Shown here piece by piece: positions 1-57,730 of a stretch of DNA of 57,730 nt. The position numbers and the translations under genes were made by a program. The stretch comes from Planctomycetaceae bacterium (lineage in GTDB: Bacteria > Planctomycetota > Planctomycetia > Pirellulales > Pirellulaceae). Position 1 is the stretch's first letter. Every line of letters starts with the position of its first letter. The stretch spans positions 1 through 57,730 of the forward strand of contig SKZY01000109.1 of assembly GCA_007127095.1 (NCBI GenBank), in the 5' to 3' direction. A model generated the notes under the pieces. That model was not told where the DNA came from. It made no database searches and saw only the letters and a list, made by a program, of their open reading frames with translations.

Positions 1-23
1 AGTGCATTTCGTCGCTTCGCGAC

Positions 24-2681
24 TTAGCGGTCCCAGACTGGCGGCAGCGATTGGGACGATTCGCCGTAGGTTTGCGAGACGAGAAACCCGCTGGCCTGCG
101 ACACGTAGAAGATCCGGCCGTTGGAGACGACCGCGCCGAGGCATTCTCGGGAATCGATCGCCGGGCCGGTGGAGACGAGTTTGCCGTCCTGAGACAGGTC
201 GATCATGTCCATGTTGGCGCCCAACACGTAGGGTTCGGAGAGCGTGAAGCGGCAACAGGCGTAGTTGTGGCCGACGGTGCCGATCACCTTTCCGGATTCG
301 CGGTCGAAGACATTTCCGCGGCCTCGCAGGGCGTTGGAAAAGATGAATCGGGGTCCGACCGTGACGACGTTGAGCGCTGAGGTCACCGGGTCGGAGCGCC
401 AAACCAGCGATCCGTCGGCGGCATCGAGGCACCAGACATAGCGATCGTCGGTCCCTTCTTCCGCCCGGTTGTAGCCGCCGATGTAAAGTTTGCCGTCACG
501 AGCGCTGAGTGTGCATTTGGCGGTCACGTAGTAATCGGTCGTCAACCAGACCACCTCGCCGGTCTGCGGTTCGAGACAAGCGGTCAGGCCGTTGTTTTCC
601 ACCGGCAAGCCACGACGTTGACGAAGGCTGGCGGAGTAGCCGAAGAAGGTCGAATAAAACAGCTTGCCGTCGAGCAAGCAGATCCCGCAATCGTTGCCTC
701 CGCGACCGTATTCTGAGAAGTCACGTTTCCAGAGGACTTCGCCGGTCTCGAGGTCCCAACCCCAGACGAGCGGGCGGTTGTCTTTCGGGTAATAGGGATT
801 GTCGTTGGAATAGATCCAGCTCATCACCTCCCGGCCGTCTTCGCTCGGTACCGGATCGCCCTTGAACGTGAACGGCTTTTCGGTCCCTTGAGCGGCGTAT
901 TCGCCTGACCCCGAGGCGTAGATCGCGACATTTCCCGAGACGAGTGGCGGAAATTGACGACTCCAACTCGGTGATCCGGTAAACGGGGTTTCCCACAACA
1001 GTTCGCCGGTGGCGGCATCGAGGCAACGCATCCGCGACCGCTTGATCCCGGCTTGGGGGACCAGCAGTTTCCCGTCGTGATAGAGCGGTGAGGTGAACGA
1101 CAGGTAGACGTCGGGCCAATAACGCCGCCACAACTGACGCCCGCTATCCTGTTCGTAGGCGATCACCTGGCCTTCGGCGGTGTGGACATAGAGGCGCCCG
1201 CCGCCACAGACCGGCAGGTGTTTGATCGTCCCTTCGAGTCGGCGGGCCCAACGCATGCGGAGCGGCGCCGCGAGACCTTGGTCGTTGGCGTTGGTGCCGC
1301 TGAAGTCGCCGTAATTGGTGTACCAATCGAATTCGGGAGCGGCCAAGGGACCGGTCAGCGGGCTGCGGATCTTCCAAACCTGCAAATCGTCCGCTGGCGG
1401 TTCGGCATCGCCGCCGGGGGCAAAGACATAGAGGTAACCGTCCTCACTGGCGACGTAGACCTGGCCGTCGGCGATCGCCAGTGGGGCCGTAATCGGTGCC
1501 CCGAATCCGGTTGTCAATCGCCGCGGTTCACCACCGGCTAACGGGACGATGATCAGATCGCCAGTCAGATCGCCGTAGATGACATGCTCACGCGTCACGA
1601 TCGGAGGGCAGATCGCTGCCGATTCGCAGAGCAGTTCGGGCTCGTCGCGACCGGCGGAGTGGCGGCAGAGCCCGAGGCCTTGTTCGGGACGGACGCGATA
1701 GACGTCGTCGCCACGGATGCTGACCGGGGCAAACCCGAGCAAGCCGGGAAGGTGAATCGCCGTTTCGGTACCGGCCACGAACGACGTCTCGACGCCGTCG
1801 TCGGTCAACTTGAGTACTTCGACCCGGCCGGCGTTGTCGCGGCGGTGCCATTGGACATAAACATTGCCCGCCGCATCGGCGCTTTGGCCGAACGTCGCGG
1901 GATACTCGGAACCGGCGTAGGCGGGGATCTCGCCGACCGCACGCAGCGTGGCGGTATCGCCGGCGTCGTCGAGAAACACGGTCCGCCCGCCGGCGGGCAT
2001 GACGACGGTCTTGCCGACCAAGCTGATGTCTCGCGAGCAGACGAAATGGTCTTTCCAGGTGACGCGGTCCTCGCAGTGCTCGAGCCAATCGGCGCCGCTC
2101 CAACGATCGCCTGAAAAGCCGATCACTTCGCGGACGAAGTCCCACGTCCATACGACCTGACCGGCGGGTTCAACCGCGTAGACCTGGGCTCCGAGCGTAG
2201 CGAAATAGACCCGTCCGTCACCGACCACCGGAGCCGAAAAGATCGGCTCGCCACATTCGATCTGAGCGACCACATCGCCATCGAGTCGCGCCAACACGTA
2301 ATAATCGCCCGCCATCGTGCCGACGTGCAGGTAGTCACCGATCAGTGCCGGAGCGGCGACGTTGTTGCAGTTACCCGGACCACCGGCGGTGGCGAAGGTC
2401 CACACCGTTTGATGAGTTTGGCGGTCGATCGCGTGAACGATGCCGCTGCCGTCGACGACATAAACATGACGATCGTCGACGACCGGAGCGGCATAGATCG
2501 CATCCGAACAGGCGACGGCGGCGACCAAACCGAGCGACGGTTCGAGCGAAACGGTGGCAGCGTTACCCGATCGTACCGCATCGCCCTGCAATTGTGGCCA
2601 GGTGTCACCGCGAACCGGGACGAATGACATCGTGACAATGGCCAGCGCCAAGGCTGTGGTCAGTCGAGGGCGATGTAGCAC
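24..2681 (-). CDS. Secreted PQQ-like beta-propeller repeat protein
   Basis: This 885-residue protein starts with a signal peptide (about residues 1-25) and should be exported. The rest is two stretches of WD/PQQ-like propeller blades, about 27-430 and 440-885. The blades repeat the pattern of a short strand, G-x-(V/L)-Y-(V/A), then a D/E-x-x-T/S-G-x-x-x-W turn (for example YEQDSGRQLWRR and DAATGELLWETPF). This pattern is typical of BamB-like and quinoprotein dehydrogenase-like propellers. No catalytic residues of a true alcohol dehydrogenase were recognised, so a scaffold or binding role is more likely than an enzyme. It is the last gene of a minus-strand run with a DUF1501 protein and a cytochrome/DUF1549/DUF1553 protein, a common planctomycete arrangement. 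Its substrate cannot be told from sequence. Confidence 0.85.
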   Translation of the reverse strand: MLHRPRLTTALALAIVTMSFVPVRGDTWPQLQGDAVRSGNAATVSLEPSLGLVAAVACSDAIYAAPVVDDRHVYVVDGSGIVHAIDRQTHQTVWTFATAGGPGNCNNVAAPALIGDYLHVGTMAGDYYVLARLDGDVVAQIECGEPIFSAPVVGDGRVYFATLGAQVYAVEPAGQVVWTWDFVREVIGFSGDRWSGADWLEHCEDRVTWKDHFVCSRDISLVGKTVVMPAGGRTVFLDDAGDTATLRAVGEIPAYAGSEYPATFGQSADAAGNVYVQWHRRDNAGRVEVLKLTDDGVETSFVAGTETAIHLPGLLGFAPVSIRGDDVYRVRPEQGLGLCRHSAGRDEPELLCESAAICPPIVTREHVIYGDLTGDLIIVPLAGGEPRRLTTGFGAPITAPLAIADGQVYVASEDGYLYVFAPGGDAEPPADDLQVWKIRSPLTGPLAAPEFDWYTNYGDFSGTNANDQGLAAPLRMRWARRLEGTIKHLPVCGGGRLYVHTAEGQVIAYEQDSGRQLWRRYWPDVYLSFTSPLYHDGKLLVPQAGIKRSRMRCLDAATGELLWETPFTGSPSWSRQFPPLVSGNVAIYASGSGEYAAQGTEKPFTFKGDPVPSEDGREVMSWIYSNDNPYYPKDNRPLVWGWDLETGEVLWKRDFSEYGRGGNDCGICLLDGKLFYSTFFGYSASLRQRRGLPVENNGLTACLEPQTGEVVWLTTDYYVTAKCTLSARDGKLYIGGYNRAEEGTDDRYVWCLDAADGSLVWRSDPVTSALNVVTVGPRFIFSNALRGRGNVFDRESGKVIGTVGHNYACCRFTLSEPYVLGANMDMIDLSQDGKLVSTGPAIDSRECLGAVVSNGRIFYVSQASGFLVSQTYGESSQSLPPVWDR

Positions 2682-2754
2682 GGTGAACTCCGGGTTGGAC
2701 AGGGTTGGGCAGGGCAGGGCAGGTGAGGAATGGGCAGGTGAGGAAACGTGCCGA

Positions 2755-4236
2755 TCAGCTGATCAGATCCTGGACGACGTGACCGTGAACATCGGTCAAG
2801 CGGTAATCACGGCCTTGGAACCGATGGGTCAGGCGGGTGTGATCCATCCCCAAGGCGTGCAGGATCGTCGCTTGCAGGTCATGGATATGGACGGGGTCGC
2901 TGGCGACGGAGAAACCGAGTTCGTCCGATTCGCCATAGCTGTATCCGCCTTTCATCCCGCCGCCGGCCATCCACATCGAAAAGCAATCGGGGTAATGATC
3001 GCGTCCCAGGATATCGCCTTTGGCGGTCCGTCCTTCGCGGAACGGGGTTCTGCCGAACTCACCGCCGCAGACGATCAGCGTCTCGTCGAGTAAGCCGCGT
3101 TGTTTCAGGTCCTTGATCAGGGCGGCGATCGGTCGATCCATCGTGGCGCACTTTTTGGTCAACCCGTCGCGGATGTCCTCGTTCGGACCGGTGCCATGGA
3201 AGTCCCAGCCCCAGTCGAACAGTTGGACGAAGCGGACACCCTGTTCGACCAAGCGGCGGGCGAGCAGGCAGTTGTTGGCGAAAGTCGCTTCGCCCGGCTT
3301 GGCGCCGTACTCCTCGATCGTGGTCGACGTTTCGCGGCTGATATCCATCACCTCGGGGACCGCGGTCTGCATCCGATAGGCCAATTCGTACTGGGCGATG
3401 CGAGTCAACGTTTCGGGGTGACCGAGTTCGGCGGCTTGGACGGCATTGAGATCACTGAGGGCATCGAGCGTCCGTCGCCGCAGGCCCCGCGACATACCTG
3501 GCGGATCCGAAGCGTAGAGCACCGGGTCGCCCTTGGAACGACATTGAACGCCTTGAAACACCGACGGCAGGAAGCCGCTGCCGAACGAATTTTTGCCGCC
3601 ATTGGGCTGGACGCCACTGGAGATCAAAACGACGAATCCGGGCAGATTGTCGCTTTCTGATCCCAGGCCGTAGGTGACCCAAGAGCCCATCGAGGGCCTG
3701 CCCGATTGCGGCGATCCGGTCAACAGCAACAACTCCGCCGGGGCGTGGTTGAATTGATCGGTGGTCATTGAACGGATCATGCAGAGGTCGTCAGCGACAT
3801 CGTGCAGGTGGGGGATCGCGTCGGAGAGCCACATCCCGCCTTCGCCACAACGTTTGAACTCACGCCGGGTCCCGAGCAGCGTGGGGGTCCCGGTGGTGAA
3901 CGCGAATCGTTTGCCTTTTAGGAACGATTCGGGGCAATCTTGACCATCGAGTTCGACCAGTTTGGGCTTGTAATCGTAGAGGTCGAGATGCGGTGGCGAC
4001 CCGGTCAGGTGGAGGTAGATGACGCGTTTGGCGCGGGGTGCGAAATGGGAAGGTCGGATCGCCAGTGGGTTTTCGACGCCCGGTTGATCGATGGCTGGGC
4101 TCGCCGCCGCCACGTCGTCACCGAGCAACCCGGCCAGGGCGACACCACCGATCCCCAAGCCCGATTGGCCGAGGAAGTGTCGGCGGGTCTGCAGGTGGAC
4201 GTTTTCGGCGAGCGGGTTGAGTGAGAGAGGTTTCAT
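2755..4236 (-). CDS. DUF1501 domain-containing protein
   Basis: This is a 493-residue DUF1501 protein, a family related to the alkaline phosphatase/sulfatase fold and greatly expanded in planctomycetes. A twin-arginine-like export signal (TRRHFLGQSG, about residues 17-26, followed by a hydrophobic stretch) suggests Tat export. Family landmarks are the HLTGSPPHLDLYDYKP segment, the MIRSMTTDQFNH segment and the C-terminal EFGRTPF and GRDHYPDCFSMWMAGGGMKGG segments. It lies 34 bp downstream of the cytochrome/DUF1553 gene and 73 bp upstream of the propeller gene, so the three are probably co-transcribed. DUF1501 and DUF1549/DUF1553 genes are usually paired in this phylum. Biochemical activity of the family is not established. 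Confidence 0.92.
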   Translation of the reverse strand: MKPLSLNPLAENVHLQTRRHFLGQSGLGIGGVALAGLLGDDVAAASPAIDQPGVENPLAIRPSHFAPRAKRVIYLHLTGSPPHLDLYDYKPKLVELDGQDCPESFLKGKRFAFTTGTPTLLGTRREFKRCGEGGMWLSDAIPHLHDVADDLCMIRSMTTDQFNHAPAELLLLTGSPQSGRPSMGSWVTYGLGSESDNLPGFVVLISSGVQPNGGKNSFGSGFLPSVFQGVQCRSKGDPVLYASDPPGMSRGLRRRTLDALSDLNAVQAAELGHPETLTRIAQYELAYRMQTAVPEVMDISRETSTTIEEYGAKPGEATFANNCLLARRLVEQGVRFVQLFDWGWDFHGTGPNEDIRDGLTKKCATMDRPIAALIKDLKQRGLLDETLIVCGGEFGRTPFREGRTAKGDILGRDHYPDCFSMWMAGGGMKGGYSYGESDELGFSVASDPVHIHDLQATILHALGMDHTRLTHRFQGRDYRLTDVHGHVVQDLIS

Positions 4237-4270
4237 CGGACTGATTGCGGCAAGGTTAGAGGGGGCGGGG

Positions 4271-7200
4271 TCAGCGGCGCATCAGGGTTTCGTCGAGGTT
4301 TAACAGTACGTTGGCGACCGCGGTCCAGGTCGCCAGATCGATCACGTCGATACCGGCCGGCGGCGGACCGAGTGGGTCGGTCGCCAGCTTCTCGGCTTCC
4401 TCGGGGTCGCAGGCGAGGACTTCGGCGGCACGGTCGTGGAGTTCCAGCAACCGCTGGAGTTCGCTTTCGTCGGGGAAGCGGGCCAGGCAGAGTCGGAAGC
4501 CGTGGACGATGGCGGCATGTCGATCGTCTCCGGCCGCGGCGATCATTCGGCGGGCCAGCCCTTGAGCCGCTTCGACGAAGACCGGGTCATTGAGCGTAAC
4601 CAAAGCCTGGAGCGGCGTATTGGATCGCCCTCGCCGCAGTGTGCAGACTTCTCGGTTGGGAGCGTCGAAGGTGGCCATCGATGGATATGGGTTCGACCGC
4701 CGCCACATCGTGTAGAGTCCTCGCCGGTATCGGTCGGCGCCCTCACTGGTCTTCCAATCGATCCCGCTGCCGAAGGCGGCGTTGAGTCCGATCGACGGTT
4801 GGGGCGGGTTGACCGGGCTGCCGTGCATCCGGCCGCTTAATAACCCCGCGACGGCCAACGCTTGGTCGCGAATCGTCTCCGCGGCGATCCGAAATCGTGG
4901 GCCGCGGGCGAGCAGCCGGTTTTCCGGGTCGCGTTCGTACGATTCGGGATCGATTCGCGACGATTGCCGATAGCTGGCCGACATCACCAGCATCTTGACG
5001 AACGCCTTGGTATCCCAGTCGAGTCGTCGCAGCTCGGTCGCGAGCCAATCGAGCAATTCGGGGTGTGACGGCATTTCACCCTGCGCCCCAAAATCTTCGC
5101 TGGTCGCCACCAACCCGGTGCCGAACAGTTTTTCCCAGTAGCGGTTGGCGATCACGCGAGCGGTCAAGGGGTTGGCATCGTCGACCAGCCAATTGGCGAG
5201 AGCCAGCCGGTCGGCGGGCCGATCGGACGGCAACGGGTGAAAGGCGGCCGGCGTACCGGGATCGACCTGATCGCCGAGACTCATGAAGTTGCCGCGGTGC
5301 TGCAACCGTGTGACTCGTCGTTGGTCGCCCGACAATTCGCTCATCACCGGCACCGTCACCGGCTTGATCGCCGCCAACCGTTGCTCGAGTTGAGCCACTT
5401 CGCGGCGGATCGGTTCGAGCAGCGGAGCGATGCCGCGGTAGTAATCGCCGAGTCGAGTGACCTGCGACTCGGTCCGATCGGCCTGGGCAGTCACCAAAGC
5501 CGAAACGACATCGGGTGGCGTTTCGGCCCAGGTTTGGGCCCGGGCGTCGTCGGTCAGCGAGAGTTGAAAGCGGCCGAGCGTATGCTGGGCGTGACGTGAT
5601 TTCTGTTCGATCGTGACCGTCAATTCGCCGCCGGGAGGAAACTCGACGGGCTCGTCGGTCAGCAAAACCAATTGATGCGGTTTACCGGTCGCACCGCCGA
5701 CGGCCCAGCCCTGCGTTTTGGGATCGGGGTTATCGAGGACCGTCGTCGGTTGGAAGCCAGCTTGAGAATAGTCGGCCACGGCATCGACGAAACGGATCGA
5801 CCGCGGGCCGCCCGGCGAGAGTTCGATGCTGGGGTTTGGCGGCTCCGCAATTTCCTGCTGCCAAACCGGTTCGCGATCGTCATCGAGCAGGGTGATGCGA
5901 GCGTTACGAAGCCGCTTGACAGTCCCGGCGTCGGTGCGATTCCAGATCACCAACCGGTCGACCGGCTGTTCGCTGAGCAGATCAAGTTCCCACCACGGAT
6001 CGTCAGAAACCTCGGTGTGGGTGGTCGATTTGGCATCGGCGTAACGGCCGTCGCGGTTGCCATCGATCGCCAGCCGAGCGGGGCCTTCGTAGGCGGTCGA
6101 ACTCTGTGACGCCTCGCCGGCCAGCGCGACGTTGGTTTCGCCGACGAAGACTTCGACCTCGGCCAACGACAAGATCTGTTGTCGGCCGGGGATTTCAATA
6201 CGGACATAGCGGGCATTCGGCGGCGCCGCATCGGGCGGTGTCCAGACCGAGGCGACCGATGTGATCACGAAGTTTCCGCCGGCATGCCCGGGGCCGTGAT
6301 TGGGGAGCGAATCCGCGGTCAATGCTTCGAGCCGCAACGCCCGCAATCGGATCGGGGCATCGCCCAGCGGTAATGTCAGGCGGTAGGTATCGGTCGCCGG
6401 GCCGGCGGCGGCGGTGACGATCGGCCCGTCGATGGCGAGTTCAGCGGACTGGAGCGATTCCGCTGCGGTCGGCTCGAGTGTTTCCCAGGTCAGATCGCGG
6501 GGGAAAGCGGCTTCCCAGGCTTCCTGGGCTGCGGCCAATTCGGGGGTTGGCGTCGTTAAGATCGGTTCCAGTCGCTCGAGTTCGGCTGATAATTCGTCAC
6601 GTCGTCGCTGTTGGTCGGCGGTGTAGACCGCGTGGAGTGGCGATTCGTCTCGGCGATCGGCATCCGCGGTATTGTTCAGGATCGCGAAGACACGGAAATA
6701 TTCCTCTTGCGTGATCGGATCGTATTTGTGGGTGTGACATTGAGCACACGCCATCGTGGTGCCCATCCAGACAGCCAGCGTGGTGTTGACTCGGTCGACG
6801 ACCGCAGCGTTGCGAAACTCTTCGTCGTCGGTTCCGCCTTCGTTGTTGGTCAAGGTATTGCGATGGAAGGCGGTGGCGATCAATTGTTCGTCGTCTGGAT
6901 CGGGCAACAGGTCGCCGGCGATCTGTTCGATCGTAAAGCGGTCAAACGGCTTGTTCGAATTGATCGCATCGATCACGTAATCGCGGTAGAGCCAGATCGT
7001 TCTTGCCGGGTCGTCGGCGTAGCCCGCCGAATCGGCATAGCGAGCTAGGTCGAGCCACATCCGGGCCCAATGTTCTCCATAGGCATTGCGGCTGAGCAGT
7101 TCATCGACCAACTTTTCGTAGGCCGCCGGATCGGGATCGTTCACAAATGAATCGACCTCGCTCAGGCTGGGTGGCAAACCGATCAAGTCGAGGTGCAGTC

Positions 7201-7741
7201 GTCGGATCAACGCGTAGCGATCAGCCGGTTCATTGACCGTCAGTTGTTCGCGGTCCAAGCGGGCGAGGATGAAGTGATCGATCGGGTTGAGCGGCCAAGT
7301 CGGGTCGCTGACCGTCGGCAGATCGGGCCGCTGCGGCGGGACATAGCTCCAGTGGGCGTCGTAATTCGCCCCGGCGTCGATCCATTGCCGGATCAACTCG
7401 ACCTCTGCCTCGGTCAACCTGCGACCGGTTCCCGGCGGCGGCATCGCCTCGTATTCATCGGTCGACGTGATCCGGTCCACCAGCACGCTGGCGGTCGCGT
7501 CGCCGGGCACGATTGCTTGATAACCGCCGAGATCGTCGACCGCTCCGTCCGCGGTATCGAGTCGTAATCCATCGATCCCGCCCTGGCGTTCGTCTGCGTC
7601 AGGCCCATGGCAGAAATAGCACTGATTCGACAGGATCGGTTTGATGTCGCGATTGAAATCGACCTCTGCCGCGACGACGCCGGTGCGACTCGAAACGCCG
7701 GCGATCAAAAGGAATAAGACGGTCAGGCGGTTGGCGAACAT
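4271..7741 (-). CDS. Planctomycete cytochrome c, DUF1549, discoidin-like, DUF1553 protein
   Basis: This is a 1156-residue exported protein when started at 7741. The frame stays open to 7780, but the signal peptide begins at the 7741 methionine. After the signal peptide comes a planctomycete cytochrome c domain with one heme motif (NQCYFCHG) and a distal MPPPG that may supply the Met ligand. A DUF1549 domain follows, containing [17 protein letters not shown]. The middle (about 490-700) looks like a galactose-binding F5/8 type C domain, with [10 protein letters not shown] and [18 protein letters not shown]. The C-terminal third is DUF1553 ([24 protein letters not shown]). Such proteins are thought to be surface or periplasmic redox-linked proteins of polysaccharide breakdown. 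The discoidin-like domain suggests glycan binding, but this is inferred. Confidence 0.93.
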
Positions 7742-7784
7742 ACTCGGGTGGGACCTGTCGGGGCGGGCGAGCGTCAGCAAGGGC

Positions 7785-7812
7785 GGAAAAAAGGTGCAGG
7801 TGCCTTTTTTCC
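7785..7812. terminator. Perfect inverted repeat, possible terminator
   Basis: GGAAAAAAGG (7785-7794) and CCTTTTTTCC (7803-7812) form a perfect 10-bp stem with an 8-nt loop. The repeat lies between the 3' end of the DUF1080 lipoprotein gene and the start of the next minus-strand gene. On either strand the stem is followed by pyrimidines, so it could terminate transcription in both directions. A dispersed repeat is the alternative. Confidence 0.45.
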
Positions 7813-7923
7813 CCGGGTCCTCCGATTGTATCAGAAAAGCCGACGCAGCCTCAAAAATCAGTCTGTCCGCTAGGGGTTAGCAGGCCTCGCTCAAGCTTCG
7901 GGTTGGGGAGCCACGTCGAGCGA

Positions 7924-9273
7924 TCAGGGAGTCGTTCGGCTCAGTGGAACGACATCGATCCGCTTGAAGACCAGGTCGGTGGTCGGGTCGTGGGCTTGGA
8001 TCATCAGTGTCCCCGCTTCCAATCTCAGGCCGCGTCGCGGATTCGGGTCGGGGGCTCGGGTGTCGACCCAATCGGTGACTTGCAACCCGTTCACCCAAGC
8101 TGCGATTCGTGGCCCGTTGGCGATCAGCATCATCGTGAACCACTCGCCGTCTTCGGCGGCGACGATCCGGGCATCGTGGCGACGGAAGATCCCACCGGTA
8201 CCACAATCGGCTGGGAGCAGCGGGTCGCCGTCGATCGTTTCGTGGTTGATTTGGCACTCGTAGCCGTTCATTGTTTCGCCGGGGATGCAGCGGAAAAAGA
8301 TCCCTGAATTGAGGCGGTCTGAGGCGGTTTTGGCTTCGGCCAACAGGACGAAGTCGTCGAATGATTCGGTCGATTCGAGCTGGCCGCGACCGCCGGTCAC
8401 CCGCAGCAGGCCCTCCTCGGTGATCTGAAAGTCGCCATCCATTTCGGGATACCGCTTCCAAAGATCCAAGTCGTCGTTAATCAGCTGTCGCATCCCGAGC
8501 GGGCGGACGCGGACGTCACGAAACGCGACCGGTCCCTGGTTGTGCTGCAGCCCGATCCGGCCTGGCCCGAGCGGTTGCGGATCGACGAACTCGGAGAACC
8601 GCTGGCCATCGATATCGACCGTCAAGGTATCGCCGACCATCCGCATCTCGATCAGGTGCCAAGCCGATTCGTCGAGTTCGAGCGGCAGCGGCGACCGAAC
8701 TCGGCCGACGATGCTGCCGGTCGGGAACGGATTATCGGGCGGGGCGATGTTGACTTCGTAGCAATCACTGGCCGGGTCTTGAGGGTGCGTGGGCGTGCGC
8801 AGAAAGATACCGCTGTTGGTTGTTGCGGATGTGCGAAACTCCATCCGCAACTCGAAATCCTGCCAGGGGACCGACGTATTGAGCAATCCGATTTCGCCCT
8901 CGTCGACGACGATCGCTCCTTCTTCGACTCGCCAATTGGCGTCTCCGGCGATCTCCCAGCCGAAAAGACTTTGGCCGTCAAACAGCCGCACCCATCCCTG
9001 ACGCGAATCGGCGATCGGCAGTCGGGCCGCCAGCAACCGCTGGGCGTCGATCGGCGCGGCATCGCCGGTCGCTGCTGAATCGCCGGCGGCCCGGTTTGGG
9101 TCGGCGGTAGACGGTGAGAGTTCCGCGTCAGCAGCTGGCGCATCGGTGGCGGCCGGTGGTGTCGGTTCGGAACGCGAGCAACCGAGCGGTAGCGTTGCCA
9201 GTGACAGCAAACCGACCGCCAGCGACGACCGCCGAGCGAACCTCCAAAGCTTGGCAAAAAAATAACGGTTCAC
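7924..9273 (-). CDS. Lipoprotein with two tandem DUF1080 domains
   Basis: This is a 449-residue protein. A positively charged N-terminus, a hydrophobic segment and a lipobox ending LPLGC (Cys about residue 32) indicate a lipoprotein. A low-complexity Ala/Ser/Pro/Thr linker runs to about residue 80. Two DUF1080 (3-keto-disaccharide hydrolase-like, concanavalin-type) domains follow, about 90-265 and 268-449. Each carries the SGIF core (NSGIFLRTP and NSGIFFRCIPG) and a terminal FRDV or FKRIDVVPL strand. DUF1080 proteins cleave or bind modified glycans in characterised cases. The gene is first in the minus-strand run, about 180 bp ahead of the cytochrome/DUF1553 gene, with a hairpin between them. 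Confidence 0.9.
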   Translation of the reverse strand: MNRYFFAKLWRFARRSSLAVGLLSLATLPLGCSRSEPTPPAATDAPAADAELSPSTADPNRAAGDSAATGDAAPIDAQRLLAARLPIADSRQGWVRLFDGQSLFGWEIAGDANWRVEEGAIVVDEGEIGLLNTSVPWQDFELRMEFRTSATTNSGIFLRTPTHPQDPASDCYEVNIAPPDNPFPTGSIVGRVRSPLPLELDESAWHLIEMRMVGDTLTVDIDGQRFSEFVDPQPLGPGRIGLQHNQGPVAFRDVRVRPLGMRQLINDDLDLWKRYPEMDGDFQITEEGLLRVTGGRGQLESTESFDDFVLLAEAKTASDRLNSGIFFRCIPGETMNGYECQINHETIDGDPLLPADCGTGGIFRRHDARIVAAEDGEWFTMMLIANGPRIAAWVNGLQVTDWVDTRAPDPNPRRGLRLEAGTLMIQAHDPTTDLVFKRIDVVPLSRTTP

Positions 9274-9357
9274 GACGCGAAGACTCCGAGAGGGGACACT
9301 TTGACCTTCCGCAAGATCTTGAAGAACGGATCGCGGACGTATCCCAGCCTAACTGAG

Positions 9358-9840
9358 TCACTGCGAGGGTGACAGTTGCGCCGAAGCCGAGCCTTCACCG
9401 GGCAGCAGCGGAACGACGATCACGTGTCGCCGTCGCTCGAGCTGATTCCAGGAGGTCAATTCGAGTCGCTGTTCTTGGGCCAAACTTTCCCGCTCGATCA
9501 ATTCCGGGTCGTGCTGCGTCCAGGTTTCTCGCCGGTTGGTCGCCGTCACTTCTCGCAGCACCCCGTCGTCATGCCAGCGGACGATCCAATGGCCGCTGCG
9601 ATGAGCCCGCCTCGGCAATTGGTTATCGGCTTTGATCAACCGCCAAGCCCGAACGTCGAAGCGTCGTTTTTGACGACTCCAATCGTAGAAGATCAGCTGG
9701 TCGAAGACATGCCGCCCATGGGCGTCGTGATAATGATTGACCTCGATCAGGTCGACGTGATCTCTCAATACCGAATCGTTCGGCACCGGAACGACACCAC
9801 CGATCAAGATCGCCATCCATACAACCCAACTCATCGGCAT
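9358..9840 (-). CDS. Small secreted hypothetical protein
   Basis: This is a 160-residue protein I cannot assign to a family. A short hydrophobic N-terminus (about residues 1-18) looks like a signal peptide. The mature part is rich in His, Arg, Trp and Asp, with segments such as IEVNHYHDAHGRHVFDQLIF and IVRWHDDGVLREVT. They suggest a compact beta-rich domain. Its start is 84 bp upstream of the DUF1080 lipoprotein gene on the same strand, so co-transcription is possible. Codon use matches its neighbours, which argues that it is real. Confidence 0.65.
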   Translation of the reverse strand: MPMSWVVWMAILIGGVVPVPNDSVLRDHVDLIEVNHYHDAHGRHVFDQLIFYDWSRQKRRFDVRAWRLIKADNQLPRRAHRSGHWIVRWHDDGVLREVTATNRRETWTQHDPELIERESLAQEQRLELTSWNQLERRRHVIVVPLLPGEGSASAQLSPSQ

Positions 9841-10348
9841 CCCCCCTTGTGAAAAGGAACTCGACCGCGGCGCCGCCGAGGATCAACCCGAATTCGACTG
9901 GCCGGGAGACGCGTCAGGACGTTTGACCGCGACGCGAGCCCGGCAGGAACCACCGGTGGCAAGAGGAGCGAAGGAGGTGCCGAAGTCGGGGCATGGGGTA
10001 GTAGCGGTGCTTCGTCGGTCCGCAGGGTTGAGTAGCGTGGCTAGGGACGCCATTAAAGTCGCGGCTGCCGTGAGGGGCGGTGCAGGCGATCGTTTTTTAG
10101 GCAGTTGGTGCTCAGCGGTTGGGCAGGGCAGGGCAGTGGGCAGTGGGCAGTGAGGGAGTGAGGGAGTGAGGGATTGGGGATTGGGGATTGGGGATTGGGG
10201 AGCGGGGAGTGGGGAGTGGGGCGGTGAGGGGGTGTTGTTCGGTGGCTGGCGATACGCGCCGGATTCGGCGTGACGTATCTTGGGATGACTGCGGTGAAGG
10301 AACCGCCGCAGTCACGCCCCGCTCCTTCTGGTCCGAGAGTCTTGCATC
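9841..10348. other. Gene-free gap upstream of ppk1
   Basis: This 508-bp stretch has no convincing gene. The short open frames in it lack family similarity and overlap simple repeats. It contains the G-rich tandem repeats at 10121-10231. No clear promoter for ppk1 was recognised. Confidence 0.7.
10121..10231 (+). repeat. G-rich simple tandem repeats
   Basis: Short G-rich units follow one another: GGGCA (10121-10135), GGGCAGT, GAGGGAGT, then four copies of the 7-mer GGGGATT from about 10171, then GGGGAGT-like units. All G runs are on the plus strand. The tract could form G-quadruplexes and may vary in length between strains. It includes two overlapping GGGCAGGG octamers (10121 and 10126). Confidence 0.85.
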
Positions 10349-12667
<2,319 letters not shown>

Positions 12668-12742
12668 CGATCGAAGCTCATTCGCCCCGAAGTCTTACGG
12701 AAGCCTTGCTCACGCTGCAACTATCAGTAGCAGAAGGATTTA

Positions 12743-12770
12743 ACCCTCCCAAGGAAGGGTGTCTTTTGTT
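12743..12770 (+). terminator. Possible terminator after ppk1
   Basis: ACCCTCCC (12743-12750) can pair with GGAAGGGT (12753-12760), with one mismatch and a small loop. The stem is followed by a T-rich tract (GTCTTTTGTTTTG). It sits 75 bp after the ppk1 stop codon, as expected of an intrinsic terminator. The loop is very tight, so only the outer pairs may form. Confidence 0.4.
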
Positions 12771-12877
12771 TTGTTGGCGTTGACTTGGCTTGTGTAGATA
12801 CCAATCACCAAGGGGGGGCTTTGGTTCGGCTGGCGTTGGTACGACTTGGGTGGATGCCAGCGCTAGCGTGGGGCTGA

Positions 12878-13828
12878 TCAGTTGGCTTGGCACCGCAGCG
12901 GTTTACCGGCGAGCCCGAGCCAGAGGTTTTCCACCGACAGTTCCGCCATCGCCCGGCGTGTTTGCTCGGTCGCACTGCCGAGGTGGGGCGCGATGACCAG
13001 GTTTTCACAGCTCAACAACGGGTGATCGCGGGGCAGCGGTTCGGGATCGGTGACATCGAGTGCCGCGGCATAGATCTGCTGACGCCGCAGCGCAGCGGTC
13101 AAGGCGTCGGTGTCGACCACCGGTCCGCGGGCGATGTTGACCAGGATCGCCGACGGCTTCATCAACTCGATCTGGTCGCGGCCGATCAGACGCGTCGTCT
13201 CCGCCGTTAAGGGGACGGTCAAGACGACGAAATCCGAGCGACGGAGCAGTTGCTCGAGTGAGACGTATTCGGCTTGGAGTGATTCCGGCAGGTCGGTTCG
13301 TGGGCGTCGATTGTGGTACAGCACCGATATATTGAAGCCATGGGCCCGCCGGGCGACTTCCAAGCCGATCCGGCCGAGGCCGACGATCCCGATCGTTTGG
13401 CCATGGACCTCACGGCCGAGCAGATAGCCGGGGTCGTACGATCCGAAGTCGGGACCGCGGGCGAAATGGTCGCCGACGATCAGCTTGCGGGCGGCGGCCA
13501 ACAACAACGCGAACCCCATATCCGCGGTCGCCCCGTCGAGTACGCCGGGGGTGTTGCCGACCGGGAGTCGCCGTGCGGTCGCATCGGCCAGCACGATGTG
13601 ATCGACCCCGACGCCGTGATTGCTGATCACCCGCAGGTTCGGTAACCGATCGAGCAGTTCGCCATCGACCGGAGGATGGCCATAGACATAAAGGCCAACA
13701 GCATGCTCGGCTTCGCCGTCGACGGCGGCCTGCCAGGGGAGGCAATCGACGCGGTTTCGCAGCATTCCCAGGACGAGCTCGGGCAGCGGATCGTCGGCGA
13801 CGACGGCGGGTAGGGGAGCGGGGCTCAT
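12878..13828 (-). CDS. D-isomer-specific 2-hydroxyacid dehydrogenase
   Basis: This is a 316-residue NAD(P)-dependent dehydrogenase of the D-2-hydroxyacid family, which interconverts 2-keto acids and D-2-hydroxy acids. Hallmarks are NHGVGVDHI, the Rossmann GIVGLGRIG, VNIARGPVVD with the substrate-binding Arg, ALDVTDPEPLP with the catalytic-pair Glu, and APHLGSAT with the catalytic His. The ATG at 13828 is preferred because the open frame upstream of it (to 13933) runs into the 3' end of purB and lacks similarity. Glyoxylate/hydroxypyruvate reductase is the closest guess, but the substrate is not fixed by sequence. It follows purB by 25 bp and is probably co-transcribed with it. Confidence 0.92.
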   Translation of the reverse strand: MSPAPLPAVVADDPLPELVLGMLRNRVDCLPWQAAVDGEAEHAVGLYVYGHPPVDGELLDRLPNLRVISNHGVGVDHIVLADATARRLPVGNTPGVLDGATADMGFALLLAAARKLIVGDHFARGPDFGSYDPGYLLGREVHGQTIGIVGLGRIGLEVARRAHGFNISVLYHNRRPRTDLPESLQAEYVSLEQLLRRSDFVVLTVPLTAETTRLIGRDQIELMKPSAILVNIARGPVVDTDALTAALRRQQIYAAALDVTDPEPLPRDHPLLSCENLVIAPHLGSATEQTRRAMAELSVENLWLGLAGKPLRCQAN

Positions 13829-13853
13829 CGGTGCGGCGGTGGGAGAGTGAGGG

Positions 13854-15287
13854 TTAGACGAAGACTTCGGCGGTGACCGATTGGCCGGCGTATCGTTGGC
13901 GGATGGGAGCGATCTGTTCGGCCAGGAAATCATCGACCTGCTCGGGGGCTCGTCCGACGTGTCTGGCGGGATCGGTCAAGGCGTCGATGTCGATCGCGGC
14001 GAAGGCGGGATCGGCTTTGAGGCGGCCGATCAGGTCGTTCTCGGCGGCTTCGGATTTGACTCGCCAAGCGGCCGCTTGGCTGTGTTGGCGGATCGCCTCG
14101 TGCAGTTCTTGACGGTCGCCACCAGCGGTCACAGCGGCCATCAAGATCGCTTCGGTAGCCATGAACGGCAATTCGGCCGCCAGGTTCTTGGCGATCGTCT
14201 GCGGGTAGACGACCATCGCTTCGGCGACATTTTGCATCAGCACCAGCGCTGCATCGGTCGCCAGGAACGCTTGGGGGATCACCAGGCGGCGGTTGGCGCT
14301 ATCGTCCAGCGTCCGTTCGAGCCACTGGGTCGCTGCGGTCGCCGCGGTGCTCGATTGCAGACTGATCACGAACCGCGACAGCGCGCAGATCCGCTCACTC
14401 CGCATCGGGTTCCGTTTGTAAGCCATCGCCGAGCTGCCGATCTGGTCGCGTTCGAACGGTTCTTCCAGCTCTTTGCGGTTTGCCAACAGCCGCAGGTCGG
14501 TCGCGGTTTTGTGCAATCCTTGCGCGACCCCGCCGAGGGCGTCGACGACTTGGCTGTCGACTTTCCGCGGGTAGGTCTGTCCGGTGACGGGGTAGACGTC
14601 GTCGAACCCGATTTGTTGGGCGACTGACCGCTCGAGTTGGCGAACCTTGTCGTGATCGCCGCCGAAGAGTTGTAGGAAGCTGGCCTGCGTCCCGGTCGTC
14701 CCTTTCGTCGAGCGGGCTTTGAGGGTTGCCAAGCGGTGTTCGACGGCTTCCAGGTCGAGTAGCAGGTCATAGATCCAGAGGCAGCAGCGTTTACCGACGG
14801 TCGTCGGCTGGGCCGGTTGCAGGTGGGTAAAGCCGAGGCAGGGGAGGGCGCGGTGCGTTTCGGCGAAGGTCGCCAAGCGATCGATCACCGCGGCGATTCG
14901 GGTGGCGGTCAAGCGGAGTGCGTCGCGGATCAGGATCAGGTCGGCGTTGTCGGTGATGAAGCAGCTGGTGGCGCCGAGGTGAATAATCGCCTTGGCTTCG
15001 GGGCACTGTTCGCCGTAAGCATGGACGTGGGCCATTACGTCGTGACGGAGTTTCCGTTCGAATTCGGCCGCGACGTCGAGGTTCAGCCGGTCGCGAAACT
15101 CTCGCAGCTGGGCCAGTTGAGTGTCGCGGATGTTCAGTCCGAGCCGTTGTTCGTTCTCCGCTAAGGCGATCCAGAGCATCCGCCAGGTACGGAACCGGCG
15201 TTCATTGCCCCACAAAGTCGCCATTTCACGCGAGGCATAGCGAGTGATCAGCGGATTTTCGTAGGTCGACAAAGGAGAATCGGTCAT
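13854..15287 (-). CDS. purB: Adenylosuccinate lyase
   Basis: PurB catalyses two fumarate-releasing steps: SAICAR to AICAR, and adenylosuccinate to AMP. The 477-residue protein carries the fumarase/aspartase superfamily signature [14 protein letters not shown] (about residues 283-296), the [16 protein letters not shown] segment and ATSCFITDN. The ATG at 15287 is chosen because the protein then begins [19 protein letters not shown], a typical family N-terminus. The longer frame to 15413 adds unrelated residues. Length and layout resemble the roughly 475-residue eukaryote-like PurB class. It is divergent from the 673-residue secreted protein gene, with a 174-bp gap holding a 12-bp palindrome. 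Confidence 0.96.
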
Positions 15288-15417
15288 GCGGGATCGGATG
15301 GTTGCATCGAATAACGGCATTTCGGTGATAAAACGGTTGCGATAAGATATGCGAGGTCTCTGGAGCGGACCAGGCGACCACCGGAGGGGAACGCATCCGG
15401 CAGGTAGACCCATACAT

Positions 15418-15429
15418 TTAAACGTTTAA
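15418..15429. promoter_or_regulatory. 12-bp perfect AT-rich palindrome (possible operator)
   Basis: TTAAACGTTTAA is a perfect palindrome in the gap between divergent purB and the secreted-protein gene. It is an AT-rich island in GC-rich surroundings and lies 33 bp before the start at 15462. A dimeric repressor site is plausible but unproven. Confidence 0.35.
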
Positions 15430-15461
15430 GGCGATCGCACCCTCGGTGCTTCGACAGCGGC

Positions 15462-17483
15462 ATGACTCAATTTCACCCACCAGCAACGCGTATCCGCCCG
15501 GCCCGGCTCGCCGCCATGTCGTTGGGGCTACTGCTCGGCTTGCTCGCTGCGGCTCAATCCTGGTCGCAAGACGGTCCGGCGGATGGTGCTGCGGATGACT
15601 ACATTCCGGCGCTCAGCCTGGTCCCCGATACGGCCGCTGGCGTCGCCCGCATTCCCCATGTACCGGTATTCTGCGAGGCCTGGAAAACGACCACACTCGG
15701 GTCGTTACTCGAAGACGCGGCGATGAAACCGTTTGTCGACTTTCAACGCGAACGTTCGCAGCAACAGGCGACCACGTTGGGTGTCAACGTCGGGGTTCGA
15801 CCACGGGACATCTACGAGGTCGCCTCGGGGGAGGTGGTCGTCGCCTGGCTACCGTTCAGCGACCCTCGTCGGCCCTACGCGTTGGCATTGATCGCCGATA
15901 TCCGCGGCAACCAGAACGCTACCGGCAAGGTGATCGACCAGGTTGATCGCGACCTGCGGGCGGGCGGGGCGACTGTGAAGGTCAAGAAGTTTGGCGACGA
16001 AAGCATTTCCATCTACACGCTGCCGACCGTCCCCGGCCAAATCAAGATCGATGAAGTGGCGATCACCTTCAATGCCGACAGGCTGATCGCGGCCGATCGT
16101 GAATCGGTCGTGACCTCGATGCTCGAATCGGTCGCCGGGACGGACGAAACGCCGAAGTTGATCGATTCGGCCGATTACCAAACGCTGCAGGAACAGATCG
16201 GTTTGTCGGACGACGCTGCCGCTGCGAGCGGTTCGGCCGCTGCGGGCGAAGCGGCGACCGCGCCGCCGGCGATCCGTTGGTTTGCCCGGCCGTTGGCGAT
16301 GGGGCGAATCATCAAGGAGGCTGCGAATATCGACCGCGGACGTCAGGTGGATGTCCTTAAATTACTCGAACGGCAGGGGTTCGATGCGATCACCGCTGTC
16401 GGCGGTCAGTTGACGATCGGCCAGGGCGACTTTGATCTGCTGCACAAAGGGTTCGTATTGGCGCCGCCGATCCCGGGCGAACCTGATCGCTATCGTTTGG
16501 CCGCACGGATGCTGAGACCGCTGAACGTCGCGTCGCCTCCGGTACCCACTTGGGTCAGCCCGGCGATCGCCAGTTTTACGCGGTTGAGCTGGGACCTTTC
16601 AGACGCCTTTTGGCACGTCGAATCGCTCGTCAACGACGCTTTCGGCGAAGAGATTTTTCGCGATATTCTCGACGGTATTCGAGACGACGAAGATGGGCCG
16701 CGGATCGATATCGCCGAGGAGGTGATCCCCAACCTCGGCGACCATGTGCTGATTTTGACCGATAACCTGATGCCGGTCGAACCGCGGAGTGAGCGGATGC
16801 TGGTGGCGATCGAGATACGCGACGTTGAGGCGCTCCGTGCCGCGGTACGCCAAGCGATGGAAGTCGAACCGGATGCCTCGATCCTGCCGGCGCCGGTCGA
16901 TGGGGTGGAGGTCTATCGCGTCCTCCGAACCGACGACATCGACGACTTTGAAGCCGAACTGTTCAACGACTTGGGGCTTGGCGACAACTTTGAAGCCGAC
17001 GCTCCGCCACCGCTGTTGAACCAATGGGCGATCGCTGTCATCGCCGACGATGAGGTCGCCGGCGGTGAAGGGAAAGCGGGCGGCTACCTGATGTTTTCGT
17101 CCCACCCCGAATTACTGCTCGAAACGATCGAGCGGTTCGGCAAACCCGTCGATTCGCTCGGTGAGTTACCCGAAATCGAGCAGGTCCGGGCTCAACTTCG
17201 TTCGGTCGGTGGTGACGAACAATTCTTTGTTCGGATGGCCCGGTCGCACCTGACTTTTCGTGCCAAGTACTCGCTGATTCGAGAAGGCCGACTGCGAGAC
17301 AGCGATTCGATCTTGGCGACGTTGTTCCGACGCATCTTCATCAATAAGAACGGAGATGCACCCCCCTTGGGGACCGACAAATTGCCGCCGTTCGAAGAGG
17401 TGCAGAAGTACTTCCGGCCGGCCGGTGGTATCTCGCACGCGACCGACCTCGGCTTCACGCTGGACGGTTTCCTGCTCAAGTAG
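15462..17483 (+). CDS. Large secreted hypothetical protein
   Basis: This is a 673-residue exported protein of a type seen in planctomycetes, with no function I can name. It has a signal peptide (about residues 1-35, ending near AAAQSWSQ). The mature part opens with a phrase common to these proteins, about values reaching a final processing step (SLVPDTAAGVARIPHVPVFCEAWKTTTLGSLL). It then alternates beta strands and acidic helices, with no membrane segments or catalytic motif. It resembles DUF3352-type bacterial proteins in general layout, but I cannot confirm membership. It ends only 7 bp from the convergent uronate isomerase-like gene. Confidence 0.75.
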   Translation: MTQFHPPATRIRPARLAAMSLGLLLGLLAAAQSWSQDGPADGAADDYIPALSLVPDTAAGVARIPHVPVFCEAWKTTTLGSLLEDAAMKPFVDFQRERSQQQATTLGVNVGVRPRDIYEVASGEVVVAWLPFSDPRRPYALALIADIRGNQNATGKVIDQVDRDLRAGGATVKVKKFGDESISIYTLPTVPGQIKIDEVAITFNADRLIAADRESVVTSMLESVAGTDETPKLIDSADYQTLQEQIGLSDDAAAASGSAAAGEAATAPPAIRWFARPLAMGRIIKEAANIDRGRQVDVLKLLERQGFDAITAVGGQLTIGQGDFDLLHKGFVLAPPIPGEPDRYRLAARMLRPLNVASPPVPTWVSPAIASFTRLSWDLSDAFWHVESLVNDAFGEEIFRDILDGIRDDEDGPRIDIAEEVIPNLGDHVLILTDNLMPVEPRSERMLVAIEIRDVEALRAAVRQAMEVEPDASILPAPVDGVEVYRVLRTDDIDDFEAELFNDLGLGDNFEADAPPPLLNQWAIAVIADDEVAGGEGKAGGYLMFSSHPELLLETIERFGKPVDSLGELPEIEQVRAQLRSVGGDEQFFVRMARSHLTFRAKYSLIREGRLRDSDSILATLFRRIFINKNGDAPPLGTDKLPPFEEVQKYFRPAGGISHATDLGFTLDGFLLK

Positions 17484-17490
17484 CCGTTGG

Positions 17491-19209
17491 CTATTGCGGC
17501 GGCCGGCCGATCGACGGATCATCTTCGTCCGTCGACGGTGGTTCGTCCGATTCGATCGTCTCGAGCAGGTCGTCGGGAATCGGTGGAGCGAACCGAGGCT
17601 CCTCCGTTTCGTCGGCTTCCTCGAGCAGGAAGGGGCTCGGCTCGGTATCGTCCAAACTTGGCTCGGTTTCGCTTGTCGGCCAAGTCAGTTCGCCGGTCGT
17701 GGGGTCGGTGACCAGCGCCGCCGCCTCGCTGCTGTCGTCCTGATCGAGTTCGACTTCCGCCAGTTCGACATCTTTTAACTCATCGTCCCATTCGCCATCC
17801 AACTCGTCGTTAAACCGCTGGTCGGCAGCATCGCCGACGGCCGATTCTTGGCTGGCGAGCGGGGCGTCGAAAACGATCGCCGGGGCAGGGGAGGGGGTGA
17901 TCGCTGGTTCGGCGACTTTACCGCCGAGGTCGGGAAAGATCTGTTCGACATTCCCACGCAGAACTTGTTCTCCCAGTTCGATCGCTTGACCTTCGTCCCA
18001 ACCTCGACCGAGGATGAAGTCTTCGACCAAGATATCGGCGAGCACCCGCCGATACATGTCGAACTTCGGGGCGATGAACTCCAACTTGTAGGCGTCGCTG
18101 TAGTAACCGATCTGTTTGTTCCGCGGCACCGCCTCGAGTCGAGCCGCGGCGTCGCGGCGGATGAACGTCGGTGTATTGCTGTACCACCAATGTCCGTTGG
18201 TGATCACGTTGGGGAAGATCCAGGCGTAGCTGACCAGTTCCTGATTGGTGACGCTGGCCAGCACCGAGACGGGGAACTTGACTTGGGGGAAGGCGTTGAA
18301 CAGGTCGGCGTACTGGATCAGCGAAACGCGGCTGTCGTAGAGGTCGCGTCCTTGATGGACACCGTCGCGGTAGACATCGCGATTGACGCCGATCATCAGA
18401 TCGAACGGTAGCCCGTAGTGGTCACAGAGTTCGGCAAGTGTCCAGAAAACACGTTTAGCCAAGGCGGCTCGATGCGACGCATCGGCGGCGGCTCCTTGGC
18501 TCAAGATCGCTTGCAGGGCTGTGCTGGCGCGACCGTCCGAGACGCGGCCGGGGGAGAAATCGGGCGGCAACGAGATCGCACAGGCTCGTGCCCCGTTGGC
18601 GACGAAGTGTCGAAAACGCTGCTCCAGTGATTCGCGGAGCGACTCCAGCGATCCGGTCAATTCGATCTGAGACGCTCCCCGCAGCCGATCACGGACCTCG
18701 GGCTTCGCGAGGTGAAACACGAGATCATCGGTTCGCAGGCAGGGGATGTAGGTCTGCGTATCGAACCGTTCCAGCGGGTCATCGAAATCGTTGGTCAGGA
18801 AGACCGCCGACACGTTCGATCTTCGCAGCACCTCGGTCGGCCAGTCCGCCGACTCCATCGCCGTCTCGGCCTGGTCGTAGAGCGTTTCCCAGTTGTCGGG
18901 CGTGACCGAATCGGCTTCGAATCCGTAAAATCGCTTGCAGATGTCGACCAACCAGGCGAACTGAGCGGTATTGCTCAGCGGCGCTAGGCCGCCGACGAGC
19001 CGTTCGACGAGTTCTCGTGGTGATAGTCCCGGCGATTCGATCGCGTCCTTCGGCATCCCCGAGGCGTGGGCCAGTTCGGTGTAGTAGTGATAACCGAGCA
19101 GGTCTGCGAGGGTGTGCGACGCGGGGTCGTGGGGATTGATATGCGTGTGCGGGTCGATCAGTGTGACCTGCCGCAGTGCGTGCAGCACCGTATCGCGGGG
19201 CGATGTCAT
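17491..19209 (-). CDS. Uronate isomerase-like amidohydrolase with acidic tail
   Basis: The first 440 or so residues of this 572-residue protein resemble the glucuronate isomerase (UxaC) branch of the amidohydrolase superfamily. UxaC interconverts glucuronate and fructuronate at a metal site. Visible features are the N-terminal metal-binding HTHINP, the W-x-TEVLRRSNVSAVFLTNDFDDP segment, and the later ITNGHWWYSNTP and GYYSDAYKLEFIAPKF segments. From about 445 the sequence becomes a long acidic, Glu/Asp/Pro/Thr-rich tail of about 125 residues, absent from typical family members. The start at 19209 gives a natural N-terminus. No other uronate-pathway gene is adjacent, so the substrate is uncertain. 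Confidence 0.8.
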   Translation of the reverse strand: MTSPRDTVLHALRQVTLIDPHTHINPHDPASHTLADLLGYHYYTELAHASGMPKDAIESPGLSPRELVERLVGGLAPLSNTAQFAWLVDICKRFYGFEADSVTPDNWETLYDQAETAMESADWPTEVLRRSNVSAVFLTNDFDDPLERFDTQTYIPCLRTDDLVFHLAKPEVRDRLRGASQIELTGSLESLRESLEQRFRHFVANGARACAISLPPDFSPGRVSDGRASTALQAILSQGAAADASHRAALAKRVFWTLAELCDHYGLPFDLMIGVNRDVYRDGVHQGRDLYDSRVSLIQYADLFNAFPQVKFPVSVLASVTNQELVSYAWIFPNVITNGHWWYSNTPTFIRRDAAARLEAVPRNKQIGYYSDAYKLEFIAPKFDMYRRVLADILVEDFILGRGWDEGQAIELGEQVLRGNVEQIFPDLGGKVAEPAITPSPAPAIVFDAPLASQESAVGDAADQRFNDELDGEWDDELKDVELAEVELDQDDSSEAAALVTDPTTGELTWPTSETEPSLDDTEPSPFLLEEADETEEPRFAPPIPDDLLETIESDEPPSTDEDDPSIGRPPQ

Positions 19210-19360
19210 AGCGGGACAGTACTCGGGTGGGGGTGAGGGAACATTCGGGGAACGGACCGTCATCTTAGCAGTCTGTGGATGAAAAGAGTTCACACCGGTG
19301 GTCGTATTGTGCCTACAATGAGGCGAAGATTTGAAGCCTCGTCGATCGGAGTCTCAGTTC

Positions 19361-20611
19361 ATGAGCGAATCGCCATCGCCATCGCAGTTCGGGCCCGTCG
19401 TCGTTCCCGTCGAGCCTCAGCGACGACCGTCAGTGGAGCTACGGGCGCCGGAAAGCCGTTCCGCCGGATCGGTCGGACAATCGCTCTTTTTTTTGTTGGT
19501 GATGGGTTCGATGCTCGGTGTGGCTCGGTTCGCGATGCCATCGATCGTCGAGGAAACCCGTTACGCCTGGCACCGCGGCGAGTTACGGGCACAGTACGAA
19601 GCCAGCGGCGACGGGCTGAAGAACGTCTCACTCGGAGCGCTCAGCCAGGCCTATCAGATGGTCACTCAGCACGTCGGCCCGAGCGTGGTGCATATCGAGG
19701 TCAGTCGTGACGGCGCCGACCCTTCGGCGACTGTCGCCAAGCTGTTCGGCACCAGCCAGTCCGACGGGTTTCCGCCGATTTCCGATCAGGGGAGTGGCGT
19801 GGTACTCGATACCGAAGGCTTCGTGATGACGAATTATCACGTAATCGCCGACGGCAGCGAGATTCGGGTCGGGCTGAGTGACGGTCGACGCGTCCCGGCG
19901 AAGATCGTCGGTACCGACGCACTGACCGACCTGGCGTTGTTGAAGGTCGATGCGAAGGGGCTGATCCCGATCGAGTGGGGTGACAGCGACCGCTGCGAAG
20001 TCGGTTCGCCGGTCTGGGCGGTAGGCAGCCCGTTCGGACTCGATCGAACCGTCACCTTCGGGATCCTCAGCGGCAAGAATCGGGTCGTCAAGGCGAGCAC
20101 GCGCTATCAGGATTTCATGCAGAGCGACGCCGCGGTCAACCCGGGCAACAGTGGCGGCCCGCTGGTCGATTCCAGCGGTGAATTGATCGGGATCAACACC
20201 GCGATCGTCGGTGATACCTTTCGCGGGGTGAGTTTTTCGGTGCCGAGTAACGTCGCCAGAGCCGTTTACGAGCGACTCAAGGCGACCGGGCGTTTCGACC
20301 GAGGTTGGCTCGGTTTGGTGCTGGAGGAAGTCCCGGATGAACTGATCGTCGACGACAACTATCTCGTTCGCGGGGCGATGGTGACCGGTTTGGCCGGCGC
20401 CGATAGCCCGGCCGCTCACGCCGGACTGAAACCGGGTGACGTGATCTCGCAACTCGACCAGCACGCGATCAAGGACGTTGGGCACCTGATGAGAATCGCC
20501 GGCAACCTGGTCGCCGGCACCCCGATTACGCTCGGTGTTCGTCGCGACGACGCAACGCTGTCGATCGAGCTGATCGTCGGCTCACGTCCCTCCAATCTGT
20601 CCGCCCGCTAG
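19361..20611 (+). CDS. HtrA/Deg-type S1C serine protease with PDZ domain
   Basis: This is a 416-residue membrane-anchored periplasmic quality-control protease. A cytoplasmic leader of about 40 residues is followed by one membrane segment (about 41-62). The trypsin-like domain (about 95-300) carries the triad His160 (TNYHVIAD), Asp190 (LTDLALLKVD) and Ser264 (NPGNSGGPLVD). A single PDZ domain follows (about 310-405), with AHAGLKPGDVISQLD. The ATG at 19361 is preferred over an upstream TTG at 19331. It is divergent from the uronate isomerase-like gene. A 14-bp tandem repeat straddles its stop codon. Confidence 0.95.
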   Translation: MSESPSPSQFGPVVVPVEPQRRPSVELRAPESRSAGSVGQSLFFLLVMGSMLGVARFAMPSIVEETRYAWHRGELRAQYEASGDGLKNVSLGALSQAYQMVTQHVGPSVVHIEVSRDGADPSATVAKLFGTSQSDGFPPISDQGSGVVLDTEGFVMTNYHVIADGSEIRVGLSDGRRVPAKIVGTDALTDLALLKVDAKGLIPIEWGDSDRCEVGSPVWAVGSPFGLDRTVTFGILSGKNRVVKASTRYQDFMQSDAAVNPGNSGGPLVDSSGELIGINTAIVGDTFRGVSFSVPSNVARAVYERLKATGRFDRGWLGLVLEEVPDELIVDDNYLVRGAMVTGLAGADSPAAHAGLKPGDVISQLDQHAIKDVGHLMRIAGNLVAGTPITLGVRRDDATLSIELIVGSRPSNLSAR

Positions 20612-20636
20612 TGTCCGCCCGATAGTGTCCGCTAGG
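20599..20636 (+). repeat. 14-bp tandem repeat across the HtrA stop codon
   Basis: GTCCGCCCGCTAGT (20599-20612) is followed directly by GTCCGCCCGATAGT (20613-20626) and a partial third copy, GTCCGCTAGG (20627-20636). The stop codon TAG at 20609-20611 lies inside the first copy. Confidence 0.9.
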
Positions 20637-20709
20637 AAGCGGCCGACTGAGTTCGATTCAGCCGCTCCCTGGCAGTCGATTTCAATCCCTCCAACCTCTC
20701 CTCAAGACC

Positions 20710-21723
20710 ATGCAAAACCCGCTTCGATCACCCGCCGACCGCTGGGCAACCGCTTTTACGTTTGCGTTTGCTTTTCCGATTTTGTTGACGGGCCTGTTGG
20801 CGTCCCCCGCCGCGGCCCAAGATGCGACAGATCCATGGCAGCAGAAAAAAGCCGAGCGATTTCGCCCGATCACCGCCGCCGAACAGATGTCGATCGTCGA
20901 GGCGATTCCGCCGCAGCCGACCGTGAAACCGCAGCGCCCTCGCCGGGTGCTCGTATTCTACCGCTGTGAAGGGTTTATCCATACGTCGATCCCTCACGGG
21001 AACCTGGCGACACAGCAGATGGGACGAATCACCGAGGCGTTCGCGGTCGACTTGGCCGACACCTACGACGTCTTCACGGCGGAGAATCTCGCCCGCTACG
21101 ACGCCATTGTGCTGAACAACACCACCCATATGAAGTTCCCGAGGCCCGAGCAGGAACGGGCGTTGCTCGATTTCGTGGCAGGTGGCAAGGGCTTGGTCGG
21201 CTACCACGCCGCGAGCGATAATTTTTACGCGCATCCTGAGGCTGCGGCGATGATCGGTGGCCAGTTTAACGGCCATCCCTGGAACGCTGGCGGAACTTGG
21301 GCTTTTCGTCTCGACGACCCGCAACACAAGCTGAATGCCGCCTTCGACGGCGAGGGGTTTTGGCACCAGGATGAGATCTATCAGTACCGGCCCGACAGCT
21401 ACCAGGGGCCCGAAGTGCTGCGTCTGTTGGTCTCGCTCGACATGACGAAATCGGAGGTACTCGACCCGATCAAGAATGACGGCGGTAAGGGGGGCTATGA
21501 ACCCGGAGCCCGTGATGTGCCGGTCTCTTGGGTCCGCCAATATGGTGACGGCCGGGTGTTCGTGACCAATCTCGGGCACCGCGAAGAGACTTTTTGGAAC
21601 CCCGCGGTGTTGCGGCACATGTTGGACGGCATCCAATTCGCCACGGGCGATCTGGAGGTCGACACCACACCGACGGCGGAGGCCGAGCCTCGTTCGCCCA
21701 GTCTCGCCCCGAACCGTTCTTAA
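20710..21723 (+). CDS. Secreted ThuA domain-containing protein
   Basis: This is a 337-residue exported protein with a signal peptide (about residues 1-37) and a ThuA domain (about 77-310). ThuA is a class I glutamine amidotransferase-like fold linked to trehalose and other sugar use. Landmarks are RVLVFYRCEGFIHTSIP, AIVLNNTTHMKF, GKGLVGYHAASDNFY with the putative nucleophile-elbow region, and PVSWVRQYGDGRVFVTNLGHREETF. ThuA proteins are numerous in planctomycetes beside DUF1080 and Gfo/Idh genes, and a role in handling oxidised sugars is inferred. Its stop codon overlaps that of the convergent 140-residue gene by 4 bp. Confidence 0.92.
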   Translation: MQNPLRSPADRWATAFTFAFAFPILLTGLLASPAAAQDATDPWQQKKAERFRPITAAEQMSIVEAIPPQPTVKPQRPRRVLVFYRCEGFIHTSIPHGNLATQQMGRITEAFAVDLADTYDVFTAENLARYDAIVLNNTTHMKFPRPEQERALLDFVAGGKGLVGYHAASDNFYAHPEAAAMIGGQFNGHPWNAGGTWAFRLDDPQHKLNAAFDGEGFWHQDEIYQYRPDSYQGPEVLRLLVSLDMTKSEVLDPIKNDGGKGGYEPGARDVPVSWVRQYGDGRVFVTNLGHREETFWNPAVLRHMLDGIQFATGDLEVDTTPTAEAEPRSPSLAPNRS

Positions 21724-22142
21724 CGCCGACGTAGCAATCGTCCGAACCAGCCGTCACGGCGACCTCCGCTGTCAGCGTCGGGGGGCGTCGTTGCTGCGGG
21801 GCGGTTGCCAGCGGGTGCGATGATCGGCTGGTTGTAGCGGATCGGCGGTTCGAAGCCGAATAGGTCTTCTGCGGTGAGCGAATCGGGGGTGACCGGTTCG
21901 TGCGTTCGGCGGGAGGCTGCCGGTGGCGTTTCCGCCGGCCGATCCAAGTCGCCGACACTGACCGACGGGCGGGTGAATCGGCCTTGCCACTGCCGATCGA
22001 CCTGATTCGACCTGGCTGCGGCGTTTCGCGAAGGTTGTCCCGAGGAGAAGCCGGCAGGGGGGCGCGGTAGGCCGTCGGCTGCGAACGAATGGGTGATCAC
22101 CATCAGGGTCGCGGCTGTCGGTGCCAACATGCGAAAGCTCAT
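21720..22142 (-). CDS. Small secreted hypothetical protein
   Basis: This is a 140-residue protein without recognised family. The N-terminus looks like a signal peptide (about residues 1-22, ending HSFAA). The mature chain is low in complexity and rich in Pro, Arg, Ala and Ser. One segment, SLTAEDLFGFEPPIRYNQPI, might be a short binding motif. The end is basic (GWFGRLLRRR). It converges on the ThuA gene with overlapping stop codons. The signal peptide and the lack of a better frame support it. Confidence 0.6.
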   Translation of the reverse strand: MSFRMLAPTAATLMVITHSFAADGLPRPPAGFSSGQPSRNAAARSNQVDRQWQGRFTRPSVSVGDLDRPAETPPAASRRTHEPVTPDSLTAEDLFGFEPPIRYNQPIIAPAGNRPAATTPPDADSGGRRDGWFGRLLRRR

Positions 22143-22439
22143 CAGTACTCCGTTAGAAGAATCCGGGGGGAAGCGAATCGGTTTGCCGCCTAACTCAAAC
22201 GTGCCTGACGATCGCTAGCCAGGTGTCGTTGCGGCTGCAGAAAAGGCTTCAATCGTCGCCACGTCGCCAGGTAAAAAGGGCTGTGGCAGACGGGGCAGCG
22301 CCGGCAGGAAAACTAAAGTCGCTGGCCGGCGTGATCAAACCGGCTCGGCCGACTATACTTATTTGTTCCGAATAACCGCTGTGATCGTCTGGCCAGTCCG
22401 GCCGTCTGTTTCCCCCCTAACACGTGAACCTTTGTATCT

Positions 22440-23657
<1,218 letters not shown>

Positions 23658-23711
23658 GCCTCGACGCCTCTTCTGCACTCAACTTTCCTCGTTTGCGACC
23701 TGATTCGAATC

Positions 23712-24725
23712 GTGTACGAAACCGTAGCCCTAGTCGGTGCCACCGGTGCGGTGGGCCGAATCGTCCTGGACCAACTCGCCAGTCGCGGGTTTCCTCATAA
23801 GCGACTGAAGTTGTTGGCATCGTCGCGTTCGGCCGGCAGCGTCGTCCGTTTTGGCGACCAGGATTTGGTCGTCGAACTGCTCGAACCGACAGCGTTCGCC
23901 GGTGTCGATCTGGTGATCGCCAGCACGCCCGATGAGGTCGCTGCCGAGTTCGTGCCATGGGCGGTTGAGGCCGGCGCCGTCGTGATCGATGAAAGCGGCT
24001 ATTGGCGAATGAAGCCCGAGGTTCCGCTGGTCGTCCCCGAGGTCAATCCGGAAGCGGCACTGCATCACAACGGCATCATCGCCAGCCCCAACTGCAGCAC
24101 GACTCAGATGGTCGTGGCGTTGGCACCGCTGCACCGTGAGGCGAGGGTGCAGCGCGTCGTGGTCAGCACTTACCAGGCGACCAGTGGGGCAGGGCTGGGC
24201 GGTAGTGCGGAACTCCACCACAGTTCGCAGGAGGCGCTCGCCGGAAGGACTGCGCCGGCCGCTGTGTTTCAGCACCCGATCGCTTTCAACCTGATCCCGC
24301 AGATCGGCAGCGAGAAGGAGCAGGGATACACCTCCGAAGAAATGAAGATGGTGTATGAAACGCGAAAGATCCTCGGCGACGAAGAGATTCGCGTCTGTCC
24401 GACCTGTGTCCGCGTTCCGGTTTCGATCGGTCACAGTGAATCGATATTGGTCGAGACGGAGCGACCGATTTCGCTCGACCGCGCCCGTGAACTGTTCGCG
24501 GCCGCCCCCGGCGTCACGTTGGTCGACGACTTGGCCGAGCGGCAATATCCGATGCCGCTCGATTGTGAGGGGCGCGACGACGTCTTCGTCGGTCGGCTCC
24601 GCAAAGACATCAGCAGCCCGAACGGCTTGGCGTTCTGGTGTGTCAGCGACAATCTCAGGAAGGGGGCCGCGACCAATGCCGTCCAGATCGCTGAACTGCT
24701 CGTCAAGCAAGTTCCGGTCGCTTGA
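23712..24725 (+). CDS. asd: Aspartate-semialdehyde dehydrogenase
   Basis: Asd reduces aspartyl phosphate to aspartate semialdehyde, the branch point for lysine, threonine, methionine and diaminopimelate. The 337-residue protein has an N-terminal Rossmann motif (ALVGATGAVG), the catalytic Cys128 in ASPNCSTTQM and the family segment STYQATSGAG. A later His-containing stretch (RVPVSIGHSE) fits the catalytic histidine region. The start is GTG at 23712, because the Rossmann strand begins four codons later. The stop codon overlaps the truA start (TTGA), which suggests translational coupling. Confidence 0.97.
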   Translation: MYETVALVGATGAVGRIVLDQLASRGFPHKRLKLLASSRSAGSVVRFGDQDLVVELLEPTAFAGVDLVIASTPDEVAAEFVPWAVEAGAVVIDESGYWRMKPEVPLVVPEVNPEAALHHNGIIASPNCSTTQMVVALAPLHREARVQRVVVSTYQATSGAGLGGSAELHHSSQEALAGRTAPAAVFQHPIAFNLIPQIGSEKEQGYTSEEMKMVYETRKILGDEEIRVCPTCVRVPVSIGHSESILVETERPISLDRARELFAAAPGVTLVDDLAERQYPMPLDCEGRDDVFVGRLRKDISSPNGLAFWCVSDNLRKGAATNAVQIAELLVKQVPVA

Positions 24726-25591
24726 GTTCGGCTGAAACCGCCACGGCCGATTGCAAGCAAGCCGGGGCGGCGGCCGATTCGCGGACCTTCAAGCTGACCG
24801 TGGCTTATGATGGGACTCGTTATGCCGGCTGGCAAGTTCAGCCCAAGCGTGAAACGATCCAGGCGGCTCTGGAAAGGGCGATCGCTCAAGTGTGTCGTGA
24901 GCGAGTCCGCGTGACCGGCAGTGGTCGGACCGATTCGGGCGTTCATGCCATCGGCCAAGTGGCCAGTTTTTCGCTCACCGCTTGGCGAGCCGGTGCCGCC
25001 GATTTGACCCGGGCGCTGAACAGCAAGTTGCCAGCCGACATCAGTGTCCGACAGACCGAAGACGCGGTCGCCGATTTTCATGCGATCCGTGACGCGATCG
25101 GCAAGCGGTATCGCTACCAACTTCGTGTCGGTGGGAACCGCGACGCCTTCGATTATCGCTATCGCTGGCATTTGGCCGGCCCGATCGACCTCGACGCGAT
25201 GCGGCAGGCGGCCGCGGCGATCCGAGGGCGACAGGATTTTGCCAGTTTTCAAGCTGCTGGCAGTGACCGGAAAACGACGGTGCGCGACATTCGCGATCTC
25301 GTCCTGAGCGAACAGGACGGGGTAGGGCAGGGGGAGGAATCGCCCGGCCGGTTGTTGGCGATCGAGGTCGAGGCGGACGGTTTTCTCTACAACATGGTTC
25401 GCAACATCGTCGGCACACTGGTGGAAGTCGGGCGTGGAAAACGATCGCCCGACTGGGTCGGCGAGGTGATCGCGGCCCGAGACCGAAGGGTCGGCGGACC
25501 GACCGCACCGGGACATGGCCTTTGTTTGTTGTCGGTCGACTACCCGCCCGAAGTGCTCTTGTCGTCTTCGGAGCCGAGCCGATGCGAGTGA
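24722..25591 (+). CDS. truA: tRNA pseudouridine synthase A
   Basis: TruA converts U38-U40 of tRNA anticodon arms to pseudouridine. The 289-residue protein has the N-terminal LTVAYDGTRYAGWQ, the catalytic Asp71 in GSGRTDSGVHA, and the C-terminal FLYNMVRNIVGTLVEVG. The only plausible start is the TTG at 24722, which overlaps the asd stop. A linker around residues 200-210 is enriched in Gly/Glu (GVGQGEESPG), coinciding with two GGGNAGGG octamers (25320 and 25325). The 3' end overlaps the glycosyltransferase start by 10 bp, so asd, truA and the glycosyltransferase probably form one operon. Confidence 0.96.
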   Translation: MSSAETATADCKQAGAAADSRTFKLTVAYDGTRYAGWQVQPKRETIQAALERAIAQVCRERVRVTGSGRTDSGVHAIGQVASFSLTAWRAGAADLTRALNSKLPADISVRQTEDAVADFHAIRDAIGKRYRYQLRVGGNRDAFDYRYRWHLAGPIDLDAMRQAAAAIRGRQDFASFQAAGSDRKTTVRDIRDLVLSEQDGVGQGEESPGRLLAIEVEADGFLYNMVRNIVGTLVEVGRGKRSPDWVGEVIAARDRRVGGPTAPGHGLCLLSVDYPPEVLLSSSEPSRCE

Positions 25592-26751
25592 TGCACGTGA
25601 TCACGCGGATGATCGTCGGCGGTGCCCAAGAAAACACGCTTTACAATTGCCGCGATCTGTTGCGTGAACACGGTGATGACGTGTTATTAGTTACCGGGCC
25701 TGCTGACGGTCCCGAGGGCGACTTGATCGAGCAGGGAGGGGCAGGGGGGGTTGAGGTTCGCGTCATCCCGTCACTGCGTCGGGCGATCCGTCCGGTCGAC
25801 GACCGTCGGGCATTGCGTGACTTGGGGCGATTGATCGCTGATTACCGTCCCGATGTCGTCCACACCCATAGTGCCAAGGCGGGTTTTTTGGGTCGCCGAG
25901 CGGCCTGGTCGGCCGGGGTTCCGGCGATCGTTCACACCGTCCACGGGGCGCCGTTCCATCCCTATCAGCCGCTGGCCGCCCGCCAACTGTTTCGCTGGTG
26001 TGAACGGCTGGCGGCCGGTTGGTGCCATCACATGATCTCGGTTGCCGACGCGATGACCGATCTGATGGTCGCCGCCGGCGTGGCAGGGCCGCAGCGTTTC
26101 ACCACCATTTACAGCGGGATGGATGTCGAGCCGTTTTTGGCTGCTGATGCGCAACGCGAACGGGTCCGTCGGTCGCTTGGCCTGGGTGATCAGGAGGTCG
26201 TCATCGGCAAGATCGCTCGACTTTTTCATCTCAAGGGGCATGACGACCTGATCACCGCGGCGGCGACGGTGTTGAAGTCGCATCCCAACGCCCGCTTCCT
26301 GCTAGTCGGAGACGGGATTCTGCGAGATCGGCTCGGCCAACGGCTGGCCGACTTGGGGATCGCCGACCGGTTCTTGTTCACCGGCTTGGTCCCGCCGGCC
26401 GAGGTTCCTGGGTTGGTCGCCGCAATGGATTTGTTGGTCCACACGTCGCTGCGGGAGGGACTCGCTCGAGCGCTCCCTCAAGCCTTGATCGCCGGTCGAC
26501 CGGTGATCAGTTACGACATCGACGGGGCGCGAGAGGTCGCGATCGACGACCAAACCGGTTTTCTCGTCCCGGCCGGCGATCGGGCGAGATTGGCTGAGCG
26601 AATCGGACGACTCGTCGGCGACCCGGCCGGCCGGCAGCGAATGGGCGAGAACGGACGTCGTCAGTTCACCGACCGCTTCCGTCACCAGTCGATGACCCGC
26701 CAAATCCGCGAACTCTATCTGCGTTTGCTCGATGAACGCAGGGTGCGATGA
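25582..26751 (+). CDS. Glycosyltransferase family 4 protein
   Basis: This is a 389-residue GT-B fold glycosyltransferase. The N-terminal half has the GT4-type opening MHVITRMIVGGAQENT and a VVHTHSAKAGFLGR loop. The C-terminal half has GKIARLFHLKGHDDLI, FLLVGDGILRDRL and the donor-binding EX7E-like region (REGLARALPQALIAGRPVI). GT4 enzymes retain the anomeric configuration and build polysaccharides or glycolipids from nucleotide sugars. The acceptor cannot be told. The ATG at 25582 fits the conserved N-terminus. A longer frame would run inside truA. The last codons and stop lie in a 16-bp tandem repeat array. Confidence 0.93.
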   Translation: MRVMHVITRMIVGGAQENTLYNCRDLLREHGDDVLLVTGPADGPEGDLIEQGGAGGVEVRVIPSLRRAIRPVDDRRALRDLGRLIADYRPDVVHTHSAKAGFLGRRAAWSAGVPAIVHTVHGAPFHPYQPLAARQLFRWCERLAAGWCHHMISVADAMTDLMVAAGVAGPQRFTTIYSGMDVEPFLAADAQRERVRRSLGLGDQEVVIGKIARLFHLKGHDDLITAAATVLKSHPNARFLLVGDGILRDRLGQRLADLGIADRFLFTGLVPPAEVPGLVAAMDLLVHTSLREGLARALPQALIAGRPVISYDIDGAREVAIDDQTGFLVPAGDRARLAERIGRLVGDPAGRQRMGENGRRQFTDRFRHQSMTRQIRELYLRLLDERRVR

Positions 26752-26820
26752 ACCCAGGGCGTGATGAACCCGGGGCGTGATGAACCCGGGGCGTGATGAA
26801 CGCAGCGTCCGATCAACCCG
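26731..26820 (+). repeat. Six-copy 16-bp tandem repeat across the glycosyltransferase stop
   Basis: The core GATGAACSC, or its variant GATCAACCC, recurs exactly every 16 bp at 26731, 26747, 26763, 26779, 26795 and 26811. The repeat unit is close to GATGAACCCGGGGCGT. The first copies encode the end of the glycosyltransferase, whose TGA stop (26749-26751) is inside copy 2. The other copies are non-coding. The unit length is not a multiple of three. Confidence 0.95.
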
Positions 26821-26979
26821 TCGTGGGGCGAAGTGAGGGCAGGGCGGTCCTGACCTTCCGCCGTGACGCATGTATCAATTATGCTGGTCGTCCGTCTGTC
26901 CCGGCGACGGGCCCGCCGGTAATCGGCGGATCGGCGATTTTCCGACCTGATGACCGGGGCCTTATCCCCCTGCGATCCC

Positions 26980-27918
26980 ATGAGCAAATCCCGCGACTTT
27001 CTCGGCCCCTACCGACTGACCCGGCTGATCCGGCAGGGAAGTACCTGTGACGTGTGGGAAGCGGTCGAGGATGCGACGCAAGACCGTTTCGCCCTCAAGG
27101 TTCTCAACAACCGATTTCGCAAGGACAAGTCCGAGATCGCGTCGCTGAAGTTCGAATACACCGTCGCCAAAGACTTGATCAGTCCACGGATCATTCGCGT
27201 CATCGACTTTCGCGTCGAGAGCGGGACACCGTTTCTGATCATGGAGTTGTTCAGTGAGCTGAACATGAAGCAGGCGTTGCGACAGGGTCCCGAGTCGCTC
27301 GCGTTCATGCTGGACAAGATCGTCGAGCAGGCCGCCGAGGGGCTCTATTACATGCACACCAAGGGCTGGATCCATCGCGATATCAAGCCCGATAACTTCC
27401 TCGTCAGCCCTGACGGCGAAACCAAGCTGATCGACTTTACGATCGCCGAGAAGAAAAAGTCGGGGTTCGGAAAACTGTTTCACCGCAGCGGGTCGACGGT
27501 GCAGGGGACTCGCAGCTACATGGCTCCCGAGCAGATCCAGGGGAAAATCTGTGACGAGCGGACCGACGTCTATTCGTTCGGCTGTGTGTTGTTCGAGGCG
27601 GTCACCGGCAAGCCGCCGTTCACCGGCCAAACTCCCAACGATTTGTTGACGAAGCACCTCAACGCATCGATCCCCAGCCCGGTCGTCTACAACGACAATG
27701 TGACACCCGAGTTCGCGGCGCTGGTCAAGAAGATGATGGCCAAGAAGCCGTCGCAACGCCCCGATTCGATGTGGGAATTCCTGAAGGTCTATCGCACCAC
27801 TCAGGTTTTTAAGAAGCGACCCAAGCCGCCTGAGAAGAGCGTGTTTGATAACCCGCAAGGATTTAAGAGCAGCGACGACATGCTGAAGAAACCGTCGAAG
27901 CTGACGGACGAAGAATGA
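26980..27918 (+). CDS. Serine/threonine protein kinase, DFG motif altered to DFT
   Basis: This is a 312-residue soluble Hanks-type kinase. The kinase domain (about 11-265) has the ATP-anchoring Lys40 (RFALKVLN), the catalytic loop IHRDIKPDN with Asp134, and the activation-segment end GTRSYMAPEQ. The metal-binding DFG is DFT (LIDFTIAEKK, Asp152), so the Asp is kept but the Gly is not. There is no membrane segment or sensor domain. The C-terminal 45 residues are Lys/Pro-rich and look disordered. The ATG at 26980 is preferred over 26950 because it places the kinase fold at the N-terminus. It precedes accA by 22 bp, an unusual pairing. Confidence 0.92.
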   Translation: MSKSRDFLGPYRLTRLIRQGSTCDVWEAVEDATQDRFALKVLNNRFRKDKSEIASLKFEYTVAKDLISPRIIRVIDFRVESGTPFLIMELFSELNMKQALRQGPESLAFMLDKIVEQAAEGLYYMHTKGWIHRDIKPDNFLVSPDGETKLIDFTIAEKKKSGFGKLFHRSGSTVQGTRSYMAPEQIQGKICDERTDVYSFGCVLFEAVTGKPPFTGQTPNDLLTKHLNASIPSPVVYNDNVTPEFAALVKKMMAKKPSQRPDSMWEFLKVYRTTQVFKKRPKPPEKSVFDNPQGFKSSDDMLKKPSKLTDEE

Positions 27919-27940
27919 TCAATTTCCTACGGAAAACCGC

Positions 27941-28900
27941 ATGAGCCTTGATTTCGAACGCGATGTGACCGAACTGGAAAATCAGATCGCGGCCATCGAG
28001 CGACAGACCCGCAGAGACGATGAAGAGGAATCGCGGCTCCGCGATCTACGATTGGCCAGAGTTGAGAAGCTGAGGGAAACCTATGCGAACCTCAGTTCCT
28101 GGCAAACGGTGCAAGTCGCCAGGCATAAGAATCGTCCTTATACAAAAGATTACCTGCACCTGGCGTTCGATGAATTCGTCGAATTGCATGGCGACAAGTT
28201 CTTCGGTGACGACCGCGCCATGTTATCGGGGTTCGCCAAGATCGATCGATTCAAGGTGATGGTGCTCGGGCATCAAAAAGGACGCACCTACAAGGAACGC
28301 GCTGCCTGTCATTTCGGATGTGCTCATCCCGAGGGTTACCGCAAAGCGATGCTGAAGATGCGGATGGCCGAAAAGTATCATCTGCCGCTAATCTGCTTTA
28401 TCGATACGCCGGGTGCTTATCCAGGGGTCGGCGCTGAAGAACGTGGTCAGGCTCAGGTGATCGCCGAGAGCATGTTTTTGATGAGCCGTTTACGGACGCC
28501 GATCGTCTGCGTCGTGATCGGCGAAGGCGGTTCCGGCGGTGCGTTGGGGATCGGCGTTGGCGACCGGGTCGCGATGCTCGAAAATTCCTACTACAGCGTC
28601 ATCAGTCCCGAAGGCTGTGCCGGCATCCTTTGGAAGAGCCACGAGTTCGCTTCGAAGGCCGCCGAGGCGTTGCGGTTCACGGCGAAGGACTTGTCGGGAT
28701 TTGGGGTCATCGATGACGTCATCAGCGAACCGCTCGGCGGTGCCCACCGCGATCATCACCAGATGGCGACACGGTTGAAGTCGTACCTCTCGGCGACGCT
28801 GGAGGATTTGGAGTCGACGCCGACCGACGAACTGCTCGAGGCCCGCTATGACAAGTTCCGCCGGATGGGAATCTACTTGGACGCAGCGGTCACCGCGTGA
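27941..28900 (+). CDS. accA: Acetyl-CoA carboxylase carboxyltransferase subunit alpha
   Basis: AccA forms with AccD the carboxyltransferase that makes malonyl-CoA for fatty acid synthesis. The 319-residue protein has the AccA N-terminal helical part (DFERDVTELENQIAAIE) and the crotonase-fold core. Visible core motifs are LHLAFDEFVELHGDKFFGDD, CFIDTPGAYPGVGAEERGQ, GEGGSGGALGIGVGD and SVISPEGCAGILWK. Length matches the family. No accD is nearby. It is the last gene before the candidate dif region. Confidence 0.98.
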   Translation: MSLDFERDVTELENQIAAIERQTRRDDEEESRLRDLRLARVEKLRETYANLSSWQTVQVARHKNRPYTKDYLHLAFDEFVELHGDKFFGDDRAMLSGFAKIDRFKVMVLGHQKGRTYKERAACHFGCAHPEGYRKAMLKMRMAEKYHLPLICFIDTPGAYPGVGAEERGQAQVIAESMFLMSRLRTPIVCVVIGEGGSGGALGIGVGDRVAMLENSYYSVISPEGCAGILWKSHEFASKAAEALRFTAKDLSGFGVIDDVISEPLGGAHRDHHQMATRLKSYLSATLEDLESTPTDELLEARYDKFRRMGIYLDAAVTA

Positions 28901-29010
28901 CGCCGGTGACGCTTGTCAGGAAGCGTCCCGGCGCCCGGGGTTTGGCGTGTCGGATCGATCGCCGTGCGACTTTGGCGGGGCTGGAAAGCCGGCGATCCGG
29001 CCGACCAGCA

Positions 29011-29038
29011 ACGTCCGATAATGCCTCTTATGTTGTAT
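29011..29038 (+). other. dif: Candidate chromosomal dif site (XerC/XerD)
   Basis: The left 11-mer ACGTCCGATAA matches the left half of B. subtilis dif at 8 of 11 positions. The 6-bp spacer is TGCCTC. The right 11-mer TTATGTTGTAT matches the XerD half of E. coli dif (TTATGTTAAAT) at 9 of 11. The arrangement of 11, 6 and 11 bp and the inverted TTAT ends next to the spacer are as in known sites. It lies in a gene-free gap, within the only interval where KOPS-like octamers switch strand. The assignment is by eye from remembered dif sequences. Confidence 0.6.
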
Positions 29039-29126
29039 TCGGCGGTCGGTTTTTGCCGTCTTTTACGCACTCGCCGCAGATGGCGTCGGCAGCGGGTGTT
29101 CTGCCCCGGCGTGGCCTTGGCGGGAT

Positions 29127-29250
29127 ACGGCGGCGACCGTGCCACACGGCTTCGCCGTTGCGTTGGGATGGGGAATGTTAACGCCATGGCGCAGCCATGT
29201 GGCCTCAGGTACGGCGGCGACCGTGCCGCACGGCTGCGCCGTTGCGTTGG
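29127..29250. repeat. REP-like repeats: 40-bp direct pair with an inverted middle copy
   Basis: A 40-bp unit at 29127-29166 (starting ACGGCGGCGACCGTGCC) recurs at 29211-29250 with two mismatches. A 17-bp part of it (29141-29157) recurs inverted at 29187-29203 with 14 of 17 matches. The inverted copy can pair with either flanking copy. This resembles a BIME-type cluster of REP elements. It ends exactly at the cvpA stop codon. Confidence 0.8.
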
Positions 29251-29994
29251 CTAGCGGTTGGCGCCAGGGACGCCGCGTCCGGCTTGCTGGTAGTTCGGGA
29301 CGTCTTGGGGCGGTAACCAAGGCGGCGCACCGACCGGCAGCGGCGGCGACGAACGCTCGCTGGCGGGCGAATCCCAGAACGAATCGGGGAGCGCTTCCGT
29401 CGCGAAGTCGACGGCTTCACCGACCGCCTGAGGAACCGGAGTCGCGGACTCGCTTTCGCTTTCGTTCGTGCCTGCATCGTCGTTATTGAACTTCTGATCA
29501 AACCGGCGCAGGTACGGGCCGACGACCTCATGAATCTCTTCGGGAATGATCGCCTCGCTCCGGTCGAGCACCGAGGCGATGTAGTGACCGCTCCGCGAAG
29601 CGACGATTTGTTCTCGAATGTTGTCGCCGAACAGCGTGACGCCGAACAGTGTCACCAGGATGCAGTAAAGGCCTCCTTTGGCGAGGCCGAAAAGCGCACC
29701 GATCTGGCGATCGAACTCACGCAATTTAAGTCGATCGATCGTGCTGCTGACCATCCGGAACGCGACCCAAATCACCAGCGACGTGCCTGTGAACAGGATC
29801 AGCATTGCCAAAAAACGGTTCCAGGGCGGGTCCGCCTGAATCGATTGGCTCAGCGGTTCGCGGAAGTTGTAAGCCACGGCGTAGCTGACGACGAGCGAAC
29901 CGATCGAGGCCAATTGCCAGGCGAATCCTTTGATCGCACCGAACAACGCGGTCCCGATCAGCAGCACCAACATGATGATGTCGTAGGTTTCCAC
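29251..29994 (-). CDS. CvpA family membrane protein
   Basis: This is a 247-residue inner-membrane protein. Four membrane segments fall in the first 125 residues or so (near 5-25, 28-45, 62-82 and 100-122). Between them is the family-typical basic loop DRLKLREFDRQIGALFGLAKG. This matches CvpA, a colicin V production accessory family of still unclear role in envelope homeostasis. The C-terminal 110 residues are an extension rich in Ser, Glu and Pro, which looks disordered and ends VPNYQQAGRGVPGANR. The gene stands alone, convergent with accA across the putative dif gap. Confidence 0.85.
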   Translation of the reverse strand: METYDIIMLVLLIGTALFGAIKGFAWQLASIGSLVVSYAVAYNFREPLSQSIQADPPWNRFLAMLILFTGTSLVIWVAFRMVSSTIDRLKLREFDRQIGALFGLAKGGLYCILVTLFGVTLFGDNIREQIVASRSGHYIASVLDRSEAIIPEEIHEVVGPYLRRFDQKFNNDDAGTNESESESATPVPQAVGEAVDFATEALPDSFWDSPASERSSPPLPVGAPPWLPPQDVPNYQQAGRGVPGANR

Positions 29995-30233
29995 GCGTGC
30001 CGCCTCCGTGCAGCCGTTTTATCGAGAATGCCGAGTGTCTCGTTCCGTTGCCGGTCGGCTGGTCGCCGCTTGGTCGGAACCGACGCGACTGCTGACTTTA
30101 GCAACTGAAGCGATGTGGGCGAAGGCCAATAATTGCCTCGATTCGCCTGGCACCGCGATTCGGAAATGCCCTATAAGCGAACCGTTTACCGGTCGAGGAG
30201 ACCCGCCCGTATCATATTCAGCGGCATCCACGC

Positions 30234-30965
30234 GTGGCCGATTTCAAGACCCACATTACCGCCAGTACGCTCGCCGGGGCCGCCTACGGCTATTGGGGGA
30301 CATTCCATCAAGGGATGTCGATCGAAAGTGGCCTACTGGCCGCCGGGCTCTGCTCGGTATCGGGAATGTTGCCTGACCTTGACAGTCATTCGGGCGTTCC
30401 GCTGCGGGAAACGAGTATGTTCGCCTCCGGCGTCGTCCCGATGTTGATGATCAACCGCTTTCGCGATCTCGAACTATCGCCGGAGGCGATGGCGCTGGCG
30501 GCGATGTTGATCTATATCGCGATCCGTTTCTTCATCGTCGAGATCTTCCGCCGATATACGGTCCACCGTGGTATGTGGCACAGCATCCCCGCCGCCGCAT
30601 CGGTCGGAATCTTGGCTTACTTGGTTATGCCGACGCCTTCGGAAGGCGCTCGGGTCTATAAAAGTGTCGCGGTCGTGATCGGCTTCATGGTTCATCTGAT
30701 CTTGGATGAAATCTGGAGTATTGACTACCGCCGCGGTAAGTTTAGGCTCAAACGGTCATTCGGCACGGCGTTGAAGTTTTGGGGGTCTGACCTGTCCGGC
30801 AATGTGTCGGTGTACGCCAAACTGTTCTTGTTCGCTTACCTAGCGTGGGGCGATCAGGAAATCATCGAACGACTCCGCGAGCGAGAACGTTGGACGCAGC
30901 CGCACGTTGCTCAACACCAGGAAGCCCCGCCGCCGTGGCAGCAATGGTTTCCGGTCCAGCGGTAA
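30234..30965 (+). CDS. Membrane-bound metal-dependent hydrolase (DUF457/YdjM family)
   Basis: This is a 243-residue integral membrane protein. Motifs of the LexA-regulated YdjM/DUF457 family are visible: an N-terminal FKTHITAS, the acidic LPDLDSHSG, TVHRGMWHSIPAA and HLILDEIWSID. His and Asp residues in these motifs probably bind metal. Several hydrophobic helices lie between them. The start is the GTG at 30234, placed just before KTH. The family is annotated as a hydrolase, but its substrate is unknown. A hairpin over its stop codon faces the convergent dtd gene. Confidence 0.87.
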   Translation: MADFKTHITASTLAGAAYGYWGTFHQGMSIESGLLAAGLCSVSGMLPDLDSHSGVPLRETSMFASGVVPMLMINRFRDLELSPEAMALAAMLIYIAIRFFIVEIFRRYTVHRGMWHSIPAAASVGILAYLVMPTPSEGARVYKSVAVVIGFMVHLILDEIWSIDYRRGKFRLKRSFGTALKFWGSDLSGNVSVYAKLFLFAYLAWGDQEIIERLRERERWTQPHVAQHQEAPPPWQQWFPVQR

Positions 30966-30977
30966 GCGGCGCTGGAC
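30954..30977. terminator. Hairpin between convergent genes, possible bidirectional terminator
   Basis: GTCCAGC (30954-30960) pairs with GCTGGAC (30971-30977) around a 10-nt loop containing the TAA stop codon of the DUF457 gene. A short T run follows at 30987. It sits between the convergent DUF457 and dtd genes. Confidence 0.4.
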
Positions 30978-31000
30978 GGACCGCGTTTTGCGAGTGGAGG

Positions 31001-31453
31001 TCAGTTCGGCAGTTCGGCCGAATCGAGCAGGATCGTGACCGGCCCGTCGTTGACCAGTGAGACCTGCATGTCGGCGGCGAAAATGCCCGAGGCGGTTGTG
31101 AGGCCGACGCGACCGACGCGCTCGACACAATATTGATAGAGCCTCGCAGCGTCGGTGGGGGCTGCGGCTGATGTAAAGGCTGGGCGTCGCCCTTTGCGGC
31201 AATCGGCATACAGGGTGAACTGGCTGACCAGCAGCACCTCGCCGCCGACGTCGACGACACTGAGGTTCATCTTGCCATCCGCATCGGCAAAGATTCGTAG
31301 GTTCAGCAGTTTATCGATCAAACGATCGGCGACCCGTTCGTCATCCCCCTGCCCTACTCCGACCAGTACGACCAAGCCGGGACCGATCGATCCTACCACC
31401 TCGCTATCGACCTCGACCTGCCCTTGAGTGACCCGTTGCAGTAGAAAACGCAT
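31001..31453 (-). CDS. dtd: D-aminoacyl-tRNA deacylase
   Basis: Dtd hydrolyses D-amino acids (and glycine) from mischarged tRNAs. The 150-residue protein has the full family set: the N-terminal MRFLLQRVTQGQVEVD, the active-site SQFTLYADCRKGRRPAF and the C-terminal Gly-cisPro motif NDGPVTI that rejects L-amino acids. Length matches the family. It is divergent from the zinc-ribbon DUF1559 gene, with only 17 bp between start codons, so their promoters must overlap the coding regions or each other. A KOPS-like octamer (31347-31354) lies inside it. Confidence 0.97.
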   Translation of the reverse strand: MRFLLQRVTQGQVEVDSEVVGSIGPGLVVLVGVGQGDDERVADRLIDKLLNLRIFADADGKMNLSVVDVGGEVLLVSQFTLYADCRKGRRPAFTSAAAPTDAARLYQYCVERVGRVGLTTASGIFAADMQVSLVNDGPVTILLDSAELPN

Positions 31454-31470
31454 TTCATTTTTCTCCGTCG

Positions 31471-32433
31471 ATGAGCGGAAGTGCCATGTCGTACCTGTTT
31501 ACCTGCCAGCATTGCCAAACCAAGACGTTGGTCGAGGACCGCTACAGTGGCCAATCGGGCAACTGCGTCACCTGTGGTTCGGCGATCACATTGCCCGATT
31601 TTGCGCCTCAGGCGGCGGTCGAGACTTCGCCGGTCGGCAATGCCGCTGCTTTTCGGCAAGGAGACCGCGGTTGGAGTCCGCAGACACGGCGGGCGATCGC
31701 CGCCACGATCGGATTGATCTTACTGGGGATCACCAGCGTCTCGATTGTCCGTTTTGGCGTACCCGCGGTGTCATCGCTGCAGGCCAATCGCTGGCGGGCC
31801 TCGTCCATTCGTGATTTGGAACAGGTGGCTGCCGCGTTGAACGCCTATGCCAGCGACTATGGCACCTACCCTCCCCCGGCTATCTACGGCGCCGACGGCA
31901 CTCCGCTTCACAGTTGGCGGGTATTGATCTTGCCGTATCTCGGTGAGAACGAATTGTTCGATCGATACGACTTTAACGAACCATGGAACTCGGCGGGCAA
32001 TCGACGACTAATCGGCCAGCCGCCCGCACTGCTTCGTAGCGGCGAAGTCGCGACCGCATCGCGTTTTTACTTGATCACGGGCCCGGGAACGTTATTCCCC
32101 CCTGCCCTGCCCCACGGATTCGCACCGCGCGGCCCGCGAGACGTGAGCGATAATCCTGGGCAGACCCTGTTGGTCGTCGAAGCGGTCCCGCCGGCGGCTG
32201 CGATGCTCTCCGGTTGGACCGAGCCGATCGACTTGGATGTCAGCCTGATGCGGGGCGCGATCGGCAGTTCACCTGGAGTCGAGATCGGCGGTGTCAGCGA
32301 AGATGGCGCCGTGGTCGCGACGGTTGACGGCCGCGGTCATTTCATCGATCAGCGACTGTCGCCGGTAACGGTGATGGCGTTGACGACGATCGCCGGCGGT
32401 GAACCGATCGCCGATGATATCTTCGATCGCTGA
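31471..32433 (+). CDS. Zinc-ribbon DUF1559-like membrane protein
   Basis: This is a 320-residue protein. An N-terminal zinc ribbon has Cys12, Cys15, Cys32 and Cys35 (TCQHCQ and NCVTCG). A single membrane segment follows (about 74-95). The outer part then has the DUF1559-type segment: RDLEQVAAALNAYASDYGTYPPP, GTPLHSWRVLILPYLGENELFDRYDFNEPWNS, and a late VDGRGHFID. DUF1559 proteins are planctomycete pseudopilin-like proteins. This one lacks the usual prepilin cleavage site and has the zinc ribbon instead. ATGs at 31471 and 31486 are both possible starts. It ends 20 bp from the convergent argG. Confidence 0.85.
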   Translation: MSGSAMSYLFTCQHCQTKTLVEDRYSGQSGNCVTCGSAITLPDFAPQAAVETSPVGNAAAFRQGDRGWSPQTRRAIAATIGLILLGITSVSIVRFGVPAVSSLQANRWRASSIRDLEQVAAALNAYASDYGTYPPPAIYGADGTPLHSWRVLILPYLGENELFDRYDFNEPWNSAGNRRLIGQPPALLRSGEVATASRFYLITGPGTLFPPALPHGFAPRGPRDVSDNPGQTLLVVEAVPPAAAMLSGWTEPIDLDVSLMRGAIGSSPGVEIGGVSEDGAVVATVDGRGHFIDQRLSPVTVMALTTIAGGEPIADDIFDR

Positions 32434-32453
32434 TTGCCAGCGGTCGACTGAAG

Positions 32454-33671
32454 TCAGTAGGGACGCGGCTGTATGGTTCCCTGGACGCGGCCTGGCAGCC
32501 CGTGGATCCTGAGAAAACCTTCGGCATCGTCCTGGTTGTAACTGCCGCCACCCTCCATCGTCGCGATCTCGGCGTCGTACAGGCTCAGTGGACTCGACCG
32601 GCGAGCGACCGTGATATTTCCTTTGTAAAGGCTGAGTGTCACCTCGCCGGTGACCGGACTTTGGGCTTGGCGGTTGAAGGCCAGCAAGGCATCCATCTTG
32701 GGGGCGTACCAAAAACCGTAATAGACCATTTCGGCGACTTCGGGGGCGAGGCGATCGCGGAGGTGTGCCAGGTCGCGGTCGATCGTCAGCTGTTCGACAT
32801 ACATATGTGCGTCGTAGAGCAGCGTCATCCCGGGGGCCTCGTAGACGCCTCGGCTCTTCATCCCGACGAAACGGTTCTCGACCATGTCGATCCGGCCGAT
32901 CCCGTTGCGGCCGCCGATCGTGTTGAGTTGTTCGACCATCTCGAGGGCGGTGAGTCGTTTACCGTCGAGTGTCACTGGGACTCCCGATTCGAAACCGATC
33001 GTGACTTCCTCGGCCTGGTCGGGGGCCTGTTGCGGACTGACCCCCATCCCGAAATCGACCAACTCGACGCCGTTAACGTCCAACGCTTCGAGTTGGCCGG
33101 CCTCGTAGCTGATATGCAAGACGTTTTCGTCACTGCTGTACGGCTTGCTGGTGCTCGCCTTAACCGGAATATCGTGTTTGGCGCAGTAGTCGATCAACTC
33201 GGTCCGACCGGGGAAGGCGTCGCGGAAGCTCTTCATCCGCCACGGGGCGATCATTTCGATCTTCGGGTCGAGCGCTTCGGCGGCGAGTTGGAAGCGACAC
33301 TGGTCATTCCCCTTACCGGTCGCGCCGTGGGCGTAGGCCGTCGCCCCGACTTCGCGAGCCACTTGCAGACAGACCTTGCTGATCAACGGCCGAGCGATCG
33401 ACGTGCCGAGCAGGTAGATCCCCTCGTACTTGGCTCGCCAGGCGAGGACGGGGAAAGCGAAATCGCGACAGAGTTCCTCGCGGACGTCGACGATCCGGGC
33501 CGACGCGGCTCCGCATTTTTTGGCTTTATCCAAAATCGCTTGGCGATCCTCGCACGGTTGTCCCAGATCGACATAGACGGCGTGGACGTCATATCCCTGT
33601 TCTTGCAGCCAGACGACGATCACAGACGTGTCGAGGCCGCCGGAATAGGCCAATACGCAACTTTTCTTCAT
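32454..33671 (-). CDS. argG: Argininosuccinate synthase
   Basis: ArgG joins citrulline and aspartate with ATP to form argininosuccinate in arginine synthesis. The 405-residue protein begins with the N-type ATP pyrophosphatase P-loop (VLAYSGGLDTSV). It carries the family segments YAHGATGKGNDQCRF and GRNGIGRIDMVENRFVGMKSRG. It ends with GFLRIHGLPGRVQ. Length matches the family. It is divergent from larB. No other arg gene is in the window. Confidence 0.98.
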   Translation of the reverse strand: MKKSCVLAYSGGLDTSVIVVWLQEQGYDVHAVYVDLGQPCEDRQAILDKAKKCGAASARIVDVREELCRDFAFPVLAWRAKYEGIYLLGTSIARPLISKVCLQVAREVGATAYAHGATGKGNDQCRFQLAAEALDPKIEMIAPWRMKSFRDAFPGRTELIDYCAKHDIPVKASTSKPYSSDENVLHISYEAGQLEALDVNGVELVDFGMGVSPQQAPDQAEEVTIGFESGVPVTLDGKRLTALEMVEQLNTIGGRNGIGRIDMVENRFVGMKSRGVYEAPGMTLLYDAHMYVEQLTIDRDLAHLRDRLAPEVAEMVYYGFWYAPKMDALLAFNRQAQSPVTGEVTLSLYKGNITVARRSSPLSLYDAEIATMEGGGSYNQDDAEGFLRIHGLPGRVQGTIQPRPY

Positions 33672-33849
33672 GGAACGCTTCTAATTCTTCGGTGGATGGG
33701 GCCGGACGCGATGTCGGCCGACGGGAGGTTGCCGCAGGCGCCTACGGCGATGAGTATATTCTGCCAGCGGTTTCCGCGGGATCGGTCCTGCGCGGGATAC
33801 TACGCCCGATTCGGATGTCTCGACCACCAGTTTAGCAGCACCATTTGCC

Positions 33850-34725
33850 ATGCCCTCCCCTGCCCTGCGAGAGATCCTCGATCGTGTTGCCGCCGGCGAA
33901 TTGACCGTCGACGAAGCCGTCTTGCGAGTCGATGTCACGGCGACGGCTCAACTTCCCGGGGCGATGATCGACTTGGGCCGCGCCGCCCGCTGCCGGCTCG
34001 GCGAAGTGATCTATGGCGAAGGCAAATCGCCGGAGCTGGTCGTCGAGATCGCCAAGCGGATGATCGGCTCGGGCCAGGAGGCGTTGGTGACCCGCGTCGA
34101 CGCTGCGATGGCCGAGTCGATCTGTGCCGCGTTTGACCAGCACCGCTACCACCGCGACGCCCGCACCGTACGGGTCTCGTCCCGGCCGATCACCCCCCTG
34201 CCCCGCTACACTCCGGACGTCGATTCATCCGCCGCTTCATTCTCCGGGGCGACCGAAACGATGCGGCCAGCGGTCGGTTCCGCCGCAGCGATACCCCATG
34301 TCGCCGTCGTGACCGCTGGCAGCACCGACCGCCCGATTGCGGCCGAGGCGATCGAGACGCTCGATTGGATCGGCATCGCCGTCGACGATATCGAAGACGT
34401 CGGCGTGGCCGGCCCCCAACGATTGCTGTCTGTCGTCCCCCGGCTGCGCTCCGCCTCGGTGGTGGTCGTGATCGCCGGCATGGAGGGGGCGTTGGCTAGC
34501 ATGGTCGGCGGATATGTCGGTTGCCCGGTGATCGCGGTGCCGACGAGCGTCGGTTACGGATCGAACTTTGCTGGATTGACACCCTTGCTGGGGATGCTGA
34601 CATCGTGTGCTGCCAATGTCAGCGTGGTCGGAATCGATGCCGGCTTCAAAGGCGGATACGTGGCCGGATTGATCGCGACGCGGCTGCGCGATGCTGCGAC
34701 TGCCCGACCTGCGGCTCTTGTTTAA
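33850..34725 (+). CDS. larB: Nickel-pincer cofactor biosynthesis protein LarB
   Basis: LarB carboxylates the pyridinium ring of nicotinic acid adenine dinucleotide and hydrolyses the anhydride, the first step towards the nickel-pincer cofactor of lactate racemase. The 291-residue protein ends in a PurE-like domain with GVAGPQRLL, VVVIAGMEGALASMVGGYVGCPVIAVPTSVGYG and SCAANVSVVGIDAGFKGGYVAG. All are typical of LarB. The N-terminal part (REILDRVAAGELTVDEAV) also fits. larC and larE are not in the window. It starts a plus-strand run with nnrD (32-bp gap) and the MlrC-like gene. Confidence 0.93.
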   Translation: MPSPALREILDRVAAGELTVDEAVLRVDVTATAQLPGAMIDLGRAARCRLGEVIYGEGKSPELVVEIAKRMIGSGQEALVTRVDAAMAESICAAFDQHRYHRDARTVRVSSRPITPLPRYTPDVDSSAASFSGATETMRPAVGSAAAIPHVAVVTAGSTDRPIAAEAIETLDWIGIAVDDIEDVGVAGPQRLLSVVPRLRSASVVVVIAGMEGALASMVGGYVGCPVIAVPTSVGYGSNFAGLTPLLGMLTSCAANVSVVGIDAGFKGGYVAGLIATRLRDAATARPAALV

Positions 34726-34757
34726 CCTGTTGAAACGAAAAATCACACCGCTCACCG

Positions 34758-35621
34758 ATGAACATGTCAGCAATCGGATCGCCCGCCGCTCCCCTGCCCT
34801 GGCCTGCGCGAAATGCCGAGAGCCACAAAGGCGATCACGGCCGCGTGGTACTGGTCGGCGGTTCGCGTGGGATGTCCGGTTCGATCGCGCTGGCGGCGAT
34901 GGCGGCATTGCGGAGTGGTTCGGGGTTGGTGTCAGCGATCGTCCCCGATCGTTGCCTCGAGACGGTGGCTGGGTTTGACCCCTGTCTGATGACTTTGGCG
35001 GCGCCTGAGGACCGTGTTGGACGGTTCGCGATCACGGCTGCCGGTTTTGTCGCTGATCGGGTCGCTTCGGTCGATGCGATCGGTGTCGGCCCTGGCATGG
35101 CGATCGGTCCGGGCAGCCGGATGGTCGTCCGACGGCTAGCCGAGCTGGGTCAAATCCCGCGAGTTTTCGATGCTGATGCACTCAACCTGATCGCTTCGCT
35201 CGACGGGCTGGCGATTCCTGGCCCCGCCGTGCTGACACCCCATCCCGGTGAATTGCAACGGCTGACCGGAGTCTCCGCTGGCGACCGTGGCAAACAGATC
35301 CGAGCCGCGGTGGCGTTGGCCGGCCGACTCGGTGTGGTGGTCGTCCTCAAAGGTGCCGCTACCTTGGTCACCGACGGCACCGTTCGCTGGTTCAACGAGA
35401 CCGGGAATGCGGGAATGGCGACTGGCGGCAGTGGCGACTGTTTAACCGGGATCATCACGTCGCTGCTGGGGCAACGGTTGTCGCCTTACGACGCCGCTCG
35501 TCTCGGCGTTTACGTTCACGGCCTTGCCGGCGATTTCGCCGCCGCGGCGTTGAGCCAACCGGCAATGACCGCAGCCGATATTCTCCGGCACCTCCCCCCT
35601 GCCCTGTCCCGGATGACCTGA
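34758..35621 (+). CDS. nnrD: ADP/ATP-dependent NAD(P)H-hydrate dehydratase
   Basis: NnrD repairs hydrated, inactive NAD(P)HX by dehydrating it. The 287-residue ribokinase-like protein has the N-terminal HKGDHGRVVLVGGSRGMSGS, LTPHPGEL, VVLKGAATLV and the nucleotide-binding MATGGSGDCLTGIITSLL, which holds the catalytic Asp. The NnrE epimerase domain, often fused N-terminally, is absent, so epimerisation must be done elsewhere. The stop codon overlaps the next start (TGATG), indicating translational coupling. The N-terminal codons hold one KOPS-like octamer and the C-terminal codons another. Confidence 0.93.
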   Translation: MNMSAIGSPAAPLPWPARNAESHKGDHGRVVLVGGSRGMSGSIALAAMAALRSGSGLVSAIVPDRCLETVAGFDPCLMTLAAPEDRVGRFAITAAGFVADRVASVDAIGVGPGMAIGPGSRMVVRRLAELGQIPRVFDADALNLIASLDGLAIPGPAVLTPHPGELQRLTGVSAGDRGKQIRAAVALAGRLGVVVVLKGAATLVTDGTVRWFNETGNAGMATGGSGDCLTGIITSLLGQRLSPYDAARLGVYVHGLAGDFAAAALSQPAMTAADILRHLPPALSRMT

Positions 35622-37123
35622 TGATCGAATCGCCATCGTCCCCCCGTGTCCTGATCGCCGGACTGTTTCATGAAACCCACACCTTTTTGGAAGAGACGAC
35701 CGGTCCACAGGACTTTCAGACCTGGCAGGGCGAGGAGTTGCTGGCCCGCAGCGGCGACGCATCGCCGCTCGGCGGGGTGCTCGAGTTTGCCGCCGCCGAA
35801 GGCTGGGTGACACTTCCCGGCGTCTGGTCGATGGCGGTGCCTGGCGGCACCGTTTCCGATGACGTTTGGGACGATTATTGGTCAGCGTTGGAGAAGGCGA
35901 TCGGGCGTCACGTTGCGAGCGGCATCGACGCGATTTATCTGGTGTTGCACGGGGCGATGGTCTGTCGCTCCTTGCCCGATGTCGAAGGCGAATTGCTGCG
36001 CCGTCTGCGGGCCAACCCGGCGTTGGCAACGGTACCGATCTATGGCGTGCTCGACCTGCATGCGAACGTATCGCCGGCGATGATGTCGTTGACCGATTGC
36101 TTGGTCGCCTACCGAGAAAACCCTCACGCCGACGCGCGTGAAGCCGCGGTTCGGGCTGCTCGCTTCCTCGCGGAGCGACTTCGCGGCGGCCCCCGACTGC
36201 GACAATCACTTCGCCAAGTACCGATCTTGTGGGCGCCGACCGGGACGGCATCGGCCACAGATCCGATGCGAACACTGCTTGACCGCGCCCGCCAGATCGA
36301 AAGTGCCGAGCCGGCGATCTGCTGTATTAGCATCATTCCCGGCTTCGCGTTCGCCGACACACCGGACACCGGGCTCTCAATCAGCGTCGTCGGTACGGCC
36401 GATCAACGACGACTCGACGAGGTCTTGGATGAACTCGAGTCGCTGGCCAAACGGGTCGCCGCGTTGGGGATCGTCGAAGACCGCAGCCTCGATCAGACGC
36501 TCGAGCAGTGGAAAGCTTCGCCGCCGGCTGGATTGACTGTGATCGCCGAACCGTCTGACAATATCGGTGGCGGCGCCCCGGGCGATGGCACGGGCTTGCT
36601 GCGCGGATTGATCCGCCAGCAGATCGAGAACGCGGCGGTTTGCTTGAACGATCCTCAAGCGGTTGTCGCGCTCGCCGACCACGCCCCCGGCAGCCGCATC
36701 AAGATCGCTCTGGGCGGCCGCGGATCGCTCGATGCCGGTCCGCTCGAAGCCGAGTTCTTGCTGGTGGGTATGTACGACGGACGGTTCGAACTGGAGGACA
36801 AACAAAGCCACTTGGCGTCGGTCGTCGGCGACCGCTTCGACATGGGCCGCTGTGCCCTGCTCCGACACGGCGGCATCACGATCTTGGTCACCAGTCACCG
36901 CACCCCACCGATGGACCTCGGACAATGGCGATCGGTCGGTTTGGACCCCGAGTCGTTCGCCGTCATCGGGGTCAAAGCGGCGGTTGCTCACCGCAAGACA
37001 TATGATCCGATCGCCGCACAGAACCTGTCGGTCGCGACGCCCGGGCCTTGTGGTTCCGATTTGAGCCGTTTTCCGTTCCGGCATTTGCGTCGGCCGATGT
37101 TTCCCTGGGACCCGTTGGCCTGA
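35621..37123 (+). CDS. MlrC-like M81 family metallopeptidase
   Basis: This is a 500-residue protein of the MlrC/M81 family, named after the last enzyme of microcystin-LR breakdown. The N-terminal domain has the typical LIAGLFHETHTF with its metal-binding His, YLVLHGAMV, GVLDLHANVS and YRENPHAD. The C-terminal domain has SDNIGGGAPGDGTGLL and the late RHGGITILVTSHRTPPMD. There is no signal peptide, so it is probably cytoplasmic. The actual substrate is unknown, because most family members act on other compounds. It is coupled to nnrD, and a 15-bp tandem repeat spans its stop codon. Confidence 0.93.
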   Translation: MIESPSSPRVLIAGLFHETHTFLEETTGPQDFQTWQGEELLARSGDASPLGGVLEFAAAEGWVTLPGVWSMAVPGGTVSDDVWDDYWSALEKAIGRHVASGIDAIYLVLHGAMVCRSLPDVEGELLRRLRANPALATVPIYGVLDLHANVSPAMMSLTDCLVAYRENPHADAREAAVRAARFLAERLRGGPRLRQSLRQVPILWAPTGTASATDPMRTLLDRARQIESAEPAICCISIIPGFAFADTPDTGLSISVVGTADQRRLDEVLDELESLAKRVAALGIVEDRSLDQTLEQWKASPPAGLTVIAEPSDNIGGGAPGDGTGLLRGLIRQQIENAAVCLNDPQAVVALADHAPGSRIKIALGGRGSLDAGPLEAEFLLVGMYDGRFELEDKQSHLASVVGDRFDMGRCALLRHGGITILVTSHRTPPMDLGQWRSVGLDPESFAVIGVKAAVAHRKTYDPIAAQNLSVATPGPCGSDLSRFPFRHLRRPMFPWDPLA

Positions 37124-37144
37124 TCCGCCTTGGCCTGATCCGCT
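37115..37144 (+). repeat. 15-bp tandem duplication across the MlrC-like gene stop
   Basis: TTGGCCTGATCCGCC (37115-37129) is followed immediately by TTGGCCTGATCCGCT (37130-37144). The gene's TGA stop (37121-37123) lies in the first copy, so the second copy is non-coding. Confidence 0.95.
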
Positions 37145-37177
37145 GTCAGAAATCTTTGAGCAGCGCCGCGGCGTCTG

Positions 37178-38254
37178 TCACACGTCGGATTCGCTGGGCA
37201 GTACTTCGGAAAAGAAACGCATCCAATTGCCGTGCATGATCAAGCCGATGTCGTCAGGGGAATAGCCCCGTTTTTCGAGCAGCGGTGGGAGAATTCGCTG
37301 TAGGTCAGTGTAGCGATCGAGATCGGCCGGCGTTTGTTCGTTACCGTAGCCGCCGTCGAGGTCGGTCCCGATGCCGACGTGACGGGCGTCGCCGGCCAGT
37401 TGGCAGACGATGTCGATATTGTCGACCGCCCGCTCGATCGTCGACATCGGCGGGGTCACGCCGCGGACGTAGCCGTGTTGCATCATGATCACGTCGAACG
37501 CCATCCCGATCACGCCATCCCGCTCGATCACTGCCCGGTATTGCTCGTCGCTGAACTGACGTTGCCAATCGGAGATCTGTTTCGAGTTTTGGTGGCTGGC
37601 GTGAACCCGGCCGCCGAACCGTTCGAGCAATTGCCAGAACGCGACGTCGGATAGATGGGTCAGGTCGACCGTGATCCCCAGCCGTTCGATGTTCTGCAGC
37701 AGCGGAATCGCGTCGAGCGCTAGGCCGACTTCGCTGCGAGTGCCGCCACCGTACCGATTGCCACCGTAGTGCGTCAGCCCGATCGCCCGCAGGCCATGGT
37801 CGTAAAACTCGTCGATCGTATCGGGCGTCAACACCGGGTCCGCTCCCTCCATCGTCAACACGAACCCCAGCGGCGTCGTATCTGGGGCGCCGCGATACGC
37901 TTCGAGGTGAGCGGTCAGTTGTTCACGGGATTTCAGCATCCGCATCCAGCCGGCCCGCTCCATCGCTCGATAGTAAGCGAGATGGGCATGAGCCATCGCG
38001 TAACAGGCCTCGGGAGTAATCCAACCCATCTCATGGTTGATCTCCTTTTCCTGGCGGGCCAACAGGGTGGTTAAGCAGATCGCGACGCCGGCTTGACGCA
38101 GTTCGGGAAACGACAACGTCCCGTTGCATCTCCCTTTTTGGGTCATCTCGAGGGCTCGTTCCTGGGCGCGGATGTCATCGACCGATTGGCGGAGGTCGCG
38201 GTTCCAATCGACGGCATTCAGGGCGAGATCGAGGTGGGCGTCAAAAATCAGCAT
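37178..38254 (-). CDS. Membrane dipeptidase-like M19 family protein
   Basis: This is a 358-residue protein of the renal dipeptidase family, which hydrolyses dipeptides at a binuclear zinc site in an amidohydrolase barrel. Metal-binding motifs are the N-terminal FDAHLDLAL (His7, Asp9), LTHYGGN, TVDLTHLSD and HASHQNSK. VGIGTDLDGGYG, containing the Asp of the active site, comes near the C-terminus. The ATG at 38254 is chosen since the metal motif begins four residues later. No signal peptide is seen, so despite the family name it is probably cytoplasmic. It converges on the MlrC-like gene. Confidence 0.93.
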   Translation of the reverse strand: MLIFDAHLDLALNAVDWNRDLRQSVDDIRAQERALEMTQKGRCNGTLSFPELRQAGVAICLTTLLARQEKEINHEMGWITPEACYAMAHAHLAYYRAMERAGWMRMLKSREQLTAHLEAYRGAPDTTPLGFVLTMEGADPVLTPDTIDEFYDHGLRAIGLTHYGGNRYGGGTRSEVGLALDAIPLLQNIERLGITVDLTHLSDVAFWQLLERFGGRVHASHQNSKQISDWQRQFSDEQYRAVIERDGVIGMAFDVIMMQHGYVRGVTPPMSTIERAVDNIDIVCQLAGDARHVGIGTDLDGGYGNEQTPADLDRYTDLQRILPPLLEKRGYSPDDIGLIMHGNWMRFFSEVLPSESDV

Positions 38255-38361
38255 CGGTGGGATAGCCTCAGGCGGGTAGACAAACGGTGGCAGGAATTCT
38301 GTGGACCGGGTCCAGGCGGCTGAATATAGCAATCTGGCGATCGTCCGGAGTCGATCGCGGA

Positions 38362-39771
38362 TCAGCGACGCGGCGGTCGTGCTAGCTCGTCGGCCCGCAG
38401 CGGGTCATGATCGGGGTTGGTGACCGGCATCTGGGCATTCACCTGGCGACGCCAATCGGCCAGCGAGGTACGCAGTTCGGCGGTCAATGCCGGCTGCTGA
38501 GCCGCCAAATCGGTTGTCTCACCCATGTCGTGAGCGATGTGAAACAACTCCGCCGTGTCGTCTTCGAACCATTCGATCAACTTCCAATCGCCACGGCGGA
38601 TCGCGCCGGCCGGTTTGGAATGGTGGTAATGCGGTAGGTGCCAAAACAACGAACGGTCGGCGGGAGGCTGAGGCGGATCGGCCCATGTTCCGGCCAGGCT
38701 GACACCATCGGTCGGTACGGAGGGCGGTGGCGACTCGGCCAGCTCTCGCAACGTGGGGTGAAGATCGATCGTGGTCGCCAACGCGTCGGAGGTGGTCCCG
38801 GCGGCGATCGTATCGGTCCAGCGGATGATCGCCGGGACACGGATGCCACCCTCGAAAAGCGTCCCTTTCTCGCCGCGGAGCGGAGCGTTGGACGTGTAGA
38901 CGTTCCCGGCTTGGTCATGGACGAGACCGCCATTATCGGAAATGAACCAAACGAGGGTCTGGCGACCGAGACCGAGGCGATCAATGGCATCGACGATCTC
39001 CCCTACACTCTGGTCGAGTTCCTCGAGCAGCCCGGCATACTCGGGCAGGCTCGGATAGCCCTCGACGGCCGGCTTTGAGCGATACTTAGCCAGTAATCGA
39101 GGAGTCGTCGACAGCGGGATATGGACCGCAAAGTGGGAGACCTGCAGCAAAAATGGCTGCTCGCGATGGGATTCAATGAATCGAATCGCCTCGGCGGTTA
39201 GGAACTCTGCGGTCCGCCGTTGGCGATCTCCCGTTACCGCCGGTGGTTGCGTATTCCCTTGGCACACCAACGTCGTTTGCCAACCCTGCTCGGCCGGACC
39301 GTAGCCGGGGCCGCCGAGATGCCATTTGCCAAAATAGCCGGTCGCGTAACCGGTCGCGGCGAGGCTCTCGGCGATCGTTGTCACTTCCAGTGGTAGCTGG
39401 CGTTGGACCGGCGGATCGATCAGCCGGGCAAACGGCCGCCGATGTCCGGGGATGTGTTGGGTGATCCCGAATCGGGCCTGCTCCTGACCCGATTGCAGAT
39501 TGGCCCGCGTCGGTGAGCAGACCGGCCCGGCATAAAACTGTGTCCAACGCAGCCCCTCGGCGGCCAAGCGGTCGATCCGCGGCGTTTCATTGAAACGGTT
39601 GCCGTAACAGCCCAAATCGGCGTAACCGAGATCATCCGCCAAGATGATCACTACGTTCGGAGGCGACGCAAACGTCGTTAAAGAAGGGAGCAACCAGAAC
39701 AACCAGGCGAAATGCCAAGCGTGACTCAGGCGGCCGGGTCGCGGAATTGGCTGTCGAAGAAAAAGGTTCAT
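38362..39771 (-). CDS. Secreted Cys-type sulfatase
   Basis: This is a 469-residue exported sulfatase. A signal peptide or anchor occupies about residues 15-36. The catalytic motif VCSPTRANLQSGQ places Cys85 as the residue to be converted to formylglycine. The metal-binding ILADDLGYADLGCYG and the later VWFISDNGG are also present, along with GKWHLGG. The natural substrate, probably a sulfated polysaccharide, cannot be told. Maturation needs a formylglycine-generating enzyme. The SUMF1 protein in this window lacks the usual cysteines, so another must exist. It is divergent from the DUF1501 cluster across a 402-bp gap. Confidence 0.95.
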   Translation of the reverse strand: MNLFLRQPIPRPGRLSHAWHFAWLFWLLPSLTTFASPPNVVIILADDLGYADLGCYGNRFNETPRIDRLAAEGLRWTQFYAGPVCSPTRANLQSGQEQARFGITQHIPGHRRPFARLIDPPVQRQLPLEVTTIAESLAATGYATGYFGKWHLGGPGYGPAEQGWQTTLVCQGNTQPPAVTGDRQRRTAEFLTAEAIRFIESHREQPFLLQVSHFAVHIPLSTTPRLLAKYRSKPAVEGYPSLPEYAGLLEELDQSVGEIVDAIDRLGLGRQTLVWFISDNGGLVHDQAGNVYTSNAPLRGEKGTLFEGGIRVPAIIRWTDTIAAGTTSDALATTIDLHPTLRELAESPPPSVPTDGVSLAGTWADPPQPPADRSLFWHLPHYHHSKPAGAIRRGDWKLIEWFEDDTAELFHIAHDMGETTDLAAQQPALTAELRTSLADWRRQVNAQMPVTNPDHDPLRADELARPPRR

Positions 39772-39913
39772 AAGTATTGAGAATACACGAAAAATCGACG
39801 CAATCGATAAATTGGCTGAGTTCATTTTGAGCGACCATTCGTTTCAGACAGCATGTCGCAGTGATCCGTCTGAGCGGCGGTCCGACGTGCGGAATGTCTG
39901 GATTACAAAATCT

Positions 39914-39940
39914 TTGACAATCCTGCGGCGATCGGATAGT
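39914..39940 (+). promoter_or_regulatory. Sigma70-like promoter for the DUF1501 cluster
   Basis: A perfect -35 box TTGACA (39914-39919) is followed after 15 bp by GATAGT (39935-39940), which matches the -10 consensus at four of six positions. The spacer is slightly short. Transcription would start near 39947 and give a leader of about 225 nt before the ATG at 40174. Confidence 0.5.
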
Positions 39941-39963
39941 CTCCAGCGGTTAGCTACCCACCT

Positions 39964-40031
39964 GGGTCCTCTTTGCTGAGGACCCGACCCACCTACCCAT
40001 GCACGATCGAACGCCCTTTCTCGTTGAAGGG
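39964..40031 (+). promoter_or_regulatory. Two stem-loops in the DUF1501 cluster leader
   Basis: GGGTCCTC (39964-39971) and GAGGACCC (39978-39985) form a perfect 8-bp stem with a 6-nt loop. A second, weaker hairpin pairs CCCTT (40014-40018) with AAGGG (40027-40031). They lie just downstream of the predicted transcription start. The first could be an attenuator, an mRNA-stabilising stem or a protein-binding site. No known riboswitch class was recognised. Confidence 0.45.
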
Positions 40032-40173
40032 ACGCTGTTTTCTGGATTGGTCGCCGGTCACGGCGAGCCGGTCGAAGAATTGACTTCAGGCCCGTTGGTC
40101 GGGTCGTTTACCTGTTAAGTGCGGTCGAGATACCCGGTATCCGGCCCGTTTTATTCCTCGGGAGTACGGACAA

Positions 40174-41481
40174 ATGACACGCTGTCACGGAAATCAATTG
40201 GGCCGTCGGGGGTTTTTGGCGGCCGGGTCACTCGGTGGACTGGGGCTGACGTTGCCGCAGTTGCTGATGATGCGGGAGGCCCGAGCCCAGATCAAAGAAT
40301 ACGATTTTATTGAGGCCAAGGCAAAGAGCGTCATCCACGTATTTTTGCCCGGCGGGATCGCTCACCAAGAGTCGTTTGACCCCAAGCCGTACAGTCCGCT
40401 TGAGTACCGTGGGGAGATGGGGACGATCCGGACGAACACCGGCGAAGTCTTCAGCGCGACGGTGCCGAATTTGGCTAAGTGTGCTGACAAGTTCGCGGTG
40501 ATTCGCTCGATGACGCATGGCGAGGCGGCTCACGAGCGTGGCACGCACAATATGTTTACCGGCTACAAGCCGAGTCCGGCGCTGGTTTTTCCGAGTTTTG
40601 GCAGCGTGGTCAGCCATGAGTTTGGGCCTCGGCATGATCTGCCGCCTTACGTCTGTGTCCCGAATGTGCCGAACGAGTATGCCGGGTCGGGATATCTGTC
40701 GAGTAGCTACGGGCCGTTCGCGCTCGGTGACGATCCGGCTCGGTCTCGATTCAAGGTCCGCGACCTGAATCTCGCTGGTGGGGTGGATGCGGAGCGGTTC
40801 GTTCGCCGTAAGTCGGCGTTGGAAGCGGTTAACCGTCGTTTCGCGTCGCTGACCTCCGCCGATAGTGTCGCCGCAATGGACTCGTTTTACGAGCGTGCAT
40901 ACGGTTTGCTCGATAGTCCCGAGGCTCGCGATGCTTTCGACATCGACAAGGAAGAGGACAAGTTGCGAGATCGTTACGGCCGCAATCAGGCCGGTCAGCG
41001 GTTGTTGATGGCCCGGCGATTGGTCGAGGCGGGTGTGCGTTTGGTGACCGTGACCTATGGCGGTTGGGACATGCACGCCAACATCACCAACGGGTTCCGT
41101 AGTCAGATGCCGTCGCTCGATGTGGCCTTGTCGACGCTGATCGATGACTTGTCCCAACGGGGGATGCTGGACGAAACGCTGGTGATCGTCAGCAGCGAGT
41201 TCGGTCGTACACCGAAAATCAACCAAGACGCCGGACGCGACCACTGGCCGAAGGTGTTCAGCGTGATGCTCGCCGGTGGCGGTGTGAAGGGCGGTTTGGT
41301 TTATGGTGCCAGTGACGCGACCGCGTCGGAACCCGAGGATAATCCGGTCAGTCCCGAAGACTTGGCGACCACGATGTATCACCTGCTGGGGATCGTCGCC
41401 GACAAGGAGCTGATGGCGCCAGGCGATCGGCCGATCGAGATCGTCGATGGTGGCGAGGTCGTCAACGAGTTGTTGGTGTAG
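40174..41481 (+). CDS. DUF1501 domain-containing protein
   Basis: This is a 435-residue DUF1501 protein with a Tat-like signal (LGRRGFLAAGSLGG, about residues 9-22). Family landmarks are KSVIHVFLPGGIAHQESFDPKP, IRSMTHGEAAHERGTHNMFTGY, VTVTYGGWDMHANI and SSEFGRTPKINQDAGRDHWPKVFSVMLAGGGVKGG. It is the first gene of a plus-strand set with a PPC-domain protein, a DUF1549/DUF1553 protein and a WD40/cytochrome protein. This gene set is widely conserved in planctomycetes. The members are presumed to act together in the periplasm or at the surface, but the reaction is unknown. It is paralogous to the DUF1501 protein at 2755-4236. Confidence 0.94.
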   Translation: MTRCHGNQLGRRGFLAAGSLGGLGLTLPQLLMMREARAQIKEYDFIEAKAKSVIHVFLPGGIAHQESFDPKPYSPLEYRGEMGTIRTNTGEVFSATVPNLAKCADKFAVIRSMTHGEAAHERGTHNMFTGYKPSPALVFPSFGSVVSHEFGPRHDLPPYVCVPNVPNEYAGSGYLSSSYGPFALGDDPARSRFKVRDLNLAGGVDAERFVRRKSALEAVNRRFASLTSADSVAAMDSFYERAYGLLDSPEARDAFDIDKEEDKLRDRYGRNQAGQRLLMARRLVEAGVRLVTVTYGGWDMHANITNGFRSQMPSLDVALSTLIDDLSQRGMLDETLVIVSSEFGRTPKINQDAGRDHWPKVFSVMLAGGGVKGGLVYGASDATASEPEDNPVSPEDLATTMYHLLGIVADKELMAPGDRPIEIVDGGEVVNELLV

Positions 41482-41498
41482 TCGTCTGCCGGCACGGT

Positions 41499-41577
41499 GA
41501 GGCCGGGTGTTCAGTCCCGGCCTCCTGGGGTCCCTTTCGGCAGGGATTCCGTGTCACCTGGGGTTTTGCGTCCCAGG
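41499..41577 (+). promoter_or_regulatory. Three successive hairpins between the DUF1501 and PPC genes
   Basis: GAGGCCGGG (41499-41507) pairs perfectly with CCCGGCCTC (41516-41524). TCCCT (41531-41535) pairs with AGGGA (41542-41546) around TTCGGC. CCTGGG (41557-41562) pairs with CCCAGG (41572-41577). None is followed by a strong T run. They may stabilise or attenuate the polycistronic mRNA between the first and second genes. Confidence 0.5.
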
Positions 41578-41626
41578 GGGGCAAGCAGGTCTCCGTTTTT
41601 TCCCGTCGAACCGATTCGAGTTTGCC

Positions 41627-44173
41627 ATGTCGCGTTTTTTGAACTTCATCCGCTCGAACGATCTTGGGCGGGGGCAATCGCCGGTCAGTCCGCTTCGGTC
41701 TTTGGTCGCGACGGTCGAGGCCTGCGCCCGGCCTCGCCTGGTTGCTCTGCTGACCTGCGTGGTCGTGTTGGCGACCTTAGGAGGCTCGGCGATGGCCGCC
41801 CAACCGGTGGTCACGCGGATGGAGCCGATGGGTGTCGTCCGTGGCGAGACTACCAAGGTGACTCTGCATGGCGCCCGACTCGGCGACGCGATGCAGGTGT
41901 TGTTCGATAAGCCGGGGCTTGAGGTCACCGAGGTCAAGCCGCTCGACGGCGGCAAAGCCGAGATCACGGTCGTCGCGGCTGCTGATATGGCTCCTGGGCT
42001 CTATCCGCTGCAATTGGTCACGAAGTCGGGAGTCAGCAATCTGCGGCTGATCGGCGTCGGTGCGATGCCGGTGGTTCAAGAGGTCGAGCCGAATAGCGAT
42101 TTCGAGTCGGCGCAGAAGATCGAGCTGAACACGACGGTCGAAGGGCTAATCAAGTTTGAAGACGTCGATTATTTCGAAGTAGAGTTGGCGGCTGGTCAGA
42201 CGATCCACATCGAGGTCGAGGGTTTGCGGCTGAGTTACGACTATTCCAATCGGATCTTTGACCCTTATGTCGCGGTCCTCGACGAGCGGCGGTTTGAAGT
42301 TTCGGAGAGCGATGACACGCCGCTGTTGCAACAGGACCCTCTGTGCAGTTTTACCGCGCCCGAAGCGGGGACGTACAAGGTGGTGATCCGGGACAGCAGT
42401 TTTGGTGGCAACGACCTGGCCTATTATCGGATGCATATCGGTACCTTTCCGCGACCGATCGCGGTGGTGCCTGCTGGCGGTGTTCCCGGCGATCTGTTGG
42501 CAGCGTCGCTGGTCCATCCGACCGGTGACCCTGAATCGCCGTTGGTGATCGCCTCGCAGTACCAACTTCCGAGCGAGCCGAGTGAGGCATTTCCGTTGGT
42601 GACCGAGAACGAGGACGGGATCAGTCCGTCGCCGAATTGGATTCGGGTTAATTCGTTGCCGGTGACACTCGAGACGGAGCCCAACGATGACATTCGCAAA
42701 GGAAATGCTGCGACAGCACCGGGTGCGTTCTGTGGAGTGATCGGTCAACCCGGCGACTTCGACTGTTTCTCGTTCGAGTGTGAAAAGGGTAAGAAATATT
42801 GGGTGCGGGTGTTCGCTCGCAACACCCTGCGATCGCCACTCGATTCGGTCATCAATGTTTACGACCCGGCCTTCAAGTCGGTCGGTAGCAACGATGATCA
42901 GGGTGGAAGTCCCGATTCGTATCTCGAGTTCACAGCCGCGGAAGCCGGCAGTTACACGGTTCGGATTTACGACGCTTTGCGGCGTGGCGGCCCCGATTAT
43001 GCCTACCGAATCGAAGTCGCTACAGCCGATCCCAAGCTGTCGCTCGATCGTCGTGAAATCGTCCGCGATGAGCCGCACGGCATCGCGGTTCCCAAGGGCG
43101 GTTCGATGGCGATGATGGTAACGGCCAAGCGAGAGAATTTCGGTGGCGAGTTGGAATTGGCGTTAGCCGACCTGCCCGCGGGAATCGAGGCACAGGTGTT
43201 CCCGATGCCTGCCAACCGGGCCGAGATCCCAGTCTTGCTTTCGGCGGCCGCCGATGCCGCGGACGAGGCCAGCCTGGCGGCGTTGACCGCTCGTCCGACC
43301 GACGAAAAGTTGGCGGATCTCGAGGGCCATTTCGCACTGAGGCACAAACTGGTGTTGGGGCGAAACCGCCGTGAGATGTGGGGTTATGATTCCGATCGCC
43401 TCGCCGTCTCGGTGGCCGATCCGGCTCCCTTTAAGATCCATCTTGAGCAACCCGGTGTACCGATCGTCCGCAGCGGATCGATGGAGTTGAAGGTGTCGAT
43501 CGAACGTGATGAGGAATTCGACGGCGTCGTTTCGCTGGCGACGCTCTATACGCCCCCTGGGATCGCCGTGAATAACGGGCGGCGAATCGCCAAGGGAGAG
43601 AACGAAGTTACCGTACCGATCACCGCCAATGGCAGCGCCGGGATCGGCGTGTGGCCAATCATTTTGGTCGCCAGCTACGATTCGGGGAACGGCCAATCAA
43701 AAATCGTCACGGCCCCGATCGAATTGGATGTTCAGGATTTAGCATTCAAGTTTGAGTTTCCCAAATTGGCAGGTGAAATCGAAACCGAATTGGCGATGGA
43801 ATTGTCGGTCGAGGTGATGCGGCCTTTCGAGGGAAGCGGTGAGGTCGAATTGGTCGGATTTCCGCCGGGAGTTAGTTCGCCTGAGCCGAAGCAGGCGGTC
43901 ACGTCGGAGTCGACATCGGTCACCTTCCCGTTGGTGCTGACCAAAGATGCGAAGGTCGGTAATCACAAGACGTTTAATTGTGTCGCCAGGATTACTTCGC
44001 CCGAGGGATTGATCACCCAGACCCAAGGGACCGGGGAGCTCCGGGTCGACAAGCCGTTGCCGCCGAAAGCCGACGCGGCCCCGGCTCCCAAGAAAGAAGA
44101 AACCAAGGCGGCGCCGAAGCCACTGAGCCGGTTGGAACAACTCCGGCAGATGAAAGCGAATTCGGGGTCGTAG
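41627..44173 (+). CDS. Exported protein with pre-peptidase C-terminal (PPC) domains
   Basis: This is an 848-residue exported protein. A long N-region precedes a hydrophobic segment near residues 40-58, so the ATG at 41627 with a late signal peptide is the best start. An IPT/TIG-like beta domain (VTRMEPMGVVRGETTKVTLHG) comes first. Two PPC-type beta-sandwich domains follow, each with an E-x-E-P-N-(S/D)-D entry and a DxD(Y/C)F core: VEPNSDFESAQ with DVDYFEVEL, and TEPNDDIRKGN with DFDCFSFEC. The C-terminal part has further beta domains and a Lys/Pro/Ala tail. PPC domains commonly aid secretion or binding. It is the second gene of the DUF1501 cluster. Confidence 0.88.
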   Translation: MSRFLNFIRSNDLGRGQSPVSPLRSLVATVEACARPRLVALLTCVVVLATLGGSAMAAQPVVTRMEPMGVVRGETTKVTLHGARLGDAMQVLFDKPGLEVTEVKPLDGGKAEITVVAAADMAPGLYPLQLVTKSGVSNLRLIGVGAMPVVQEVEPNSDFESAQKIELNTTVEGLIKFEDVDYFEVELAAGQTIHIEVEGLRLSYDYSNRIFDPYVAVLDERRFEVSESDDTPLLQQDPLCSFTAPEAGTYKVVIRDSSFGGNDLAYYRMHIGTFPRPIAVVPAGGVPGDLLAASLVHPTGDPESPLVIASQYQLPSEPSEAFPLVTENEDGISPSPNWIRVNSLPVTLETEPNDDIRKGNAATAPGAFCGVIGQPGDFDCFSFECEKGKKYWVRVFARNTLRSPLDSVINVYDPAFKSVGSNDDQGGSPDSYLEFTAAEAGSYTVRIYDALRRGGPDYAYRIEVATADPKLSLDRREIVRDEPHGIAVPKGGSMAMMVTAKRENFGGELELALADLPAGIEAQVFPMPANRAEIPVLLSAAADAADEASLAALTARPTDEKLADLEGHFALRHKLVLGRNRREMWGYDSDRLAVSVADPAPFKIHLEQPGVPIVRSGSMELKVSIERDEEFDGVVSLATLYTPPGIAVNNGRRIAKGENEVTVPITANGSAGIGVWPIILVASYDSGNGQSKIVTAPIELDVQDLAFKFEFPKLAGEIETELAMELSVEVMRPFEGSGEVELVGFPPGVSSPEPKQAVTSESTSVTFPLVLTKDAKVGNHKTFNCVARITSPEGLITQTQGTGELRVDKPLPPKADAAPAPKKEETKAAPKPLSRLEQLRQMKANSGS

Positions 44174-44224
44174 AGAGCCTCGCGATCGCTGTAGCCATTC
44201 ATACCCAGACTCGGGATAGAAGAT

Positions 44225-46744
44225 ATGAAGTTTTCAGGTCAAGGATTCACGCCGATGCGAGACTTATGCTCTTTGGTGACGCGGATATTTCCAATGTGGC
44301 TCGCCGTGTCGGCGATCGGTTTTGGCACGGGTTTAGCCTATGCCGTTAATCCCGAAGCGACTTCCACCCCGACGGATTCGGCCAAGGAGGTTGAGTTTGC
44401 GGTCTATCCTCCCGAGATTTCGCTCAATTCGGCCCGTGACTTTCAATCGTTTGTCGCGGTGCTGACGCGTGACGACGGGGTGACGTTGGACGTGACCGAG
44501 CGAGTGCAGTGGACGTTGGATGGCGACCCCGTCGCCCAACTCGATGGCCATTTCTTACGACCGGCCAGCGATGGTCAGGCCGAATTGGTCGCCGAATATC
44601 TCGGCACCACCCGTCGGATCCCGGTTTCGGTGGAGCATGCCGAAACAAAGTTTCCGGTCAGTTTTACCAACGATGTGATCCCCGTCTTGACCCGATCGGG
44701 GTGTAACACCGGGGCCTGTCACGGCGCCGCCCGCGGCAAGGACGGCTTCATGATCAGTCTTTTCGGGTACGACCCGGTGGGCGATTATCACCGGATTACG
44801 CGTGAGATCGGTGTCCGACGGATCAATCTGGCTCTGCCCGAGGAGAGTCTGTTTTTGAGGAAGTCGACCGGTGCCGTTCAGCATTCCGGCGGTAAGCGTT
44901 TTGGCGACGATTCAGACTACTACGCCACGATTTTGGAATGGCTTGAAGACGGTGTTCCGCAGGATTCGAGCGAGACACCACCCCCGAAAGTCGAATCGGT
45001 CTCGATCTATCCCGCGCAGATCGTGCTCGAGGGCGAAGGGGCCTCCCAGCGATTCGTCGCGGTCGGCCATTATGCCGATGGGACGACTCGTGACCTATCG
45101 CGACTGGCGGGTTTTTCGACGAACAACCCGACCAGCGCCGAGATCGATGACGCCGGTGTCGTTACCGCCGGGGCGCGAGGTGAAGCCTTCGTGATGGTCC
45201 GGTTCGATACTCACACCGTTGGTAGCCAAGTTCTGGTACTGCCGGAAAACTTGGACTACACGCCGCCGCCGGTCACCGGAAATTACATCGACGAACTCGT
45301 TTATAAAAAATTGCGTCAGGTTAGGATTCAACCGAGTGATCGGTGCAGCGACGAGGAGTTTTTGCGGCGAGCCACGATCGACATCACCGGGCTATTGCCG
45401 ACTCCGGAAGATTATCAGCAATTCGTCAATGATGTCGCTCCCGACAAGCGGGAAGCGTTGGTCAACCGGTTGCTCGAGCAAAAGGAGTTCAGCGAAATCT
45501 GGGCAATGAAGTTTGCTCAATTGCTGGCGATCAAGAGCAGTAACCAGGTTAGCTATAAGTCGGCATTCTTGTACGCCAATTGGTTGGCCGACAAGTTCGC
45601 GCGAAACGTGCCGATCGACGAGATGGTTCGCGAATTATTGGCCAGCAGCGGTGGCACTTTTACGACGCCTCAGACCAATTTCTATGAGGTCGAACGTGAC
45701 CGATTGAAGACGGCGGAGAATGTCGCTCAGGTCTTCATGGGGATTCGGACTCAGTGTGCCCAGTGCCACAACCATCCGTTCGACCGTTGGACGATGGACG
45801 ATTATTATGGCTTCGCTGCTTTTTTTGCCCAGATCGGGCGTAAGCAGGCCGAAGATTATCGCGAGTACATCATTTCGAACCGTGGTGGTGGCGAAACGAA
45901 GCATCCGGTCAGCGGTCAAAACATGAAGCCGAAGTTTCTCGGTGGCGACGAGCCCGATACTCGGGGCAAGGATCGGCGCGAGGTGTTGGCCGAATGGCTG
46001 ACCGCTCCGGAAAATCCGTATTTCGCCAAGTCGATCGCCAACCGGATTTGGGCCCACTTTACGGGGGTCGGACTCGTCGATGAGGTCGATGACATTCGGG
46101 CCAGCAATCCGCCGAGCAATCCGGAATTGTTCGACCTGCTTGGTGAGAAATTGGTCGAGTATGAGTTCGATCTCAAACAGTTGGTTCGTGACATCTGTGC
46201 TAGCGAAGCTTATCAGCGGAGCAGCACGCCGACGCCGGAGAATGCGGCCGATACGAGGAACTACGCCCACGCCACGGTGCGGCGGATTCCGGCGGAAAGT
46301 CTGCTCGATTGCATTTCGCAAGTTACCGAGTCGCCCGACAAGTTTCGTGGTTTGCCGCTGGGTGCCCGGGCCGTTCAGATTGCCGATGGGGCCACCAGTA
46401 ACTACTTTTTGACGACGTTCGGACGTTCGCCGCGAAACACCGTTTGCGATTGCGAAGCGTCGACCGATCCGACCTTGTCACAAGCCTTGCATTTGCTCAA
46501 CGGAGCGAGTGTTCACAATAAGATTGGCCAAGGCAAGGTGATCGAGCGGATGCTGAAGGACGAGGAGATGTCGGTCGATCAAGTGTTGGACGGGATCTTT
46601 GTCCGCTGCCTTGCACGGTTGCCTTCGGACGCCGAACGTAAAGATTTGCACTTGGTCGTTGCGGAGGCCGCCAACGAGCAGCAGGGCCTGGAAGACGTTC
46701 TGTGGGCGCTGTTGAACAGTCGCGAGTTCGTTTTCAATCACTAA
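44225..46744 (+). CDS. Ig-like, DUF1549, DUF1553 exported protein
   Basis: This is an 839-residue exported protein with a signal peptide (about residues 18-40). BIG2-like Ig domains occur twice: about 45-135 (VEFAVYPPEISLNSARDFQSFVAV) and about 255-340 (VESVSIYPAQIVLEGEGASQRFVAV). Between them is a cysteine motif GCNTGACHG, similar to a heme site but with four residues between the cysteines. DUF1549 follows (FLRRATIDITGLLPTPEDY and CAQCHNHPFDRWTMDDYYGF). DUF1553 comes last (SIANRIWAHFTGVGLVDEVDDIRASNPPSNPELFDLL). It is the third gene of the DUF1501 cluster, 51 bp after the PPC gene. It differs from the 1156-residue paralog in lacking the discoidin-like domain. Confidence 0.93.
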   Translation: MKFSGQGFTPMRDLCSLVTRIFPMWLAVSAIGFGTGLAYAVNPEATSTPTDSAKEVEFAVYPPEISLNSARDFQSFVAVLTRDDGVTLDVTERVQWTLDGDPVAQLDGHFLRPASDGQAELVAEYLGTTRRIPVSVEHAETKFPVSFTNDVIPVLTRSGCNTGACHGAARGKDGFMISLFGYDPVGDYHRITREIGVRRINLALPEESLFLRKSTGAVQHSGGKRFGDDSDYYATILEWLEDGVPQDSSETPPPKVESVSIYPAQIVLEGEGASQRFVAVGHYADGTTRDLSRLAGFSTNNPTSAEIDDAGVVTAGARGEAFVMVRFDTHTVGSQVLVLPENLDYTPPPVTGNYIDELVYKKLRQVRIQPSDRCSDEEFLRRATIDITGLLPTPEDYQQFVNDVAPDKREALVNRLLEQKEFSEIWAMKFAQLLAIKSSNQVSYKSAFLYANWLADKFARNVPIDEMVRELLASSGGTFTTPQTNFYEVERDRLKTAENVAQVFMGIRTQCAQCHNHPFDRWTMDDYYGFAAFFAQIGRKQAEDYREYIISNRGGGETKHPVSGQNMKPKFLGGDEPDTRGKDRREVLAEWLTAPENPYFAKSIANRIWAHFTGVGLVDEVDDIRASNPPSNPELFDLLGEKLVEYEFDLKQLVRDICASEAYQRSSTPTPENAADTRNYAHATVRRIPAESLLDCISQVTESPDKFRGLPLGARAVQIADGATSNYFLTTFGRSPRNTVCDCEASTDPTLSQALHLLNGASVHNKIGQGKVIERMLKDEEMSVDQVLDGIFVRCLARLPSDAERKDLHLVVAEAANEQQGLEDVLWALLNSREFVFNH

Positions 46745-46803
46745 GTCATGAAAATTAATAACGCTGGTACGGCGACGATCCATCCGGTTTTGATGTGAGA
46801 ATT

Positions 46804-48840
46804 ATGAGCAGCAGAAAGACTCGATTTTTGCTCGGCTTCGGTCTGGCATTTGGCCTTGTAGCCGGCTCGAGCGGCGTGGCCGTTGGTGAGCAAAGCCCGG
46901 ACGGCGACGACGCCGCGAAGATCACGTATGAAGACCACATCAAGCCGATTTTTCGTCAGCACTGCTTGAATTGCCATAATCAGGGCGAAGCCAAAGGTGG
47001 CCTCGCCTTGGATACGATGGGCGGATTGATGGCCGGTGGTGGTAGTGGCGAGATCGTCTATGACGGCGAAGTCGAGGGGAGTCGACTTTGGCAGCTGATC
47101 ACCCACGAAGACACTCCGGTGATGCCACCAGGTGCCGATAAGATTCCCGCTGAGCAGATCAAGTTGGTAGAAGCGTGGATTCAGGGTGGTTTGCTCGAAA
47201 ATTCTGGTAGCAAGGCCAAGAAGCGGAAGACGAATTCGTTGGCGTTTTCGGGTGCCTCGGGCGGACGGCCCGAAGGCCCGCCGCCGATGCCCGAAACGCT
47301 TCCTCAGGCGGTCCCGGTATTGACCGAGCGTGCCGCCGCCATCCCAGCGGTCGCCGCTAGCCCGTGGGCTCCGTTGGTCGCCGTTTCCGGTCAACGTCAA
47401 ATCGCCTTGTACCATGGCGAGACCGCCGAGTTGCTCGGAATCCTGCCCTTCCCCGAGGGTGTGCCGCTGTCGTTGCGATTCAGCCGCGACGGTGGTTTTC
47501 TGGTCGCAGCGGGCGGTGAACATTCGGCGCTCGGAATCGCCGCTATTTACAACATCAAGACGGGGGAACGCGAACTCGAGGTCGGCGATGAGCTCGATGT
47601 CGCCTTCGATGCCGACGTCAACGACGATCTGTCGTTGGTCGCCCTCGGCGGCCCCCAAAAAATGCTCCGGGTCTATTCCACAGAGGATGGCGAGCGAGTA
47701 TTCGATATTAAAAAGCACACCGACTGGATTTATGCGGTCGCGTTCAGCCCCGATGGGGTTTTGATCGCCTCGGGTGATCGTTCCGCCGGATTGGTCGTTT
47801 GGGAGGCGGCTACGGGTCAGCAGTATCTCGATCTGGGCGACCATAAAGGAGCGATTAATGACATCGCTTGGCGTGACGATTCGAATCTGTTCGCGTCTGC
47901 GAGCGAAGACGGTAGCGTCAAGTTGTGGGACGTCGTCGCCGGCAAGGCCGTCAAGACGATCAACGCTCACCCGGGCGGTGTCACCGGGGTCGCGTTCGAC
48001 CACGAAGGCCGCCTGGTCACTTCGGGTAAAGACCGCAAGGTCAAGTTGTGGAACCCGGCCGGCGACTTGATCCGTGAGTTTCCGGTGATGACCGAGGATG
48101 TGCTCGCTGTAGCGATCACACACGACGGCTCTCGTGTTGTCGGCGGTGATTGGACCGGCGACGTCCGATTGACCGAAGCGGAGAAACCGGAGGCCACTCT
48201 GGCTTTGGCTGCCAATCCACCAGCTGCCGAAGTACGGCTGCGTGAACAGCTCGAACGGCTCGCCTCGTTCGAACCGGACTTTCAAAAGTCGCTGACGCAA
48301 GCGAACGAACTGGCCGCCAAGCTGGCGGCAGCGACGGAGCAGCACCAATCGTTGGTAGCGGGCCGAGATGAGAAGCTCGCCGCGGCCGCGTCCGCCGAGC
48401 AAGCTGCGGAAAAGGCGGTCGAAACCGCCGATCGTGTCCGCGACGAAATATCGGTCGAGGCGACTGGTGGTCGTGATCTGCATGATCGCGTCATCGCCGC
48501 CAGGCTCGGTGATCTGGGGGGCGTCGAGGCTCAACAAGCGGTCGCCGAACTGGAAGCGAAACTCGCCGAGAGCTTCCAAAAGATCGCTCAAATGCGGCGT
48601 GACCAGATCGCTCAGCGGGCGATCGCAGTCGCCAAGGTTGATGAAGCGAAGGGGCTGCGGACTGAAGCTGAAGCGATGGCTGATCCGATCAAGGCCGCCG
48701 AATCGGCAGTCGCCGAGGCGAAGGCGGCCGTTGACGCGTTCGCTCAACAGCATGCGATCGTCGCCGCCAAGAAGGACTCGCTTGAGCAGTTAGTCGCCCA
48801 ACTCCGCCAAGCGGTCGATGCCGCTGGCAGTGGCGGTTGA
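46804..48840 (+). CDS. Cytochrome c-like, WD40-repeat, coiled-coil exported protein
   Basis: This is a 678-residue exported protein. After the signal peptide (about residues 1-28) comes a planctomycete cytochrome c domain with one heme motif (HCLNCHNQ) and a downstream VMPPGADKIP that may supply Met. WD40 blades then span about 180-470 (for example WIYAVAFSPDGVLIASGDRSAGLVVWEAATG and FASASEDGSVKLWDV). The last 190 residues are an Ala/Glu/Lys/Gln-rich coiled coil. The domain order suggests a redox module joined to a protein-binding scaffold. The ATG at 46804 is preferred over the GTG at 46795. It ends the DUF1501 cluster and overlaps the convergent kinase gene by 51 bp. Confidence 0.92.
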   Translation: MSSRKTRFLLGFGLAFGLVAGSSGVAVGEQSPDGDDAAKITYEDHIKPIFRQHCLNCHNQGEAKGGLALDTMGGLMAGGGSGEIVYDGEVEGSRLWQLITHEDTPVMPPGADKIPAEQIKLVEAWIQGGLLENSGSKAKKRKTNSLAFSGASGGRPEGPPPMPETLPQAVPVLTERAAAIPAVAASPWAPLVAVSGQRQIALYHGETAELLGILPFPEGVPLSLRFSRDGGFLVAAGGEHSALGIAAIYNIKTGERELEVGDELDVAFDADVNDDLSLVALGGPQKMLRVYSTEDGERVFDIKKHTDWIYAVAFSPDGVLIASGDRSAGLVVWEAATGQQYLDLGDHKGAINDIAWRDDSNLFASASEDGSVKLWDVVAGKAVKTINAHPGGVTGVAFDHEGRLVTSGKDRKVKLWNPAGDLIREFPVMTEDVLAVAITHDGSRVVGGDWTGDVRLTEAEKPEATLALAANPPAAEVRLREQLERLASFEPDFQKSLTQANELAAKLAAATEQHQSLVAGRDEKLAAAASAEQAAEKAVETADRVRDEISVEATGGRDLHDRVIAARLGDLGGVEAQQAVAELEAKLAESFQKIAQMRRDQIAQRAIAVAKVDEAKGLRTEAEAMADPIKAAESAVAEAKAAVDAFAQQHAIVAAKKDSLEQLVAQLRQAVDAAGSGG

Positions 48841-49488
48841 GTCGAACGTCAGAGTCATCACGGTTGGCCCACCTGGCGCCGATTCGATCCGCAGCTCGGC
48901 GCCGATCGATTCGGCTCGCCTCGCCATCAGGGCTAGGCCGTGATGGTCTGTGCCGCAGGAGGGTGAAAATCCGGTCCCGTCGTCGGTGACCGTGACGCGG
49001 AACCGTCGGGGGTGCGGCGGCTCTGAGGGAAGCGGAACGAATTCCACTCGGACCGCTGTTGGTGCGGCGTGCCTGATCGCGTTGCGGATCGCTTCAGCGA
49101 CGATCTGGACAACCGTGACCGCGACCTGACGATCGAGCCGTTCCCATGGCGGGCTGCCGACGATGTCCAGGTCGATCGGTTCGCCCCGCTCGGCGAGCGA
49201 TGTTCGGATCGTCTGCAGTTGGCGGCTCCAATAGGCTTCGCCGGAGTCGCTAGGAACGAGTCCCGATAGCAAGCCACGGGACTCGGCGATGGCCAATTCG
49301 ATCCACTCGATCGCCTGGGAAAGCCCTTCATCGGGCAGGCGGGCTTGCACCGCTTCGAGTTGTAGTTTGGCTGCAATCAGCGGTGGGATCACATGGTCAT
49401 GAATCTGACCCGCTGTCGCCAATCGCTGGCGTTCCGATTCGTCGGCGCGGTGGTGGGAACGATCAGCCGAACCAGCTTTTCTTGTCAA
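48790..49488 (-). CDS. NarX-type histidine kinase without sensor domain
   Basis: This is a 232-residue protein made of a HisKA_3-like dimerisation segment and a HATPase domain. The first part (ERQRLATAGQIHDHVIPPLIAAKLQLEAV, about residues 18-46) holds the likely phospho-His in QIHDHV. The ATPase part has an N-box (VAEAIRNAIRHA), a G1 motif (VTDDGTGF) and a later HGLALMARRAESIGAELRIESAPGGPT. No sensor, membrane or PAS domain is present, so signals must come from a partner. The TTG start at 49488 overlaps the STAS gene by 26 bp, which suggests coupled translation. No response regulator gene is adjacent. A downstream start is possible but would cut the His motif. Confidence 0.85.
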   Translation of the reverse strand: MTRKAGSADRSHHRADESERQRLATAGQIHDHVIPPLIAAKLQLEAVQARLPDEGLSQAIEWIELAIAESRGLLSGLVPSDSGEAYWSRQLQTIRTSLAERGEPIDLDIVGSPPWERLDRQVAVTVVQIVAEAIRNAIRHAAPTAVRVEFVPLPSEPPHPRRFRVTVTDDGTGFSPSCGTDHHGLALMARRAESIGAELRIESAPGGPTVMTLTFDSTATASGIDRLAELGD

Positions 49489-49828
49489 AGCTTTCGATCG
49501 CCTTTTCTTCGGTCTTGTGGATGTCGAACAGTTTGTTCAGCTTCGTGATCTTGAAGACTTCCATGACGTTGGTCGACAGATCGCAGAACTTCAACGCCAC
49601 GCCCTGAGTTTTGCACGATTTGTTGACCATGACCAATTTGGTGATCATCGCCGACGACATGAAACTGACGCCGCGGAAGTTCACCACCAACTTTTTGTGA
49701 ACCGCCTGCGGTACCGCCTCCTGCAGTTCGCGTCCGACCTGTTCGATCCTCTGGCTGTCGAGGATTTTGCCGTCGGTGAAGTAGACGACGACGATCTCAC
49801 CCTTGGTTTCGACGTTAATGGCGGCCAT
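49463..49828 (-). CDS. STAS domain protein (anti-sigma factor antagonist-like)
   Basis: This is a 121-residue single STAS domain of the SpoIIAA type. The opening strands (INVETKGEIVVVYFTDGKILD) and the helix-cap motif VSFMSSAMITKLVMVNKSC, with the phosphorylatable Ser position, are clear. The end is Lys-rich (DIHKTEEKAIESFDKKSWFG). Such proteins bind anti-sigma kinases and release sigma factors. The ATG at 49828 gives a normal STAS N-terminus. The longer frame to 49900 adds 24 residues unlike the family. It overlaps and precedes the histidine kinase gene, so the two may form one partner-switching or signalling unit. Confidence 0.9.
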   Translation of the reverse strand: MAAINVETKGEIVVVYFTDGKILDSQRIEQVGRELQEAVPQAVHKKLVVNFRGVSFMSSAMITKLVMVNKSCKTQGVALKFCDLSTNVMEVFKITKLNKLFDIHKTEEKAIESFDKKSWFG

Positions 49829-50023
49829 GCGATCGGTTCTCGGGAGCGGCGTTGGAGAGACGGGAACATTCAGGTGGCGGTTACGGTTGAGAGAACTCAA
49901 ACGTCACCTTGACGCGACCCGCTGTTGGTTAATCGCGGGTCCGCTAGGATACCATCGCGGATCGGCCGGACCAATGGGCCAGCGGTTTCCGCACCGAGGA
50001 TTCACTCGAGCAAAGGATACCCA

Positions 50024-50911
50024 GTGAGATCAGCCAGTGCTCTCGTTCAACCGCTGAAGTGGCACGGCGGGAAGTTTTATTTGGCGCCCAAAATCATCGC
50101 CTTGATGCCCGCTCATGTCCATTACGTCGAGCCCTTTTTCGGTGGTGGTTCGGTGTTGCTGACCAAGTCGCCGGACGGTGTGTCGGAAGTGGTGAACGAT
50201 GTCCACCACGAATTGACGAACTTTTGGCGAGTGTTGCAGGACGAGACACGGTTTGAGCAGTTTCGTCGAGTGATCGAGGCAATCCCCTTTTCCCAGGTCG
50301 AATGGGAGGACGCGAAGCAACCGGTGGACGATCCGATTCGGCGGGCCGTCAATTTTTTTGTCCTCTGCCGCCAATCACGGGCCGGCAAGCTGACCAGTTT
50401 CGCCACGCTTAGCCGCAACCGCACCCGGCGTCAGATGAATGAACAGGCGTCCTCCTGGGTGACCGCCGTGGAGGGACTGGCCGATGTCTCGGCGCGGCTG
50501 AAACGTGTTGTGATTCTCTGCGACGACGCCGTCAAAGTGATCCGCTCGCAGGATGGGGCGAACACCCTGTTTTATCTCGACCCGCCCTACGTTCACGAGA
50601 CACGGGTCACCACGGCCGACTATGATCATGAAATGTCGACTGATCAGCATCTGGCGTTGCTCGAAACGGTCCGCAAGTGCGTCGGCAAGGTCATTCTCTC
50701 GGGTTACCCCAATGAGCTTTACGACAGCCGGCTGAGCGACTGGCAGACGGTCGATATCGCGATCGACAACAAGGCGTCGAGCGCGAAGCAAAAGCCGAAG
50801 ATGGTCGAGCGATTGTGGATGAACTTTACGCCGCCCGTATCGCCCGAGAGCCTCGTGCAAGCTTGCCGAGTCGGGTCCGATCGGCACCCCCTGCTGCCGG
50901 CTGACGACTGA
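50024..50911 (+). CDS. Solitary Dam-type DNA adenine N6-methyltransferase
   Basis: This is a 295-residue D12-class enzyme that transfers methyl from AdoMet to adenine N6, typically in GATC. Motifs are KWHGGK (12-17, AdoMet-binding motif X), VEPFFGGGSVLL (motif I, near 38-43) and the catalytic DPPY (186-189). The GTG at 50024 is chosen because AAAGGA at 50012-50017 is a good Shine-Dalgarno at 6 nt, and motif X then sits near the N-terminus as usual. No restriction endonuclease gene is nearby, so it is an orphan enzyme for regulation or replication control, or phage-derived. GATC is abundant in this window. Confidence 0.93.
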   Translation: MRSASALVQPLKWHGGKFYLAPKIIALMPAHVHYVEPFFGGGSVLLTKSPDGVSEVVNDVHHELTNFWRVLQDETRFEQFRRVIEAIPFSQVEWEDAKQPVDDPIRRAVNFFVLCRQSRAGKLTSFATLSRNRTRRQMNEQASSWVTAVEGLADVSARLKRVVILCDDAVKVIRSQDGANTLFYLDPPYVHETRVTTADYDHEMSTDQHLALLETVRKCVGKVILSGYPNELYDSRLSDWQTVDIAIDNKASSAKQKPKMVERLWMNFTPPVSPESLVQACRVGSDRHPLLPADD

Positions 50912-50960
50912 ACGCCAGCCATTACCTCTCCCCTGCCCTAACCTTGCACGGAGCCCCAGC

Positions 50961-52403
50961 ATGCGATTCTCTTTGCGGCCACGGAAAACATCACGGCCGG
51001 CACCTCTGGGAGTCATTCTCGCGGTCCTGGTGAGCGTCTTGGCCGGCTCCGTCGCGCGGGGTGACCAGCGGCCCAACATCATTTTTTGTATGGCTGATGA
51101 CTTGGGGTACGGCGATGTCGGCTACCTCGGCCACCCGGTTTTGCAAACGCCCACGATCGATGAGATGGCGGCGGGCGGTTTGCGGCTGGATCGGTTTTAT
51201 TCCGCATCGCCGGTCTGCTCACCGACGCGAGCGAGTGTCTTGACGGGACGCCATCCGAACCGCTGCGGCGTATTTCGTTGGGGCAATGCGCTGCGTCCGC
51301 AAGAACGGACCTTGGCTGCACTGATGACCGAGGCCGGCTATCGGAGCGGTTTTTTCGGCAAGTGGCACCTCGGTTCCGTCCGTGCCGAACGGCCGACGAA
51401 TCCCAGTGCTCACGGGTTTCAGCGGTGGTGCGCCGCAGCCAATTTCTACATGAACGACCCTTGGATGAGTTGCCAAGGAGTACCGGTTCAACTGATCGGT
51501 GAAGGCTCGATGGTAACGGTTGACAAGACGATCGAGTTCATTCGCGAGTCGACCGAATCGGAGCAACCGTTTGTGGCCTTTGTCTGGTTCGGTTCACCCC
51601 ACATTCCCCACCAAGCGACCGACGAACTCAAAGCACTCTACCCGGACCAACCCGAGCAACTGCAGAATTACTACGGCGAGATCACCGGCATCGACCGAGC
51701 GGTCGGGCGATTGCGAGAGGAGCTGCGAGATTTGGGGATCGCCGAGCAGACATTGTTGATGTTCACCAGCGACAATGGCGGGCGTCCACAAGACGGGGCC
51801 GATCACCGAGGATTGCGGGGGCGAAAGTCGGACCTTTGGGAAGGTGGCATCCGGGTGCCGGCGGTGATCGAATGGCCCGGGAAAGTCGCTCCGCGGATCA
51901 GCGAGGTGCCAGCCGGAACCGTCGACCTGTTCCCGACCATGCTCGAGTTGGCCGATGTCGCGATCCCCACCGACCGTCCGCTCGACGGGATCAGTCTGCT
52001 CCCGCTGCTCGAGGACCGGATCGCCGAGCGGCCTCATCCGCTGGCGTTTTGGGATTATCCGAAGCCGGAAACCAAGGGCATGAAGAGTGATCAGATCGTC
52101 CAAGAACTCAAGGCGTTGATCGATTCGGGCGAGGACGGCGAGATCAACGAAGGAATCCTGCACACCGCCGATCAGCCTTGGGATGAACTTGACGATTATC
52201 CCGGCTGGGCGGTCTGGATGGACAACGCCTGGAAACTCCACCGCCTGCCGAATCAACGCTTTCAACTCTACAACCTCGAACGAGACCCGGGTGAACAGAA
52301 CGATGTCAGCGAGTCGCAGCCGGAGGTCGTTGAGCGAATGCGAGTGGCGCTGCGAGCCTGGGAAGACTCGGTTGTGCGCAGTGTTCGTGGTGCCGATTAC
52401 TGA
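50961..52403 (+). CDS. Secreted Cys-type sulfatase
   Basis: This is a 480-residue exported sulfatase. The signal peptide spans about residues 1-34. The formylglycine motif is VCSPTRASVLTGRHPNR with Cys86, and the metal-binding segment is CMADDLGYGDVGYLG. GKWHLGSV, DNGGRPQDGADHRGLRG and the C-terminal KLHRLPNQRFQLYNLERDPGEQND follow the family pattern. Substrate is unknown. It is followed 76 bp later by a DUF1080 gene, and sulfatase plus DUF1080 pairs are typical of planctomycete glycan-degradation loci. It is only distantly like the sulfatase at 38362-39771. Confidence 0.95.
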   Translation: MRFSLRPRKTSRPAPLGVILAVLVSVLAGSVARGDQRPNIIFCMADDLGYGDVGYLGHPVLQTPTIDEMAAGGLRLDRFYSASPVCSPTRASVLTGRHPNRCGVFRWGNALRPQERTLAALMTEAGYRSGFFGKWHLGSVRAERPTNPSAHGFQRWCAAANFYMNDPWMSCQGVPVQLIGEGSMVTVDKTIEFIRESTESEQPFVAFVWFGSPHIPHQATDELKALYPDQPEQLQNYYGEITGIDRAVGRLREELRDLGIAEQTLLMFTSDNGGRPQDGADHRGLRGRKSDLWEGGIRVPAVIEWPGKVAPRISEVPAGTVDLFPTMLELADVAIPTDRPLDGISLLPLLEDRIAERPHPLAFWDYPKPETKGMKSDQIVQELKALIDSGEDGEINEGILHTADQPWDELDDYPGWAVWMDNAWKLHRLPNQRFQLYNLERDPGEQNDVSESQPEVVERMRVALRAWEDSVVRSVRGADY

Positions 52404-52479
52404 TCATCACGCGACGCGAATCCCACGAGCCCGAACCTCAAGAATTTTCCATTTTCCCCACTGCAACGAAGCCTCCGCG

Positions 52480-53253
52480 ATGAATAACCGATCTAAATCG
52501 AATCTTCCGATTGGTTTTTTTTGTACTTCCGTCATCCCGCCGACCTGGCTCATCGCGGTTGCGTTGGTGACACTGTCGGTCGCAGCCAAGCCAGCCGCTC
52601 GTCGCGTCGCCGCGCAAGATCCGATTCAGGCAACCGGCGAGCCAATCGCGTTGTTTAACGGCAATGACCTGAGCGGATGGCACCAGGACGTTCCCGCGTT
52701 GGATGACGATCCCGACGGGACCAAGCCGTTCATCGTCCGCGACGGCAACCTGGTCACGTTGGGGAACCCCCTTGGCCATCTGATCACCAACGAAAGTTAT
52801 TCGGACTATCGTATCGTTACCGAGTATCGGTTCCCCGGCGAACCGGGTAATTGCGGTATTCTGGTGCACGCTTCGACGCCCAGGGCGCTGTACGACATGT
52901 TCCCCCAATCGTTGGAGGTCCAGATGCTGCACCGCAACGCCGGCGATTTTTGGTGCATCGCTGAAGACATCCGGGTGCCGAATATGGAGCAGCGTCGAGG
53001 TTCGCCGGAGGAATGGGGAATCACCGAGGGTAAGGCCCGTCGCATCCGTAACCTGACCGAGGATTCGGAACGGCCGGTTGGCCAATGGAATACCATGGTG
53101 ATCGATTGCATCGCCGATGAGGTGAAAGTGTGGGTCAACGGAGACTTGGTGAACCACGGCACCGATTGCACGGCCTCGTCGGGTCAAATCGCCGTTCAGG
53201 CCGAGGGAGCTGAGGTTGAGTTTCGAAAGCTCGAACTGACCCCGATCCGCTGA
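52480..53253 (+). CDS. Secreted DUF1080 domain protein
   Basis: This is a 257-residue exported protein. The signal peptide is about residues 1-46 with a long hydrophobic core. One DUF1080 domain follows, with ALFNGNDLSGWHQD, EYRFPGEPGNCGILVHAS, MFPQSLEVQMLHRNAGDFWCI and the closing VEFRKLELTPI. The ATG at 52480 is preferred because the frame upstream of it (to 52183) lies inside the sulfatase gene. DUF1080 is related to 3-keto-disaccharide hydrolases and laminin-G folds. It probably acts with the preceding sulfatase. Confidence 0.93.
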   Translation: MNNRSKSNLPIGFFCTSVIPPTWLIAVALVTLSVAAKPAARRVAAQDPIQATGEPIALFNGNDLSGWHQDVPALDDDPDGTKPFIVRDGNLVTLGNPLGHLITNESYSDYRIVTEYRFPGEPGNCGILVHASTPRALYDMFPQSLEVQMLHRNAGDFWCIAEDIRVPNMEQRRGSPEEWGITEGKARRIRNLTEDSERPVGQWNTMVIDCIADEVKVWVNGDLVNHGTDCTASSGQIAVQAEGAEVEFRKLELTPIR

Positions 53254-53317
53254 TCGGGTCCGATCAGAAAGGGCGCAGATGACGGATGATCCTCCCGAAG
53301 TTTTCGAGGAAAAACCA

Positions 53318-55240
53318 ATGACGATTCGCAATCTCGTTTTCCTGCTCGCGCTGCTGCCGGCGCTCGTCCACGCCGACGTCGGTGATCCTCAGATCCGAAC
53401 CGATCACCCCTGGTACCCCGGTGAGCTCGCCTGCTCGACGTTCGAGCGACTCTTCGCGACTCAGCAGGAGGTCTACCGCCGGGTCACCGGACGATCGTGT
53501 GACACCGATGAAGACAAGGTGTTGGCGGCTTGGTTGTGGCGAAATACGCACTATTGGCATGGAGAAGAAGGTGCCGCGGACCTCTGGGGTGAAGGTTTGG
53601 GGCAAGGTTCGGACACGAGAATGCGAGAGTATTGGACCGGGCTATTCGCTCATGGGTTTGGTCTCTGCGGTACCACTCATTCCCAGTGGGTCGCCGAGAT
53701 CCAGACGCTCCTCGGGCCGGGCCGGGCGCGGAGTGTTGGTACGGCTGGGCACAATTCATTCGAATCGTTCTTGACCGGCGGTCCGTATGGAAAGGGTCGT
53801 TGGGCGATGGTCGACCATGACCTCAGCACCGTGATTTTCGCACCTGATGGATCGCGACTGCTCGGCATCGGCGAGATCGCCAACGATTGGCAACGTTTGA
53901 CCCGGCGAGATTTTTTGCCCGAGCGGAATCGGGGGTGGCTGAGTTGTGGCCTGTTCCCCGGCGACGCGTCGAGCTTCGCCAAGTACGCGGTCGCCGAATA
54001 CTTGAGCGGCTACAGTGGGCCGCCGCCGCAGCTGCATCTCCGCCGCGGCGAGACGCTCCGTCGTTATTTGAACCCGGGACTTGAGGACGGCCGCACTTTT
54101 GTTTTCTGGGGCCGAAACTACAACACCGCTGGGATTCCCGGCCCGGAGCGGTCGCGTACTTGGGTGAACCAGCCCGATCAGATGTTCGGTTCTGACAACG
54201 GTACTCCGCACATCGACGGGCAGGCCCGTTACGCCAACGCCGTGTTCACCTACCGTCCCGATTTTTCCGGAGATGATTACCGTGAAGCGATCGTCGACGA
54301 ATCGGATCGTCACGTCACGTTCGAGTTTCGTTCGCCCTACGTGATCGCCGCCGCGCCACCGAACGATGAACCTTGGGGCATCTACGACGCCGGTTGCCGC
54401 GAAGGTTTGGTACTGCAGGCCGCTGCGGCGACCGATGTGACCGTCACGGTTTCGGCCGACCGTGGGATGACTTGGAGCGAACCGCGCCGGTTGAGCGGTC
54501 GGCTCGACTTGACCGATCACGTGAAGGGGAGTCAGCAGTATTGGTTGAAGATCAACGGATCGGTGGAGGAACTGCGTCCGAGCGGCTTGGTCATCCGCAC
54601 GGTCACGCAGGCCAACGTCGCCGTCTTGCCACGCTTGACCGATGACGGATCGCGGGTCGAGTTTGCCGCCGGGCGACGATCGGTGGTCAGCGCCGGACCG
54701 AACCTGAACCAAGCCCGACCGCATCGTGTCGCGGGCGACTTCGGCACGCCGACGGTCACTTTGAAATTGGCGACCCCGCGTGGCGAGCCGATCCGGCAGA
54801 TCCATGCCGCCGCCCATGTCCGTTCGAGTTCGCCGCCGGATCCCGAGATCCGCTACCAGATCGACTATTCGTTCGACGGAGGCCAATCGTGGCAGCCGGT
54901 TGTCCGCGACTGGCAAATCGTTCGCCGCGGTGACGAGCCGGCCGATTTCTGGTCGCAAAGCCTCTGCTGGGGGGCGGCCGAGGTGGCTGGTGACGAAACC
55001 GAAACGCTGGTCCGCTTTCGCAACGACGGCGGCAAGCAATTCGCGCGGGCGGAACTGCATTTGGTCTATGAGACCGCACCGATCGATCCGCTGCGGATCA
55101 CCTTCGCTTGGAGCGATGCCGACGGTGAGCAACGTTGGTCGACCACCGTGAGCGATGCGGTCGCGACCTTCACCGTCCCGACGAAGTCAGATACCCAGAC
55201 TCAATGGGTGGAGTTCGCACCGCGAGCAAATGCCAACTGA
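53318..55240 (+). CDS. Secreted protein with transglutaminase-like N-terminal domain
   Basis: This is a 640-residue exported protein of unknown function. The ATG at 53318 is supported by GAGGA at 53306-53310 (7 nt away), and a signal peptide covers residues 1-19. A possible papain/transglutaminase-like triad is Cys117 (FGLCGTTHSQW), His145 (VGTAGHNSFES) and Asp166 (WAMVDHD). The order and spacing fit the C, H, D order of that fold. From about residue 250 the protein is beta-rich (FVFWGRNYNTAGIPG, RSPYVIAAAPPNDEP, YQIDYSFDGGQSWQPV). The triad is inferred from motif spacing. It follows the DUF1080 gene by 64 bp on the same strand. Confidence 0.75.
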   Translation: MTIRNLVFLLALLPALVHADVGDPQIRTDHPWYPGELACSTFERLFATQQEVYRRVTGRSCDTDEDKVLAAWLWRNTHYWHGEEGAADLWGEGLGQGSDTRMREYWTGLFAHGFGLCGTTHSQWVAEIQTLLGPGRARSVGTAGHNSFESFLTGGPYGKGRWAMVDHDLSTVIFAPDGSRLLGIGEIANDWQRLTRRDFLPERNRGWLSCGLFPGDASSFAKYAVAEYLSGYSGPPPQLHLRRGETLRRYLNPGLEDGRTFVFWGRNYNTAGIPGPERSRTWVNQPDQMFGSDNGTPHIDGQARYANAVFTYRPDFSGDDYREAIVDESDRHVTFEFRSPYVIAAAPPNDEPWGIYDAGCREGLVLQAAAATDVTVTVSADRGMTWSEPRRLSGRLDLTDHVKGSQQYWLKINGSVEELRPSGLVIRTVTQANVAVLPRLTDDGSRVEFAAGRRSVVSAGPNLNQARPHRVAGDFGTPTVTLKLATPRGEPIRQIHAAAHVRSSSPPDPEIRYQIDYSFDGGQSWQPVVRDWQIVRRGDEPADFWSQSLCWGAAEVAGDETETLVRFRNDGGKQFARAELHLVYETAPIDPLRITFAWSDADGEQRWSTTVSDAVATFTVPTKSDTQTQWVEFAPRANAN

Positions 55241-55285
55241 GAAGAAAAATTCTTCGACTGCCGAAATGCCTTACACTCAGGCCTT

Positions 55286-55480
55286 GTGATTTCTTCAGAA
55301 GGACAAGAGCATTCAAGATGCGTCAAAAAACAACTCGCAGAGTCCTTGCTCGTCGGCGTATTGCCGATTCGGTTGGGAAAGAAGATCGAGTGGGACACCG
55401 CTGCTATGAAGGCGACCAACGCACCCGAGGCGGAGTCACTCATCCGCAAACCCTATCGCGAAGGTTTTGAGCTCAGCTAG
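55286..55480 (+). pseudogene. C-terminal remnant of a Gfo/Idh/MocA family oxidoreductase
   Basis: About 64 codons from a GTG to a TAG have the look of the last 50 residues of a planctomycete Gfo/Idh/MocA protein. The signature is LAESLLVGVLPIRLGKKIEW, then MKATNAPEAESLIRKPYREG, then FEL at the very end. The N-terminal Rossmann domain and most of the C-terminal domain are missing. The frame stays open upstream to the previous stop at 55240, but those residues have no family similarity. It lies between the transglutaminase-like and DUF1559 genes. A decayed gene left by deletion is the best reading. Confidence 0.75.
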
Positions 55481-55509
55481 CCAATACATTCACTAAAAAG
55501 GTGTGTCCG

Positions 55510-56262
55510 ATGGCCGTCAATCCCTACACCGCCTCGGCCAAGACGAGCGAACCACGTCCGAAACAGCCCAGTCGTTTCTCGGCTACGGAGCTGGTGGTGG
55601 TGATCGTGGTAATCGCGGTGCTCCTCGCCCTGCTATTGCCAGCGACGCGGTCCGCGCGACCCGCTGCTTACCGCATGCAATGCTCGAACAATCTAAAGGC
55701 GATCGCCTTAGCCCTGCATAACTATGCGGCGCACTACGACGCGTTACCTCCGGCATACAGCGTCGACGCCGACGGTAAACCGCTGCATAGTTGGCGAACG
55801 CTGATCCTGCCATTTCTCGAGCACCAAGCACTTTATGATCAGATCGACCTTGCCAAGCCATGGGACGACCCCGTCCATGCAAGGCTCGCGCAGGCTCAAC
55901 CGATGCCGTACCGGTGTCCGGCAACTTCCATTTCGAACGAACAAACGACTTATTTGGCCGTTGTGGGGCCGCAGGCATGCCTGCATCCGACCAGTCCCCG
56001 GCCGCTGTCAGACATTCTTGATGGGTTGTCGAACACGATCATGCTCGTTGAGGTCGCCTCTGGTCATGCGGTTCACTGGATGAGTCCCCAGGATGCCTTT
56101 GAACGGCTTGACCTCCAGCCTGGCCCGGACTCGGCGTTGGCACACTCCGGCGGGACAAATGTCGCCTTCGCCGACGGTAGCATTCAGTTCCTGCCGGCGA
56201 CAACGTCTGAATCGGCCCGCCGTGCGCTGATCACGATCTCGGCCGGCGACGCGATCGAGTGA
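55510..56262 (+). CDS. DUF1559 pseudopilin-like protein
   Basis: This is a 250-residue planctomycete type II secretion-like pilin. A short basic leader precedes FSATELVVVIVVIAVLLALLLPATRSAR, a type IV prepilin-like cleavage and helix region. The outer domain has CSNNLKAIALALHNYAAHYDALPP, LHSWRTLILPFLEHQALYDQIDL and the C-terminal H-x9-DG-type box AHSGGTNVAFADGSIQFL. The ATG at 55510 has AAAAGG 8 nt upstream (55496-55501). A GTG at 55501 is an alternative start. The usual FTLIE is FSATE here. Cell-surface or pseudopilus placement is inferred from the family. Confidence 0.9.
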   Translation: MAVNPYTASAKTSEPRPKQPSRFSATELVVVIVVIAVLLALLLPATRSARPAAYRMQCSNNLKAIALALHNYAAHYDALPPAYSVDADGKPLHSWRTLILPFLEHQALYDQIDLAKPWDDPVHARLAQAQPMPYRCPATSISNEQTTYLAVVGPQACLHPTSPRPLSDILDGLSNTIMLVEVASGHAVHWMSPQDAFERLDLQPGPDSALAHSGGTNVAFADGSIQFLPATTSESARRALITISAGDAIE

Positions 56263-56306
56263 TCCCCGATTGCACGGGTGATCTTTGACATCGCCGGGAT
56301 GCCCTT

Positions 56307-56969
56307 TCAAGCGACCTGAGGTTGCGGCGTGGAAAGCCGCGGGGCGAAGAGTTCCCAGCAAGCCAAAGGGATCAACCAACTTACCCAGGCCGCTAGCGCA
56401 TAAAACCAAGGCGACTCCCACCCGACAATCGTTCCTAGGCCACCGATCAATCTCAACGTAATCGCGGAGCAGAGCAGCACAAAGCACCGTGTCATCCAGC
56501 GCTGATGGACATCAAAACGTCTCACGATCGCCGCTTTCCAACCCAAGGCGGTGCAGCCACCGGTGGCTACGGCGAGGAAACCGAATCCCAAGCCTGCAAC
56601 TGTGCCCGATTCGGCATAGCCCGCCATCCATAAGCCGCTCGGAACCACCATCAGCAGAATAACTGCGATTTGGGCACGCCCCAGGGCACGATGGAGACGG
56701 GGAAATCGCGAACGAAACGAGCGACTGAGAAGGAGTGATCCGAGCAGCAACGCGACCGGGCCGGACAGGATGTGAAGGTAAAAGGCCTCTCGATAGATTC
56801 CCTGAAATGCAGCCTCACGTCCACGGAGGAAATCCGAGGCAAAGTCGGGCGGGAAATAGTTTCGGTAGTTGACCAAGATTGCCAACAGAGTCTTCACTCC
56901 GAGCAACCAGAGTGCCAAAACGAGAACGGAGACCAGCTTGCGATCACGACAGCCCATCATGACAACCAA
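56307..56969 (-). CDS. DUF2306 family integral membrane protein
   Basis: This is a 220-residue protein with about six hydrophobic segments. DUF2306 features are FYLHILSGPVALLLGSLLLS, LHRALGRAQIAVILLMV, GFGFLAVATGGCTALGWKAA and HQRWMTRCFVLLCSAITLRLIGG. The HR and HQRWM histidines may bind heme or metal at the membrane face. The function of the family is not known. It is the last gene of the window and converges on the DUF1559 gene across 44 bp. The exact start among the first ATGs is uncertain. Confidence 0.88.
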   Translation of the reverse strand: MVVMMGCRDRKLVSVLVLALWLLGVKTLLAILVNYRNYFPPDFASDFLRGREAAFQGIYREAFYLHILSGPVALLLGSLLLSRSFRSRFPRLHRALGRAQIAVILLMVVPSGLWMAGYAESGTVAGLGFGFLAVATGGCTALGWKAAIVRRFDVHQRWMTRCFVLLCSAITLRLIGGLGTIVGWESPWFYALAAWVSWLIPLACWELFAPRLSTPQPQVA

Positions 56970-57207
56970 TTTAACCGATTCCTGAGCGATCCTGGCTAGC
57001 GATTCCTTGGCGGCGGAGAAAGTAACGAGAGCGGTCCGAGAATCCGCCTCCCTGCCCTACTCTGCTACGGTGCCCCGAACTGGCGGAGGATGTCGGTGTC
57101 CGTGCCTAACGGTTTGCTTCGGCGTTTGGCTGACGGTTCGAACGTCTTGACGACTTCCGCTACGAGTCGATGGCGGTTTTACTTTGAACCACTATGGCGG
57201 AGGTGTT

Positions 57208-57237
57208 CTGGTGGTATTCGCTCCGCTCGACCACCGG
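57208..57237. repeat. Short hairpin of a likely dispersed repeat
   Basis: CTGGTGGT (57208-57215) pairs with ACCACCGG (57230-57237), with one mismatch, around a 14-nt loop. Intergenic hairpins built on CCACCGG with a GCTTCGCTCG-like loop are, from memory, common in Rhodopirellula-type genomes. Confidence 0.5.
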
Positions 57238-57386
57238 CTAATGGCTAAAATCTCTTCGGGATACAGACGCTGATCGCCGGTCGGTCGAGCAGGACGGGGT
57301 TTTAAAGGCGGTTAAGCTGAAAGACACTTCAGAGGGTGCTTGTCCCGGCGTCGACCAAAAACAACTCCGTCTTCTCATCTCTTCGA

Positions 57387-57721
57387 GCCGCGAAGCTGGC
57401 GACCGGAAGTAGCCCCGGGTGAGCGCCGGCTCGCTTTACGAGCCAAGCGTAACCCGGGGTCTAAGAACCAGGGCGCTTGGCGACGAGCAAACGATTCACC
57501 ACATCGCTCGATTCAACCGAGTCGCAACTGGCAAGGTGGGCAACGCTGCTGGCGCGACTGGCGGCCCACATCCGTTGGATTGCGACTCGGCGGGATTGGT
57601 TGGGTTTGAGAATCGATCGCTCGTCGCCAACGCAGGTGTACTCGTAAACCCCGGGTACCGCTCGACTCGCGGAGCTCGTCATCGCTCCACCCGGGGCTAC
57701 TGCCGATGGCCGCTTCGCGGC
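57387..57721. repeat. 335-bp imperfect palindrome built of two inverted REP-like units
   Basis: A 77-bp unit at 57387-57463 recurs inverted at 57645-57721. Each holds a hairpin with arms CCCCGGGT and ACCCGGGG. Inside these, a 21-bp segment at 57477-57497 recurs inverted at 57610-57630 with three mismatches. Further in, CCGAGTCGCAA (57517-57527) matches TTGCGACTCGG (57580-57590). Distances between paired blocks are symmetric (about 17 bp and 20 bp). The whole could fold as a cruciform or a long RNA hairpin, like a BIME or MITE. Confidence 0.85.
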
Positions 57722-57730
57722 ATTCGGAAC

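Follow-up and report, generated by a model that had tools for sequence, protein, structure and literature searches.

A predicted dif site between accA and cvpA in a Pirellulaceae bacterium, and its position relative to dnaA, GC skew and parS in related chromosomes

The accA–cvpA gap and the 28-bp site

In the window, by which the whole analysed stretch of 57,730 nucleotides is meant, the convergent genes accA and cvpA are separated by a gap of 350 bp, and within this gap, on the + strand, lies the 28-mer ACGTCCGATAA-TGCCTC-TTATGTTGTAT (window 29011–29038; Table 1). A preliminary description of this DNA had placed in the gene-free gap between accA and cvpA an 11-6-11 site resembling XerC and XerD binding sites; the sequence was confirmed at these positions, both neighbouring genes are supported by Pfam matches, and the site proved to be unique in the genome. 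The same description reported that the left half matches B. subtilis dif at 8 of 11 positions and the right half the E. coli XerD site at 9 of 11, and both counts hold against the arm sequences of these two species.

In E. coli, B. subtilis and P. aeruginosa, dif is a 28-bp site of 11-6-11 organization that is present once per chromosome, is served by XerC, XerD and the FtsK gamma domain, and is the point upon which GGGNAGGG-type octamers (KOPS) converge. XerCD act on dif, and the FtsK gamma domain reads KOPS and activates XerD. The 28-mer shares the anatomy of dif, viz. two 11-bp arms, a 6-bp centre and the inner letters ATAA...TTAT. A search with the arm pattern, in which up to 3 mismatches were allowed, gave one match in the window and none in 100 shuffles of it. 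In the organism's own genome (5.16 Mb, 475 contigs) there was again one match and none for the reversed control; as to whether a better dif match exists elsewhere, the own genome holds no further site within 3 mismatches. Judged from its sequence, the 28-mer is almost certainly the site at which chromosome dimers would be resolved, i.e. dif, and it is referred to as such below.

Directly after the 28-mer, at 29040, a weak terminator-like stem begins (one found, with a mean of 0.5 expected). There is also a GC-rich direct repeat of 41 nt beside dif (window 29126–29166 and 29210–29250), the copies of which are 95% alike and 84 bp apart and which has inverted-repeat partners. The core of this repeat was absent from all other loci examined, its own locus being the only one where it was found.

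Table 1. Features of the window that are discussed in the text, with their positions and strands.
Feature	Position	Strand	Remarks
Predicted dif, 28-bp XerC/XerD recombination site	29011..29038	+	unique in genome; 36/40 genomes; 349/396 of order; conservation ends at edges
Left (XerC-type) arm ACGTCCGATAA	29011..29021	+	near-identical across listed loci; fixed in 87 aligned rows (imposed by the row filter)
6-bp central region TGCCTC	29022..29027	+	differs between relatives: TGTTTC, TGCCTC, TGTTTA, TGCCCC, others
Right (XerD-type) arm TTATGTTGTAT	29028..29038	+	TTATGTT constant; outer bases vary (CGGT, GTAT, CGTT, others)
Additional conserved A flanking the left arm	29010..29010	+	99% of 87 rows
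Additional conserved T flanking the right arm	29039..29039	+	92% of 87 rows
accA, linked to dif in relatives, no part in the mechanism	27941..28900	+	Pfam ACCA PF03255, 444 bits; 68/80 accA loci with dif
cvpA (colicin V production family), convergent neighbour	29251..29994	-	Pfam Colicin_V PF02674, 85 bits
Predicted KOPS octamer GGGCAGGG, toward dif	2707..2714	+	
Predicted KOPS octamer GGGCAGGG, toward dif	2712..2719	+	
Predicted KOPS octamer GGGCAGGG, toward dif	10121..10128	+	
Predicted KOPS octamer GGGCAGGG, toward dif	10126..10133	+	
Predicted KOPS octamer GGGCAGGG, toward dif	11030..11037	+	
Predicted KOPS octamer GGGCAGGG, toward dif	17883..17890	+	
Predicted KOPS octamer GGGCAGGG, toward dif	24187..24194	+	
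Predicted KOPS octamer GGGCAGGG, toward dif	25325..25332	+	
Predicted KOPS octamer GGGCAGGG, toward dif	25739..25746	+	
Predicted KOPS octamer GGGCAGGG, toward dif	26837..26844	+	
Predicted KOPS octamer GGGCAGGG, toward dif	31347..31354	-	
Predicted KOPS octamer GGGCAGGG, toward dif	32100..32107	-	
Predicted KOPS octamer GGGCAGGG, toward dif	32105..32112	-	
Predicted KOPS octamer GGGCAGGG, toward dif	33858..33865	-	
Predicted KOPS octamer GGGCAGGG, toward dif	34196..34203	-	
Predicted KOPS octamer GGGCAGGG, toward dif	34792..34799	-	
Predicted KOPS octamer GGGCAGGG, toward dif	35597..35604	-	
Predicted KOPS octamer GGGCAGGG, toward dif	50931..50938	-	
Predicted KOPS octamer GGGCAGGG, toward dif	57050..57057	-	

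Conservation of the site, its octamers and the Xer and FtsK proteins

With up to 3 mismatches allowed, the site was found in 36 of 40 genomes (the own genome included), as a single copy in each. It was missed at this threshold in G002, G004, G029 and G031, and the sites of G029 and G031 were recovered with the consensus of the order, ACGTCCGATAA-N6-TTATGTTCGGT. In a search of 396 genomes of the order, which from its named relatives we take to be the Pirellulales, the site was present in 349 genomes, and in 244 of the 253 that are of high quality, the reversed-pattern control matching in 7 of 396. Across the phylum it was detected in 91 of 294 genomes, and in family f21, which belongs to the same class, in 30 of 32. 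The preliminary description had left it to be asked whether relatives keep the 28-mer, and it is conserved in both close and distant ones, mostly as a single copy (320 of the 349 genomes have just one, and the other 29, which belong to several genera and above all to g125, have from 2 to 28).

An alignment of 87 loci on the site gave a mean of 1.73 bits per column inside it and of 0.19 and 0.32 in the 60-bp flanks; as conservation extends to a further base at either end (A in 99% and T in 92% of the rows), the block is of about 30 bp. The rows were chosen by a core pattern that required the left arm (with C or T at one position) and TTATG, and hence the core letters are fixed by the selection itself; this constraint does not apply to the centre, to the flanks or to the outer letters of the right arm. 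Within the retrieved stretches, dif accompanies accA at 68 of 80 accA loci (67 with a stricter pattern), and 5 of the 12 stretches where it was not seen end at most 0.5 kb from accA.

Surplus dif-type sites were observed in genus g125 of the same order (G281, G350, G338, G364, and G346), with 28 sites in G281 and eight in G350. These have other centres (e.g. TGTAGG, TGTATG, TGTGTA, and TGTCTA) and are mostly on small contigs, and in each of these genomes there is also a single site whose centre is TGTTTC or TGTTTG. From its sequence, the surplus has the appearance of a mobile element that is present in multiple copies and bears Xer sites.

Sites of this type were also encountered on viral contigs and, less clearly, on a plasmid. 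The pattern ACGTCCGATAA-N6-TTATGTT was matched exactly by 61 viral contig stretches (L273–L333), where a rough estimate of chance gives one or two; because the outer arm differs among them, many of these sites may belong to other hosts. A 46-kb viral contig, IMGVR_UViG_3300032167_007327 (L310:5940, L314:3160), contains two Xer sites and an integrase gene, and one of the sites is of the planctomycete type and adjoins a host-like oxidoreductase gene; to judge by this arrangement, the contig is possibly an element integrated at a planctomycete dif. A plasmid search with a 30-base dif consensus gave weak matches only, one of them on the Singulisphaera plasmid pSINAC01 (L334, about 2969–2993; NC_019893.1, 18968–18992; 25 nt, 88%, E 5), which adjoins a tyrosine recombinase gene and is perhaps a plasmid resolution site.

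The preliminary description had further stated that the polarity of KOPS-like octamers flips at the site, and this is the case throughout the window, where GGGCAGGG occurs to the left of dif 10 times forward and 0 times in reverse and to the right 0 times forward and 9 times in reverse. Within 20 kb on either side, the best switch interval extends from -2174 to +2336 relative to the site. A de novo scan for the most dif-directed 8-mer in the 20-kb flanks of 19 genomes, including the window, ranked GGGCAGGG first among the 21,664 words left after filtering by count (221 toward dif, 12 away, z 13.7), and the runner-up words overlap it. When pseudo-centres in the middle of the flanks were used as a control, the top z was 4.7, which again belongs to GGGCAGGG and stems from the gradient in its density; in 54 stretches distant from dif the top z was 4.2. 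More copies point toward dif than away from it in all 19 genomes, and in 16 of them dif falls inside the best switch interval or inside one of two equally good ones; in G036, G049 and G242 the interval begins 0.9–1.3 kb from dif. Seven of the 12 copies with the opposite orientation are less than 2 kb from dif. The density per kb is 0.18–0.29 in the first 2 kb, 0.54 at 2–5 kb and 0.15 at 15–20 kb.

At the 68 accA loci that have the site, some of which may be from the same species as the 19 scanned genomes, 259 octamers point toward dif and 17 away, with 61 loci for this polarity, none against and 7 ties. Three genomes of family f21 gave 23 toward and 1 away, and no GGGCAGGG signal was found at dif in G470 and G496, which belong to other families. 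As an octamer of the GGGNAGGG type that is oriented to dif on both sides, GGGCAGGG has the characteristics of KOPS, and we regard its identification as the KOPS of these bacteria, which is a prediction from sequence, with high confidence.

The proteins that would act at such a site are also present. All 19 genomes, the own genome included, contain a XerD that exceeds the curated cut-off, a second recombinase, scored as Xer-type rather than against a XerC model, and exactly one FtsK gamma domain. The second Xer scores 314–331 bits in 18 genomes and 270 bits in G470, where the matching region (G470:C1:1676221-1677030) has one TAG and two TAA inside it and may be a pseudogene or contain a frame break. 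The XerD of the own genome, at 358 bits, is above its cut-off of 329.6 and aligns over residues 27–310 of 316 with 1a0p, the XerD of E. coli; the own FtsK gamma domain aligns (E 8.8e-8) with 2ve8/2ve9, the FtsK gamma of P. aeruginosa. In its 11-6-11 site, Xer pair, FtsK gamma domain and converging octamers, the system resembles the dif-XerCD-FtsK-KOPS systems of E. coli, B. subtilis and P. aeruginosa.

Position of dif relative to dnaA, GC skew and parS

The preliminary description implied that dif would be at the minimum of the GC skew, i.e. at the terminus, and in this respect it was not borne out. In the window the GC skew is +0.066 to the left of dif and +0.041 to the right, its sign remaining unchanged, which in the fragmented own genome is the sole evidence concerning the axis, and in the complete chromosomes of relatives dif is away from the antipode of the origin marker. 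Nearly every genome examined has two dnaA-like genes (G576 and G649 have a single one). The shorter of these, which is the weaker-scoring and mostly of 340–435 aa, coincides in G010 and G041 with the origin indicated by GC skew; the better-scoring one is elsewhere. The smaller gene was used as the marker of the origin; it is found at position 82–247 in 15 of 21 closed chromosomes. The larger dnaA was also considered as the origin and rejected: in the 11 genomes that have a parS cluster (see below) this gene is never closer than 0.3 Mb to it, and in G010 and G041 it does not coincide with a switch of the skew.

Among the matches listed, 21 chromosomes of the order are in one contig, and in these the distance from dif to the small dnaA is 0.071–0.391 of the length (mean 0.258; for seven chromosomes lengths were rounded, and G041 was counted as a chromosome by its record description). 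These distances fit a uniform spread (KS p 0.24), and in all 21 dif is 11–43% of the chromosome from the dnaA antipode. G040, for which the distance of 0.143 was obtained by hand arithmetic, stands outside the 21. For 13 chromosomes of family f21 among the matches listed the distance is 0.231–0.495, and 12 of them are more than 5% off the antipode. The distance table leaves out genomes that are not in a single contig (G003, G022, G036, G181, G143, G238, G371, G117, G082, G092, G017, G071, G584, G502, G469, G649, G493, and the fragmented own genome), G576 with its one dnaA, and G470 and G496 from other families.

The GC skew was sampled in four chromosomes, with 20 to 22 stretches per chromosome and 20 kb per stretch, and in the dif flanks of ten more. 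It was clean in two of the four, G010 and G041 (CP036272.1), where it fits the axis of the small dnaA in 20 of 20 stretches each. The skew poles are near 0 and at 3.45–3.85 Mb in G010, with dif at 0.60 Mb, and near 0 and at 3.35–3.75 Mb in G041, with dif at 1.35 Mb. G188 has a weak skew (15 of 22 stretches agree with the dnaA axis and 8 with the axis through parS and dif), and G030 barely separates the two axes (14 vs. 13 of 20); the best free fit for G030 has its minus-to-plus pole at 5.2–5.55 Mb, which spans parS (5.517 Mb) and not dnaA. Over all 102 stretches, the dnaA axis agrees in 88 and the parS-dif axis in 45, the dif antipode replacing parS in this comparison for G041, G188, G015, G242 and G234. 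Based upon these results, dif is very probably away from the GC-skew switch in the family of the window.

In G470, a member of another class (L200/L201), the skew goes from +0.124 on the left of dif to -0.096 on its right, a change of sign that most genomes of the window's order lack, and a second dnaA is about 110 kb from dif.

A search for parS with the 16-mer TGTTTCACGTGAAACA was made in 16 genomes allowing up to 2 mismatches. As the reversed control gives 0–4 sites per genome, only clusters were counted. Clusters were found in 11 of the 16 genomes, with exact copies in 4 of these; ten are tight (within 3.5 kb) and the one in G029 is loose and weak. No cluster was found in the other five, where G015 and G040 gave no match and G041, G234 and G242 a single match each, at chance level (the dif distances of these dropped matches would be about 0.34, 0.41 and 0.34, respectively). 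Isolated matches with 2 mismatches were also omitted (three in G131, two in G029, and one each in G349, G102, G023, and G010). In all 11 genomes with a cluster, parS is at 0.438–0.500 of the length from dif (mean 0.472), for which the chance under uniform placement is 1e-10, and at 0.128–0.420 of the chromosome from the small dnaA, so that the usual position of parS near the origin is not seen. It is very likely, therefore, that parS lies opposite dif.

The octamers follow the same line. When stretches outside the dif flanks were examined in G010, G030, G041 and G188, 19 forward and 2 reverse copies of the octamer were counted between dnaA and dif, and 4 forward and 23 reverse ones between dif and the skew terminus, where the octamer is directed against the leading strand; the arm without dif has no polarity in the pooled stretches of the four (11 forward, 13 reverse), and in G188 polarity is weak beyond the dif flanks. 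G010 is the sole genome with a full octamer map, in which all 86 AGGGCAGGG sites of the chromosome were located. A free two-pole model fits 81 of the 86, with poles at 595,519–599,471 and 4.09–5.01 Mb; the first includes dif (597,754) and the second the parS cluster (4.571–4.575 Mb). A model running from origin to terminus fits 30 of the 86, and the best of 300 label shuffles fits 64. The reading of octamer polarity as a leading-strand signal was rejected, as only these 30 sites fit it, and in the sampled stretches on either side of the skew terminus there was no build-up that would indicate a second octamer pole there.

Proposed separate axes of replication and segregation, and other readings

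The explanation that we consider to be well supported, taking the observations jointly, is that of a dif site with converging KOPS on a segregation axis, running from parS to dif, that is uncoupled from the replication axis marked by GC skew. Its component that the GC skew reflects the true axis of replication is, taken separately, probable. The main alternative is a conventional chromosome, in which the true oriC would be at or near parS and dif would be the terminus, the skew switches and the small dnaA being misleading (a fossil or non-replicative skew). In favour of this reading, parS is usually near the origin (PMC7333895), a single axis accounts consistently for parS, octamers and dif in G010, all of 34 genomes examined for dnaA contain a second dnaA-like gene with a better score, and the pole interval of the free skew fit in G030 contains parS. 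Against it, the skew runs through dif without a change of sign, and the change occurs at the small dnaA and the point opposite to it, with which every sampled stretch of G010 and G041 agrees. Where the two axes predict different signs, 52 of 61 stretches favour the dnaA axis, and the larger dnaA is not near parS in any genome with a cluster. A conventional chromosome of this kind is hence unlikely.

That dif is the replication terminus and the GC-skew switch of its own chromosome is very unlikely. The octamers do switch at dif, and in surveyed bacterial chromosomes dif is close to the GC switch (PMC6199493, as far as its text is accessible), but the skew on both sides of dif in the window is positive and in all 21 related chromosomes among the matches listed dif is more than 10% from the dnaA antipode. 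Even less credence can be given to the site being the attachment site of a mobile element, or a Xer site of plasmid type, rather than a chromosomal dif: more than one dif-type match is seen in 29 of 349 genomes of the order, with up to 28 in one genome and other centres in one genus, and viral contigs hold such sites, but the site is single in its own genome, linked to accA at most accA loci, and flanked by housekeeping genes and converging octamers. A regulatory element or terminator of accA and cvpA, or a chance match, can practically be dismissed in spite of the position between two convergent genes and the weak stem at 29040, since many relatives keep the letters of the site where it is up to 5 kb from accA or inverted (12 kb in G040) and the number of matches expected in the window by chance is 0.

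Under the preferred explanation of uncoupled axes, and by analogy with the known systems, the left arm of dif would be bound by XerC and the right one by XerD. At the bud neck, which is the division site in these bacteria, FtsK would load on GGGCAGGG and be steered to dif from both sides, where its activation of XerD would resolve a dimeric chromosome into two monomers. As the octamers run from parS to dif, dif would be the last locus to pass through the division site. With GC skew marking replication and parS, octamers and dif marking segregation, which is the less certain part of this scheme, segregation would end at dif and not at the terminus of replication because the two axes are uncoupled in the order.

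The position of dif differs from that in the surveyed dif systems. In a survey of bacteria in which dif was more than 5% off in 113 of 2,027 chromosomes, the mean distance between dif and the GC-skew switch is 13 kb (PMC6199493); in contrast, this distance is about 2–3 Mb in G010 and G041. In Proteobacteria and Firmicutes, outliers amount to at most 3% according to the available text of Kono et al., 2011 (PMC3025954). From the same text, a displaced dif works inside the convergence zone of KOPS, and hence absence from the skew switch does not exclude a dif. In P. aeruginosa PAO1-UW, which has unequal arms, segregation similarly finishes at dif and replication elsewhere, as described in the accessible sections of PMC6199493; however, its GC skew switches at dif and its offset is of 0.68 Mb in one strain, whereas in the planctomycete order the skew is unswitched at dif, the offset is present in every closed chromosome compared, and parS is displaced too.

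A dif off the antipode has a precedent in the archaea, as the dif of Thermococcales is 120–142 degrees from oriC rather than 180, and polarised short sequences point there (PMC2958812, in the part accessible). The Thermococcales differ, by the same source, in their broad and ill-defined termination regions, in dif being at the summit of the polar-sequence skew, and in having one Xer and no FtsK, whereas in the planctomycetes the offset from the antipode is up to about 150 degrees (G010, G188) and the skew is unchanged through dif (G010, G041). In Sulfolobus, termination and dif are likewise uncorrelated (Duggin et al., 2011, as cited in the available text of PMC4999828), but this is an archaeon with three origins and not a two-armed, GC-skewed chromosome with FtsK. 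For the Planctomycetes, the survey of Kono et al. (PMC3025954, accessible text) reported a failed prediction (0 of 1 genome), and the dif of the window's order fills this gap, being the first planctomycete dif found in our search of the literature. In that search, which covered planctomycete dif, KOPS, oriC and parS, off-terminus dif and off-origin parS in partly accessible sources, with most subscription journals outside its scope, separated axes were unreported.

We are inclined to favour, with less assurance than the uncoupling itself, a picture of two independent maps, one of the small dnaA and the skew and the other of parS, octamers and dif, that are rotated against each other by an angle that varies from genus to genus, with segregation that would be largely post-replicative in some chromosomes. 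The replication of dif would be early and that of parS late in G010, G023 and G349, and segregation would there have to follow most of replication. Post-replicative segregation as such is put forward tentatively, as a possibility that falls somewhat short of an even chance. If true, it would fit the movement into the bud of a nucleoid that is already finished and condensed, FtsK acting as the pump. Gemmata and Planctopirus, two planctomycetes for which related observations exist, are outside the order of the window. In Gemmata, the nucleoid is seen in mother and bud together only at the later stages of budding (PMC2656463), and in Planctopirus limnophila ftsK is essential and several other genes for division and the wall are dispensable (PMC10632474); the accessible portions of these two papers make no mention of the position of dif or parS.

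Since dif and the GC switch adjoin each other in two bacterial surveys (PMC6199493; PMC3025954), a signal can hardly be assigned there to the process that sets it. A lineage whose dif and skew switch are megabases apart would make it possible to distinguish sequence signals driven by replication from those driven by segregation. It also raises the testable question of whether budding bacteria that lack the usual divisome may segregate their chromosomes after, and not during, replication.
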